From an uncultured Gammaproteobacteria bacterium (GTDB taxonomy: Bacteria > Pseudomonadota > Gammaproteobacteria > JAADHQ01), in the NCBI GenBank assembly GCA_947258655.1, contig CAMYJD010000017.1, positions 1 to 44,442 on the forward strand: a stretch of 44,442 bases of DNA. The letters are read 5' to 3'. The translations under genes and the position numbers were made by a program. Shown piece after piece: positions 1-44,442 of this stretch. Under the pieces are notes generated by a model. It was not told the DNA's origin and did not search any database. It saw only the letters and a program-made list of their open reading frames with translations. The stretch's first letter is position 1. Every line of letters begins with the position of its first letter.

Positions 1-608
1 TGGCGCAACCAGTTAAACAGCAACAGCCATGCGCCGAGGACAAAGAATCCACCCGGTGGCAGGATCATGACGACCCACGGCTGGTACTGTTCACTGAACA
101 GGGCCAGGCCGAACAGCGTGCCGGAGCCGAGGATTTCCCGCACGACACCGAGGCATAACAGTGCAAAGGTAAAACCGGCACCGATACCGAGGCCGTTGAT
201 GATCGTCGCGCCGAGACGTTGCTTCGATGCATAGGCCTCGGCACGGCCGAGGATCATGCAATTGACGACGATCAGCTGGATAAAGGCGCCGAGCGCATTA
301 TACAGATCGAGGCTGATGGCCTGGATAACATAATCGACCATGGTCACAAACGTGGCGATGATAATGACATAGGTTGCGATACGCACCTGTTTCGGAATGA
401 CATTACGCATCAACGACACGAGGGTGTTGGACGCGACCAGCACGAAGGTACTGGCCAGTCCCATGGCCAACGCATTGATCGCCGAATTAGTCACGGCCAG
501 CACCGGACACATGCCGAGCAGCATGACGAACACCGGATTTTCCTGCCACAGGCCGCGCAGGAAGGTATCCATTGTCACGGTTTCCTGTTGATTCGGCAAC
601 GCAGGCAT
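1..608 (-). CDS. rnfE: Rnf electron transport complex subunit E (partial, 3' end outside window)
   Basis: Integral membrane subunit of the Rnf complex, which couples ferredoxin:NAD+ electron transfer to ion movement across the inner membrane. Translating the minus strand from the ATG at 608 gives MPALPNQQETVTMDTFLRG followed by hydrophobic helices typical of RnfE, including NPVFVMLLGMCPVLAVTNSA and AIEN-type loops replaced here by VVNCMILGRAEAYASKQR. About 202 codons are visible before the window edge; the family is usually 205-235 residues, so only the C-terminus is missing. The start overlaps the rnfG stop by one base (TAATG), indicating translational coupling. An internal ATG 12 codons later (MDTFLRGLW) is an alternative start. 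rnfA would be expected next, beyond the window. Confidence 0.95.
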   Translation of the reverse strand, partial: MPALPNQQETVTMDTFLRGLWQENPVFVMLLGMCPVLAVTNSAINALAMGLASTFVLVASNTLVSLMRNVIPKQVRIATYVIIIATFVTMVDYVIQAISLDLYNALGAFIQLIVVNCMILGRAEAYASKQRLGATIINGLGIGAGFTFALLCLGVVREILGSGTLFGLALFSEQYQPWVVMILPPGGFFVLGAWLLLFNWLR

Positions 609-1273
609 TAACGGGCCTCCAGTATAGTCAGGTTATTGATAATGATCGGCACAAACTGCTGACCGCTGTCATTGAGCATACGCGCAACCGCATTCGATGA
701 GATCGTCGCGCCGGATATCGCATCGATCTGCCAGGCTTGCGTCTTGGTGCCGTGCTTGACCGGCACGATTGCGTGTTCCAGACCGCTAGCGCTTGCATTC
801 GCACGCGCCTCCAATGCGTCAAAGTTTTTGACGAACTCCTTGTCCTTAATGATCTTGTCACCAATTCCAGGGGTTTCCGCCATTTTCAATACGGCGATAC
901 CACGGATGCATTGGCAATACGGGTCAAAGCCATACAGGATACGGATAACATCCTGGTAGCCGGCTGCGGCGGCCTCCAATGCGACACCCTTAAGCTGGCC
1001 GTTTTCATCATAACCGGCATACAATGCTACACCGCTTGTTACATCATCGGCCGGCTGAATTTTGTCATCCATAATGACAAAGTCCTTGCGTGCTACGGCA
1101 CCGGGTATCACGTTATACAGCGCACGTTCGATGGCCTCCTGTTTATTTCGCTCGATCATCGGCAACGTGATGCGATACGATAATACGACCAGCAAACCGG
1201 ATATCGTCGCCACCAACCCGAGCGTGCGCAGCATGTTCGCTGCCGGCGTTGCATTGATAGTTACCTCGCTCAT
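608..1273 (-). CDS. rnfG: Rnf electron transport complex subunit G
   Basis: Periplasm-facing flavoprotein of the Rnf complex, 221 residues. It has one N-terminal membrane helix (about residues 13-35) followed by an FMN-binding domain. The flavinylation motif is visible near the C-terminus as D-A-I-S-G-A-T, with Thr190 the predicted residue that carries covalent FMN (consensus Dxx[ST]GA[TS]). The ATG overlaps the rnfD stop in an ATGA arrangement, and the stop overlaps the rnfE start, so it lies inside a tightly coupled operon. Length and motif match RnfG; nothing odd is seen. Flavin attachment would need an ApbE-type transferase, which is not in this window. Confidence 0.95.
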   Translation of the reverse strand: MSEVTINATPAANMLRTLGLVATISGLLVVLSYRITLPMIERNKQEAIERALYNVIPGAVARKDFVIMDDKIQPADDVTSGVALYAGYDENGQLKGVALEAAAAGYQDVIRILYGFDPYCQCIRGIAVLKMAETPGIGDKIIKDKEFVKNFDALEARANASASGLEHAIVPVKHGTKTQAWQIDAISGATISSNAVARMLNDSGQQFVPIIINNLTILEAR

Positions 1274-2316
1274 GTACGCCCCTTGTCGCCGAAGATCCTG
1301 GTCTGCGTGACACCCGAGATCAATGGCGACAGCGCATTACCCAACAGGATCGCGTACATGACACCCTCGGTCAGGCCGCCGAACAGGCGGATGATCACGG
1401 TCAGCATGCCGATAAACAGGCCATAGATCCACACACCCCATGGTGTGACCGGAGACGCGACCATGTCACTGGCCATGAATACGGCGCCGAGCATCAGCCC
1501 CCCGGACAACAAAACAAACAGCGGATCCGGGTAGCGCTCTGAACCTGTCATCCAGAACGGCAGACTGACGATGACGGCACCAAGCAATACAGCGACCGGG
1601 ATACGCCAGTCGAGCATCCTGCGCACCGCCAGGTACACGCCACCAAGGAGAATAATGATCGCCGACGTCTCCCCGGCCGACCCGGCCACGGCACCGCTCA
1701 ACAGGTCGGGAAGTGGCGTGCTGATATGTTCGAATTTACGTAACGCCAGCGGTGTCGCACCCGTGAAGGCATCGATCTGCACACTGGCGATCCATTCGCT
1801 GATCGCTGGCGGCTGCATGAACGGGGTTGTCAATGTGGTCGGGATCAGCTCGCTAAAGCGATTCGGCAGGAACGGTGGCGTCCAGGTCGTGATTGCGGCC
1901 GGAAACGCGGCCTGCACGAACGCACGCCCGACCAGCGCCGGGTTCATGACATTGTAACCGAGGCCACCGAACAGGGCCTTGCCCAGGCCTACGGCAACAA
2001 ACGCAGCCACGGCCGCCATCCATAACGGGAAACCGGGAGGCAAGGTCAGTGCCAGCAACAGCCCGGTGATGACAATGCTCCAGTCATCCACTGTACTCGG
2101 TCGACGCGCCAGACGGCAGAACAGTGATTCGGTCAGCATGCAGGTCACGGTCGTCGTGATTAGTAACAACAGCACACTGAGGCCGAATGCATACACCGCG
2201 TAGGCACACACCGGCAGCAACGCATACACGACGTTGCGCATGATCTGTGCGACCGTGACCGGCTGCTTGATATGCGGCGAACTGTGCAGAGCGGTTGTCA
2301 GTTTGATGTCAGCCAT
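1270..2316 (-). CDS. rnfD: Rnf electron transport complex subunit D
   Basis: Membrane subunit of Rnf carrying covalent FMN. The reading frame is open further upstream, but the start MADIKLTT at 2316 is chosen because it lies just after the rnfC stop codon (TGA at 2309-2311) and because the extra 32 upstream codons are only rnfC sequence in another frame. This gives 348 residues, close to the roughly 350 of known RnfD proteins. Several hydrophobic helices are visible from about residue 25 onward. The flavinylation motif D-A-F-T-G-A-T-P-L is present with Thr188 as the predicted FMN site. The 3' end overlaps rnfG by four bases. Confidence 0.95.
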   Translation of the reverse strand: MADIKLTTALHSSPHIKQPVTVAQIMRNVVYALLPVCAYAVYAFGLSVLLLLITTTVTCMLTESLFCRLARRPSTVDDWSIVITGLLLALTLPPGFPLWMAAVAAFVAVGLGKALFGGLGYNVMNPALVGRAFVQAAFPAAITTWTPPFLPNRFSELIPTTLTTPFMQPPAISEWIASVQIDAFTGATPLALRKFEHISTPLPDLLSGAVAGSAGETSAIIILLGGVYLAVRRMLDWRIPVAVLLGAVIVSLPFWMTGSERYPDPLFVLLSGGLMLGAVFMASDMVASPVTPWGVWIYGLFIGMLTVIIRLFGGLTEGVMYAILLGNALSPLISGVTQTRIFGDKGRT

Positions 2317-3661
2317 TGCCTTGTTGCGCCCGCTCGCGGTTGATCGATTTGGCAATACGAAAATATTGCACCAGTGGAATGTTCGACGGACACACATAGC
2401 TACAACTGCCACACTCGAAGCAATCGTTCAAATGATAGTCCTGCTGCATGGTTTCGTAATCGCCACTGTTAGCGAGCATGCCCAGCATCGATGGATTCAG
2501 GTGCATCGGACAGGCATTGATACAATAACCACAGCGGATACACGGCAGCACTTTTGCGTGTTTTGTATCTGCTGCCGGCTTCTCCAGCACGACCATACCC
2601 GACATGGCCTTGGTCACCGGCACATCGAGCGCTGATACCGACATACCCATCATCGGCCCGCCGAGGATTACTTCATTGGCCTTGTCCGTAATGCCGGCAA
2701 ATTCGAGCAGAAACTCGACCGGTGTACCAACCGGCACCAGGTAATTGCCGGGCTTGTTGACCCCGGCGCCACTGACCGTGACGACACGTTCGATGACACC
2801 GCGGCCATGCGGCAGCAGTTCGCCGATCTGCGCCAGGGTGCCGACATTGAACACACTGACACCGACCGCGGACGGAAAACTGCCGGGCGGTACCTCGCGA
2901 TTGAGCAGCGACTTGATCAACATTTTTTCCGCACCCTGCGGATACTTGGTCTGTACGGCCTGCACGCTGATTGCAGCAGCATCCTGCAGGTGTTGCTGCA
3001 ATGTATGCACGGCATCCATTTTATTGTCTTCAATACCGATAATGGCGCGCTCGACACCCAGTGCACGTTGTACGAGGCGAATGCCCTGGATCAGGTTACG
3101 CGGCTGTTCGAGCATAACGCGATGATCGCAGGTCAGGTAAGGCTCGCATTCACAACCGTTGGCGACCAGCACATCGACATGGTGTTCCGCGGGCGGCTTC
3201 ATCTTGACGTGGGTTGGAAACGCGGCCCCGCCGAGGCCAACCATGCCGGCATCCTGCACGGCCTGGATAATTGCGTCGCCCGACATCGTCTTGATGTCAT
3301 GCCTGTATTCGTACAGTTCCTGCTGTGTCGAAGCCTCGTACACGTGCAGGATAAAACTGGGGATCTTCGGTCCGCGCGCACTCGGCATCAACTCGATACT
3401 TTTAATGCGTCCGGTCGCCGGTGCATGTTGCGGCACGGACATGAAACCATCGGCCTGCGCGATCGGTTGCCCACGCACGACCTCTTGTCCGGGCTGGACC
3501 AGTGGGATCGACGCTTTGCCGGCGTGTTGTGATAGCGGCACGATCAGTGTCGATGCAAACGGCAGGCGCCGGATCGGTAAATGACAGGTCAGCGCTTTAT
3601 AGTCCGCAGGATGAACGCCGTGTGCAAATGTGTGTGCGGAAAAAAGCGCGCCCAGATTCAT
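2309..3661 (-). CDS. rnfC: Rnf electron transport complex subunit C
   Basis: NADH-side subunit of Rnf, 450 residues, cytoplasmic and membrane-associated. An N-terminal RnfC barrel-like domain is followed by a nucleotide-binding region (GLGGAAFPTHVK near residue 140) with the Complex I 51-kDa-like fold, and a C-terminal pair of [4Fe-4S] motifs: Cys374/377/380 with Cys384-Pro, and Cys414/417/420 with Cys424-Pro. It has no long C-terminal repeat extension, unlike the E. coli protein. It starts 17 bases after the end of the upstream oxidoreductase gene, which implies a shared transcript. Expected role: electron exchange between NAD(H) and the rest of the complex. Confidence 0.96.
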   Translation of the reverse strand: MNLGALFSAHTFAHGVHPADYKALTCHLPIRRLPFASTLIVPLSQHAGKASIPLVQPGQEVVRGQPIAQADGFMSVPQHAPATGRIKSIELMPSARGPKIPSFILHVYEASTQQELYEYRHDIKTMSGDAIIQAVQDAGMVGLGGAAFPTHVKMKPPAEHHVDVLVANGCECEPYLTCDHRVMLEQPRNLIQGIRLVQRALGVERAIIGIEDNKMDAVHTLQQHLQDAAAISVQAVQTKYPQGAEKMLIKSLLNREVPPGSFPSAVGVSVFNVGTLAQIGELLPHGRGVIERVVTVSGAGVNKPGNYLVPVGTPVEFLLEFAGITDKANEVILGGPMMGMSVSALDVPVTKAMSGMVVLEKPAADTKHAKVLPCIRCGYCINACPMHLNPSMLGMLANSGDYETMQQDYHLNDCFECGSCSYVCPSNIPLVQYFRIAKSINRERAQQGNG

Positions 3662-3678
3662 ATCAGTTCAACCCCGCA

Positions 3679-6600
3679 TTACTGGAAGGCCTGTGCGCGC
3701 TTGACCAGTTTATCCAGGTCTTTTTCATCCGCGTTCCACGGCGTGCCCGGATGGATGCAACTGACCGTGCATTTCTCCGCCGCACGCACGATATCGCGGT
3801 ACGGGCCACCCTGAGGATTAATGACCTCGGCCTGCTTGTCGGCATTAAACTGGAATATCTTCGGGTTGATCTTGATACATTCTTCACAACCATCGCATTC
3901 CGGCGTATCGATCCACACCGCTTCATAATCACCACTGGCCGGCCTGGCCGTCGGCGCTGCGGCCTGCTCGCTGACCACGCCGGCCTCGACAATAGTCGGT
4001 GCAGCGGCGTCATCGGCAAGGATCATCGAGAGCAGATTCGCGGTCAGTTTTTGTGCGACATCGGCACGTACCTGGCGCGTGATCTGCTCCATATCCGTGA
4101 CCTGCTCAACCGGTACCAGTGCTTTTAGTTGATGCCAGAAATCACGTCGGTCCTTGGTCGCACGCACCAGGGTCTCGGATACCATGACCCGGTTCAGCTG
4201 GTTCTTGGAATCGACACCCCAGATATACGGGAAACGCCCTTCGCGTTCATCGGCAGACAGGTCGATGAATTCATGTAACGGCAGCATGTTGTCATTCCAG
4301 CTGCCACGCGGCGCCTGTTTGAAGTGCTTGCGGAAGCGGCCCTCGGTCAGGGCGAAATCGGCAAACGTCATCGGCAGTTCCATGCTCTGCTCGATGCCCA
4401 CTTCATCGTGGTACTTCAATGGATAGCTCGGCCAGTCTTCGTCGATGGCCGGATTGCCGTCGAGGCTGCAACATTCGGCAAACGTGACCCCGGCATCGGG
4501 ATCATAACGGAACAATGGATAGGCGCGCGATTCAACCGCCAGTTTGTTTTGCGCCATACTCGCATCGTCGCCGATACCGTGCTCGGGCTGACACGCGGCG
4601 TAACAATTGAACAGGGCCGGGCGCCGACTGTTCAGACCGTCGATAAAACCCTCGAGCAGGTGCGTGGTATTGGCGATCGAGCCCTGCATGACATAGGCAT
4701 TGCGATGCGCCATACCGATCAGCGCGATCTCTTTGCGTATTTCCGGCTTGCCTTTCCAGACCTTGCCGAAACCGGCCATATCGGACACCTGGCCGGTGAA
4801 GCCCGAGGTACAGGCCTGGCCGCCGGTGTTCGAATAGACCTGCGTATCCAGCACCATGATCTTGACCGGCATATTGGAGATTAGAGCACGCGACAGGTTC
4901 TGGAAACCGATGTCGTACATCGCCCCGTCCCCACCGATTGCGACGACTGGCGGACACAGGTGCCATTCTTGTTCAGAGAAATGGTTCCAATCGAAATACG
5001 TAAAAAACTCGTCGTGTTCGGCAGGTTTATAGCCACCATTCAACTCCAGCTCGGCCTGGCGCACGGCCTTGAATCCGTCGGCCATTTTTACCATATGCCC
5101 CTGGAACGCACCGAGCGCCATTGATGGTGAATCCTGGAACAGATGGTTGGCCCACGGGAACGGGTACGGATTGTACGGGAACGTTGAACCCCATACCGAT
5201 GAACAACCGGTCGCGTTGATGATGCCCATCGCCGCTCGACCACGCTTGGTCTGGCCCTGTTCATACTGCCATTGCAGATGACGCAATTTTTTCAGCAGGC
5301 CTGTGTTGCGTTGTAGCCATTCGGCATCGATCGGCTCTTCGCTCATACTACTCAATGATGCCGACAGTTCGGACAGACTCAGGTCGCTTTGCTGATGTTC
5401 GTTGACGACCTTGCGGATCGCCGCATCATCATCGAGCTTGATTGACTCGGCCAGTTTTAAATGAATGTGCGCATCCAGCTGTTCGATCAACTGCTTGATC
5501 CTGGCCACATGCGCCTTGACCCGCGGCTGCATCAGCGCCGTAACCGTGCTGGTGAACAGACGGATCACGGACTTTTCCCCACAACCGACACAGGCACCAT
5601 CACCACAGGACATCGCGGCAAGGTTATTTTTATCCAGCAGCAGCGTTTCCAGCGCACCGATCTTTTCATCGAGGTCACTGATACGAATATATTCCGGCTT
5701 CGTGCTCGGCAGTTCGAGCCAGAACTTCCAGTCGTGTTGCAGTGTTTCGATCGCTTCGCTGGTCTGTGGCGTTGCAACCAACGCATTGTCATCACAGACA
5801 TCGACACATTCCATGCAGCCCTTGCAGGTGTATGGATTGATGGTCACGGAAAACAACGCACCACTACCCTTATTTTTCTTTTCCCGGGTCAGGTAATAGG
5901 GCTTGGTGATGGCAAAACTGAAATCACCGAGGGTCTGCATCAACCAGCCGCATTCCTGCTCCAGCTGTTGGCGACCGCCATCCTGTACATCGGACTCGGC
6001 CAGTGTGGTCAGGATGGCCTTGTCGATCAGCTTGTTGACCGGCGCGGCTTCGCCGGCGGCATCGATCATGCTGCGCAGTTTTTTTTCGGCATCGCGGACA
6101 AAACGACGCAGGTACTGGGTCGGCTGGCCGCCCTTCTCGATACTGCCAATCGCACTGCTGAACACATCACCGATATCGTTGACCAGGCCGGGGATGGCGC
6201 TGTCCGGACACACCGAAAAACAGTTACCGCAACCGGTACAGTTCTCGGCTATATACTCCGGGTAATCAAAGCGGATCTTGGTCATGTCACGGAACACGCC
6301 GGAGGATGCCGGCATGACACTGAGTGCCATGTACGGGTCGGCCAGGTTCTGGTCAGGCTGACCCGAGGCATAGAAGCTACCGGTCTGTTCCCAGAAGCGG
6401 TGCACATCGGACATGCCGCCGTTCGCTTCCGGCAGTTGTTGCAACATCAGCGGTAGATCAACTGCCTTGATTTCAGGCTCCGGCGCCTTCGTATCGAGGG
6501 TCTTATTCGTAATTTCATGGATTTCATCGAAACCGCGGCGTACGACACGCAGGTTGTCCTGCACGATACGTTCACCCTTGGCACCGAATTTATGCCGAAG

Positions 6601-8601
6601 CTGTTTGTCGATCGCGACGAACAGGCCTTCTTCATCGAGCTTGGCGCGCTCCATCAATGGTGATGCGGCGAAGAAGGCACCCTGGAATGCGTTGCCCTGC
6701 ATGCGGAATTGCAGTTCCGGATTGGTTGCTTCTTCACGCGCGATCCTGAAACCGTCCAGATAGAACACATGGATATCATTATCGACAATAAACTTGCGCG
6801 CATGGAACGGGAACGATTGCCAGATCACATCCGCATCGGACAGTTCACTCTGGATGATAAAGGCACCGCCCTTGGTCAGTCCGGCGAGCGGATTGGAGTG
6901 ACTGAACACATTCGGGTCCGGCGACATGACGACATCGACGTAATGGTATTCACAATTCAGACGAATCGGTTCCGGCGCCGCAGACAGATAATAGGTGGTC
7001 GGCTGCCCCTTTTTCTCGGAACCGTATTTTGGGTTGGCCTTGATATCGAAATCGAGCAGGTCGAACAATGTCATGGCCAGGTTCTTGCCGGTTGTGATCG
7101 CACCCCAGCCACCGACCGAATGGATACGCACGGTGGTCGAACCCTCGGGACGCAGATCCGGGTTTTCACTGCCATGCAATGACAACTCGGCCAGGTGAGG
7201 ATAGCCGTCGAGCAGGTTCTGCTGATGGATCTCCTGTGCCGGATTACCGGCCTGGTCGTGGACGAAGTCGACCGACACATAGAAAAACGGTTTATTCGAG
7301 CCATCCGGCAGCATGTTTTCGACGGCTGCGACCAGTGCTTCTGGCTGCAGGTCACGGCTGCCGAGGCCATAACAGCCGGAGTACAGGCGCGGCATTTGTT
7401 TCTGGCCGATGCTGGCATGGTCCGGGTGCGGGCGTGAGCCGTTATCATATACGGCGTTTTCCAGACATTTATTCAACGTGGTACGAATTTCGCGAATCAG
7501 TGGCAGATCCTCGGCCAGCGGCTGGTCGGTACGCTCCAGCACCGCGACGCCCTTCTTGCCTTTTAAAATAGGCCCGAGTACATCACCCGGAAATGGACGA
7601 AACATGGTCATGTTAACGACACCGACCTTGATCTTGCGCTGGTCACGCAGGTAATCGGCCACGGCCTCGGCCTGCACAACCATGCTGCCCTGACCGAGAA
7701 TGATGTAGTCGGCATCATCGATGCGGTACGTCGCGACCCGCTGGTACTGGCGCCCGGTCAGCGCGTAATACTCGGCCATGGCCTGTTCACTCAGGTCCTG
7801 CACATGATCAAAAAAGTACGGTCGCTGGGCAACCACCGATTGCATATACGAATCCTGGTTCTCGACCGGGCCGGCCAGCAACGGATTATCGACATCCCAT
7901 AACTCCGGTATGCGCCGGCGCGTTTCGCCATACAACATGCGCTGGGCCGGGGTCGGGCAATCGATGATGTCATCCGGTCGACCGAGGTATTCCTCGATCA
8001 GCTCACGCTCCGGTACATTCAGGGGCTCGATCAGGTGCGTGGTCAGGAAACCATCCTGGGCGACAATCGCCGGGGTCAGCGCCAGTTCGGCAATGCGCCG
8101 GCCGATCAGATTCAGGTCCGCCGCCTCCTGCGCATTTTTGGCCATGACCTGGATAAAGCCGGTGTCATCGATACAGTGATAATCATCATGTCCACAATGT
8201 ACGTTTAGCGATGACTTGGTCATCGCGCGGCAGCCCATGTTCAGGACATAGGGCAGGCGTTTACCGACGGCCGCATATAACGACTCATGCATGTAGGCAA
8301 TGCCCTGCGCCGACGAGAAGTTACTTGCGCGCAGCCCGGTCATCGACATACCGGCGGTGACCGCGGCCGCGGCATGTTCGCCTTCGGGTTCGACAAAAAT
8401 CAGTGGCCGCCCGGATACATTGATATGCCCTTTGGCCGCCTCTTCCGCCCAGTATTCGCCCATCTGTGTCGATGGCGTGATCGGGTAGGCCCCGGCAGCA
8501 TCAGAAGATTCCCGTTCACACATAATCACGGCGGTGTTGCCGTCCATCGCCATGCGCTTCCCCGGGTATTTGAATGTCTTGGGCTGTTTTTTATCAAACA
8601 T
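3679..8601 (-). CDS. Giant pyruvate:ferredoxin (flavodoxin) oxidoreductase-like protein with fused C-terminal ferredoxin
   Basis: Thiamine-diphosphate and Fe-S enzyme expected to interconvert a 2-oxoacid plus CoA with acyl-CoA, CO2 and low-potential electrons. It has 1640 residues, against about 1170-1230 for usual single-chain (NifJ) enzymes. Domains in order: pyrimidine-binding alpha domain (YPITPST near 40), transketolase-C-like domain (about 260-420), gamma domain (VGGWGAITTGKNLA near 495), a [4Fe-4S] site at Cys788/791/794/798, a second at Cys926/929/932/936 (followed by Asp, not Pro), the proximal-cluster motif Cys1004-x2-Cys1007 with TGCSS at 1133 and Cys1337, and the diphosphate-binding GGDG at 1223. 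The extra C-terminal domain has Cys1569/1572/1575 and Cys1615, as in single-cluster ferredoxins. Extra residues also lie between the first two clusters and between 1007 and 1133. The gene sits between rnfB and rnfC. Substrate is inferred; other 2-oxoacids are possible. Confidence 0.9.
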   Translation of the reverse strand: MFDKKQPKTFKYPGKRMAMDGNTAVIMCERESSDAAGAYPITPSTQMGEYWAEEAAKGHINVSGRPLIFVEPEGEHAAAAVTAGMSMTGLRASNFSSAQGIAYMHESLYAAVGKRLPYVLNMGCRAMTKSSLNVHCGHDDYHCIDDTGFIQVMAKNAQEAADLNLIGRRIAELALTPAIVAQDGFLTTHLIEPLNVPERELIEEYLGRPDDIIDCPTPAQRMLYGETRRRIPELWDVDNPLLAGPVENQDSYMQSVVAQRPYFFDHVQDLSEQAMAEYYALTGRQYQRVATYRIDDADYIILGQGSMVVQAEAVADYLRDQRKIKVGVVNMTMFRPFPGDVLGPILKGKKGVAVLERTDQPLAEDLPLIREIRTTLNKCLENAVYDNGSRPHPDHASIGQKQMPRLYSGCYGLGSRDLQPEALVAAVENMLPDGSNKPFFYVSVDFVHDQAGNPAQEIHQQNLLDGYPHLAELSLHGSENPDLRPEGSTTVRIHSVGGWGAITTGKNLAMTLFDLLDFDIKANPKYGSEKKGQPTTYYLSAAPEPIRLNCEYHYVDVVMSPDPNVFSHSNPLAGLTKGGAFIIQSELSDADVIWQSFPFHARKFIVDNDIHVFYLDGFRIAREEATNPELQFRMQGNAFQGAFFAASPLMERAKLDEEGLFVAIDKQLRHKFGAKGERIVQDNLRVVRRGFDEIHEITNKTLDTKAPEPEIKAVDLPLMLQQLPEANGGMSDVHRFWEQTGSFYASGQPDQNLADPYMALSVMPASSGVFRDMTKIRFDYPEYIAENCTGCGNCFSVCPDSAIPGLVNDIGDVFSSAIGSIEKGGQPTQYLRRFVRDAEKKLRSMIDAAGEAAPVNKLIDKAILTTLAESDVQDGGRQQLEQECGWLMQTLGDFSFAITKPYYLTREKKNKGSGALFSVTINPYTCKGCMECVDVCDDNALVATPQTSEAIETLQHDWKFWLELPSTKPEYIRISDLDEKIGALETLLLDKNNLAAMSCGDGACVGCGEKSVIRLFTSTVTALMQPRVKAHVARIKQLIEQLDAHIHLKLAESIKLDDDAAIRKVVNEHQQSDLSLSELSASLSSMSEEPIDAEWLQRNTGLLKKLRHLQWQYEQGQTKRGRAAMGIINATGCSSVWGSTFPYNPYPFPWANHLFQDSPSMALGAFQGHMVKMADGFKAVRQAELELNGGYKPAEHDEFFTYFDWNHFSEQEWHLCPPVVAIGGDGAMYDIGFQNLSRALISNMPVKIMVLDTQVYSNTGGQACTSGFTGQVSDMAGFGKVWKGKPEIRKEIALIGMAHRNAYVMQGSIANTTHLLEGFIDGLNSRRPALFNCYAACQPEHGIGDDASMAQNKLAVESRAYPLFRYDPDAGVTFAECCSLDGNPAIDEDWPSYPLKYHDEVGIEQSMELPMTFADFALTEGRFRKHFKQAPRGSWNDNMLPLHEFIDLSADEREGRFPYIWGVDSKNQLNRVMVSETLVRATKDRRDFWHQLKALVPVEQVTDMEQITRQVRADVAQKLTANLLSMILADDAAAPTIVEAGVVSEQAAAPTARPASGDYEAVWIDTPECDGCEECIKINPKIFQFNADKQAEVINPQGGPYRDIVRAAEKCTVSCIHPGTPWNADEKDLDKLVKRAQAFQ

Positions 8602-8653
8602 CGTGGCTATCTCTATGCTAGTTTCAATTCATACTTTGAGTGACTTTCAAGTT

Positions 8654-9523
8654 TCATTCAATGGGTAACGCGGATTTTCTGATGATTTTTTTCGCTTGCA
8701 GTCCCTTTTGCACACCATCCTCGATCCATACAATTGCGCCGGTCGGACAACGTTCAATCGCGATTCGGGATGCCAGTCTATTCTTACTATAATCAATCAC
8801 GGCCAGGTTGTTGTTGATCGAGATCAACACTTCGGGCGCATCCATCGCACAACGTCCACAACCGTTGCAGGCCACGGCGCAGACCGCCTCGGCGGCATCA
8901 CCTTTTTCGAGGTTTTTACAGGCGACCCATAACTGGTGACTGATCGGCTGTAATGAAAACAGGTCATGCGGGCAGATCTCGACGCAGTCCCCGCAAGCGG
9001 TACACCGATCATCATCGACCTGGGGCAGGCCTGTGGCATCCATCGAGATCGCATCAAAGTCGCATACTCGTTCACAATCGGCCAGTCCCAGGCAACCCCA
9101 GGCGCAGTCCATGCCCCCACCCGCGACCAGGGCAGCTGCGCGACAACTGTCGACACCCTGATATTCGCCATGGCGTCGGGCGACATTATTACCACCGGCA
9201 CAGGCCAGGCGTGCGACGCGTTTTTCCTGCGTACCGAGCTCGACGCCGAGAAAATTGGCGATGACCTGATTCATTTCGACGCTGTTGACGGTACAGCGGC
9301 TCGGTTGCATGTCACCGGCGACCAGTTTCTCGGCAAACGCCCGGCAACCTGCCGTACCGCAGGCACCGCAGTTGGCGTGCGGCAACATCGCTTCGACTTC
9401 ATCGATCCTCGGGTCTTCGAACACCGCAAGGCGACGGTTGGCAAATACCAGGATGGCGGCCAGGATAAGACCAAAACTGGCCATGAAGGCGACGGCGATC
9501 AGGACATTAGAAAGCGAAGACAT
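8654..9523 (-). CDS. rnfB: Rnf electron transport complex subunit B, long form
   Basis: Ferredoxin-like subunit of Rnf thought to take electrons from soluble ferredoxin. It has 289 residues, longer than the roughly 190 of E. coli RnfB. An N-terminal membrane helix (about 5-28) is followed by the RnfB Fe-S domain with Cys52/55/60/77, then a cysteine-rich region (Cys140/144/150/154), a ferredoxin-type motif Cys174/177/180-Cys184-Pro and a further set Cys215/219/222/225 with Cys259-Pro. The extra clusters resemble the multi-cluster RnfB proteins of anaerobes more than the short enterobacterial form. It is first in the operon, 52 bases before the giant oxidoreductase, so the two are likely made together and may exchange electrons directly. 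The ATG at 9523 has no strong ribosome site. Confidence 0.93.
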   Translation of the reverse strand: MSSLSNVLIAVAFMASFGLILAAILVFANRRLAVFEDPRIDEVEAMLPHANCGACGTAGCRAFAEKLVAGDMQPSRCTVNSVEMNQVIANFLGVELGTQEKRVARLACAGGNNVARRHGEYQGVDSCRAAALVAGGGMDCAWGCLGLADCERVCDFDAISMDATGLPQVDDDRCTACGDCVEICPHDLFSLQPISHQLWVACKNLEKGDAAEAVCAVACNGCGRCAMDAPEVLISINNNLAVIDYSKNRLASRIAIERCPTGAIVWIEDGVQKGLQAKKIIRKSALPIE

Positions 9524-9838
9524 ATCAAATATAATACATCGCTTATAAACAAAATCATCACTTATTTAAAAAGGCTCCGGTCGCACAAAATCTGCCGCTA
9601 CGCACCAGTGCAGGGCGATTATGCTAATTGAAACTTGATAATACATAAAACAATAATTTTTAACATATATTGATTATATCTAACAATTATATAAGAGATA
9701 TACATATTTAATTAACATTAATAAATGATTGCTAACATTATTATGAAGTACTTCTATTCATTATTTACAATAATAAATAATTTCTAACAGATAATCACAA
9801 GTCATCCATTATGCGAATCTCTTTCATTAGATTAGCTT
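9524..9838. other. AT-rich intergenic region upstream of rnfB
   Basis: No convincing gene is visible. The stretch from about 9640 to 9840 is very rich in A and T, with many short TAACATT/AATAATAA runs, unlike the flanking genes. It must contain the promoter of the rnfB operon (minus strand). TATTAT/TATAAG-like -10 candidates lie within 40 bases of the rnfB start, but none has a clear partner -35 element, so I do not assign one. An intrinsically curved or regulator-binding region is possible. Confidence 0.5.
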
Positions 9839-10018
9839 TTAAAATGGATGCCAGGTTCGTGTTGTACTGGGCCGTAATTCAAAATCACGCCTGCCCAATG
9901 TCTTGACCAGATACCAGCGGCGCACAACGGAGCCGACCATGACAGGCGGGAAAAACCAGCTGATTACTACTGATAAGATCACAAACCATAGTTCAACGTG
10001 TTCAGAGCGTGCAAACAC
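9839..10018 (-). CDS. Possible small membrane ORF overlapping the kamA-like remnant
   Basis: A weak candidate. A GTG at 10018 opens 59 codons ending in TAA at 9839. The product has one hydrophobic segment (LWFVILSVVISWFFPPVMV) followed by a basic stretch (RRWYLVKTLGRR), which looks protein-like rather than random. It overlaps the end of the lysine 2,3-aminomutase-like fragment in another frame, and no good ribosome site precedes the GTG. It may be the 3' remnant of a second decayed gene joined to the aminomutase fragment by deletion. I do not recognise the family. Confidence 0.25.
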   Translation of the reverse strand: MFARSEHVELWFVILSVVISWFFPPVMVGSVVRRWYLVKTLGRRDFELRPSTTRTWHPF

Positions 10019-10275
10019 GATACCGAGAATTCGGCGATTTCTGCATAATGCTCCGCTAGCAACATGTCGCGCTGCGGGAAAGTCAGAATAAAAATCGGAT
10101 CATTCGGCACATCGCCCCACTCAATCAGATTGTCGATGACGAAGTTGTTGACCTTGAAAGGCAGCACACGCCCGACCACCTCGATATCGAAACACTGTTG
10201 TTCCGATAGCTTTGTTATTTGCGGGATCTTCCTGAAGTTAAGAACCGTATATGCCTGATACTCCGGTGCAGTCAC
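9979..10275 (-). pseudogene. Truncated lysine 2,3-aminomutase-like (KamA family) N-terminal fragment
   Basis: 98 codons from a GTG start, with a good ribosome site (AGGAG nine bases upstream on the minus strand). The product resembles the N-terminal segment of KamA-family radical SAM proteins: YTVLNFRKIPQITKLSEQQ, then FDIEVVGRVLPFKVNNFVID and NDPIFILTFPQRDMLLAEHY. From about residue 78 the similarity stops and the frame ends at 9979. The radical SAM core with its CxxxCxxC site is absent both here and in the following 200 bases in any frame. Family membership comes from recall of conserved blocks. The likely history is a deletion that removed the catalytic part. An intact short protein is possible but cannot have aminomutase activity. 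Confidence 0.6.
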
Positions 10276-10508
10276 CTTATAGACTCCTGTAAATCATTTT
10301 CGTTGTTCGTTTTTATAGATGATTTATAACAAATCACAGAATTAAGAGCACAGGCTTATAATACCTGCAACGTTCTATAAGCCCTGCAATGTTAGCATTT
10401 TATTAAACCATGATATTACTGGCTTTATTCTGGCATTAAACTATTCTATAGATCAGCCGTTATAAATACATAGTGTCAAGATGTTGTTCCTCAGACAGGA
10501 GATCGATT

Positions 10509-10739
10509 GTGACATTCAGAAGCCTGGTCAAAATGAAGTGCTGTGTTGTTGTGTTTTCGACGCTAATCACCGCATCCCTTATCTACACTAACAGTGTTAT
10601 CAACGCCGGCATATCCGGTACCGTCGCCTTGATATATGGCATAGCGCTGGTCATGCTGCTCGGCATCGGCTGTTATGATCGTTGTGTGAACAGGGAATGC
10701 CTCGAAGAACTAAAGCAAGCGGAACGCGAACTGCTTTAG
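10509..10739 (+). CDS. Small two-helix membrane protein, unknown
   Basis: 76 residues from the GTG at 10509, chosen over an upstream in-frame GTG at 10473 because AGGAG (10497-10501) sits seven bases ahead of it. The protein has two hydrophobic segments, about residues 10-25 and 33-52 (ISGTVALIYGIALVMLLGIG), then a short charged cytoplasmic-like tail rich in Glu and Lys. I do not recognise a family. It stands alone between the aminomutase remnant and the convergent DUF2237 gene. Confidence 0.5.
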   Translation: MTFRSLVKMKCCVVVFSTLITASLIYTNSVINAGISGTVALIYGIALVMLLGIGCYDRCVNRECLEELKQAERELL

Positions 10740-10767
10740 TCCATATCTTTTTCGACATCACAGCATC

Positions 10768-11145
10768 CTAGTTCAGGTCGATGGCGTATTCCTTCAATAA
10801 TGCCATCGGCACTATCTCCAATGCCCGTCTATGTGTACGTGCAAGATATACCTTCGGCGCCATGCCATCCTGATAGGCCTGCAACCAGCGCGCGGCACAC
10901 AGGCACCAGCTATCGCCCTGTTTCAAACCCTGGAAACCGTGCTCGGGCATCGGTGTCGACAGGTCATTGCCCTTAAAGCGTGAATATTCAAGAAAGTCCT
11001 GGCTGGCCTCGACGCACACGGTATGCGAACCAACATCCTCGTTGCAGGTATTACATTTGCCATCGCGAAAAAACCCGGTGAGCGGATCATCTCCGCACAG
11101 TTCCAGCGGCTCGCCCAGCACGTTGACTGATTCATCCAATTCCAT
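10768..11145 (-). CDS. DUF2237 family protein
   Basis: 125 residues, the usual length for this small conserved bacterial family of unknown function. Family blocks visible are SVNVLGEPLELCGDDPLTGF, the cysteine pair in CNTCNEDVGSHTVC, GNDLSTPMPEHGF and GDSWCLCAARW. The conserved cysteines suggest metal or redox chemistry, but this is not established. It lies 74 bases downstream of the 3-hydroxyisobutyrate dehydrogenase-family gene in the same direction and converges with the small membrane ORF. Confidence 0.88.
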   Translation of the reverse strand: MELDESVNVLGEPLELCGDDPLTGFFRDGKCNTCNEDVGSHTVCVEASQDFLEYSRFKGNDLSTPMPEHGFQGLKQGDSWCLCAARWLQAYQDGMAPKVYLARTHRRALEIVPMALLKEYAIDLN

Positions 11146-11219
11146 AACAGATCCACATCATATTAGTATCATCATATAACTTGCCTGGTGCATAAGCTAC
11201 ACAGGCTCATCCAGATTCA

Positions 11220-12107
11220 TCATCCTTCGTCTTTCTCAAACAGCCGGCGTTTGAGTCGATACAGCGCCGAGATGTCCTCATCGGCAAAACCTTCTTCCAT
11301 CAGGCGTTGATAGTGGATCAACGTCATTTCCACGATCGGCAGGCCTTTGTCGCCTTGCGCCAGTGTCTTCATCATCGCCTTGCACAGGCCGAGGTCCTTG
11401 TGATGCAGGGCCACCTTGAAACCGGGATCGAAACTGTCCTGCGTCATCGTCGCACCACGATGCTGCAGAAACCAGTTGCCGGCGGCACCACCACCAACGA
11501 CATCGATAACCCTGTCCATATCCAGGTCCATGGCCTCGGCGAAGGCGAGCGCCTCGGTGACGGCCTGATTGATACCGGCTGCCATGATCTGATTGACGGC
11601 CTTAGTGGCCTGGCCGCAACCACTTGGTCCCATATATACGACGCGCGTAGTCAAATGCTGCAATACCGGACGGATCCTGTCCAATGTGCCTTCATCACCA
11701 CCCACCATCATCGACAGGGTTCCGTTAATCGCGCCCTCGACACCACCGGAAACCGGCGCATCCAGAAATTCCACGCCCAGGCCCGCCAGCGCCCGGGCAA
11801 GCTCGCGACTGGTATCGACACTGACCGTCGACGTATCGACGATGACAGTACCCGGCTGCAGACCGTGCTGCATCGCACCGATGACTTCGCGCAGATCCTT
11901 GTCGGCGGAGACACAGGTAAAGATCAGCTCATTGTCCTGCGCAAGACCGGCTGGCGTGGCGGCCATAGCCACCGGTTTGTGTGCTGCGACAAACGTAACT
12001 GCCTTTTCTGAACTGCGATTCCACACCTGATGCAGACAACCCGCACGTGCCAGGTTCGCCGCCATCGGTCGCCCCATCGCTCCGAGACCAATAAAAGCTG
12101 TTTTCAT
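11220..12107 (-). CDS. NAD(P)-dependent 3-hydroxyisobutyrate dehydrogenase-family oxidoreductase
   Basis: 295 residues. The N-terminal Rossmann fold has the GLGAMGRPMAANL motif at residues 7-19, the substrate-binding DAPVSGGVEGA block near 117-127, and the catalytic-lysine region GCGQATKAVNQIM with Lys169. Members reduce or oxidise small beta-hydroxyacids (3-hydroxyisobutyrate, tartronate semialdehyde, succinic semialdehyde); the sequence alone does not fix the substrate. It is 42 bases downstream of speA in the same direction, so co-transcription is possible, but no shared pathway is evident. Length is normal. Confidence 0.9.
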   Translation of the reverse strand: MKTAFIGLGAMGRPMAANLARAGCLHQVWNRSSEKAVTFVAAHKPVAMAATPAGLAQDNELIFTCVSADKDLREVIGAMQHGLQPGTVIVDTSTVSVDTSRELARALAGLGVEFLDAPVSGGVEGAINGTLSMMVGGDEGTLDRIRPVLQHLTTRVVYMGPSGCGQATKAVNQIMAAGINQAVTEALAFAEAMDLDMDRVIDVVGGGAAGNWFLQHRGATMTQDSFDPGFKVALHHKDLGLCKAMMKTLAQGDKGLPIVEMTLIHYQRLMEEGFADEDISALYRLKRRLFEKDEG

Positions 12108-12149
12108 ATCCTCAACCTTGTCATTAAATCAGTGTCGACTGCATGGCAT

Positions 12150-14036
12150 TCAGTCCTCGAGATAGGTGTACCCACGCAACCCCGCCTCCAGCTCGGCGAT
12201 AAAAATATTGCTTATATTATCGGCCAGACCGGCCTGATCGATTTTCTGCCGGTAGGCCTGGAGCAGCTCATCGGCATTAAAATGCACATATCGCAACACC
12301 TCTTCGACCGTATCACCCTGCTCATCGCAATTCAGCTGATAACTGCCGTCATCATTCATGCTGACATTGACCGAATCGGTATCGCCGAACAGGTTATGCA
12401 TATCACCGAGAATTTCCTGATAGGCACCGAGCATGAAAAAACCGACAATATACTCCTCATCGGCATTCAGCCCATGCAATGGCAGGCTTCCCTCGATGCC
12501 TTCACTATCGACGTACAGATCCATGCGCCCGTCCGAATCACAGGTCAGGTCCTGTATCAATGCGCGCCGCTGCGGCCATTCATCGAGTCGATGCAGTGGC
12601 ATGACCGGGAAGACCTGCTGGATGGCCCAGACATCCGGCATTGACTGGAACAGCGAGAAATTACAAAAATACTTGTCGGCCAGCTTTTCATTCAACTCAT
12701 CGAGTAACTCTCGATGCGCACGTACCGCAGGCTGCAACAAATCCCGTACCCGCCGACAAGTTGCATAATACAGTTGCTCGGCGCGTGCCCGCTGCTCGAT
12801 CGACAGCATGCCATGTATGTATTTTTCCTGCGCCTCCTGCAACAAATGATGGGCATTATGATAGCTCTCGAGCACCGAATAGCGTTCAATATTTTGCAGG
12901 CCCGCGTAAAGATCCACCAGGATCGTGGATTCACTGTCATCCGCCTCGGCCTGCACACTTTCTTCTGCGAGGGCCTCGGTATCGATAACATTGGTAATCA
13001 ACATCGCATGATGCGCCGTCATCGCACGCCCGGATTCGGAAATAATATCCGGTTGCGGCAGGCCCTCCTGGACACAGATATCACTGATGGTGTGAACGAT
13101 ATTATTGGCATACTCCTGCACACTGTAGTTAATCGAGCAGAAGCTGCGCGATCGTGTCCCCTCATAATCCACCCCGAGGCCACCACCGACATCGAGGCAA
13201 CGGATCGTCACGCCCATGTCGTACAGCTCGGCGTAGTAGCGACAGGCCTCGCGCATGCCACGATGGATATCCTGGATATTCGATATCTGTGAGCCCATAT
13301 GAAAATGCAGCAATTGCAGACAGTCGCTCATATCAAGCTCGCGCAGCTTCTCGATCATATCGAGCAGTTGCCCTGTCTGCAGACCGAATTTGGATTTATC
13401 ACCACCGGTATTCTGCCATTTGCCGGCCCCCAGCGATGACAGTCTGACCCTGACGCCAAGGCACGGACGAATGCCAAGATCACTGGACTCACGCATGATG
13501 TGCTCAAGCTCGGACAACTTCTCGACAACAATAAACACGCGCATGCCAAGCGCCTGGCCGATCAGGGCCAGACGAATATATTCGCGATCCTTGTAGCCGT
13601 TACAGATAATCACCGATGCCGCGTGCGCCTGCGCCAGTACGGCCATCAGTTCCGGCTTGCTACCCGCCTCGAGACCGACTCGCCCGTCTCCCTGTGCCAG
13701 GATCTCGCCGATGACACTTTTCTGCTGATTGACCTTGATCGGATAGACGGCCGTGTAATGGCCATCGTAGTCATTGGCCTGCATGGCCGTATCGAAGGCC
13801 TCGCACAGGCTGCTGACCCGATGTTGGAGGATATCGCTGAAACGCACCAGCACCGGTAATGACAGACCGGCTTCGCTGATTTCACGGCTGAGCTCATAGA
13901 GATTGACCTGCGACCATGGCAATTGTGGATCGGGACAGGCCACGGCGCACCCGTGCTCATTGATATCAAAATAACCGCCGCCCCAGTATTCGATATTATA
14001 GGTTTGACGCGCCCTGTTTCGATCCCAGTCCTGCAT
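12150..14036 (-). CDS. speA: Biosynthetic arginine decarboxylase
   Basis: PLP enzyme converting arginine to agmatine, the first step of one putrescine route. 628 residues, matching the roughly 630-660 of SpeA. The fold III PLP-binding lysine is Lys101 in YPIKVNQ. The glycine-rich phosphate-binding loop is VGGGLGVDYEGT (near residue 280), and the C-terminal half contains the FFMLGAYQEILGDMHNLFGD block with the conserved active-site Cys-to-Gly region of this family. It is transcribed away from speE, with 183 bases between the two starts, linking arginine-derived putrescine to spermidine synthesis. Agmatine-to-putrescine enzymes and SpeD are not in the window. Confidence 0.96.
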   Translation of the reverse strand: MQDWDRNRARQTYNIEYWGGGYFDINEHGCAVACPDPQLPWSQVNLYELSREISEAGLSLPVLVRFSDILQHRVSSLCEAFDTAMQANDYDGHYTAVYPIKVNQQKSVIGEILAQGDGRVGLEAGSKPELMAVLAQAHAASVIICNGYKDREYIRLALIGQALGMRVFIVVEKLSELEHIMRESSDLGIRPCLGVRVRLSSLGAGKWQNTGGDKSKFGLQTGQLLDMIEKLRELDMSDCLQLLHFHMGSQISNIQDIHRGMREACRYYAELYDMGVTIRCLDVGGGLGVDYEGTRSRSFCSINYSVQEYANNIVHTISDICVQEGLPQPDIISESGRAMTAHHAMLITNVIDTEALAEESVQAEADDSESTILVDLYAGLQNIERYSVLESYHNAHHLLQEAQEKYIHGMLSIEQRARAEQLYYATCRRVRDLLQPAVRAHRELLDELNEKLADKYFCNFSLFQSMPDVWAIQQVFPVMPLHRLDEWPQRRALIQDLTCDSDGRMDLYVDSEGIEGSLPLHGLNADEEYIVGFFMLGAYQEILGDMHNLFGDTDSVNVSMNDDGSYQLNCDEQGDTVEEVLRYVHFNADELLQAYRQKIDQAGLADNISNIFIAELEAGLRGYTYLED

Positions 14037-14156
14037 ACACTGACCTGCCCGGTTTATATATCGTTATGCGAAGGATTATCCGCCACAAGCCCCGTATTTA
14101 CAATGACATCGGCGACGTTGTTATTTACGTGAAATCTACGGCCACATAAGGGCCAG

Positions 14157-14185
14157 TTGCCCGTTTATCTATTCGACTATAAAAT
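14157..14185 (+). promoter_or_regulatory. Candidate sigma-70 promoter of speE
   Basis: TTGCCC (14157-14162) and TAAAAT (14180-14185) are separated by 17 bases and lie 35 bases ahead of the speE start at 14220. This is a fair match to TTGACA-N17-TATAAT. A TATAAA at 14178 would be an alternative -10 with shorter spacing. No experimental support. Confidence 0.4.
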
Positions 14186-14219
14186 CGGCTCTCGATCATC
14201 CAATCACGGGACTGCAAAA

Positions 14220-15071
14220 ATGAGCTTGAGCGAACAGTGGTTTACAGAAATTGCCGAAAATACCGGCACTGCCTTTTCGTTGAAAATTCACAGTAAACTG
14301 CATGAGGAACAAACGCCCTATCAGAAGATCGAGATCTATGACACCGAGCAGTTCGGCAAATTGATGGTCATCGATGGCTGCACCATGCTATCCACGCGCG
14401 ACAATTTCCTCTACCACGAAATGATGAGCCACCCGGCCCTGTTTACCCATACAAAGCCATCCAACGTCGTGATCATTGGCGGCGGCGATTGCGGCACGCT
14501 GCAGGCCGTATTACAACACAGCGAAGTCGAACAGGCCTGGCAGATCGATATCGATGAACGTGTCACGCGCCTGTCCGAACAATATTTTCCCGAACTGTGC
14601 ACAGCGAACAACGATAGCCGCGCCCAGCTGTTGTTCGCCGATGGCATCCAGTGGATGAAGGATGCCGACAGCAACAGTATCGATGTCATTATCGTCGACA
14701 GCACCGATCCTGTCGGCCCGGCCGCAGGCCTGTTCACGCAAGCCTTTTATCGCGACTGTGCCAGCGCGCTACGAGCCGATGGCATTATTGTGCAACAGAG
14801 TGAGTCGCCCCTGCTGCATATGGACATCATCAAACCCATGCACACATCAATGCGCAAGGCAGGCTTCAGGCATACACGCACATTGAACTTCCCGCAATGC
14901 ATCTATCCCTCCGGCTGGTGGAGTTGCACAATGGCAAGCAAGGAAAATACGCTGGAGCAGATTCGCGCCGACGACATCACTCAGCGCGACTTTGCAAGCA
15001 AATACTACAATGAAGAAATACATCGAGCAGCAATGGCATTACCGGAGTTCATGAAGGCACAGCTTGATTAA
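14220..15071 (+). CDS. speE: Spermidine synthase (polyamine aminopropyltransferase)
   Basis: Transfers an aminopropyl group from decarboxylated S-adenosylmethionine to putrescine. The start MSLSEQWFTEI at 14220 is preferred over the upstream in-frame ATG at 14157 because it matches family N-termini and the upstream one overlaps the predicted promoter. This gives 283 residues (E. coli SpeE has 288). Key blocks are YQKIEIYDTEQFGKLMVIDG, the nucleotide-binding VVIIGGGDCGTLQAVLQH, and the catalytic aspartate loop IIVDSTDPVGPAAGLF. Divergent from speA. No downstream partner. Confidence 0.95.
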   Translation: MSLSEQWFTEIAENTGTAFSLKIHSKLHEEQTPYQKIEIYDTEQFGKLMVIDGCTMLSTRDNFLYHEMMSHPALFTHTKPSNVVIIGGGDCGTLQAVLQHSEVEQAWQIDIDERVTRLSEQYFPELCTANNDSRAQLLFADGIQWMKDADSNSIDVIIVDSTDPVGPAAGLFTQAFYRDCASALRADGIIVQQSESPLLHMDIIKPMHTSMRKAGFRHTRTLNFPQCIYPSGWWSCTMASKENTLEQIRADDITQRDFASKYYNEEIHRAAMALPEFMKAQLD

Positions 15072-15127
15072 GCCACCTACAAACAAACAGAACAGATTCA
15101 TTCATTCCAGTGCAATCGCTGCTGTTA

Positions 15128-15169
15128 CCGCATAGCGTTTTGTGACCCAGTTCACAAAACGCTATGCGG
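15128..15169. repeat. Perfect 18-bp inverted repeat, 6-base loop
   Basis: Left arm 15128-15145 (CCGCATAGCGTTTTGTGA), loop 15146-15151 (CCCAGT) and right arm 15152-15169 are exactly complementary. It lies 56 bases after the speE stop and 49 before the glycine-zipper gene. No T-run follows on either strand, so a standard Rho-independent terminator is not supported. It could be a regulator site, an mRNA-stabilising hairpin or a single copy of a dispersed REP-like element. Confidence 0.85.
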
Positions 15170-15218
15170 CAGAAGCCGATATATAAAATTACCAATAAAT
15201 TCAACCGGGGAATATTTC

Positions 15219-15539
15219 ATGAAAAAACAGTTTCTTGCAATGGCTATAGCGATGATGGCATCCAATGTTAGCGCTGACAACTCAACCCTGGATGCAGCCA
15301 TTGGCGGCGCCATTGGTGGCGCCACCGGTGCTGCGATTGGCAATGAGCTCGGCGGTCGCGATGGAGCCATTCTCGGCGGTGCCCTGGGTGGCGCGGTTGG
15401 CGCCGCTGTTGCGACAGATGATAAATCCACACATAAGAGCACACAGTCACACACGTATCACAGGGAAGATCAGTATCGAAGCAAGCACCATGGCTCGAAA
15501 TTCTGCCCCCCGGGTCAGGCCAAGAAGGGGCGTTGTTAA
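15219..15539 (+). CDS. Secreted glycine-zipper protein
   Basis: 106 residues. An N-terminal signal peptide (MKKQFLAMAIAMMASNVSADN, cleavage expected after ASA-like VSA at about residue 19) is followed by a glycine-zipper block at residues 26-65 with regular GxxxG spacing (IGGAIGGATGAAIGNELGG and ILGGALGGAVGAAVA). The C-terminal 40 residues are hydrophilic, rich in His, Ser and Lys, ending in a Cys-containing FCPPGQAKKGRC. Glycine-zipper proteins of this kind sit in or associate with the envelope membranes; the function is unknown. A GGGG ribosome site lies ten bases before the ATG. Confidence 0.7.
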   Translation: MKKQFLAMAIAMMASNVSADNSTLDAAIGGAIGGATGAAIGNELGGRDGAILGGALGGAVGAAVATDDKSTHKSTQSHTYHREDQYRSKHHGSKFCPPGQAKKGRC

Positions 15540-15544
15540 TTCAC

Positions 15545-15595
15545 AAGAAAGGGGTCGGCACATTTGTACATTTGGGGTCAGGGTAAAAACTCTTG
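15545..15595. other. RAYT/REP-flank-like sequence remnant
   Basis: Two imperfect GGGGTC units occur close together (GGGGTCGGCACATTTG and GGGGTCAGGGTAAAAACT). Sequences of the form GGGGTCAGAGTAAAA are often seen flanking IS200-like REP-associated transposase genes in gammaproteobacteria, which I know from recall. No transposase reading frame is present here, so at most this is a remnant. The remaining bases up to the fetB stop at 15699 show nothing else. Confidence 0.3.
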
Positions 15596-15698
15596 TAGAT
15601 TTCCTTCCCCAGGCAACGACGGTCAATGCCTGCTTAAGGTCGGTCACTGCCATACCTGAAAAACATATAGCGTCGCCTGCTTCCAAAAATAATCTTAT

Positions 15699-16496
15699 TT
15701 AACTGGCCTGCAAACGCTCCAGCCGCAGACGCTCGCGCTCATCAAACAATCTGCGCGAGCCAAACCACACCGACACAAACGTCCCAAAACCGGTGCCGGC
15801 CGTGATCAGGAACATGATCAGGATCTGGTATTTGACCGCTTCCATTGGCGGGCTGCCGGCGAGTATCTGCCCGGTCATCATTCCCGGCAGGCTGACGATG
15901 CCGGCCGCAGCCATCGCATTGATGATCGGCATCATACCGGTGCGGATGCTGTCCTGGCGAATATCGGCAATGGCCTGACTCCAGGTCCAGCCCAGCATCA
16001 GGCGTGCCTCGATCATGCTGCGTTGCTGCCAGGCGGACTGGTTCAGGCGATCCTGACCCAGCGAAATACCGTTCATGGTGTTGCCCAGCATCATACCCAG
16101 CAACGGGATCGCATACTGCGGGGTATACCACGGCTCGACATTGACGATAACATTCAGTGCAATCAATGTGATCGAGAACGACGAGATAAACATTGACAGC
16201 GTGCCAAGGCCGAAGCCCCACCAGCCCCTGAGACGGTACTTTTGCCGCGACATGACCTCACGCCCGGCCATCAACAACATGACCATCGACAACAGCGTGA
16301 TCCAGCCCAGATGGACATAACTGAAAATACTTTTCAGGATCAGGCCGATCAACATCAACTGCGCGACGGTACGCAGGCCGGCAAACAACAACTGCCTGGC
16401 AATGCCCAGTTGCATCCTGACAGACAACAGCGCCAACAGGATCACCAGCGCTGCGGCCAGACTCAAATCAAATGCCGATAATGGAATCAGATTCAT
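15699..16496 (-). CDS. fetB: ABC transporter permease, iron export FetB family
   Basis: Inner-membrane permease of the FetAB (YbbL-YbbM, UPF0014) transporter, implicated in iron export and oxidative-stress resistance in E. coli. 265 residues with about seven hydrophobic helices. Family blocks are GLRTVAQLMLIG (near 40), IPLLGMMLGNTMNGISLG (near 130) and MPIINAMAAAGIVSLPGMMTGQILAG (near 190). The ATG overlaps the fetA stop by four bases (ATGA), so the two proteins are made together. Length is typical (about 259). Confidence 0.92.
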   Translation of the reverse strand: MNLIPLSAFDLSLAAALVILLALLSVRMQLGIARQLLFAGLRTVAQLMLIGLILKSIFSYVHLGWITLLSMVMLLMAGREVMSRQKYRLRGWWGFGLGTLSMFISSFSITLIALNVIVNVEPWYTPQYAIPLLGMMLGNTMNGISLGQDRLNQSAWQQRSMIEARLMLGWTWSQAIADIRQDSIRTGMMPIINAMAAAGIVSLPGMMTGQILAGSPPMEAVKYQILIMFLITAGTGFGTFVSVWFGSRRLFDERERLRLERLQAS

Positions 16497-17101
16497 AGAT
16501 GCTGCTCCCTGAGTTGATCGCTATCGATCACCCATCCATGTCGTGTTATGCGACTGATCTGCTCGATATCATGACTGACCCAGACGACTGCAATACCACT
16601 ATCCCTGCGATATTGCTCGACCGTCTGCTCGATGACCTGCGTACATTTATTGTCGAGGTTGGCCGTCGGCTCGTCCAGCAACAGTACCTCGGGGGCTTGT
16701 GCCAACGCTCTGAGCAGGGCCAGGCGTTGCTTTTCACCACTGGACAGACGCGCGATCTCCCAGTCCATCACCGCCTCGGTAAATCCCAGCTGTAGCAACA
16801 GGGTCTTGTCATAATCCGTGAAATGCCCTCCCACATCATCACACCACCATTGGCTCTCGGCCGGCAGGAAGGCCACTTTCTTACGCCATGCGTGTGCCGG
16901 CAGGCTTAAATAGCTGAACCCATCCAGCAGCAGTTCACCCCGGTGTGGATCCAGATCGGCTATCGCACGCAATAACCGCGTCTTGCCACTCCCTGAAGGT
17001 CCGGATAGGTAGATACATTCACCGGCAGGCAAATCAAAGCTCCATGGTTGCAGGTTCAGTATCTGCAAATTCTTGACCACCAGTTTCATAGTTGCAATCA
17101 T
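16493..17101 (-). CDS. fetA: ABC transporter ATP-binding protein, iron export FetA family
   Basis: ATPase of the FetAB exporter, 202 residues, cytoplasmic face of the inner membrane. Walker A is GPSGSGKT (near 34-41), the signature is LSSGEKQR, Walker B is VLLLDEPTANLD and the switch histidine is in VSHD. The short length and the single ATPase domain fit the family (E. coli FetA about 225). The start at 17101 is uncertain: MKLVVKNL four codons later (17089) is equally plausible. Divergent from the CDGSH gene with only 55 bases between, so their promoters must overlap or lie close together. Confidence 0.92.
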   Translation of the reverse strand: MIATMKLVVKNLQILNLQPWSFDLPAGECIYLSGPSGSGKTRLLRAIADLDPHRGELLLDGFSYLSLPAHAWRKKVAFLPAESQWWCDDVGGHFTDYDKTLLLQLGFTEAVMDWEIARLSSGEKQRLALLRALAQAPEVLLLDEPTANLDNKCTQVIEQTVEQYRRDSGIAVVWVSHDIEQISRITRHGWVIDSDQLREQHL

Positions 17102-17156
17102 AGCAAAACTGCTTAGATACTTTTTATAAATTTTTTAACTGAAAAAGGAAAGCAAG

Positions 17157-17429
<273 letters not shown>

Positions 17430-17489
17430 GGTAAATGCCTGCATAGATTTGTGTCAAGAATTTTCCTCGCCACTAGCTACTAGCAACTT

Positions 17490-17515
17490 AAAAAAAAGGG
17501 CGCCTTGCGGCGCCC
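17490..17515 (-). terminator. Rho-independent terminator of glnK-amtB
   Basis: On the minus strand, GGGCGCC - GCAA - GGCGCCC (17515-17498) is followed by a run of T (complement of the A-run 17490-17497), 22 bases after the amtB stop. On the plus strand only TTCT follows the stem, so it should act mainly on the minus strand, although the CDGSH transcript also runs into it. Confidence 0.85.
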
Positions 17516-17536
17516 TTCTCGTAAGCCAGTTGTTCC

Positions 17537-18820
17537 TTACTGGCTATGACTACCGGATGCACCAAACTCCGGATAGGCTTCGAGACCACACTCGCCGATA
17601 TCCAGACCTTCGTACTCTTCCTCTTCGCTGACGCGGATACCCATGATCATCTTGATGATGAACCAGGTTACCAGACTGACAACGAATACCCAGACCAGGA
17701 TTGTCAGCAGACCGGCCAATTGACCGCCAAATGTAGTACCGGTATTGGTCAATGGCACCGCCAACAGACCCCACATACCGACAACACCATGGACAGAGAT
17801 CGCACCAACCGGATCATCGATCTTCAGCTTATCGAGGGTAACGATAGAGAACACCACTAATGCACCACCGAAGGCACCGATCAGTGTTGCTGCCAGCGCA
17901 CTTGGCGTAGACGGTTCTGCCGTAATCGCCACCAGACCGGCCAACGCACCGTTCAATGTCATGGTCAGATCGGCCTTGCCGAACAGAATACGCGCAACGA
18001 TCAGTGCCGCAATCACGCCACCGGCCGCCGCCGCATTGGTATTCAGGAACACCATCGCAACACTGTTGGCGTTGGCAATATCGCCCAGTTTCAATACCGA
18101 ACCGCCGTTGAAGCCGAACCAGCCCATCCACAGGATAAAGGTACCAAGCGTGGCCAGTGGCAGGTTCGCGCCCGGGATCGCATTGACCTTACCGTCTTTG
18201 CTGTATTTACCCTTACGTGGACCCAGCAGCAATACGCCTGCAAGCGCCGCTGCAGCACCAGCCAAATGGACAATACCGGAACCGGCAAAATCGGAGAAGC
18301 CATAGTCATCACCGAGACTGTACATACCGAAGACTGAGCTGCCGCCCCATGTCCATGCACCTTCCATCGGATAGATAAAGGCTGTCATAACGACCGCAAA
18401 CAACATGAAAGACCACAACTTCATACGTTCAGCCACGGCACCGGACACAATCGACATCGCAGTGGCGACAAATACCACCTGGAAGAAGAAGTCCGAGGCA
18501 CCTGAATATACAGAGTCACCTTCAAATCCGTTTTCCGCAGATGCTTTCAGTGCATCGGCAACCAGTGTTTCACCACCAGCGATTCCATCCAGGAACAGGC
18601 CACCGCCATACATGATGTCGTAACCGACAACCAAATATGATGTACAGGCAATCGCAAACAACGTGACATTCTTGGTCAGAATCTCGGTTGTGTTTTTAGC
18701 GCGGACCAGGCCGGCCTCCAGCATGGAGAAGCCTGCCGCCATCCACATTACTAATGCGCCACACACGAGGAAATAAAATGTGTCCATCGCGTATTGCAAA
18801 TGAAAAATATTGTTTTCCAT
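17537..18820 (-). CDS. amtB: Ammonium transporter
   Basis: Trimeric inner-membrane ammonium channel, 427 residues with about eleven hydrophobic helices. Family blocks are AAGFSMLEAGLVRAKNT (near 28), the first pore histidine in GSGIVHLAGAAAAL, the NTNAAAAGG segment, and the second pore histidine in ISVHGVVGMWG. No long cleavable leader is seen; the N-terminus MENNIFHLQYAMDTFYF begins just ahead of the first helix. It lies 26 bases after glnK in the same operon, the standard arrangement in which the PII protein blocks the channel. The C-terminal cytoplasmic tail is present. Confidence 0.96.
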   Translation of the reverse strand: MENNIFHLQYAMDTFYFLVCGALVMWMAAGFSMLEAGLVRAKNTTEILTKNVTLFAIACTSYLVVGYDIMYGGGLFLDGIAGGETLVADALKASAENGFEGDSVYSGASDFFFQVVFVATAMSIVSGAVAERMKLWSFMLFAVVMTAFIYPMEGAWTWGGSSVFGMYSLGDDYGFSDFAGSGIVHLAGAAAALAGVLLLGPRKGKYSKDGKVNAIPGANLPLATLGTFILWMGWFGFNGGSVLKLGDIANANSVAMVFLNTNAAAAGGVIAALIVARILFGKADLTMTLNGALAGLVAITAEPSTPSALAATLIGAFGGALVVFSIVTLDKLKIDDPVGAISVHGVVGMWGLLAVPLTNTGTTFGGQLAGLLTILVWVFVVSLVTWFIIKMIMGIRVSEEEEYEGLDIGECGLEAYPEFGASGSHSQ

Positions 18821-18846
18821 CTTTATATACCCCTAACCTTTATCTT

Positions 18847-19332
<486 letters not shown>

Positions 19333-19359
19333 TTAAAATTAAATAGCACTTTCCTTTTT

Positions 19360-19374
19360 GCACGAGCTATGCCA
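19360..19374 (-). promoter_or_regulatory. Candidate sigma-54 promoter of glnK-amtB
   Basis: On the minus strand the sequence TGGCATAGCTCGTGC has the invariant GG and GC dinucleotides ten bases apart and matches TGGCAC-N5-TTGC at all but two positions. It lies about 175 bases ahead of the glnK start. NtrC/sigma-54 control of glnK-amtB is the rule in gammaproteobacteria, which supports the call. No clear pair of NtrC sites was found by eye. Confidence 0.5.
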
Positions 19375-19560
19375 GCAATAAAATATACAATTATTACAGT
19401 CAGTTATATGAATTATTGTTAATTTGAGCATTCATATGGCACCATTATAGTGCGCCTATGCATGCCTGTGCTCACTAATGGCGCATTGATACGGGTCGTG
19501 TACTTCAGTTATTTTTCACATAGAATACAGGCTTGCAGATCTGGATATGAAACGATAACT

Positions 19561-19800
19561 ATGGACCCGAAAATACTCGACGATATTTCAAGACGTATAG
19601 CCGCAGCACTCCCGCCCGGCATCAGCACGCTGAAGGACGACCTGGAAAAAAATATACGCGCCGCGCTGGACGGGGTCATAGGCAATATGAACCTGGTCAG
19701 CAGACAGGAATTCGAGGTACAGCAAAAAGTACTGGAACGGACCCGAACCAAGATTGAGGCTCTCGAGAAGCAACTGGCAGAACTGGAAAAGAATCTCTGA
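19561..19800 (+). CDS. ubiK: Ubiquinone biosynthesis accessory factor UbiK (YqiC/BMFP family)
   Basis: 79 residues from ATG 19561; the frame is open upstream but those codons do not resemble the family. An amphipathic N-terminal helix (PKILDDISRRIAAALP), a central segment and a C-terminal coiled coil (about residues 48-79, QEFEVQQKVLERTRTKIEALEKQ onward in heptads) are as in YqiC. UbiK trimerises, binds lipid and helps aerobic ubiquinone synthesis with UbiJ. Its position between glnK (divergent) and the ComM-type gene is a common gammaproteobacterial arrangement. Confidence 0.88.
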   Translation: MDPKILDDISRRIAAALPPGISTLKDDLEKNIRAALDGVIGNMNLVSRQEFEVQQKVLERTRTKIEALEKQLAELEKNL

Positions 19801-19844
19801 GCATTTAATCACAGCACACAAGGAATTATAAGGAATGGATACCT

Positions 19845-21359
19845 ATGAGCCTCGCCCATGTTTATAGCCGTGCCCAGGAAGGCGTCAATGCCACCGAGGT
19901 CAGTGTCGAAGTTCACATAAGCAACGGCTTGCCGGCGCTGTCAATTGTCGGCTTGCCCGAAGCCGCAGTAAAGGAAAGCAAGGACCGTGTGCGTGCAGCC
20001 CTGATTAACAGTCAATTTGATTTCCCCGGCAGACGCATTACGATCAATCTCGCACCTGCAGACCTGCCCAAGGAAGGTGGCCGTTACGATTTGCCGGTGG
20101 CGATGGGAATTCTGGCGGCCTCCGGACAAATACCCGCTGAGATACTGCAGCAATACGAATTCATTGGTGAACTGGCCCTGAGTGGCGAATTACGCCCGGT
20201 ACAGGGTGTGTTACCGATGAGCCTTGCCTGCAAACAATCGCAGCGCAAACTGATATGCCCGCTGGAAAATGCAGACGAAGCGGCACTGGTCAGCGATACC
20301 TGCGTATACCCGGCCCGCCATTTGCTCGATGTCTGCGCCCACCTGACCGGCAACAAGCCCCTAGAGCGCGCCGGACCAAACCATACTAACACCCATCCGC
20401 CAGGCATCGCAGACATGCGTGATGTCAATGGACAGCAGCATGCCAAACGTGCACTTGAAATAGCCGCCGCAGGCGGACATAGCCTGTTAATGGTTGGACC
20501 ACCCGGAACCGGCAAAACGATGTTATCCAGTCGCCTGCCGGGAATCTTACCGCACATGAACGAGAGCGAGGCACTGGAAAGTGCAGCGATTAGCTCCATC
20601 AGTGGTAACGGCCTGCATACAGGTAACTGGAAACAGCGTCCCTTTCGTGCCCCGCACCATACCGCCTCCGGTGTAGCACTGGTCGGCGGCGGCTCCTATC
20701 CTCGCCCTGGAGAGATATCGCTTGCGCACAACGGCGTCATGTTCCTGGACGAACTGCCGGAATTCGATCGCAAGGTGCTCGAGGTCCTGCGCGAACCGCT
20801 GGAGTCCGGTCGTATTATCATTTCCCGCGCAGCCCGTCAGGCAGAGTTCCCGGCCAAGTTCCAGTTACTTGCGGCAATGAACCCATGCCCCTGTGGATAC
20901 CTCGGTGATCCGCAGGGCAAGTGCCACTGCAGCGCCGAGCAGGTGCGGCGTTACCGGCAAAAGATATCGGGGCCGCTGATGGACAGGATCGATATGCATA
21001 TCATCGTACCGGCACTACCGCTGAGCGAGCTGCGCCATCAGCGCAATGCCGACAACGAATCCAGTCACACCATTCGTACGCGTGTCGAACGGGCGCGCAG
21101 CTCGCAGCTACAACGCCAGGGCTGCATCAATACCGAACTTGCCACCAAAGACATCAAGACTTGCTGCCGTCTGCACGAATCAGATCAACAGCTACTGGAA
21201 AACGCGATGTCGCGCTTTGGCCTGAGCATGCGGGCATACAATAAAATCCTGAAATTGTCGCGCACTATTGCCGACATGGATGGCGAACAGTCGATCGCCA
21301 CCAGTCATCTTAGCGAAGCACTGTCCTATCGCCAGCTCGACCGTGAACAGGCCGTGTAA
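19845..21359 (+). CDS. comM: YifB/ComM family Mg-chelatase-like AAA+ ATPase
   Basis: 504 residues, the normal length. Order: N-terminal ChlI-like subdomain (about 20-145, starting VEVHISNGLPALSIVGLPE), Mg-chelatase ATPase domain with Walker A GPPGTGKT at 218-225, Walker B-type VMFLDELPEF, the cysteine cluster CPCGYLGDPQGKCHCS, and a C-terminal domain ending in the YNKILKLSRTIADMDG block. In Vibrio and Acinetobacter ComM is a hexameric helicase that promotes branch migration during natural transformation, but the gene is widespread in non-competent species too. AAGGA lies about 12 bases before the ATG. Downstream of ubiK by 44 bases, possibly co-transcribed. Confidence 0.93.
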   Translation: MSLAHVYSRAQEGVNATEVSVEVHISNGLPALSIVGLPEAAVKESKDRVRAALINSQFDFPGRRITINLAPADLPKEGGRYDLPVAMGILAASGQIPAEILQQYEFIGELALSGELRPVQGVLPMSLACKQSQRKLICPLENADEAALVSDTCVYPARHLLDVCAHLTGNKPLERAGPNHTNTHPPGIADMRDVNGQQHAKRALEIAAAGGHSLLMVGPPGTGKTMLSSRLPGILPHMNESEALESAAISSISGNGLHTGNWKQRPFRAPHHTASGVALVGGGSYPRPGEISLAHNGVMFLDELPEFDRKVLEVLREPLESGRIIISRAARQAEFPAKFQLLAAMNPCPCGYLGDPQGKCHCSAEQVRRYRQKISGPLMDRIDMHIIVPALPLSELRHQRNADNESSHTIRTRVERARSSQLQRQGCINTELATKDIKTCCRLHESDQQLLENAMSRFGLSMRAYNKILKLSRTIADMDGEQSIATSHLSEALSYRQLDREQAV

Positions 21360-21552
21360 GCTGCAAGCCTGGCGTGAAATTTATGTGAACTGCGATTAGC
21401 AATCTGTAATCGGATGACCATGATGCCAATCATGTCAGTGTATTGAGCCTCGCCCTGGCAAGTGGATTCAGTCTGTATGGTTCCGACTTGAATTACTCCA
21501 GCCAACCCCCATATTCGAATCATCAACATTTTACAGCGTTACAGGGAATACT

Positions 21553-21987
21553 ATGTCCAGCACTACACATGTCGTCTGCCCTCACTGCCTTGCAGCCAAC
21601 CGCTTGCCTGAAGCGCGCCTGCAGGATAATCCGGCCTGTGGGAAATGTAAAAAACCGTTGTTTACGCAGCAACCCGTTGAGCTCACGGCGCAGAGTTTCG
21701 CCAAACACATCAACAGCAGCGACATCCCCGTGGTCGTGGACTTCTGGGCACCCTGGTGCGGACCCTGCAAGATGATGGCACCGGCATTTAGCCAGGCGGC
21801 TGCACAACTCGAACCGCATTTTCGTTTTACCAAGGTCAACACCGAGCAGGAACAGCAGCTGGCCGCACAATTCGGTATCCGCAGCATACCGACATTGGCG
21901 ATTTTCAAGAATGGCCAGGAGATTGCGCGCCAGGCCGGCGCGATGGATGCAGGCACACTGGCGCAATGGGTGCAGCAATATAGATAG
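21553..21987 (+). CDS. trxC: Thioredoxin 2 (zinc-containing thioredoxin TrxC)
   Basis: 144 residues. The N-terminal zinc ribbon has Cys9-x2-Cys12 and Cys29-x2-Cys32. The thioredoxin domain has the active site Trp-Cys69-Gly-Pro-Cys72-Lys and the cis-proline region SIPTLAIFKNG. It is a cytoplasmic disulfide reductase associated with oxidative stress; in E. coli it is under OxyR, though no such site was identified here. A clear AGGGA ribosome site lies nine bases before the ATG. It stands alone, with 193 bases before it and a gene-free stretch after it. Confidence 0.95.
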   Translation: MSSTTHVVCPHCLAANRLPEARLQDNPACGKCKKPLFTQQPVELTAQSFAKHINSSDIPVVVDFWAPWCGPCKMMAPAFSQAAAQLEPHFRFTKVNTEQEQQLAAQFGIRSIPTLAIFKNGQEIARQAGAMDAGTLAQWVQQYR

Positions 21988-22127
21988 GACGACCGCTGAT
22001 TAAATCAGACCTGAATATTCTCTGCACAAGCATTGCCAGATAGACGATAGCATCACTGGCTCACACTCTATGTATGCAGACATTAGCCTGGCCTTCTCGC
22101 TTTCGGCCAGGAGCTGACATTCATAAA

Positions 22128-22297
22128 ATTGTCATTGCGAGCTTTGGCCAGGACGGTCTTATGCCGCGTAGACCATGGATGGCCGAGAGCGGCGCAGTGA
22201 AGCAATCTACACAACCGTGTATGACAATCAACAGTAAAGTCAGACATATAATTTAACAGATCGCCACGTCGCATAATGCGCTCCTCGCGATGACAAT
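22128..22297. repeat. MITE-like repeat with imperfect terminal inverted repeats
   Basis: The element begins ATTGTCATTGCGAGC and ends GCTCCTCGCGATGACAAT, giving terminal inverted repeats that match at most positions. Inside are GCGCAGTGAAGCAATCT and AGATCGCCACGTCGC, the two internal halves seen in a widely dispersed family of intergenic repeats (GTCATTGCGAG ... GAAGCAATCT), which I know by recall. It fills most of the 480-base gap between trxC and the next gene. No transposase is encoded. The bases just before it (22088-22125) contain a separate TGGCC/GGCCA hairpin. Confidence 0.65.
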
Positions 22298-22468
22298 GCT
22301 GATCAGTTTCTAAAAATCTGATGCACATTCGTGACTGTCCGTTTAGGGTCGCCTATAGCCCCTCAATCATGATCGTTAAAATGCCTGCTCCCAGAACATT
22401 ATAGCCATACACCGTCAGGCAACACACGATAGATTAAGTCGACTTAATATAATTGATTAAACTAGTTA

Positions 22469-22693
22469 TTAATCCAGTTCCGGACCGATCATAAAGGCTT
22501 GCTCTTCAAAGCCGTGATCCTCAAGCGCCGCGGCTATATCCTCCCAGCCGTAATCCGGGTTTTCTTCTTCTATGCTGGCTATCAATGCGGTGGCATGGCG
22601 CAATGCATCACGCTGATCAAAATCATCGGGGATACTGACCAGTTTCATATCATTAACATTCTTTGCCGGCAATAACATCATACGTGCGCTCAT
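22469..22693 (-). CDS. Conserved small acidic protein, unknown
   Basis: 74 residues, soluble and acidic, with no signal peptide or membrane helix. The N-terminus MSARMMLLPAKNVNDMKLV is followed by a helical acidic part (EEENPDYGWEDIAAALEDHG) resembling hypothetical proteins I have seen in gammaproteobacteria. No function is known to me. It is 55 bases downstream of the Sel1-repeat gene in the same direction and may share its transcript. Confidence 0.55.
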   Translation of the reverse strand: MSARMMLLPAKNVNDMKLVSIPDDFDQRDALRHATALIASIEEENPDYGWEDIAAALEDHGFEEQAFMIGPELD

Positions 22694-22748
22694 GTCGTGC
22701 TCCCGTTGTTAAGCTCTGTATCAACGGAATCAATCTAGCACTGCCGGT

Positions 22749-23624
22749 CTATTTTTGGAAGGGTTTTAGATGGGCACGGTAATACTTCACTGCCAGCTTG
22801 CGGGCACTTAATTTTTCCAGCTTTTGTAATTTACGCTCGACCTTGTCTTTATAGATTGCAGCCAGTTCACTCCCCTGCTCCTTGGCCAGGGCAAGCCATG
22901 CATAACTCTTGATATAGTTATGTCTGACCCCGCCTTCACCATTGTAATAGATAATGCCCAGATTATATTGCGCATCCCGCATGCCTTTTTTCGCAGCCTT
23001 CTTATAATATTCTGCTGCCTTGGCAACATCCCTTTCCACACCATGGCCAAGGTCGTAGAGGATACCAAGATTCAATTGTGCCTTTGTATTATCCTGCTCG
23101 GCTGCCATCTGATACCATTTGGCCGCCTCTTTATAATCCTGCTTCACACCGTTCCCCTGGTTATACATGACGCCCAGGTTCAGTTGCGCTGATACGTGTC
23201 CCTGTTCGGCGGCCATTTTGTACCATTTGAATGCCTTTTCCAGATTGCTGCTTGATCCGGCTGAGCCGATCTCAAAATAAATCTCGCCATTTTCCATTTG
23301 CGGATATTCATCCGGCAATTCCTCGTCCGTGGAAAACAGTACGCCGAGATTATATTGCGCACTCTGATCACCGGCCTCGGCTGCCTTGACAAACCAGTAC
23401 ACGGCCTCGGCCTTGTCACGCGCTACGCCCTTGCCACTATATAACATCACCGCAAGGTTATACTGGGCGTCGCTATCACCTGTCAGTGCGGCGTTCCTGA
23501 ATCCCTTATAGGCAATTTTATAGCGGCCCTGCTGATAGGCATCCAGCGCACTCTCCGAACTCGCAGGTGCGGGCGTTCCAGAAAACAGCAGAGCAGTGAT
23601 GATGACAAATCGAAATACCGACAT
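22749..23624 (-). CDS. Secreted Sel1-repeat (SLR) protein
   Basis: 291 residues. A signal peptide (residues 1-22, ending SGTPAPASS) is followed by about six Sel1-like alpha-alpha repeats of roughly 36 residues with the A..G...AQYNLGV.Y..G.GV..D...A..WY..AA pattern; clear units start near residues 40, 75, 130, 165, 200 and 240. Such proteins are periplasmic scaffolds for protein-protein contacts, including signalling and envelope-stress roles; the partner is unknown. One repeat (near 105-125) has an inserted hydrophilic segment. Divergent from the downstream lipoprotein gene, with 78 bases between the starts. Confidence 0.88.
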   Translation of the reverse strand: MSVFRFVIITALLFSGTPAPASSESALDAYQQGRYKIAYKGFRNAALTGDSDAQYNLAVMLYSGKGVARDKAEAVYWFVKAAEAGDQSAQYNLGVLFSTDEELPDEYPQMENGEIYFEIGSAGSSSNLEKAFKWYKMAAEQGHVSAQLNLGVMYNQGNGVKQDYKEAAKWYQMAAEQDNTKAQLNLGILYDLGHGVERDVAKAAEYYKKAAKKGMRDAQYNLGIIYYNGEGGVRHNYIKSYAWLALAKEQGSELAAIYKDKVERKLQKLEKLSARKLAVKYYRAHLKPFQK

Positions 23625-23702
23625 TTGATCAAATTACCTTCCAGACCTTACACTATTACTATTGTTTATCGGCACCGGAGCGGGATTTTTTACATAGCAG
23701 CT

Positions 23703-24260
23703 ATGAAAACCATCGTATTTCAGCGACTTGTTGTCTGCGTGTCCATTATGCTCGCCCTGTCAGCCTGCGCTGCGATGATAAAACCTATAAAATCCAATAA
23801 TATAGATGGATTACAGGTAATACACGAGGCCTATAGGAAGACCGTCCACTCAGCCCATAATGACAGCAGCCAGTCCTGGAACAACGGTCGTCTCGGCAAT
23901 ATCATTGTAAATATCAACGGCGGAGAGCATAAAGGTCTCTGTTATCACTGGCAAAAGCTGGTATATAACGGCATTCAGCCTGCCCTGGTAAAAACCGGCT
24001 GGGAAGCCACCGGAATCGCTATTAATGAAGGCAGCTTCTTCGAGCACCATGCCGTCCTGGTCTACGACCCGGGCATCATCGGCCCCAATGAAATTCTGGA
24101 AGAGCCATATAAATCAAATAGCTATGTCCTTGACCCATGGTCAAGTGGCGAACCCCGGATATACACAACTGCAGACTGGCTGAAGCTACCGCTAACCATC
24201 AAAAAACCTGCACGGCTGACCCGGATCAAATCCTCAGCGAGCAAGACCGGATCTCTATGA
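23703..24260 (+). CDS. Putative lipoprotein, unknown
   Basis: 185 residues from ATG 23703; the frame is open further upstream, but this start gives a proper lipoprotein signal (hydrophobic core VVCVSIMLALSAC with the lipobox Cys at about residue 20). After the leader the sequence has HGLCYHW-like and SFFEHHAVLVYDP blocks and ends with SNSYVLDPWSSGEPRIYT, a pattern of Cys, His and Asp that could suit a papain-like or transglutaminase-like fold, but this is speculative. Its stop overlaps the next start by ATGA, so the two are translationally coupled. Confidence 0.6.
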   Translation: MKTIVFQRLVVCVSIMLALSACAAMIKPIKSNNIDGLQVIHEAYRKTVHSAHNDSSQSWNNGRLGNIIVNINGGEHKGLCYHWQKLVYNGIQPALVKTGWEATGIAINEGSFFEHHAVLVYDPGIIGPNEILEEPYKSNSYVLDPWSSGEPRIYTTADWLKLPLTIKKPARLTRIKSSASKTGSL

Positions 24261-24463
24261 AGGAACTACAGGACCTGGACCATGTCCCCTCCTGGGTCAA
24301 CTGGCTCGCCCAGGACGCGAATGGCATCTGGTGGGGATATGAAGTCGAGCCACAGGAATATGATCATGGTTGGTATGAGAATGAATTAGGCCGCCGCATT
24401 CGGCTTTTGAGTGCCCCTGCAAACCCGGAATGGCGCATGACATTGAAAAAATACAATGTTTAA
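24257..24463 (+). CDS. Small tryptophan-rich protein coupled to the lipoprotein
   Basis: 68 residues from ATG 24257, which overlaps the preceding stop by four bases. Upstream in-frame codons lie inside the lipoprotein gene and are ignored. It has no signal peptide, is acidic and has five Trp and several Tyr residues (VPSWVNWLAQDANGIWWGYE, YDHGWYENELGRR). It reads like small partner proteins of unknown function. The tight coupling suggests a 1:1 role with the lipoprotein, for example as a cytoplasmic immunity or accessory protein, but there is no direct evidence. Confidence 0.6.
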   Translation: MKELQDLDHVPSWVNWLAQDANGIWWGYEVEPQEYDHGWYENELGRRIRLLSAPANPEWRMTLKKYNV

Positions 24464-24609
24464 TACATACTAACAACAAAATTAATCACTATAATAACAA
24501 TATGTTAGATGATAATTTAACGTCTTTTTTGTCTAGATCTTGGCCTGATCACGATAACAGTTTAGAATAGATCTATACTGAAATTACAATTTTATCAGCA
24601 GGCCAGACA

Positions 24610-24894
24610 ATGGAGAGAAGATATAGCCAACGAAAACCGGCAACCGTACAGGTTTATGTTGCATTTCCCGGCAAGGGAACCAGGCGCTATAAAACCATGA
24701 ACCTCAGCGCCCACGGTATTTTGATCAAGACCGGCAAACGCCAGGCACGACCCGGCGCCATTGCATCCCTGATCTTTGTCATTCGCCAGGGAAACATTGT
24801 CCGACTGCATCGTCGCAAGGCGACTGTAGCCCATGTTACCAACACCTCCACCGGCATGATGTTGCACCAAAGGACTCGCAAGACTGCGTCATAA
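24610..24894 (+). CDS. PilZ-domain protein
   Basis: 94 residues, essentially one PilZ domain. The c-di-GMP contact motif RxxxR is seen at the N-terminus (RRYSQR) and the second motif as N-L-S-A-H-G, where the usual D/NxSxxG pattern is satisfied with Asn. The remainder is beta-rich and strongly basic. Such small PilZ proteins act as c-di-GMP adaptors for motility, polysaccharide or type IV pilus control. It stands alone, with no diguanylate cyclase in the window. Confidence 0.75.
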   Translation: MERRYSQRKPATVQVYVAFPGKGTRRYKTMNLSAHGILIKTGKRQARPGAIASLIFVIRQGNIVRLHRRKATVAHVTNTSTGMMLHQRTRKTAS

Positions 24895-25057
24895 ATGATT
24901 ATCGATGTGTGCGCTTATCTGATAAAACTTGATAACTCACATTTAACTATAGTTGTATCTAGTTGGCCAATAAGCCAATCTGCACGATTTATCTATAGAA
25001 AAAATTACGCAGATCATCTATATTTTATATAAACCATCGAAAAAATAACTTTTACAA

Positions 25058-25636
25058 ATGATACTTTTACGCTCATCGAGTCAGAAACCTGTCAGCAAGC
25101 ACGGCATAATGCATATTCTGCTGCTGGCTCTGTTGTGCCAGAGCGCTACTTCCCTGGCTGCCGATGACATGATCGAACAGTGGTACATGCAACCCAGGCT
25201 GAACCTCGACAGCGGCAATAATTCACTGCAGAATCTTAACCACCAGACACTCAATATCGGGCGCGCCCTGAATAAGCGTATCGATCTCGAAATAAACCTG
25301 TTATCGGAGAGCCCCACTTATACCTCTGACAACCAGGGTATACTTATTGATGGCCGTTATTATCTGAAACCACAGGGCCAGTTCGCACCTTATATTGCTG
25401 GCGGCATCTCCAGTGTGCGTAATTTCAACAATCTGGATACCTCATACCAGGATCCGATCACCAACCTTGGGCTGGGCTTTGAACATACATTAAAAGGCAA
25501 TGGTGCGAAAATACAGGCCGATATCCGCTACTTCCTTGATGATAAACAATCGGAATCGCTAAGCAATGAAGCCGCCAATGACTGGGCATTGAGTTTTGGC
25601 CTGTCGATTCCACTTACTGCCGATATCTTCAAATAA
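25058..25636 (+). CDS. Small outer-membrane beta-barrel protein
   Basis: 192 residues. A signal peptide ends near SLAADD (about residue 36), and the start MHILLLALL at 25109 is equally likely because it gives a more usual leader. The mature part shows alternating strands such as IGRALNKRIDLEINLLSES, IDGRYYLKPQGQFAPYIAGG and KIQADIRYFLDD, typical of an eight-stranded OmpA-N or OmpW-like barrel. It ends in DIFK rather than a terminal Phe. Specific function is unknown. It is followed after 112 bases by the SH3 protein gene. Confidence 0.65.
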   Translation: MILLRSSSQKPVSKHGIMHILLLALLCQSATSLAADDMIEQWYMQPRLNLDSGNNSLQNLNHQTLNIGRALNKRIDLEINLLSESPTYTSDNQGILIDGRYYLKPQGQFAPYIAGGISSVRNFNNLDTSYQDPITNLGLGFEHTLKGNGAKIQADIRYFLDDKQSESLSNEAANDWALSFGLSIPLTADIFK

Positions 25637-25748
25637 TCCATCTGTTTCAGCCCCGCTATTTGTTACTGTCCAGACAGTCCTCATAGTCTGGCATAGAGAT
25701 TTACTTCGTCATATACTGCACAGGTCTCGACTACCCTGGAATTGGATA

Positions 25749-26342
25749 ATGACAAGGCTTGTAGTTTCATTTGCTCTTTTATTCATGATTGCAAATACCT
25801 GTGTGGCGGAAACGCTATACGTAACGGACTTACTCAGACTCAATGTGAGCGAAAAGCCTCAACCCGGAGGGAAAACAGTCACGACGCTCAACAGCGGTGA
25901 CCCGCTCACTGTGCTCGAACGGCAGGCCGGCTATGTTAAGGTTCAGACCCGTGATGGACTGACTGGCTGGGCCAAATCTGCATATCTGGTTGCAGACAAA
26001 CCAGCGCGACTGATTGTCGCAGAAACACAGGAAAAGCTTACGCAAACGCAGGAACAATTATCCCAGGCCCGGGAGGATGCAAAATCGGCACAAGGCGAAG
26101 CGGTCAAATACAGGAAAGCCATGCAGACCGCCGAAGAGACACTGCAACAACAAAACTCACAACTGGAAAATATTGAACAACAGAATCGTAAATACGCATT
26201 CTCTACAATGAAATATGCCAGTAGCGTGCCGATCAATATCTTCCTGATTGCCGGCATTCTGCTTTTTTTATTAGGCATATTGCTTGGATGGTATATAATG
26301 GACTACAGATTACGCAAGCGCCATGGCGGTTTTCGCATATAA
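25749..26342 (+). CDS. SH3-domain/coiled-coil membrane protein (YgiM/TIGR04211-like)
   Basis: 197 residues from ATG 25749; the frame is open upstream, but this start gives a clean signal peptide (MTRLVVSFALLFMIANTCVA). A bacterial SH3 domain follows (about residues 21-88, starting ETLYVTDLLRLNVSEKPQP and including GLTGWAKSAYLV). Next comes a Gln/Glu-rich coiled coil (about 90-150) and a C-terminal membrane helix (about 163-185), then a basic tail. This architecture matches the TIGR04211 SH3 family (E. coli YgiM). The role is unknown, probably envelope- or peptidoglycan-associated. Confidence 0.82.
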   Translation: MTRLVVSFALLFMIANTCVAETLYVTDLLRLNVSEKPQPGGKTVTTLNSGDPLTVLERQAGYVKVQTRDGLTGWAKSAYLVADKPARLIVAETQEKLTQTQEQLSQAREDAKSAQGEAVKYRKAMQTAEETLQQQNSQLENIEQQNRKYAFSTMKYASSVPINIFLIAGILLFLLGILLGWYIMDYRLRKRHGGFRI

Positions 26343-26439
26343 ATGATGGGAATTCACAGCCGGCCGCTACACCCGAAACGAGTAGCAACCACTGTATTTA
26401 ATACATCGACAGCTACTGGATACAAGATTTACCAGAATC

Positions 26440-26829
26440 ATGGCAAAAATAATCATTCATACCGATCAAAATAGCACAGAAGAGTTGTTGCTGACGGAAG
26501 GCACAGTCACCATAGGGCGTACCAAGGACAACGACATACAGATCGATGATCCTGCAGTCAGTGCTTATCATGCCAAGCTGGTTTCATTTTTCAAGCCAAC
26601 CTATATACAGGACCTGCGCAGCACAAATGGTACCTATGTGAATGGTTCACGCGTCATGGAACATACACTGGAACATGGAGATATCATTACCATTGGCAAA
26701 CATAATATATATTTCAGCAAGGAAAGCGGCTTTGCCTCTACACCTGACCCGGACCATACCATTGAACTAAGTGCTGGCGATATCAGCCTGATCCTGAAAA
26801 ACGAAAAGTCGGAGAAAAATACGGATTAG
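26440..26829 (+). CDS. FHA-domain protein
   Basis: 129 residues, a single forkhead-associated domain (about 20-95) that binds phosphothreonine peptides. Core residues are present: GRTKDNDIQIDDP with the Gly-Arg pair, SAYHA (Ser and His of the binding loop) and the STNGTYVNG turn. A short acidic C-terminus follows. No Ser/Thr kinase gene is nearby, so the phospho-partner is unknown. It lies 53 bases ahead of rep, and 98 after the SH3 gene. Confidence 0.88.
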   Translation: MAKIIIHTDQNSTEELLLTEGTVTIGRTKDNDIQIDDPAVSAYHAKLVSFFKPTYIQDLRSTNGTYVNGSRVMEHTLEHGDIITIGKHNIYFSKESGFASTPDPDHTIELSAGDISLILKNEKSEKNTD

Positions 26830-26882
26830 GTTCGCCTCGACCATGAGCGCGATAATCGACCGCATTATATCTAGCTGTAAAT

Positions 26883-28886
26883 ATGTCAGACCTCCTCAAC
26901 GAACAACAAAAACAGGCCATCCAACACACTGACAGTCCTCTGCTCGTACTTGCCGGTGCGGGTAGCGGCAAGACGCGGGTCATTACGCACAAGATCGCCT
27001 ACCTGATCAAGAAGAAAATTCACCTGCCTGAACATATCTCTGCGGTGACCTTCACCAACAAGGCTGCACGTGAAATGCAACAGCGTGTCACAAAATTACT
27101 ACCACAAACTGATACACGTGGATTACAGGTTTCCACATTCCATACCCTTGGCTTAAAGATCATAAGACGAGAAAAGAAAAAACTGGGCCTGCGCAAGGGC
27201 TTTACAATATATGATCATCAGGACAGCAGCGCCCTGATCAGGGATCTGTTACGCAAGGACTTCGCCACTAACAGCGACATTGAAGACAAGGTTCACTGGC
27301 AGATCTCAGCATGGAAAAATGCATTCATAACCGCGGAACAGGCCATCCACGACAGCACCGATGCACAGGAACATACAGCTGCACAGATATATCTTAAATA
27401 TGATCAGGCGCTACGAACATACAATGCAGTCGACTTCGATGACCTGATCTCCCTGCCAGCAATGTTATTTGCACAGAACCAGGAGGTCTTACTGGCCTGG
27501 CAACAACGTATTCGCTATCTCCTCGTTGATGAATACCAGGACACCAATACGGCGCAGTATAACCTGATCAGATTATTACTCGGTACACGCTCAAGCCTGA
27601 CTGTTGTTGGCGATGATGATCAATCCGTATATGGCTGGCGCGGCGCCCAACCCGAAAACCTGAACCTGCTACTGACTGACTTTCCTACACTGAAGGTCGT
27701 CAAACTGGAGCAAAACTATCGTTCCGTCAGCAATATCCTGCATCTGGCAAATCATCTCATTGCACATAATCAACATCAGTTCGAGAAACGCTTATGGAGC
27801 GCACTTGGCAATGGTGACAAGGTGACTGTCATCAGCGCACGTAATGCCGACAACGAAGCAGAGAAAGTGGTTTCCAGAATCCTGCATCATCGTTTCAAAC
27901 ATAACCTGCCCTATTCCGACTATGCGATATTGTATCGGGGCAATCATCAGTCACGCCCGTTTGAACGCGCATTACGCGAACACCAGATCCCCTACCATCT
28001 CAGTGGCGGCCTGTCTTTTTTTGAACGCAGTGAAATCAAGGACATCATGGCCTACCTGCAACTGCTGGTTAATCCTGACAATGATGGCGCCTTCCTGCGC
28101 TCGGTCAATACACCCAGAAGGGGGCTCGGGCCGGGCACGATTGAAAAACTGGCAGACTTTGCCAGTACTAATAATGTCAGCCTGTTCTCGGCCTGCTATG
28201 AACAAGGCATCACTGAACACCTGGGAACGCGCGCCTATAGCAACCTGTTGAACTATTGCGACTGGATCAGTCACATAGCCGAAAAAGCGGAACGTGGCGA
28301 CACCTTGTCCGCAATCAAAGACATGATCGACGATATGCAATACAGGGAATGGATAGAGAACCAATGCAATGAACCCAAGGCTGCCGAAAACCGCCTCGGC
28401 AACATCGATGAATTACTGGGCTGGATTGCGCGCCTGCATAAAAAGAATCCTGACCAGGATCTTGCCCAGTGCCTGAATCATATGACCCTGATGGATATCC
28501 TCGAGCGTGACAATGAAGAGCAGGAAAACAATGCCGTACATTTGATGACCCTGCATGCCTCCAAGGGGCTCGAATTTGATCATGTCTATATCGTTGGCAT
28601 GGAAGAGGAGTTACTGCCTCATCGCAATAGCCTGGACGACAGCCTCGAAGAGGAAAGGAGACTGGCCTACGTCGGTATCACCCGGGCACGCAGGGGTCTG
28701 ACATTCACCCATGCGCTGACACGCCGTCGTTATGGAGAACTGCTGTCCTGCGAACCCAGTCGCTTCCTGGAGGAATTACCACAGGATTACCTGGACTGGG
28801 AGAACAACCGCCAGGAATCCAGCACCGAGCGCAAGGAGCGCGGCAACGCCCATCTGGCCAATTTACGCAATATGCTGGCGGACTAG
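26883..28886 (+). CDS. rep: ATP-dependent DNA helicase Rep (UvrD/Rep superfamily 1A)
   Basis: 667 residues (E. coli Rep 673). Helicase motifs in order: I AGAGSGKT (24-31), Ia AVTFTNKAAREM, II LLVDEYQDTN, III VVGDDDQSVYGWRGA, IV LEQNYRS, V VHLMTLHASKGLEFD and VI EERRLAYVGITRARRGL. It moves 3'-5' on single-stranded DNA and helps forks past bound proteins. The C-terminus is short, as in Rep and unlike UvrD/PcrA, which have a longer tail. It is convergent with the FliL-like gene. Confidence 0.94.
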   Translation: MSDLLNEQQKQAIQHTDSPLLVLAGAGSGKTRVITHKIAYLIKKKIHLPEHISAVTFTNKAAREMQQRVTKLLPQTDTRGLQVSTFHTLGLKIIRREKKKLGLRKGFTIYDHQDSSALIRDLLRKDFATNSDIEDKVHWQISAWKNAFITAEQAIHDSTDAQEHTAAQIYLKYDQALRTYNAVDFDDLISLPAMLFAQNQEVLLAWQQRIRYLLVDEYQDTNTAQYNLIRLLLGTRSSLTVVGDDDQSVYGWRGAQPENLNLLLTDFPTLKVVKLEQNYRSVSNILHLANHLIAHNQHQFEKRLWSALGNGDKVTVISARNADNEAEKVVSRILHHRFKHNLPYSDYAILYRGNHQSRPFERALREHQIPYHLSGGLSFFERSEIKDIMAYLQLLVNPDNDGAFLRSVNTPRRGLGPGTIEKLADFASTNNVSLFSACYEQGITEHLGTRAYSNLLNYCDWISHIAEKAERGDTLSAIKDMIDDMQYREWIENQCNEPKAAENRLGNIDELLGWIARLHKKNPDQDLAQCLNHMTLMDILERDNEEQENNAVHLMTLHASKGLEFDHVYIVGMEEELLPHRNSLDDSLEEERRLAYVGITRARRGLTFTHALTRRRYGELLSCEPSRFLEELPQDYLDWENNRQESSTERKERGNAHLANLRNMLAD

Positions 28887-28917
28887 CAGTGGGTAGTAAT
28901 ACTATATCCCTTAAATA

Positions 28918-29358
28918 TCACTGACCGACGATCTTGGGAAGATAAACGGCCTCGATAATTTCCTTGCCTGTCATTTTTTTCAGACCTTCCTGGACCTCCT
29001 TCAGCACTTCGGCCGTCAGTTTAACCTTGCCCTGACTGGAGCTGATTTCCGAAAAGGACAGGCTGCTAAACAGTAAAACCAGGCGATGTCTTATCATGGG
29101 CATGTGTTTTTGCACCGTTGCTGAGTCATTCACATCGGCCAGCTTCAGTGTCACCTCGACCTGCAGATAGCGGACATCGCTGTCCCTGTCACTCAGATTA
29201 ACAACAAACGCAGGCCTCATTTCCAGATAGGGAGAAGTACTACCACCACCTCCACCGGCGGCATAGGCATTTATACTCATTCCCATTATTACAAACATAT
29301 AAGCGGCATGAAGCCCACTTCTATATATACCTGGTAACCATCCTTTCATTATTTTCAT
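28918..29358 (-). CDS. Orphan FliL-like protein
   Basis: 146 residues. The C-terminal two thirds match the FliL periplasmic domain: YLEMRPAFVVNLSD, RYLQVEVTLKLAD, IRHRLVLLFSSLSF and a final EIIEAVYLPKIVGQ. Flagellar FliL is membrane-anchored by one helix; here the N-terminus (about 1-33, ending INAYAA) looks like a leader peptide with a Gly-rich linker after it, so it may be released to the periplasm. No flagellar genes are near. Such orphan FliL-like proteins occur in gammaproteobacteria next to rep or cytochrome c genes; their role is unknown. Confidence 0.75.
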   Translation of the reverse strand: MKIMKGWLPGIYRSGLHAAYMFVIMGMSINAYAAGGGGGSTSPYLEMRPAFVVNLSDRDSDVRYLQVEVTLKLADVNDSATVQKHMPMIRHRLVLLFSSLSFSEISSSQGKVKLTAEVLKEVQEGLKKMTGKEIIEAVYLPKIVGQ

Positions 29359-29591
29359 ACTACACCTGACCTGACAATTGATAGTTAATGCTGATCTGCT
29401 TCATCTGATATATAAACTTTGCCTTACTTGTGTAAACTCAACAACTAAAGCGATCTATACCTACCTATTTTCGGTCAGTTTCCCGCTAACTTTAGATCAC
29501 TGAGTATTGCCTGCCATGATCTTTATCTGATGAACCGTTGCCTTGCATTTGCTGGCTTGCTCACGCAGCCCGGTGATAATTGGCTGGCCAT

Positions 29592-29620
29592 AAAAAAGGG
29601 CTACAATAGTAGCCCTTTTT
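29592..29620. terminator. Bidirectional Rho-independent terminator
   Basis: Stem GGGCTAC (29598-29604), loop AATA, stem GTAGCCC (29609-29615), with an A-run on the left and a T-run on the right. It works on either strand. It sits 23 bases after the cytochrome c stop on the minus strand, its probable client. Confidence 0.85.
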
Positions 29621-29642
29621 ATCAACCCTGCCGGAAATGGGG

Positions 29643-30107
29643 TTACATACCGCTGTTCGCCAGCATGTCCTCGATCGCAGCGCTGAGCTCCTCATCGCTG
29701 AAATCACCGCCGCCACGTGGAGGCATGATGCCCTTGCCATTGACGACAGCGGCCAGCATTGCGTCCATACCAGCCTCCATACGCGTTTCCCAGTCACCCT
29801 TGCTGCCGATCTTCGGCGCACCAGCGACTCCGGCGACATGGCAGCCACCGCAGGACGCCGCTACGACTTCCTGTCCGGACCTGGCCGCCTTGGGCGCGCC
29901 CGCGTCCACCGCAGCGCCAACACTGACCTTGCCAACAGGTTCAATCCGTTCCTGCATTGCTTTCTCGGCACGGGCACTCTTCTGCTGCTTCATTGAAGAG
30001 GTTTCACTTACATTCTGGGCAATAAAAAACGCGATGACACCCAGCAGTGCAATCGCAATCGTTACTATAGCAATCGATTTTATAACTTGTTGATCTTGGT
30101 CAGTCAC
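29643..30107 (-). CDS. Cytochrome c5-like membrane-anchored c-type cytochrome
   Basis: About 154 residues. The start is set at GTG 30107 because GGGAG lies six bases ahead of it; the ATG two codons earlier directly abuts that ribosome site. An uncleaved N-terminal helix (about 10-30, VIKSIAIVTIAIALLGVIAFF) anchors the protein. The heme motif CGGCH and the Met ligand in GIMPPRGG follow in a class I c5 domain. It probably shuttles electrons to a terminal oxidase or other periplasmic acceptor. Upstream are about 350 bases without a gene. Confidence 0.9.
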   Translation of the reverse strand: MTDQDQQVIKSIAIVTIAIALLGVIAFFIAQNVSETSSMKQQKSARAEKAMQERIEPVGKVSVGAAVDAGAPKAARSGQEVVAASCGGCHVAGVAGAPKIGSKGDWETRMEAGMDAMLAAVVNGKGIMPPRGGGDFSDEELSAAIEDMLANSGM

Positions 30108-30113
30108 TCTCAT

Positions 30114-30466
30114 CTCCCGTTTTCTTTATCTCTGGAACTGCCGCTTGCTGTCTTATATACATACGCGTAGGCAGTCTTTTCGGCACTGCGCCAGACTACG
30201 AGGCAATAAGGCATTCAAAGCCCCGAATTAACATGCTATTGTGTCGTAATAGACACATATCCTGTGCAGCGGCTGATTATACTGATAAAAGCCAGGTAGT
30301 TATAGGCGCTGCAATGCTCTTTTACCCTGTAAATTTTTTTACCCATATAAACTTTAGTATTAGGGTAGGATAAACGGGGAACAATCATACAAATCAATTG
30401 AGCATAGAAGCCGACAATCGGCCATAAAGCTTGACTTGATATATATTTGGGACTATATTCCCAATC
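30114..30466. other. Gene-free region between cytochrome c5 and DUF6502 genes
   Basis: Divergent spacer of about 350 bases. It holds the promoter of the DUF6502 gene at its right end (see separate entry) and must hold that of the cytochrome gene at its left end, for which no clear element was found. A short minus-strand reading frame here is Cys- and Tyr-rich and looks random. Confidence 0.5.
30431..30459 (+). promoter_or_regulatory. Promoter of the DUF6502-DUF5666 pair, near leaderless, with overlapping palindrome
   Basis: TTGACT (30431-30436), 17 bases, then TATATT (30454-30459): close to the sigma-70 consensus. The ATG of the DUF6502 gene is at 30467, so transcription would start at or one base before the start codon. 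TTGGGA (30447-30452) and TCCCAA (30459-30464) form an inverted repeat around the -10 element, a plausible operator. Confidence 0.65.
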
Positions 30467-31282
30467 ATGGACGAATCCAATCAACAGCTTCTGGCACGCG
30501 CTATTTTGCGCCTGTTACGCCCGCTGGTGCGTATATTACTGCGTAACGGCGTCGCCTTCGGCACCTTTTCTGATCTGGCCAAAAAGGTCTATACCGATGT
30601 GGCCTTTGAGGATTTCACCCTGGAGGGAAAGAAGCAAACTGTGTCGAGGGTGTCGATACTGACCGGACTGACACGCAAGGAGGTCAAACGCCTGCATGAA
30701 CTACCCGAGCCAGGCTCGCTCAGCGAGGAGAAACGCTATAACCGCGCAATTCGTGTGATTAGTGGCTGGCTCAACGATACGCGTTTTTGCTCTGCCGACG
30801 GCGTACCGTTGCCGTTAGCGCTGGAAGACGAGGAGCCTTCTTTTAGCACGCTGGTCAGGGCCTACAGTGGTGATGTCCCGGTACAGGCGATGCTGACCGA
30901 GCTGACGACATCGAAAAGCGTCGAGCAACGCGATGGTATCATTTACCTGATCCGTCACGCCTATATCCCCTCTGATGACCCGGTAGAGAAAATTCATATC
31001 CTCGGCACCGATGTCGAGGAATTGATCGCCACGATCGACCATAACCTGACCCACCAGCGCGATGAACTCCGTTTCCAGCGCAAGGTCAGCAACGACAATA
31101 TTTCAGCCACCTCCCTGAAGGCGTTCAGACAACTGTCTACAAAGGAAGCGCAGATGTTTCTTGAACACCTGGATAGCTGGCTGACCGAACACGAACTGGA
31201 CCCCAAAAACGAGCATGAACAGACCCCTGTCAGGGTTTGCATGGGGGTCTATTACTATGAAGATCAACCCGAGGAGCAATGA
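30467..31282 (+). CDS. DUF6502 family protein
   Basis: 271 residues, soluble. The N-terminus ARAILRLLRPLVRILLRNGV with FSDLAKKVYTDVAFEDF is typical of DUF6502, whose first half looks like a winged helix-turn-helix (SRVSILTGLTRKEVKRLHEL, about 62-82), so it may be a DNA-binding regulator. The C-terminal half is helical with no known motif. The product starts with Met at what is predicted to be the 5' end of the mRNA. Its stop overlaps the next gene (ATGA), and the pairing with a DUF5666 lipoprotein suggests a joint, unknown role. Confidence 0.8.
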   Translation: MDESNQQLLARAILRLLRPLVRILLRNGVAFGTFSDLAKKVYTDVAFEDFTLEGKKQTVSRVSILTGLTRKEVKRLHELPEPGSLSEEKRYNRAIRVISGWLNDTRFCSADGVPLPLALEDEEPSFSTLVRAYSGDVPVQAMLTELTTSKSVEQRDGIIYLIRHAYIPSDDPVEKIHILGTDVEELIATIDHNLTHQRDELRFQRKVSNDNISATSLKAFRQLSTKEAQMFLEHLDSWLTEHELDPKNEHEQTPVRVCMGVYYYEDQPEEQ

Positions 31283-31284
31283 TC

Positions 31285-32742
31285 ATGTGCCGCTCTCTAT
31301 TATATAGTCTCATCATATCTGTCTTTACATTCACACTGGCCTCCTGCGGTGGCGGTGGCAGTGCCGGTATAGGCGGTACCGGCATTACCTCTAGTGGCAC
31401 CATTTCCGGCTTCGGCAGTATTTTTGTCAATGGTGTGGAATTCAATACCGACAATGTCAATAACGTTAGCGGCGACCTGTCGCAGGTTGCTGATCTGCGC
31501 CTGGGCATGGTGGTCACCGTACGTGGCCAGATCGATAACAATGGAACCACCGGCACCGCTGACAGTATCGATGTTGATATCGAACTCGAGGGCCCTGTCG
31601 CCAACGCTCCAATACTGGATAGCAATACCAATACCAAGTCCTTTACGGTACTGGGCCGTAGCGTTATCGCCAGCGATGGCAGTACCGTCTTTGATGGCAG
31701 CGGCTTTAGCTTCGCAAGCATCGCCCAGGATGATGTCGTGGAGGTCAGTGGTTACCTGGATGCCAACGGCCGCTTACAGGCCACCCGTATCGAGAAGAAG
31801 GGCACGCTAAACCTCGGCAATACCGAGGTTGAAGTGAATGGTATTGTCGACAATATATTGTCGGCAGTCAGCTTTGAGCTGAAGGTCGATAACACAGTAC
31901 TGACTATAAATGACCCGAACGCCGTGGCGGCTGCTGCTGGCATTACTATCAGCAACGGCCTGGAACTCGAAATCGAAGGTTTACTAACAAATAATTCGGA
32001 AATTCGGGCTACCGAAATAAAGCTTGATGACGATCTGTTTGACAACAATGATTCGGGCATCGAAATCGAAGGGTTTATAAGCAACTTTATCGATCCTTCG
32101 AATTTCACGATCAACGGCCAGCAAATTGATGCCAGCAGTGCAACCATAGTCCCGAACGGCCTGACACTAGCCAATAATGTCAAGGTCGAGGTCGAAGGCA
32201 CCCTAAGTGGTGGCGTGTTGATTGCCAGCGAGGTCGAAGGACGTAGTGGTGAAATACGTATTGACTCGAACGTATCTGCTGTCGATACAAACAATAATAC
32301 GATTACACTGTCATTCTCAGGCTCGAGTGTTACCGTTACTGTCGACAGCCAGACCAAGCTGGAAGACGATATCGGTTCCAATCCATTGACATTGGCAGCC
32401 ATTGGCAGCGGTGATTTTCTGAAGATCAAGGCCATTGACAATAATGGCGTGTATGTTGCCACTGATGTGAAACGCGAAGCCGATCAGATGGATGGCGAGG
32501 TCCGCCTGCGAGGCCCTGTCACGGTTATTGACAAGAGCACTCCCGGTCAGGAAAGCGTCACCATCCTCGGCATCACCTATGCCTCGGATGCCAATACGGA
32601 TTTCGAGATCAACGATGAGCCGAAGACCCGTGCCGAGTTTTTTACGGCACTTGATACAGGCGGTAAAATAGTTGATATCAAGGACGACAAGGTTGGCGGT
32701 GCTATTGATGGTGTTGCTGACGAGATGGATCTGAAGAACTGA
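31285..32742 (+). CDS. DUF5666-repeat lipoprotein
   Basis: 485 residues from ATG 31285, preferred over the ATG six bases earlier because GAGGAG (31271-31276) is then eight bases away. The lipoprotein signal ends in the lipobox LASC, with mature N-terminal Cys and a Gly-rich linker. The rest is a string of about five or six beta-rich units of 60-75 residues with recurring VEVSGYLD / LEIEGLL / VEVEGTL and ATEI / ATRIE patterns (DUF5666). Acidic and Asn-rich, it is likely exposed on the outer membrane. It ends convergently with the exporter gene, and a 13-bp inverted repeat lies between. Confidence 0.83.
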   Translation: MCRSLLYSLIISVFTFTLASCGGGGSAGIGGTGITSSGTISGFGSIFVNGVEFNTDNVNNVSGDLSQVADLRLGMVVTVRGQIDNNGTTGTADSIDVDIELEGPVANAPILDSNTNTKSFTVLGRSVIASDGSTVFDGSGFSFASIAQDDVVEVSGYLDANGRLQATRIEKKGTLNLGNTEVEVNGIVDNILSAVSFELKVDNTVLTINDPNAVAAAAGITISNGLELEIEGLLTNNSEIRATEIKLDDDLFDNNDSGIEIEGFISNFIDPSNFTINGQQIDASSATIVPNGLTLANNVKVEVEGTLSGGVLIASEVEGRSGEIRIDSNVSAVDTNNNTITLSFSGSSVTVTVDSQTKLEDDIGSNPLTLAAIGSGDFLKIKAIDNNGVYVATDVKREADQMDGEVRLRGPVTVIDKSTPGQESVTILGITYASDANTDFEINDEPKTRAEFFTALDTGGKIVDIKDDKVGGAIDGVADEMDLKN

Positions 32743-32746
32743 CAAT

Positions 32747-32789
32747 GATCATCGCTGTATTGTCTAACCCGGACATTACAGCGACGATC
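32747..32789. repeat. Imperfect inverted repeat between convergent genes
   Basis: GATCATCGCTGTA (32747-32759) and TACAGCGACGATC (32777-32789) pair at 12 of 13 positions with a 17-base loop. It sits between the ends of the DUF5666 and exporter genes and touches the exporter stop. There is no T-run, so Rho-independent termination is doubtful. Confidence 0.6.
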
Positions 32790-35106
32790 AATCCCGTGCT
32801 GCCTCATTCTTGTCCCTGAACACCAGCACTGCCAGTGCTGGCAACAGAATCATCGCCGCGAGCATGTTGGCCAGGAACACAAAAGTCAGCAGGATACCCA
32901 TATCGGCCTGGAATTTCAGCGCCGAAAAAATCCAGGTACTGACACCCATCGCCAGTGTCAGCGCGGTAAACAGGACCGCATGCCCGGTCGTCGTGAATGC
33001 CTTGAACAGGGCCTCCCTGATCGGCAGGCCTTCGTCCATGAATTCATGCAGGCGGCTGTAGATATAGATGCCGTAGTCCACGCCGATACCGACACCCAGG
33101 GCAACGACAGGCAGCGTCGCGACCTTCAGACCGATATTCAGGTACACCATCAGTGCATAGGTCAGGATAGACACCAGCGCCAGCGGTATCACGATACACA
33201 GCGTCCCCAGTATGGACCTGAAACCAATAATGCACAGAATGATAATAGCGCTATACACATAAACCAGCATTGGCACCTGGGCCGCAGACACGGCTTCGTT
33301 GGTCGCGGCCATGACGCCGACATTACCACTGGCCAGTCTGAAATCGACAGCAGCAGTGGTTTTTTCTGCCTGGTATCGCTTGATGGCATCTACGATAGCG
33401 GCGATCGTCGTCGCCTTGTGATCGGCGGTAAATATATAAACGGCCATAACGCTGCAATCGGAATTCAACAGTCCGGTACTGGTGTCGAATGGCGTCACTG
33501 ACTGCGCCAGCACATACTGGTTACGCGACAGTACACGCCATTTCAGACTGCCTTCATTCCAGCCGGCATTGACGATTTTGGCCAGTTGCGGAAGACTGGT
33601 CACCGACTGCACGCCTTCGGTATTCTGCATGCGCCAGGCAAAGCGATCGATTTCATCCATTATTTCGTATGTTGTGCATGCGCCCTGCTTTGACTCGGCG
33701 ATCACGGTCAGCACGTCGACGCCGATGGCATATTGACTGGTGATTTTTTCGATGTCGCGGTTATAACGTGAATCCGCATGCAATTCCGGCGCCCCTGCCT
33801 CAAGGTCGCCTATTTTCAGATTCGCGCCTTTCCACAGGCCAAATAACAATAACAGGCTCGCCAGCGATATGATCAAGGCCGAATTCCTGCGTGTAAATAC
33901 ATCGGCAAAGCACTTCCATTGCGGGGTATAGCGACCGACATGGGTGCGCTTGAAATAGCCTGCCGGCATATAAGACAACAGCACCGGCAACAGGAACAGG
34001 TTGGTCAGTACAATCACGGCAATGCCGACACTCGCAGCTATGGCCATCTCCCGAATGATGCCGATATCGATCAGCAATATGGTCAAAAACCCGAGCGTAT
34101 CACTGATCAGGGCGACGCTACCCGGTACCAGCAACTGACGGAACGCGGCCCGTGCACCTCTTACGCTATCCTTGCGCTGATCGGCCTCGACCCTGACCGC
34201 ATTGACCATCTGTATTCCATGACTGATACCGATAGCGAATACCAGAAACGGTACCAGTATCGACATCGGGTCGATGCCGTAGCCCATCAATGGCAACAGG
34301 CCGAGCTGCCAGATCACTGCTGTCAGTGAACACAGCATCGGCAATAATGTCAGGCGTATCGAGCGCGTATAGACATAGATCAGGATTGCTGTCACCAACA
34401 GTGTGATCGCAAAAAAGAGACCGACATCCGCCAGGCCGTCGACGACATCGCCGATCAGTTTCGCGAAGCCGATGATCTGGATATCAATATTTTCATCGCC
34501 GAATTGCTGGCGTAGTTTTTCGAGACGCTCTGCCAGATCAATATAATCTATCTTCTGTTGATCGCTAGCCGATATCAGGTTAGCGCGTATCATTGCGCTC
34601 TTGAAATCAGCCGAAACGAGGCGCCCCAACTTACCGGACTTGAGGATATTCGAGCGTACGATTTCAAAACCTTTGGCACCGGCAATAAAATCCGCCGGGA
34701 TAACATTACCGCCGGCAAAGCCGCCTTCGACAACCTCAACAAAGCGTGTATTCGGGGTAAACAGCGAGGTCACCGAAGATCGTTCGATACCGGGAATAAA
34801 GAACACCTCGTCCGTGGCGGCCTTCAGGGTATCGAAAAATTTCGCCGTGAAAATATCACCCTGCCTGACAGACACCGCTATCAGGATACGGTTGGCACCG
34901 CCGAACTCCTTCTGGTGCTTGAAGAATGTCTGCATGTACTCATGCCCGGCCGGCAACAGCTTTTTAAAGCCTGCATCCAGACGGACCTGGGTAGCGGAAT
35001 AAGCGAGAAACAGGCTTAACAGTGCAAACAGTAACAGCACATACGGACGATGACTGAAAACCCAGTGCGCGATGGATCCACACAGGCCTTTCTTGTCGAC
35101 GCTCAC
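32788..35106 (-). CDS. RND/MMPL-family exporter
   Basis: 772 residues with a duplicated RND layout. TM1 (about 20-38) is followed by a large periplasmic domain (about 40-215), then five helices including FAITLLVTAILIYVYT and the sterol-sensing-like MSILVPFLVFAIGISHGIQM block. The second half repeats this (TM near 405, periplasmic domain to about 615, helices including VALGVGIGVDYGIYIYSRL). The VDYG and related motifs mark MMPL-type proteins that move lipids or hydrophobic compounds. It is last in an operon with the YCF48-like, DUF1329 and DUF1302 genes; its ATG overlaps the upstream stop. Confidence 0.9.
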   Translation of the reverse strand: MSVDKKGLCGSIAHWVFSHRPYVLLLFALLSLFLAYSATQVRLDAGFKKLLPAGHEYMQTFFKHQKEFGGANRILIAVSVRQGDIFTAKFFDTLKAATDEVFFIPGIERSSVTSLFTPNTRFVEVVEGGFAGGNVIPADFIAGAKGFEIVRSNILKSGKLGRLVSADFKSAMIRANLISASDQQKIDYIDLAERLEKLRQQFGDENIDIQIIGFAKLIGDVVDGLADVGLFFAITLLVTAILIYVYTRSIRLTLLPMLCSLTAVIWQLGLLPLMGYGIDPMSILVPFLVFAIGISHGIQMVNAVRVEADQRKDSVRGARAAFRQLLVPGSVALISDTLGFLTILLIDIGIIREMAIAASVGIAVIVLTNLFLLPVLLSYMPAGYFKRTHVGRYTPQWKCFADVFTRRNSALIISLASLLLLFGLWKGANLKIGDLEAGAPELHADSRYNRDIEKITSQYAIGVDVLTVIAESKQGACTTYEIMDEIDRFAWRMQNTEGVQSVTSLPQLAKIVNAGWNEGSLKWRVLSRNQYVLAQSVTPFDTSTGLLNSDCSVMAVYIFTADHKATTIAAIVDAIKRYQAEKTTAAVDFRLASGNVGVMAATNEAVSAAQVPMLVYVYSAIIILCIIGFRSILGTLCIVIPLALVSILTYALMVYLNIGLKVATLPVVALGVGIGVDYGIYIYSRLHEFMDEGLPIREALFKAFTTTGHAVLFTALTLAMGVSTWIFSALKFQADMGILLTFVFLANMLAAMILLPALAVLVFRDKNEAARD

Positions 35107-36071
35107 CGGAGCTTCTCCACACCGGCCTCGCCGACAGCCAGCACACTACCGTCAACGCACTCCATCATCGCACTCCTGTGGTTACGCTTGCTACCGGCCC
35201 GCGCTGAAAAGCTTCTGCCACGGTCATTACTGCCTAACAAAACCCCGGCATCGCCGCTCAGCAATACACTTTTGTCTGTCAGTTCCAGGCCTGCAGACAG
35301 CGCATAATCGCTCCAGGATTCAATTTTTTCCCAGCTGTAACCCAGATCAGTCGAACTATAGATATGCCCGCGCATCCCGAACACTAGCAGGCGTTCGTTT
35401 GCTACTTGCATATGACCGAAATAGCTGCCCTGATAAGGTGTCCTTATCTTTTCCCAGCTGTCACCGTTATTGACCGACAGATAAACGGAACCTGCTTCGC
35501 CACTAACGATCAGCTCACCACCGTGCAAGCGCGTGATCGAATACAGATGAAAATCATCTTCGCCATACAGGGTCCTGCTCTGCCAGCTTTGTCCACCATC
35601 ATCGCTGACCAGCAAGGCACCATAGGCGCCGATGGCAAAGCCTTTATTGGCTGAGATAAAAATAATATCGAACAGGGGTTGTTCCGCTTCGCTGTCCTCG
35701 TGCACGAGCTGCCATTGTTGACCGCCATCGACAGACTTTAAAATCAGGCTGTCATGGCCGACGATCCAGCCGTTACGATCATCCACAAAAAAGACACTAT
35801 TCAGGGTCAGTCGTGTCGGCACGATAATCTGCTCCCATGCCTTGCCACAATCATATGAACGCAATACATGACCACGGCTGCCGACGGCGAATATTTTATT
35901 GTCGATTCGGGTAATATCCAGCAACAGCGACTTATGCGCGAGATTAGATACTTCAGAGAATGTTGGCTGCTCAGCCCCGGCCCGCTGCACGCATAAAAGA
36001 AACGCCAGGATCAATAAGCCCGATAGTCTTATTGTCCTGGCGTATTTGCTCAACAACCTGGCTTGAATCAT
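35103..36071 (-). CDS. Periplasmic YCF48-like (BNR-repeat) beta-propeller protein
   Basis: 322 residues. Signal peptide about 1-33 (ending QRAGA). The mature protein has at least five BNR/Asp-box-like units marked by CGKAWEQI, GGQQWQLV, GGQSWQSR, NGDSWEKI and LGYSWEKI, spaced about 45 residues apart, as in the photosystem II stability factor Ycf48/HCF136 fold. In this context it is likely a periplasmic partner of the exporter and barrel genes, not a photosynthesis protein. It overlaps the exporter gene by four bases and starts 33 bases after the DUF1329 gene. Confidence 0.87.
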   Translation of the reverse strand: MIQARLLSKYARTIRLSGLLILAFLLCVQRAGAEQPTFSEVSNLAHKSLLLDITRIDNKIFAVGSRGHVLRSYDCGKAWEQIIVPTRLTLNSVFFVDDRNGWIVGHDSLILKSVDGGQQWQLVHEDSEAEQPLFDIIFISANKGFAIGAYGALLVSDDGGQSWQSRTLYGEDDFHLYSITRLHGGELIVSGEAGSVYLSVNNGDSWEKIRTPYQGSYFGHMQVANERLLVFGMRGHIYSSTDLGYSWEKIESWSDYALSAGLELTDKSVLLSGDAGVLLGSNDRGRSFSARAGSKRNHRSAMMECVDGSVLAVGEAGVEKLR

Positions 36072-36104
36072 TACACGATATCCAGGCGATTGCTTACATG
36101 TATA

Positions 36105-37463
36105 TCAGCGCTTGCCGGCGCGCCTTAAAGACGATGGCGTATAATCAGATTTCTTTCTGTTAATATTGAAATCATACATCTTTTCCTTGTTATTGAGCCC
36201 CAGCACCAGATAGCGGCCCGATTGCAGGTCATAATGGACCTCCAGTGTTGTCCACAATACCGGCTGATCATAGTAATTGATCACATGGCCTTCGCTAACA
36301 CGCCAGATCTGCCCGCGGTTATCATACTTGTCCACCATCAACACCTGCCAGCTGTCTTCATCGATATAGAATACCCGCTTGCCATAAATATGCCGGTCTC
36401 CCTTTTTCAGCTCCGCTTCCACAACCCAGACGCGATGCAATTCATAGCGTGCCAGATCTGAATTAATGTGACCCGCTTTCAGGATCTCCTTGTACTCAAC
36501 ACTGTCTGCATGCAACTTATAACTGTTATACGGAACGTACATTTCCTTACGCCCCAGCAGTTTCCACTCATAACGGTCGGGAGCGCCATTGTACATATCG
36601 AAATCATCACTGGTCCTGAGACCGTCCGAAGCGGTACCTGGATTATCATAGGATACATTGGGAGCGCGACGCACACGGCGCTGACCTGGATTATAGGTCC
36701 ATGCATGACGTGGCTCCTTGACCTGGTCGATGGTTTCGTGGACCAGCAATACACCTCCGGCCAGTCGCGCCGGCGCCTTTACGCTCTGTTTGAAATACAG
36801 CAGGATATTATCGATATCTGCAAGCTGAGCGCCTTCTTTGACATACTGGAAATCAAATTCGTCTTCCAGCTTGACCAGCGTATATTTACCGCTGGACGTG
36901 ACCGCCGCCTGATTGATCCAGCGCTGCACCGCCGTACCACGGTAGCGCACGATGTGGTTCCAGATCGCTTCAAGGCCCGAAGCGGGTACAGGAAACGGAA
37001 CCCCGTTAATGGTATTGGCGATGCCATTTCCATTATTAATGAGTTCTGCGCTGGCTGCATTTTCAATCGTCGCCTGATAGATACGCTGCGGGAGTGAAGC
37101 ACTGCGCCTCGTTGGGTAGACATTCATTTTGAAGGATGGATATTTTTGCAGCATCGCAATCTGGCCCGGGCTGAGCTTGTCGCTGTACTGCTGCACGTTG
37201 TCAGCATTAATCGAGAAGCTGATCTTGTCTGATGCAAACGGATCGACATGATGACCTCCGGGCTTGTATCCCGCTGGTGCCTGCGTAATGCCCCCGCTCC
37301 ATGCCGGTATGCTGCCGTCGGCGTTACCGCCCTTGATGGCACCAACGGGCGTCAGCTCTTTACCCAGCTTCGCTACTTCTTCGGTGCTGATAGCCGCATG
37401 AGCTGTTGTCATGCTGAAATAAAAACTCACAACACCTGCCAAAACCTTTCTGTTTGCTCTCAT
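36105..37463 (-). CDS. DUF1329 family secreted protein
   Basis: 452 residues. The signal peptide ends TTAHAA (about residue 24). The mature start EEVAKLGKELTPVGAIKGGNADGSIPAWSGG is split-typical of DUF1329, and later blocks (RRVRRAPNVSYDNPGTASDG, DDFDMYNGAPDRYEWKLLG, VFYIDEDSWQVLMVDKYD) confirm the family. Its fold is thought to resemble the LolA/LolB lipoprotein-carrier barrel, which suits a lipid-handling role. It lies 12 bases after the DUF1302 gene. Substrate is unknown. Confidence 0.9.
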   Translation of the reverse strand: MRANRKVLAGVVSFYFSMTTAHAAISTEEVAKLGKELTPVGAIKGGNADGSIPAWSGGITQAPAGYKPGGHHVDPFASDKISFSINADNVQQYSDKLSPGQIAMLQKYPSFKMNVYPTRRSASLPQRIYQATIENAASAELINNGNGIANTINGVPFPVPASGLEAIWNHIVRYRGTAVQRWINQAAVTSSGKYTLVKLEDEFDFQYVKEGAQLADIDNILLYFKQSVKAPARLAGGVLLVHETIDQVKEPRHAWTYNPGQRRVRRAPNVSYDNPGTASDGLRTSDDFDMYNGAPDRYEWKLLGRKEMYVPYNSYKLHADSVEYKEILKAGHINSDLARYELHRVWVVEAELKKGDRHIYGKRVFYIDEDSWQVLMVDKYDNRGQIWRVSEGHVINYYDQPVLWTTLEVHYDLQSGRYLVLGLNNKEKMYDFNINRKKSDYTPSSLRRAGKR

Positions 37464-37475
37464 AAACTGCTCTTC

Positions 37476-39206
37476 CTAGAACGAATACTTGACGTTTAAT
37501 GCAACAAAGTCGCGATCATGGACCTGATTAAAGTTACCCCCACCAAAAAAGTTGGTATAACTCAGATCCCCGGTCCACGTGTTCAGATAACTGAATCCCA
37601 GGCCCAGCGTTATGGCCTTACGGTCTTCAACAAAATTCCCTCCGGGGCCTGGTGAGGTGCCATTGACATCATGGGCAAAGGCCAGGCGCGGTGACAGGTT
37701 GATACCGAGCCCGACAGAGTCGTAGTCCAGACGGGTTACAAAACGATAACCCCACGATGTAGCATCGGCCCACCCGCCTTGCTGCTGTGGCACACCTGAA
37801 CCGGCAGCCGCCAGGGCGCTCCCGGGTAATGGCGTACCAGGGCCTTCGTATCGAAGTATTTCCTTGGACGGTAAATCATACACATGAGTCACACCCACCT
37901 CTGCCAGTAAAACCCATTGTGTTGCATTAAAGGGATTGCCCGAACCAAAAACCTTGGTTCCGGTAACCTGCAATTGACCCACTTCATGTCTGCGATAGCC
38001 GGGTATTTCCCCTCCAGGACCAGCAGGACAACCAAGCACAGGATTGGTCGCCAATTGACTGGCAGGGGAACACAGCGAACTTAACAGTAATTCAACATCC
38101 TCGATCTGTAACGGGACATCTGTGCGATGACTGTATTCACCCTGCAAGGCGATACCGGATTCACGTAATTCGGAATTGAAGCTGATGCCATAGAGCTTGA
38201 TGTCTTCTGGATACTCTATGAAATAACGGGCATTTCCCGGCGCAGTGGGTTGTCCAGGTGTAGTTGTCGCAACCGCGCTGACCAAGGGCAAACGGCTGTG
38301 GTAATTGACAAAAAATAAACCAAATTCGGTGTCATTCAGTTCAGGGGCAAACAAGCGCAATGCCAGTCCAAACTGGCCGTTATCGTCTGCTTCTCGATCT
38401 GCAATTCTGGGAACGCAATTCACACTGAACGGACTTGCGGTTCCACATACTGCATCCGGGACAGCACCAAAACCCACGACTACATACTGGCCGCCATCAC
38501 TGGCAAAGTCATTGGTACTGAAGTAGGTACCGCGCGGATCTATCTCGGTGTGCTTGAATCTGGCCAGATACACCGCTTCCAGATTCACGTTATCAGTCAG
38601 CTCCTGTGACGCCCATAGCATCGGCACCGGTAACAGGGCCTCGCGCAGCTCGGCGCCGGGAATACGAAACTTGGCGACATTAATAGGGTTTAATACATTG
38701 ATCGAATTCTGGATAAACGTACTCTCACCCCAGCTGATCACCTGATTACCTGCGCGAATATCGAGTGGTCTGCCACCCACGTCAAAACTGCCGCGGACAT
38801 AGGCATCGAGTAGGTCGGCATCCTGGCCGATCCTGTCCTTGGCCTGCTCTGACAATTCGGCTTTGTCGTTATTGTGAAAATCGTGAAAATAGGTGGCGCG
38901 GATAAACGCGCCGAAATTGTTATATTCCAGATCGAGGTCATGTGTGACCTTCAGGACATTGGAAATGAGCCCCTTGTCATAATTGACATTACCGTCATCT
39001 GTGTTGACCGAATAGGCCGTCCCACCTAGAGGATTGCTCCGACCAATCAAGGCCGGATTACGTGATGCTACACGGCGCGCGACCCCCCAGGAGATCGTCG
39101 TATCGAAGTTTCCTGTCAGGCCATTGTTTTCGAATTCAAAGGCACTGGATGGTGTGGAATAGGCAAACAGCGTGATGAGCAATGAGTGAAAGACCGCTTT
39201 ATTCAT
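37476..39206 (-). CDS. DUF1302 family outer-membrane protein
   Basis: 576 residues from ATG 39206, chosen because CAGGGA lies five bases ahead and a signal peptide follows (MNKAVFHSLLITLFAYSTPSSA); the frame is open 31 codons further up. Family blocks are LTGNFDTTISWGVARRV, ADLLDAYVRGSFDVGGRPLD with IRAGNQVISWGESTF, and NVLNPINVAKFRIPG. The C-terminus VALNVKYSF ends in Phe, as outer-membrane barrels do. It is first in the four-gene operon and divergent from the PAS kinase with 148 bases between. A probable outer-membrane channel of a lipid- or hydrocarbon-handling system. Confidence 0.9.
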   Translation of the reverse strand: MNKAVFHSLLITLFAYSTPSSAFEFENNGLTGNFDTTISWGVARRVASRNPALIGRSNPLGGTAYSVNTDDGNVNYDKGLISNVLKVTHDLDLEYNNFGAFIRATYFHDFHNNDKAELSEQAKDRIGQDADLLDAYVRGSFDVGGRPLDIRAGNQVISWGESTFIQNSINVLNPINVAKFRIPGAELREALLPVPMLWASQELTDNVNLEAVYLARFKHTEIDPRGTYFSTNDFASDGGQYVVVGFGAVPDAVCGTASPFSVNCVPRIADREADDNGQFGLALRLFAPELNDTEFGLFFVNYHSRLPLVSAVATTTPGQPTAPGNARYFIEYPEDIKLYGISFNSELRESGIALQGEYSHRTDVPLQIEDVELLLSSLCSPASQLATNPVLGCPAGPGGEIPGYRRHEVGQLQVTGTKVFGSGNPFNATQWVLLAEVGVTHVYDLPSKEILRYEGPGTPLPGSALAAAGSGVPQQQGGWADATSWGYRFVTRLDYDSVGLGINLSPRLAFAHDVNGTSPGPGGNFVEDRKAITLGLGFSYLNTWTGDLSYTNFFGGGNFNQVHDRDFVALNVKYSF

Positions 39207-39354
39207 TTTTCCCTGCTTATTATAATAGAATATAATGGTGACTAAAGTTTTATCTTCAATTTCAGATATATAATATGAAGATAGATTCAAACTCAACAAG
39301 AAGAAAAAATCAAGTTAGTATATTATCAAATGCTATACAGCAATTTGGGCCATA

Positions 39355-42300
39355 GTGACAATTTCAGACAATCAACAGCAAACCATTGAAGCAATTGCCA
39401 ATACAGGCATGTTTATGGGCACTATTGCAGCGTACTTGCCGCTGGCCGTCATAGCATGGGACCAGGATCAGCGCACCCTGTACTGGAACAGGGCCAGTGA
39501 AGATCTGTTTGGTTTTACCCAGGAGCAGGCCAGTGGTCAGGTGTTGCATGATTTACTCGATTGCGGCAACGCCCTCGAAATACCGGCACAGGCACCTGGC
39601 ACCGACACTCCTTATATAGCAACAATTTCCTGCAAGCATGCATCGGGGACGGTTATGCAGACATGCTGGAGAGTGGTACCGGCGTCAAAGGCATGCCCAG
39701 CAGGTGTGTCGCATATTGCAATTATTGAAAATGTCAGCAAGCAACTACAACAGGAGTATGAGCGCAAACTCGCCATCCAGTCTTTCAATGCACTCACCGA
39801 ACATCTTAGTGATTTTATCTATATCCATGACCTGCACGGCAACTTTACCAGCATTAATGAAAGTATCGCTTCAGCTCTCGGCTATACACAGGATGAATGT
39901 CTGCAACTGAACATCAGGGACATCGTCGCCCCGTCTTTTCATGACGCTATAAGTCAAAAGATGCAGGAGAAAATATCAGGTCAGTCCAGTAGCAGTCACT
40001 ATGACATTAAGGTCAGGAAGAAAAATGGCGAAGAAATCTGGATAGAAATATCCAATCGTCTGATTTATGTTGATGGCAAACCGGTAGCCGTACAGGGAAT
40101 TGCACGCAATATCGACGAACGCAAAACCTATGAGCATCAGGTTCAGCGTAGCGAACAGAAATTCCGCGGTCTGTTCGAGACGATCGATGATATCTATTAC
40201 CTGCTCGACCATAATGGCGCCATTGACCTGATCAGCCCTTCTGTCTACACCCATCTGGGTTACAGGATTGAAGAGCTGCAGAATATGCAATTTGAAGATC
40301 TCTATGCCATGCCGGAGTCAAGAAATGAAGAACTGGCAACATTACTGGAACATGGCCGGATCAATGATTACGAGATAAACCTGCGGCATAAAAACAATAC
40401 CATCGTTCCATTCTCGGTCTCGGCACGGGTCAAATATGGTGAAAATGGATCAGCCCAGGGAATTGAAGGTATTGCCCGCAACATAAGCCAGCGCAAGGAG
40501 CATGAAAAAATCCTGATGACCAAGGAGCAACGCTTTCAGCGTATCTTCGAATCCATCCAGGACTTTTATTTTCGTGCCGAAAACACCATCGTCAAGTTTG
40601 TCAGCCCTTCATGCAAGGGGCTGTTGGGTTACACTCCAGAGGAAATGATAGGCCATCATACCGAGGAGTTTTATTGTAACCCCGCGGACCGCAACGTTTT
40701 ACTGGAACAATTCCGCAGACAAGGATATTTGACGGACTATGAAATCGACTATCGACATAAAGACGGCACCCCCATTACATGCTCGCTCAATCTCAATACT
40801 GTCAAGGATGAAAACGGAGAAATCGTCGCCATAGAGGGGACATTACGTGATATCACGATGCGTAAGGAAGCAGAACAGGCATTGCGCTCCAGCGAACAGC
40901 GCTTTCGCCGTATCTTCGAGTCTTTCCAGGACCTCTATTATGAAGCTGACATGCATGGAATCGTTACGATCCTGAGCCCCTCGGTTGAAACATTGTACGG
41001 TTACAGACCATCGGAATTGCTTGGCAGACCTGCCACTGTCGTCTATGCAGATCCGAAACAACGCGAAGGACTAGTAAATACACTGGCAGAAAAAGGCTAC
41101 GTTAATGATTATGAGCTGATGCTGGTTAACAAGAAAGGCGAATTAAAACCCACATCCTGCAGTACGCGGCTGGTGTTTAACGAACACGGGAAACCAGTAG
41201 CTGTCCAGGGTGTATTGCGTGACATCACTGAACGAAAAAAATCTGATGCCGCCCTACGCGAGAGTGAAGCACGCTTCCGCTCTATTTTCAATTCCATCCC
41301 GGATGCATTCCTGGAAGTCAATCAATTTAACACCATTGTAAATGCGAGTCCGTCCGTCACACAATTCAACTACCATCCCGACAGACTGATCGGTTCGGAT
41401 ATATCGGTCCTGTTCCGGGACAGAAAGGACTGGGATATTATCAGCCGCTGGCATAATCACCATAACGAGACGCAGCACTATGAAAGCATGCTGCAAATAC
41501 TGGACGGACAGTCTATACCCGTCTCAATAACAGCCTACAAAATCAGTAACGACAAGGAAACCGACGGCAACCTCATCTTTATCATACGTGACATCAGCGA
41601 CAGCAAACACTACGAACAGGAACTGGAACTTGCCCGCGACCAGGCCCTCGAAGCAAGTCGCGCCAAGAGTTCCTTTCTTGCCAACATGAGCCATGAACTG
41701 CGTACGCCATTGAACGCGATCATAGGCTATAGCGAAATGCTGGCAGAAGATGCTGACTACGAAGGCAAACTGGAAATGGCCGCAGACCTGAAAAAAATCC
41801 ATGCATCAGGCATTCACCTGCTCTCTGTTATCAGCGATATCCTTGATCTGTCCAAGATCGAGGCCGGTAAGGTCGAGCTGAATATGGAAAAATTCGCACT
41901 GACGGATTTTGTCAATGACATCATCGTTACCATCGCACCATTGGCCCGCATGAACAACAATGCATTGACGCATCAGTGCGACCTGAACGGCAAGGACATT
42001 ATCGCCGACCCGGTACGCCTGAAACAGGCCTTACTGAACCTGCTCAGTAATGCCTGTAAATTTACCAAGGACGGCACGATCCACCTCGACGTATATTCTC
42101 AGACCGACAGTAAAGGAGAATGGCTCTACTTCAGAATCAAGGATAGCGGCATAGGAATTACGCCAGCGCAGATGCAGAAACTGTTCAACGAATTCACCCA
42201 GGCTGACTCGACAACCACGCGTAAGTATGGCGGTACAGGTCTTGGACTGGTCATCAGCAAACGTTTTTGCCAACTGATGGGGGGAGAGATTCAGGCACAA

Positions 42301-42363
42301 AGCACCTACGGGGAAGGATCCACGTTTACGATTAAATTACCGTTGAGCGAATCAGGCAGTTAG
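39355..42363 (+). CDS. Soluble multi-PAS sensor histidine kinase
   Basis: 1002 residues from GTG 39355 (weak ribosome site; ATG at 39409 is an alternative). No membrane helix is seen, so it senses an internal cue. Six PAS-type domains in tandem occupy about 20-125, 140-260, 265-380, 390-505, 510-630 and 635-755, each ending in a PAC-like RDI.ERK signature. They are followed by HisKA with the phosphorylated His780 in SHELRTPLNAIIGYSEM, and a HATPase domain with the N box (NLLSNACKFT), G1 box (KDSGIGI) and G2 (YGGTGLGLVIS). There is no receiver domain and no response regulator gene next to it. It may control the divergent DUF1302 operon, but this is inference. Confidence 0.93.
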   Translation: MTISDNQQQTIEAIANTGMFMGTIAAYLPLAVIAWDQDQRTLYWNRASEDLFGFTQEQASGQVLHDLLDCGNALEIPAQAPGTDTPYIATISCKHASGTVMQTCWRVVPASKACPAGVSHIAIIENVSKQLQQEYERKLAIQSFNALTEHLSDFIYIHDLHGNFTSINESIASALGYTQDECLQLNIRDIVAPSFHDAISQKMQEKISGQSSSSHYDIKVRKKNGEEIWIEISNRLIYVDGKPVAVQGIARNIDERKTYEHQVQRSEQKFRGLFETIDDIYYLLDHNGAIDLISPSVYTHLGYRIEELQNMQFEDLYAMPESRNEELATLLEHGRINDYEINLRHKNNTIVPFSVSARVKYGENGSAQGIEGIARNISQRKEHEKILMTKEQRFQRIFESIQDFYFRAENTIVKFVSPSCKGLLGYTPEEMIGHHTEEFYCNPADRNVLLEQFRRQGYLTDYEIDYRHKDGTPITCSLNLNTVKDENGEIVAIEGTLRDITMRKEAEQALRSSEQRFRRIFESFQDLYYEADMHGIVTILSPSVETLYGYRPSELLGRPATVVYADPKQREGLVNTLAEKGYVNDYELMLVNKKGELKPTSCSTRLVFNEHGKPVAVQGVLRDITERKKSDAALRESEARFRSIFNSIPDAFLEVNQFNTIVNASPSVTQFNYHPDRLIGSDISVLFRDRKDWDIISRWHNHHNETQHYESMLQILDGQSIPVSITAYKISNDKETDGNLIFIIRDISDSKHYEQELELARDQALEASRAKSSFLANMSHELRTPLNAIIGYSEMLAEDADYEGKLEMAADLKKIHASGIHLLSVISDILDLSKIEAGKVELNMEKFALTDFVNDIIVTIAPLARMNNNALTHQCDLNGKDIIADPVRLKQALLNLLSNACKFTKDGTIHLDVYSQTDSKGEWLYFRIKDSGIGITPAQMQKLFNEFTQADSTTTRKYGGTGLGLVISKRFCQLMGGEIQAQSTYGEGSTFTIKLPLSESGS

Positions 42364-42722
42364 TGGTAATTTGTAGCAGTCACGACCTGATCAGATAAAG
42401 CGACCAACCACGGAGGCACGAAGACACGAAATAAATGGTCGACCGTTACCACGGCTCCAGAGACTTTCATGAATTACCGCAGGTCGTGCAGCAACACTAT
42501 ATCAATGATAAAGACTTTCCGTATTGACTTGCCAGATAACTGTAGCAGTTCACGTCAAATCTGACACATTACAAAACAGATTTACACTTGATTTGATATT
42601 TTTGTATGAGGATAGAAACAGTCGTCACAAACCCTGGAGCAGTCATTCAGTCTTTTTAGCCATTGGGCAGAAATCGGCCAAAAGCGGCCGTTCGAGCCTG
42701 GCGGAATTCTGTAAAAGCAGAC
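42364..42722. other. Gene-free region between the kinase gene and the cassette-like segment
   Basis: No credible gene is found. It contains ACCACGGAGGCACGAAGACA (42409-42428), a phrase often met in bacterial intergenic repeats, and a GGCC-AAAAGC-GGCC hairpin with a flanking GTTC (about 42673-42692) of a type that also recurs in intergenic regions. Two GTAGCAG-t-TCACG-like units occur at about 42374 and 42541. This looks like a graveyard of small repeats bordering the array. Confidence 0.5.
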
Positions 42723-42794
42723 ACTCAACGTTTAAGCTGTGCGGCGCTAACGAAGCGCAGCGTAGTTTGCGTCCGAACGAGCGTCTTGTTAGGC
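42723..42794 (-). other. Candidate integron attC recombination site
   Basis: Read on the minus strand, a 72-base site starts GCCTAAC (42794-42788, R'' consensus RYYYAAC) and ends GTTGAGT (42729-42723, R' consensus GTTRRRY). Between them GCTcgttCGGaCGC and GCGCCGcacAGC can pair with unpaired bases, around a central CGCTGCGC turn. The TAA stop of the neighbouring gene lies within GCCTAAC, which is typical for cassettes. I judge it by pattern only. Confidence 0.7.
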
Positions 42795-43940
42795 TGGTTT
42801 AAATTCAAGCTTCAATCTCTCAATAATGATCTGATTAGTTTGCTCGACGTCTTTTAGCTTTTCATATATTTCAAATTTTCTATTCCCTCTATCACTCAAA
42901 ATACGGCTACTAACGCTACCTATTACTCCAAGCCACCAAGTATTTGTTATTGCTGCAATTCCACCACCGACTAGGTAGCTTAAATATGTTTTACCTGACC
43001 TATCTCCAGCGCTTTTTGCTTTTTCATATAATGTAAGACTTTCATTCTTGTAAGATGTAAATGCAATGAAGGCAAGTGCAAACAACGGAGGCGTGTAATC
43101 CATTGCAAGCTCAGAAGCATCTACTGCGTCATCAAGTGCATCAACAAGTTCTACGTTACTTATTGATCCATTCGTTATGTTTTCACTAATACCACTCATA
43201 ACAAGGTGGCTGTAGACTTCATCGGTTGTGACAACATCAATACTCGGATATTTTTCAAGCGCATCTTGCACATAAGAAACCGAGTCTGTTGCTTTGGCCT
43301 GGAGAACTGATGCAATTTCGCCGTTTGCGCCTTCAATTGCTATATCCCATCCTGGCTGAACTGAGGATTCAGCAAGAATTGCAGTATAGCCATCGGGTAG
43401 GTTCCCATTATTTAGGTATTCAACATATTTTTGTTCAAATAATTTCCCCTTAACTCCCGCGATGAAACCTGCCAAGGAGTCGCCATCTAGTTCACGAACT
43501 TTATCTTCAAATGATATTGAATCAGAAAGGTTTGGATATGCGGCTTCGTATGCATTTATTATTTCCTCAGGGATAATTCCGGCTGAAAGCAAGCCAACTA
43601 GTGTTTCCCCTCCAATTACGATTGAGTCAACGGTAGTACTTTGACGATTAAGTTCTCGATAATACCCGCCTTGATTTTCTATACGATTTTCTAGGTTCTT
43701 TAGATCACTTTCTGAGTACTTAATGTCTCGATAAATATTTGAAGCTGTATCAGATGCTGAATCATAGGTGCTAGATACGTATTCTCTACCAGTTTTTAGT
43801 GCTTCTTTTCCTTGCTCATGAAGTTCGTCCTTATTTTCATCCCAGTACTCTTTGGCTGTTTTACCTGCATCGGATGCATGACCAACCGCTTTCTCAGCCA
43901 GCCTAACTCCTTCCGAGAATATCTCTTTGAGTTTCTTCAT
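42789..43940 (-). CDS. Cassette-encoded membrane protein with predicted PD-(D/E)xK-like nuclease core
   Basis: 383 residues, family not recognised. The N-terminal 100 residues are helical and charged (amphipathic repeats such as GKTAKEYWDENKDELHEQGK). The middle has KGKLFEQKYVEYL (Glu169), then PGWDIAIEG (Asp199), then VLQAKA (Gln214, Lys216). This Glu ... Asp-x14-Gln-x-Lys order with hydrophobic flanks is what a restriction-endonuclease-like core looks like. Two hydrophobic segments follow (about 283-297 and 319-341), then a charged tail. Low GC and cassette position imply transfer. A defence or toxin role is inferred, not shown. The start lies nine bases after the attC-like junction; the TAA stop is inside the next attC. 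Confidence 0.7.
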   Translation of the reverse strand: MKKLKEIFSEGVRLAEKAVGHASDAGKTAKEYWDENKDELHEQGKEALKTGREYVSSTYDSASDTASNIYRDIKYSESDLKNLENRIENQGGYYRELNRQSTTVDSIVIGGETLVGLLSAGIIPEEIINAYEAAYPNLSDSISFEDKVRELDGDSLAGFIAGVKGKLFEQKYVEYLNNGNLPDGYTAILAESSVQPGWDIAIEGANGEIASVLQAKATDSVSYVQDALEKYPSIDVVTTDEVYSHLVMSGISENITNGSISNVELVDALDDAVDASELAMDYTPPLFALAFIAFTSYKNESLTLYEKAKSAGDRSGKTYLSYLVGGGIAAITNTWWLGVIGSVSSRILSDRGNRKFEIYEKLKDVEQTNQIIIERLKLEFKPA

Positions 43941-43947
43941 ATCTAAA

Positions 43948-43999
43948 GCCTAACAGTATGATAACTGAGACCCCGGGGTCTCGTTATCATGTTTTAGGG
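43948..43999 (-). other. Short attC-like palindromic element, copy 1
   Basis: The core is ATGATAACTGAGACCCC (43958-43974) paired with GGGGTCTCGTTATCAT (43975-43990). The stem is exact except for one extra T, resembling the extrahelical base of attC hairpins. The outer ends, CCTAAC on the left and GTTTTAGG on the right, also pair after a short mismatch. On the minus strand it ends GTTAGGC (R' consensus), followed directly by the 383-residue gene. Confidence 0.7.
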
Positions 44000-44010
44000 T
44001 TAACTTAATA

Positions 44011-44358
44011 TTATTCATCTATTGGTGACCAATCAGTAACAGCAACAAATTGTTCTTGGTTTTCACCTTTTTCAAATACGCTTCCAATTGGTGAATCAAT
44101 AAAGGGTATAATACTAGGATCATAATTAGCTATTGTATTTACTGCATAGATACCATGATTGTCTGCATTATTTATATATTCATTATCTTCAAACCCAGAC
44201 ATAAAACGCCACCCACTATCTTCTTCTCTATCAGGATTCTCTCTATACATAAACCGAATGGGATAACCATCAACTACAATTTTATCAGTAGCAAAGCATG
44301 CACTATGATCTTGTACTAGAGGCTTAATTTCTTCCCTTGAAAGTTTAAACTTCTTCAT
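44011..44358 (-). CDS. DUF2185 (Imm33-like) protein, cassette-encoded
   Basis: 115 residues, soluble and acidic. Matches the DUF2185 pattern: CFATDKIVVDGYPIRFMYRE, then DSGWRFMSGFEDNEY, DNHGIYAVNTIANYDPSI and PFIDSPIGSVFEK. DUF2185 belongs to a set of domains predicted as immunity proteins against polymorphic toxins (Imm33-like) and is often found alone. Here it lies inside the cassette-like array, upstream of the predicted nuclease gene, both flanked by near-identical palindromes. A direct toxin-immunity pairing is possible but unproven. The start lies 10 bases after the GTTAGGG junction. Confidence 0.85.
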   Translation of the reverse strand: MKKFKLSREEIKPLVQDHSACFATDKIVVDGYPIRFMYRENPDREEDSGWRFMSGFEDNEYINNADNHGIYAVNTIANYDPSIIPFIDSPIGSVFEKGENQEQFVAVTDWSPIDE

Positions 44359-44368
44359 TCTTCAATAA

Positions 44369-44419
44369 CCCTAACAGTATGATAACGAGACCCCGGGGTC
44401 TCGTTATCATGTTTTAGGC
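44369..44419 (-). other. Short attC-like palindromic element, copy 2
   Basis: Same sequence as copy 1 apart from lacking the extra T: ATGATAACGAGACCCC (44379-44394) and its exact complement (44395-44410) form a perfect 32-base palindrome, framed by CCTAACAGT and GTTTTAGGC. On the minus strand it runs from GCCTAAAAC to GTTAGGG. The last base of R' deviates from the GTTRRRY rule, so recombination competence is uncertain. Confidence 0.65.
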
Positions 44420-44442
44420 TATTTATCATTCTTCACAATAAA
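44419..44442 (-). CDS. Possible 3' end of another cassette gene (partial)
   Basis: Only seven codons (FIVKNDK) and a TAG stop are visible before the window edge on the minus strand. The other two minus frames have stops in this stretch. The stop abuts the rightmost attC-like element, as expected for a cassette gene. Too short to identify. Confidence 0.25.
   Translation of the reverse strand, partial: FIVKNDK

Follow-up and report, generated by a model that had tools for sequence, protein, structure and literature searches.

In integrons, the strand on which an attC site is recombined determines the orientation of the gene cassette and thereby its expression, and this choice has been attributed to the extrahelical bases of the folded site. 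According to PMC2727003, these bases lie by definition on the R''-L'' arm and a G among them decides the strand, and the AAC and GTT of the two boxes are mirrored and hence unable to decide it. For example, when the three extrahelical bases of the VCR site were moved to the other arm, recombination of the bottom strand fell 2.8e5-fold and that of the top strand rose 240-fold, its crossover being at R''. The strand could still be set by the unpaired central spacer in a VCR devoid of extrahelical bases, and IntI1 and VchIntIA failed at attC x attC recombination when these bases were missing (PMC2727003). Clade-specific attC models exist (PMC9024848), and an unusual site is described as replacing the attC at the cassette 3' end in ΔattI-type cassettes (PMC12901181).

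The window analyzed here (44,442 nt) is the whole of contig C17, which ends at 44442, from the 3.48-Mb, 92-contig genome (G000) of an uncultured gammaproteobacterium, and its last 1.7 kb are supported as the distal end of an array of integron gene cassettes. To the right of a PAS-domain histidine kinase gene (39355..42363, plus strand), a chromosomal neighbor with orthologues in 3/3 congeners, and after ~360 bases of intergenic DNA, the minus strand carries three sites and two genes. The GC content is 0.387 in 42723-44442 vs 0.517 in 1-42363, with 0 of 407 segments of the same size equally low. The first-pass annotation had proposed an integron array at this place, and much of what it saw holds: its three attC-like sites were found close to the positions it gave and on the strand of both genes, the two genes each start within ~20 bases of an R' box, the stop codon that it noted inside an attC is that of the 383-aa gene and falls within site 1, the GC drop is real, and the leftmost site as the distal end fits the strand of genes and sites. 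The same annotation had reasoned that genes fixed in the chromosomes of sister genomes would speak against an array, and the kinase orthologues of 3/3 congeners were found to have no adjoining cassettes, the ordinary attC model described below (R1) giving no matches up to E 10 at these loci (L042-L044). Right behind the kinase orthologue stands a urtE-like gene in congener G003 and a different gene in G001 and G002 (the names uvrD, urtE, and toxin-antitoxin in this text come from reading translations). Besides the GC drop, the array assignment thus draws on an attC recovered by an independent model, boxes that pair within their own cassettes, the strand of the genes, and relatives free of cassettes.

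Site 1 (42723..42795, minus strand; R'' GCCTAAC, R' GTTGAGT) is the distal site of the array and an ordinary attC. The covariance search that had been suggested for it was run with our own model, R1, trained on 14 ordinary attCs that come from related arrays and include no window site, and recovered the site (42720-42798) at a score of 32.6 bits (E 4.2e-6 over both strands of the 44 kb), the runner-up in the window scoring 11.2 bits (E 1.1). Site 1 conforms to the canonical attC in its R'' and R' boxes and in the two extra bases on its 5' (R''-L'') arm, and over 7 nt its left box can pair with the 5' end of the cassette it closes. AttCs in genomes G265 (L170) and G185 (L203) match it at 89-91% identity over 65-66 nt. 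Its support comes from the covariance model, as folding showed no excess over shuffles (z -0.4 and +1.1). The distal flank (42631..42722) is like the flank of the terminal attC in a cassette cluster on contig C18 of G003, 42631-42756 being 72% identical over 129 nt to L172:2686-2813. Rfam gave no matches in the window at gathering thresholds. Separately, the non-coding stretch at 42405-42430 contains ACCACGGAGGCACGAAGACACG, which we take to resemble a dispersed intergenic repeat.

The two cassette genes encode a 383-aa protein (42789..43940, minus strand), residues 145-279 of which match the candidate phage-defence model PDC-M72B (E 1.3e-21), and a 115-aa protein with an Imm33 (DUF2185) domain (44011..44358, minus strand; PF09951, E 3e-35). 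Relatives of the 383-aa protein at E <= 1e-5 were found in 7 other genomes of 369 searched, and none among the plasmids or the viral contigs. Its closest relative (63%, G087) has no attC match beside the gene, so genes of this type are not cassette-bound everywhere, and relatives in G185 and G269 have attCs nearby. At L203:2278-2343 (G185), the attC that closes the cassette of a 28%-identical relative is 89% identical to site 1.

The first-pass annotation overlooked that sites 2 and 3 are something other than ordinary attCs and belong to a separate hairpin family, here called H sites: its attC-like label held for site 1 by the covariance model, and for sites 2 and 3 the same model returned background scores (8.1-10.3 bits, E 1.8-6.5). 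Site 2 (43943..44001, minus strand) closes the Imm33 cassette, with a single extra base in its 3' (L'-R') arm. Site 3 (44364..44421, minus strand) has a perfect inner stem with the extra base absent and belongs to the next cassette, which is truncated in the 21-base contig tail (44422..44442); the array is cut off, as the contig stops at 44442. Both sites fold better than all of 200 shuffles (z -5.7 and -6.3 on the plus strand, -5.2 and -7.3 on the minus strand). The R' box of site 2, GTTAGGC, fits GTTRRRY, and that of site 3, GTTAGGG, is off in the last letter. Site 2 has a left box that can pair over 9 nt with the 5' end of the Imm33 cassette, its own; this cassette starts TTAGGGTTA, and the matching stretch of the site reads TAACCCTAA.

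From their sequences, the H sites would be a real attC variant, a family of short attC-type sites that each close a cassette. They resemble attCs of the VCR, aadA7, and ereA2 type in their cassette 3'-end position, R' and R'' boxes, hairpin, and GTT crossover box, as well as in own-cassette pairing, occurrence in arrays, and strand; they differ in lacking AAC at the usual R'' place, in an extra base that is either absent or shifted to the opposite arm, and in a conserved stem, AACGAGAC/GTCTCGTT. The R''-to-R' span is ~50 nt in H sites vs 55-141 nt given for attCs in PMC7370490. Our literature search, which covered few subscription papers, found no description of H-type sites.

One diagnostic trait of attCs is shared by H sites, namely a left box that can pair with the 5' end of the cassette it belongs to. 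This was measured in 44 loci picked for holding H sites or attCs, which gave 51 matches to R2 (E <= 0.001), a covariance model of 17 H sites, and 68 to R1 (E <= 0.1); one R2 match, a plus-strand echo of site 3, was dropped and 50 were kept, and 63 of the 68 R1 matches were parsed for the pairing and AAC counts. In cassettes ending in H sites (n=20), the mean exact run is 5.0 vs 3.37 when permuted (0/1000 as high), a count that keeps one H site (L087:22488) paired with the wrong cassette start across a missed site and an IS in the interval, and in cassettes ending in ordinary attCs (n=46) it is 6.26 vs 3.51. Pairs of mixed kind show this pairing in both directions, with mean runs of 5.27 from ordinary to H (n=11) and 6.18 from H to ordinary (n=17) and 0/2000 permutations as high in either case; H-to-H pairs are weaker (4.67 vs 3.73, n=9, 64/2000 permutations). 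The H stem also covaries, with 30 cells altered on both sides vs 13.9 in shuffles (0/500), in an alignment that had been fitted to the model; two further measures are weak (both-side-changed pairs 21/500, further pair types 36/500).

H sites fail the canonical description of an attC on two counts, R'' = RYYYAAC and extrahelical bases on the R''-L'' arm. The R'' box was read in 47 of the 50 H sites (two were partial, and one beginning at a contig end was left out), and AAC stands at its usual place in 0/47 of these (AAA in 31) vs 62/63 ordinary sites. In nine of the 47, including both window sites, AAC lies two bases inward of that place (TAAAAC in eight), and there the R'' change could therefore be an insertion. 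At the other end of the site, R' is exactly GTTRRRY in 16/50 H sites and CTGTT occurs in 37/50, C preceding GTT in 61/63 ordinary sites. The extra stem base was counted in 48 H sites, 46 of them with a stem score >= 5, and in 62 parsed ordinary sites, 55 of them with such a score. Of the 46 H sites, 25 have it on the 3' arm, none has it on the 5' arm, and 21 lack it; of the 55 ordinary sites, 2 have it on the 3' arm and 38 on the 5' arm, and in 15 the arms are equal. With one arm-pairing procedure for both sets and equal ones left out, this bias gives a Fisher p of 5e-16, to be read knowing that the ordinary AAC count and part of the arm count follow from the method, because R1 contains AAC and a left-arm bulge column. 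Mismatch types (23 G-T vs 17 A-C) do not indicate the folding strand.

The family was searched for in 369 genomes, a sample of the class. An exact-pattern search matched 11/369 (reversed control 0), and R2 at E <= 1e-3 matched 19/369 in 16 families as labelled; two genomes with pattern matches (G299, G314) were not recovered by R2. In 17 of the 17 loci with both kinds, H sites and ordinary attCs are on the same strand. The complete plasmid CP013100.1 of Candidatus Tenderia electrophaga encodes a full-length IntI (398.6 bits), behind whose gene stand five H sites with an identical core, diverging just past GTTA, plus an ordinary attC; it was the sole match at E <= 1 when the 48-nt H consensus was compared with 72,556 plasmids. 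Viral contigs gave 33 pattern matches, which we rejected as H sites, 31 sharing one 34-nt layout that resembles conserved phage sequence. Elsewhere, at L077:9350-9950 (G003), a toxin-antitoxin-like gene pair forms a cassette closed by an H site, and two intI frames with one internal stop each (G345:C1:92229-93176, TAA; G346:C56:7819-8766, TGA) lie on contigs that also carry an H site, 5 and 2.7 kb away, respectively.

Where the array of the window begins is a separate question. The first-pass annotation expected an intI to the right, which the assembly does not bear out: the contig ends 21 bases beyond site 3, and the single IntI of the source genome above the family cut-off is encoded at the end of another contig, C5, its gene starting 0.8 kb from that end. 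The order on C5 is uvrD-like gene, intI, attI-like site, one cassette, attC, contig end, and in 3/3 congeners an above-cut-off IntI likewise adjoins a uvrD-like gene on contigs that end 0-0.25 kb from the array side of intI. Long IntI proteins are encoded in G000 (L012:5905-7302; 465 aa) and G003 (L027:10997-12391; 464 aa), the former with ~150 aa preceding the integron-integrase domain at 153-462.

That the window array is the far end of the C5 integron, the assembly having broken inside the array, is a serious possibility to which we give a little less than even weight. C17 stops within an array whose direction matches the C5 array, and G003 offers a parallel: with R1 at E <= 0.01 it has 15 attC matches on six contigs (C4, C13, C20, C25, C28, C30) and none on its intI contig, C41, and in four of the six (C20, C25, C28, C30) the attCs lie near a contig end, so that these four could be fragments of one broken array. 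Against this, G003 keeps the uvrD-like gene and intI side by side, yet its kinase gene is followed directly by the urtE-like gene with cassettes absent, and in G000 the urtE-like gene lies near the end of contig C58 (437 bases). Also counting against it is the G003 cluster on C4, which is flanked on both sides by other genes within a 108-kb contig that encodes no IntI above the cut-off (the one match on C13 is contig-internal too); the genus therefore has at least one integrase-less cluster. A further point on that side is another possible partner for C17 in contig C45 of the same genome. C45 (L187, ~960-1030, minus strand) contains a sequence resembling, by eye, the attI next to the G003 intI; two attCs follow it and continue to the end of the contig, the 6 kb read contain no intI, and this integrase-less attI is possibly the proximal end of the window array. 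A CALIN or a displaced array end is thus somewhat more likely than a direct continuation of the C5 array; we lean to the integrase-less reading because the genus has at least one such cluster, and the assembly gap remains. The likeness to a CALIN as defined in IntegronFinder lies in cassettes with no intI in reach, as in the contig-internal example on C4 of G003; the difference is that R1 finds one of the three window sites, the default described in PMC9024848 being two.

For the locus and its H sites together, the reading that we favor by a narrow measure is that of a distal array end in which the H sites are a type of attC, cut by IntI at R', with polarity given by the R boxes. IntI would cut H sites at the R' box, on the bottom strand at CCTAA|CAG; the strand would be chosen by R-box asymmetry, the complement of AAC being kept at R' and AAC missing from its R'' place; and extrahelical bases on the R''-L'' arm would not set polarity. 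The wider claim, of a natural attC subfamily across many families of Gammaproteobacteria with polarity set by the R boxes and the extrahelical base opposite or absent, is put forward tentatively and with the lesser confidence. H sites are natural sites of the inverted or base-less kind, yet they stand within normal arrays.

It is also conceivable, if fairly unlikely, that H sites are mechanistically ordinary attCs that have lost or moved their extrahelical bases and take their strand from the unpaired central spacer. The spacer still imposes a strand choice in VCR without extrahelical bases, and since it can do so alone, the R boxes need not set the strand (both from PMC2727003); H sites, moreover, retain a stretch between R box and stem, outside the modelled stem. 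Such an account, however, leaves the 3'-arm bulge bias and the missing AAC unexplained, and the failure of IntI1 and VchIntIA at attC x attC recombination without extrahelical bases, in the same study, tells against it.

Recombination of the H sites on the top strand at R'', in keeping with the extrahelical-base rule, is less probable again. The H extra base occupies the arm to which the bases were moved in mutated VCR, where recombination shifted to the top strand and to R'', a result that argues against bottom-strand use of H sites if the same rule holds (PMC2727003), and the AAC two bases inward in nine H sites, those of the window among them, could serve such a reading. Absence of AAC from the R'' place in every one of the 47 sites read and the frequent CTGTT at R' oppose it, and a cut at R' agrees with the coherent cassettes that the ordinary-to-H intervals form.

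We would put no more weight on an origin of the H sites from attI, which would make them double-strand sites like those of ΔattI-type cassettes and not attCs. This option is notable because CTG|TTA is common by eye to H sites and several attI regions, ordinary attCs having C before GTT as counted above, and because the first of the Tenderia H sites, ~150 bases away from the start of intI, is located where an attI would be expected; ΔattI cassettes are, besides, known in class 1 and 2 integrons (PMC12901181). On the other side, R2 at the attI regions of L012, L027, and L092 gave no match up to E 10, and pairing of the H left box with the 5' end of its own cassette is unexpected of attI copies. 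The likeness to ΔattI-type cassettes, an unusual site in place of the attC, is accompanied by differences: H sites are full hairpins, are conserved across genera, and pair within their own cassettes. Tenderia is a possible exception to H sites not deriving from a local attI.

Transcript elements (terminators or stabilizers) or decayed attCs are very unlikely, since against the GC-rich, near-perfect stems at gene ends stand a gene strand on which no long run of T follows the stem directly, hairpins that recur in 19/369 genomes and covary, the cassette-specific left box, and identical cores around different genes.

A natural and recurrent family with the opposite arrangement, living among the arrays of ordinary sites, makes the extrahelical-base rule directly testable in nature. 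The background scores of two of the three window sites with an ordinary model suggest that attC searches may miss cassettes. If a natural subfamily with polarity from the R boxes does exist, strand choice by extrahelical bases on the R''-L'' arm would not hold for all attCs, and cassettes closed by sites of this kind may be overlooked by current attC models.

Follow-up and report, generated by a model that had tools for sequence, protein, structure and literature searches.

Twin palindromic elements at the end of a gammaproteobacterial cassette array are probably compact integron attC sites with an attI-like core

The attC sites of integrons, such as attC-aadA7 and VCR, consist of R''/R' and L''/L' inverted repeats with a crossover at G|TTRRRY, lie 3' of the cassette gene and have an R'' complementary to the start of their own cassette. 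R'' and the first bases of its cassette are hundreds of bases apart and meet only in the circle. In the deltaattI-type cassettes of class 1 and class 2 integrons, a piece of attI replaces the attC (PMC12901181); most of these pieces are 14–18 nt, the longer ones being a 244-nt deltaattI2 and a complete attI1 (PMC12901181). The model of Partridge et al. 2000, as outlined in PMC12901181, invokes an exchange between the L box of attI and R'', and in L-box reactions of attI with attC, attI would end up downstream of the cassette (PMC4792948).

The elements analysed here resemble ordinary attC in their inverted repeats, crossover, position and R'' complementarity, and resemble deltaattI-type cassettes in having, in the place of attC, an attI-like piece that ends at the crossover and could stem from an exchange of the attI L box with R''. 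They differ from ordinary attC in a core that equals an attI core and is conserved from genus to genus, in an R'' that ends TAAAA, and in their 9/7-nt spacer and 5-nt loop; most also lack an extrahelical base in the L stem. Unlike deltaattI-type cassettes, they comprise 39 nt with the full L-L palindrome plus a cassette-matched R'', are foldable and attC-like, and form a family present in many genera.

The window, the whole stretch of DNA analysed (44,442 bp), is an entire contig (C17) of a 3.48-Mb genome in 92 contigs, and the cassette array continues past its right end. An earlier note on this DNA had pointed to two elements that differ by a single T and contain a 16+16 palindrome, and the sequence bears out both points. 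The copies lie at 43948–43999 and 44369–44420; copy 2 contains a perfect 32-nt palindrome (44379–44410, half-length 16), the sole perfect one with a half-length above 8 in the window, and copy 1 is identical to copy 2 over 32 nt (43967–43998), with one additional T at 43966 in the left arm. An identical pair of 32-mers is expected by chance about 5e-11 times, and both copies fold much more strongly than their shuffles (z −5.2 to −7.3). On the minus strand, which is the gene strand, the left end of the elements reads CCTAAAAC and the right end GTTAGGC or GTTAGGG, matching the ends previously reported. A single 115-aa gene separates the copies, and the minus-strand order is site 2, Imm33 gene, site 1, 383-aa gene, ordinary attC and a chromosomal histidine-kinase gene:

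44369–44420, minus strand: probable compact attC site 2, closing a cassette whose gene is beyond the contig end (covariance model, 53 bits); R'' GCCTAA, palindrome 44379–44410, R' GTTAGGG, crossover G|TT between 44375 and 44374
44011–44358, minus strand: Imm33 cassette gene (PF09951; DUF2185 in GenBank relatives), 115 aa (Pfam Imm33, E 3e-35)
43948–43999, minus strand: probable compact attC site 1, 3' end of the Imm33 cassette (covariance model, 48 bits); R'' CCCTAA, extra base 43966, crossover between 43954 and 43953
42789–43940, minus strand: gene of the last cassette, 383 aa; stop codon inside the R'' box of its own attC
42745–42794, minus strand: ordinary attC closing the 383-aa cassette; R'' GCCTAAC, R' GTTAGCG, one extrahelical T on the L'' side

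The Imm33 gene shows 70% DNA identity with DUF2185 genes of Priestia plasmids; searches of Pfam and NCBIfam with the 383-aa protein returned no match. The R'' of site 1 (CCCTAA) is complementary to the start of its own Imm33 cassette, TTAGGG, the pairing extending to 9 of 9 bases (TAACCCTAA/TTAGGGTTA), and its R', GTTAGGC, is part of the next cassette. Likewise, the 383-aa cassette starts with TTAGGCT, complementary to AGCCTAA of its ordinary attC; this attC is the final site ahead of the histidine-kinase gene, and is not singled out by minimum-free-energy folding alone. It is also about 50 bp long and only 1.2 kb away, so the short length that the earlier note had taken as the odd feature is not what sets the twin sites apart. 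What is unusual in compact sites is the conserved palindromic core, the usual absence of extrahelical bases and an R'' ending TAAAA. The region of the ordinary attC (42731–42791) is 95% identical to a site of the Thiolapillus brandeum plasmid pTBH13, where three places match it; this would reflect a cassette pool common to the window genome and a Chromatiales plasmid. Elsewhere, at 17387–17421, the window contains a tandem run of about five copies of the 7-base unit GCTAGTG.

We scanned 84,980 species genomes with the core pattern, which yielded 74 loci; about 40 of them are gammaproteobacterial and have the same layout (Thiodiazotropha, Thiogranum, Ectothiorhodospiraceae and other MAGs). A covariance-model search found compact sites in 20 of 369 genomes of the class, from 19 genera; relatives also occur in dozens of genomes of sulfur oxidisers, and about 60 sites in all were examined. 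An IntI (E 1e-60 or better) was present in 16 of the 20 genomes with compact sites and in 128 of the 349 others (Fisher p 1.5e-4). The family consensus is NNNTAA-AAATGTA-TAACGAGAC-5 nt-GTCTCGTTA-ATNNAACTG|TTA. An Rfam search gave sub-threshold matches only and a phage search nothing relevant; in viral contigs the window-type core had no match and the general core hit one unrelated palindrome, and among plasmids the compact core was found in the Tenderia plasmid only. We found no description of such a site family in the open-access literature, and it is apparently undescribed. Compact sites break the RYYYAAC consensus, and attC finders built on it may miss them.

The public-genome search proposed in the earlier note placed the sites at the cassette junctions of arrays in many genomes. 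A genome of the same genus (G003) has three copies of the window-type site and at least two of a sister type, in an array with one site per cassette and uniform gene orientation; gene orientation is also uniform in the Tenderia array. In both, compact and ordinary attC alternate, in both orders, and the junction is always G|TT. Furthermore, in two genomes of the Thiodiazotropha group one and the same right flank follows a compact attC in one and an ordinary attC in the other, and the switch is exactly at G|TT. The sequence CTG|TTA is present in nearly all of about 67 sites, with an R' of the GTTRRRY type and its G|TT crossover at the cassette border; the last base of R' is not always Y, as in GTTAGGG of window site 2. 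Conversely, R'' does not follow RYYYAAC and instead reads NNNTAA followed by A, the deviation that had been noticed from the window alone.

We compared R'' with cassette starts. Complementarity of at least 6 bp between R'' and the start of its own cassette occurred in 12 of 31 consecutive pairs, compared with a mean of 1.8 and a maximum of 8 in 10,000 permutations (p about 1e-4); with the start that follows in situ, it occurred in only 3 of 52 cases. In some of the pairs without such complementarity an ordinary attC intervenes, which is directly visible in the Tenderia plasmid (L202). Complementarity of this kind is the signature of a circular cassette with a folding attC. Array junctions, junctions common with canonical attC, R'' complementarity and the genome-level co-occurrence with IntI all speak for the minimal attC family that the earlier note had envisaged, a reading further supported by the correspondence between these cores and the attI of a true IntI clade (see below). 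Compact sites are thus a variant within known integron attC, neither a terminator family nor the sites of a new recombinase, and the twin elements very probably are compact attC sites that bound the Imm33 cassette at the array end.

According to the mechanism that we propose, each compact site would end one cassette and IntI would exchange cassettes at G|TT in R'. In the excised circle, R'' would pair with the first bases of its own cassette and the bottom strand would fold; the modelled circle form has a 7-bp R stem, an unpaired spacer of 9 and 7 nt, an L stem of 9 bp (at least 9 bp in the general scheme) and a short, 5-nt loop. Recombination by IntI, and the strand used, are deduced here from sequence comparison. 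L'' and L' pair, but most L stems have no extrahelical base, and where one exists it usually stands on the arm opposite to that of ordinary attC: the L stem lacks any extrahelical base in 29 of 52 circle forms, and seven have one on that opposite arm. Position, junction and R pairing thus mark the sites as attC, of a variant structure. The proposal that the T of the twin elements is an extrahelical base applies to copy 1, which does have the extra T; as a family feature an extrahelical base was rejected, being mostly absent. The published strand rule (PMC2727003) would predict weak polarity, or crossover at R'', for such sites. Contrary to the weak polarity expected under this rule, compact-site arrays look polar, and the shape of the spacer or a reading of the sequence itself may set polarity. 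With most of them lacking the features thought to determine strand choice, compact sites offer a natural test of what IntI needs.

The leading sites of many arrays have, upstream of the same palindrome, a conserved region of about 170 bp in which the motif TATAACGAGAC recurs. As expected of attI, this region is found immediately upstream of an IntI gene in three genomes: Tenderia electrophaga (plasmid CP013100; G243), Thiodiazotropha (L113) and a third one (G128, L201). The IntIs of these three, together with that of locus L106, form one clade (100/94). In the three loci, intI is divergent from and adjoins the core-bearing attI, and both full-length IntIs pass the curated cut-off. The Tenderia plasmid holds intI, attI and compact attC together, and the other two loci hold intI plus attI. 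From its repetition upstream in attI, TATAACGAGAC is probably an integrase-binding motif.

To examine the likeness of attI and attC, we compared them base by base within genomes (19 attC, four genomes); the four include the Tenderia plasmid, which carries the cognate integrase. Identity was 98% from −39 to −1 and 25%, chance level, to the left of −46; at −40 the two were never equal (0%), attC always having the A that closes R''. Both borders of the identity, at R'' and at the crossover, are thus sharp to one or two bases, and identity is higher within genomes than between permuted genomes (p 5e-5). In all 19 attC, a 39-nt core of attI ending at the crossover therefore occupies the place of attC. 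Compact sites also share with these chromosomal-integron attI the crossover and, where intI is present, the cognate integrase clade; in contrast to attI, they lack an adjacent intI and upstream direct repeats, and their R'' differs and matches the cassette start. At 45 other IntI loci, for most of which about 1 kb was checked, reuse of the attI core as attC was not seen. Arrays of other IntIs at three loci (L203, L204 and L103) contain compact attC without that attI. As a separate observation, the attI of several chromosomal integrons (L103, L159, L167, L171, L191, L199 and L009) have a palindrome just ahead of the crossover, with a sequence particular to each integrase, so attI may be more hairpin-like than usually described.

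These comparisons point, with fair probability, to a hybrid origin, in which an R'' half was joined to a transplanted palindromic attI core. A strand exchange by IntI would have involved the R'' of the attC that a cassette carried before and the left (L-box) core of attI, leaving the cassette's own R'' (NNNTAA) followed by the 39-nt palindromic core. Since the core carries both presumed IntI-binding arms, the product would be a hairpin attC, and it could spread into arrays of other IntIs. The direction of copying, from attI to attC, is likewise suggested by the sequences, and the additional direct repeats of TATAACGAGAC, present in attI only, favour attI as the source. A site built of R'' and a copy of the local attI, bordered by the two crossover points, is a concrete and testable route for the origin of attC and cassettes. 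More tentatively, and with somewhat less than even confidence, IntIs of this clade might still be minting new attC by welding the attI core onto cassette R''; such sites, without extrahelical bases, would be recognised in part from their sequence, as attI is, and the attI and attC types of recognition would merge.

Alternatively, one integrase clade could have selected the same binding palindrome in both sites, with gene conversion maintaining the likeness, or attI could have taken its core from attC. The repeats of the probable integrase-binding motif upstream in attI and the wide spread of attC copies among genera would fit with this. However, the identity includes bases of the loop and spacer without an obvious binding role, it breaks off sharply at both borders, and the arrays of other IntIs have compact attC without that attI; we thus regard this explanation as unlikely. 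Far less probable still is that the elements serve as intrinsic terminators of transcription or are some other structural repeat located between genes. They do have a GC-rich, strongly folding stem 3' of genes, and compact sites may have a side role in termination, but no run of T follows the stem, where the gene strand reads ATACTGTTAGG. Moreover, the conserved part reaches G|TT, R'' covaries with a cassette start hundreds of bases off, and the sites alternate with ordinary attC as cassette borders. The gammaproteobacterial copies examined are in cassette arrays or attI, unlike the terminator family without any link to gene turnover that the earlier note had named as the outcome that would refute it, and a terminator would leave the identity with attI unexplained.

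Equally improbable is that these are the sites of a different tyrosine recombinase, either Xer-like or carried by a transposon, whose cassette-like insertions come to lie beside integrons. An Xer-like gene does lie about 500 bp from one attI-like site (L066), and in four places the crossover is the exact position of an IS91-like element that carries a tyrosine recombinase of its own. Nevertheless, an IntI gene is divergent from and adjoins the core-bearing attI in three loci, and the common junctions of ordinary and compact cassettes mean that one type of enzyme suffices. Another strand-folding recombinase, the second option of the earlier note, is not needed either, as the linked recombinases pass the curated integron-integrase cut-off.

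The single intact integron integrase of the window genome, which scores 458 bits (cut-off 265), lies at the end of contig C5, separate from the contig of the compact sites, with attI, the first cassette and an ordinary attC coming after it; an integron integrase is also present in all three other genomes of the genus. The attI of this resident IntI is of a different type, its palindrome differing from the compact-site core, and no IntI of the cognate clade was found in the window genome. The genome has two cognate attI sites without intI (C6:33138 and C61:966); the latter, which precedes a serine-hydrolase gene, is decayed and, at 90%, is the only close attI for the window sites. The absence of a cognate IntI, together with orphan cognate attI and a resident attI of another type, indicates that the window sites were probably imported from, or are relics of, the other type of integron. 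Since the only IntI of this genome uses a different attI, the two window cassettes may be immobile today or be served by a non-cognate IntI; compact cassettes are present in non-cognate IntI arrays elsewhere (L203, L204 and L103), so they may still be mobile.

The orphan compact-type attI at C6:33138–33190 (L207) has CTGTCAG in place of TTRRRY past the crossover position, and no intI or cassette was seen nearby. The same full attI of the resident type occurs three times in the window genome (C5:173917–174846, C2:180815 and C34:1343), once with the intact intI and twice next to decayed intI remnants. We had considered the resident IntI as the maker of the window sites and rejected it, because its attI palindrome differs and the two further copies are complete attI beside intI remnants, not attC. 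This IntI has 465 aa, with about 150 additional N-terminal residues.

In Tenderia, 200 bp of common sequence follow both a compact attC and attI. We rejected this sequence as a moved cassette: it belongs to the IS91-like element mentioned above and does not count as evidence for IntI action. The element, which encodes its own tyrosine recombinase, is inserted exactly at G|TT in four places (L213, L214, L215 and L216, in the Tenderia genomes G243 and G350), with the junction before TTGAACTAAACCGC. One of its insertions follows a compact attC, one an attI and two att-like flanks, and it looks as if this element targets integron crossover points.
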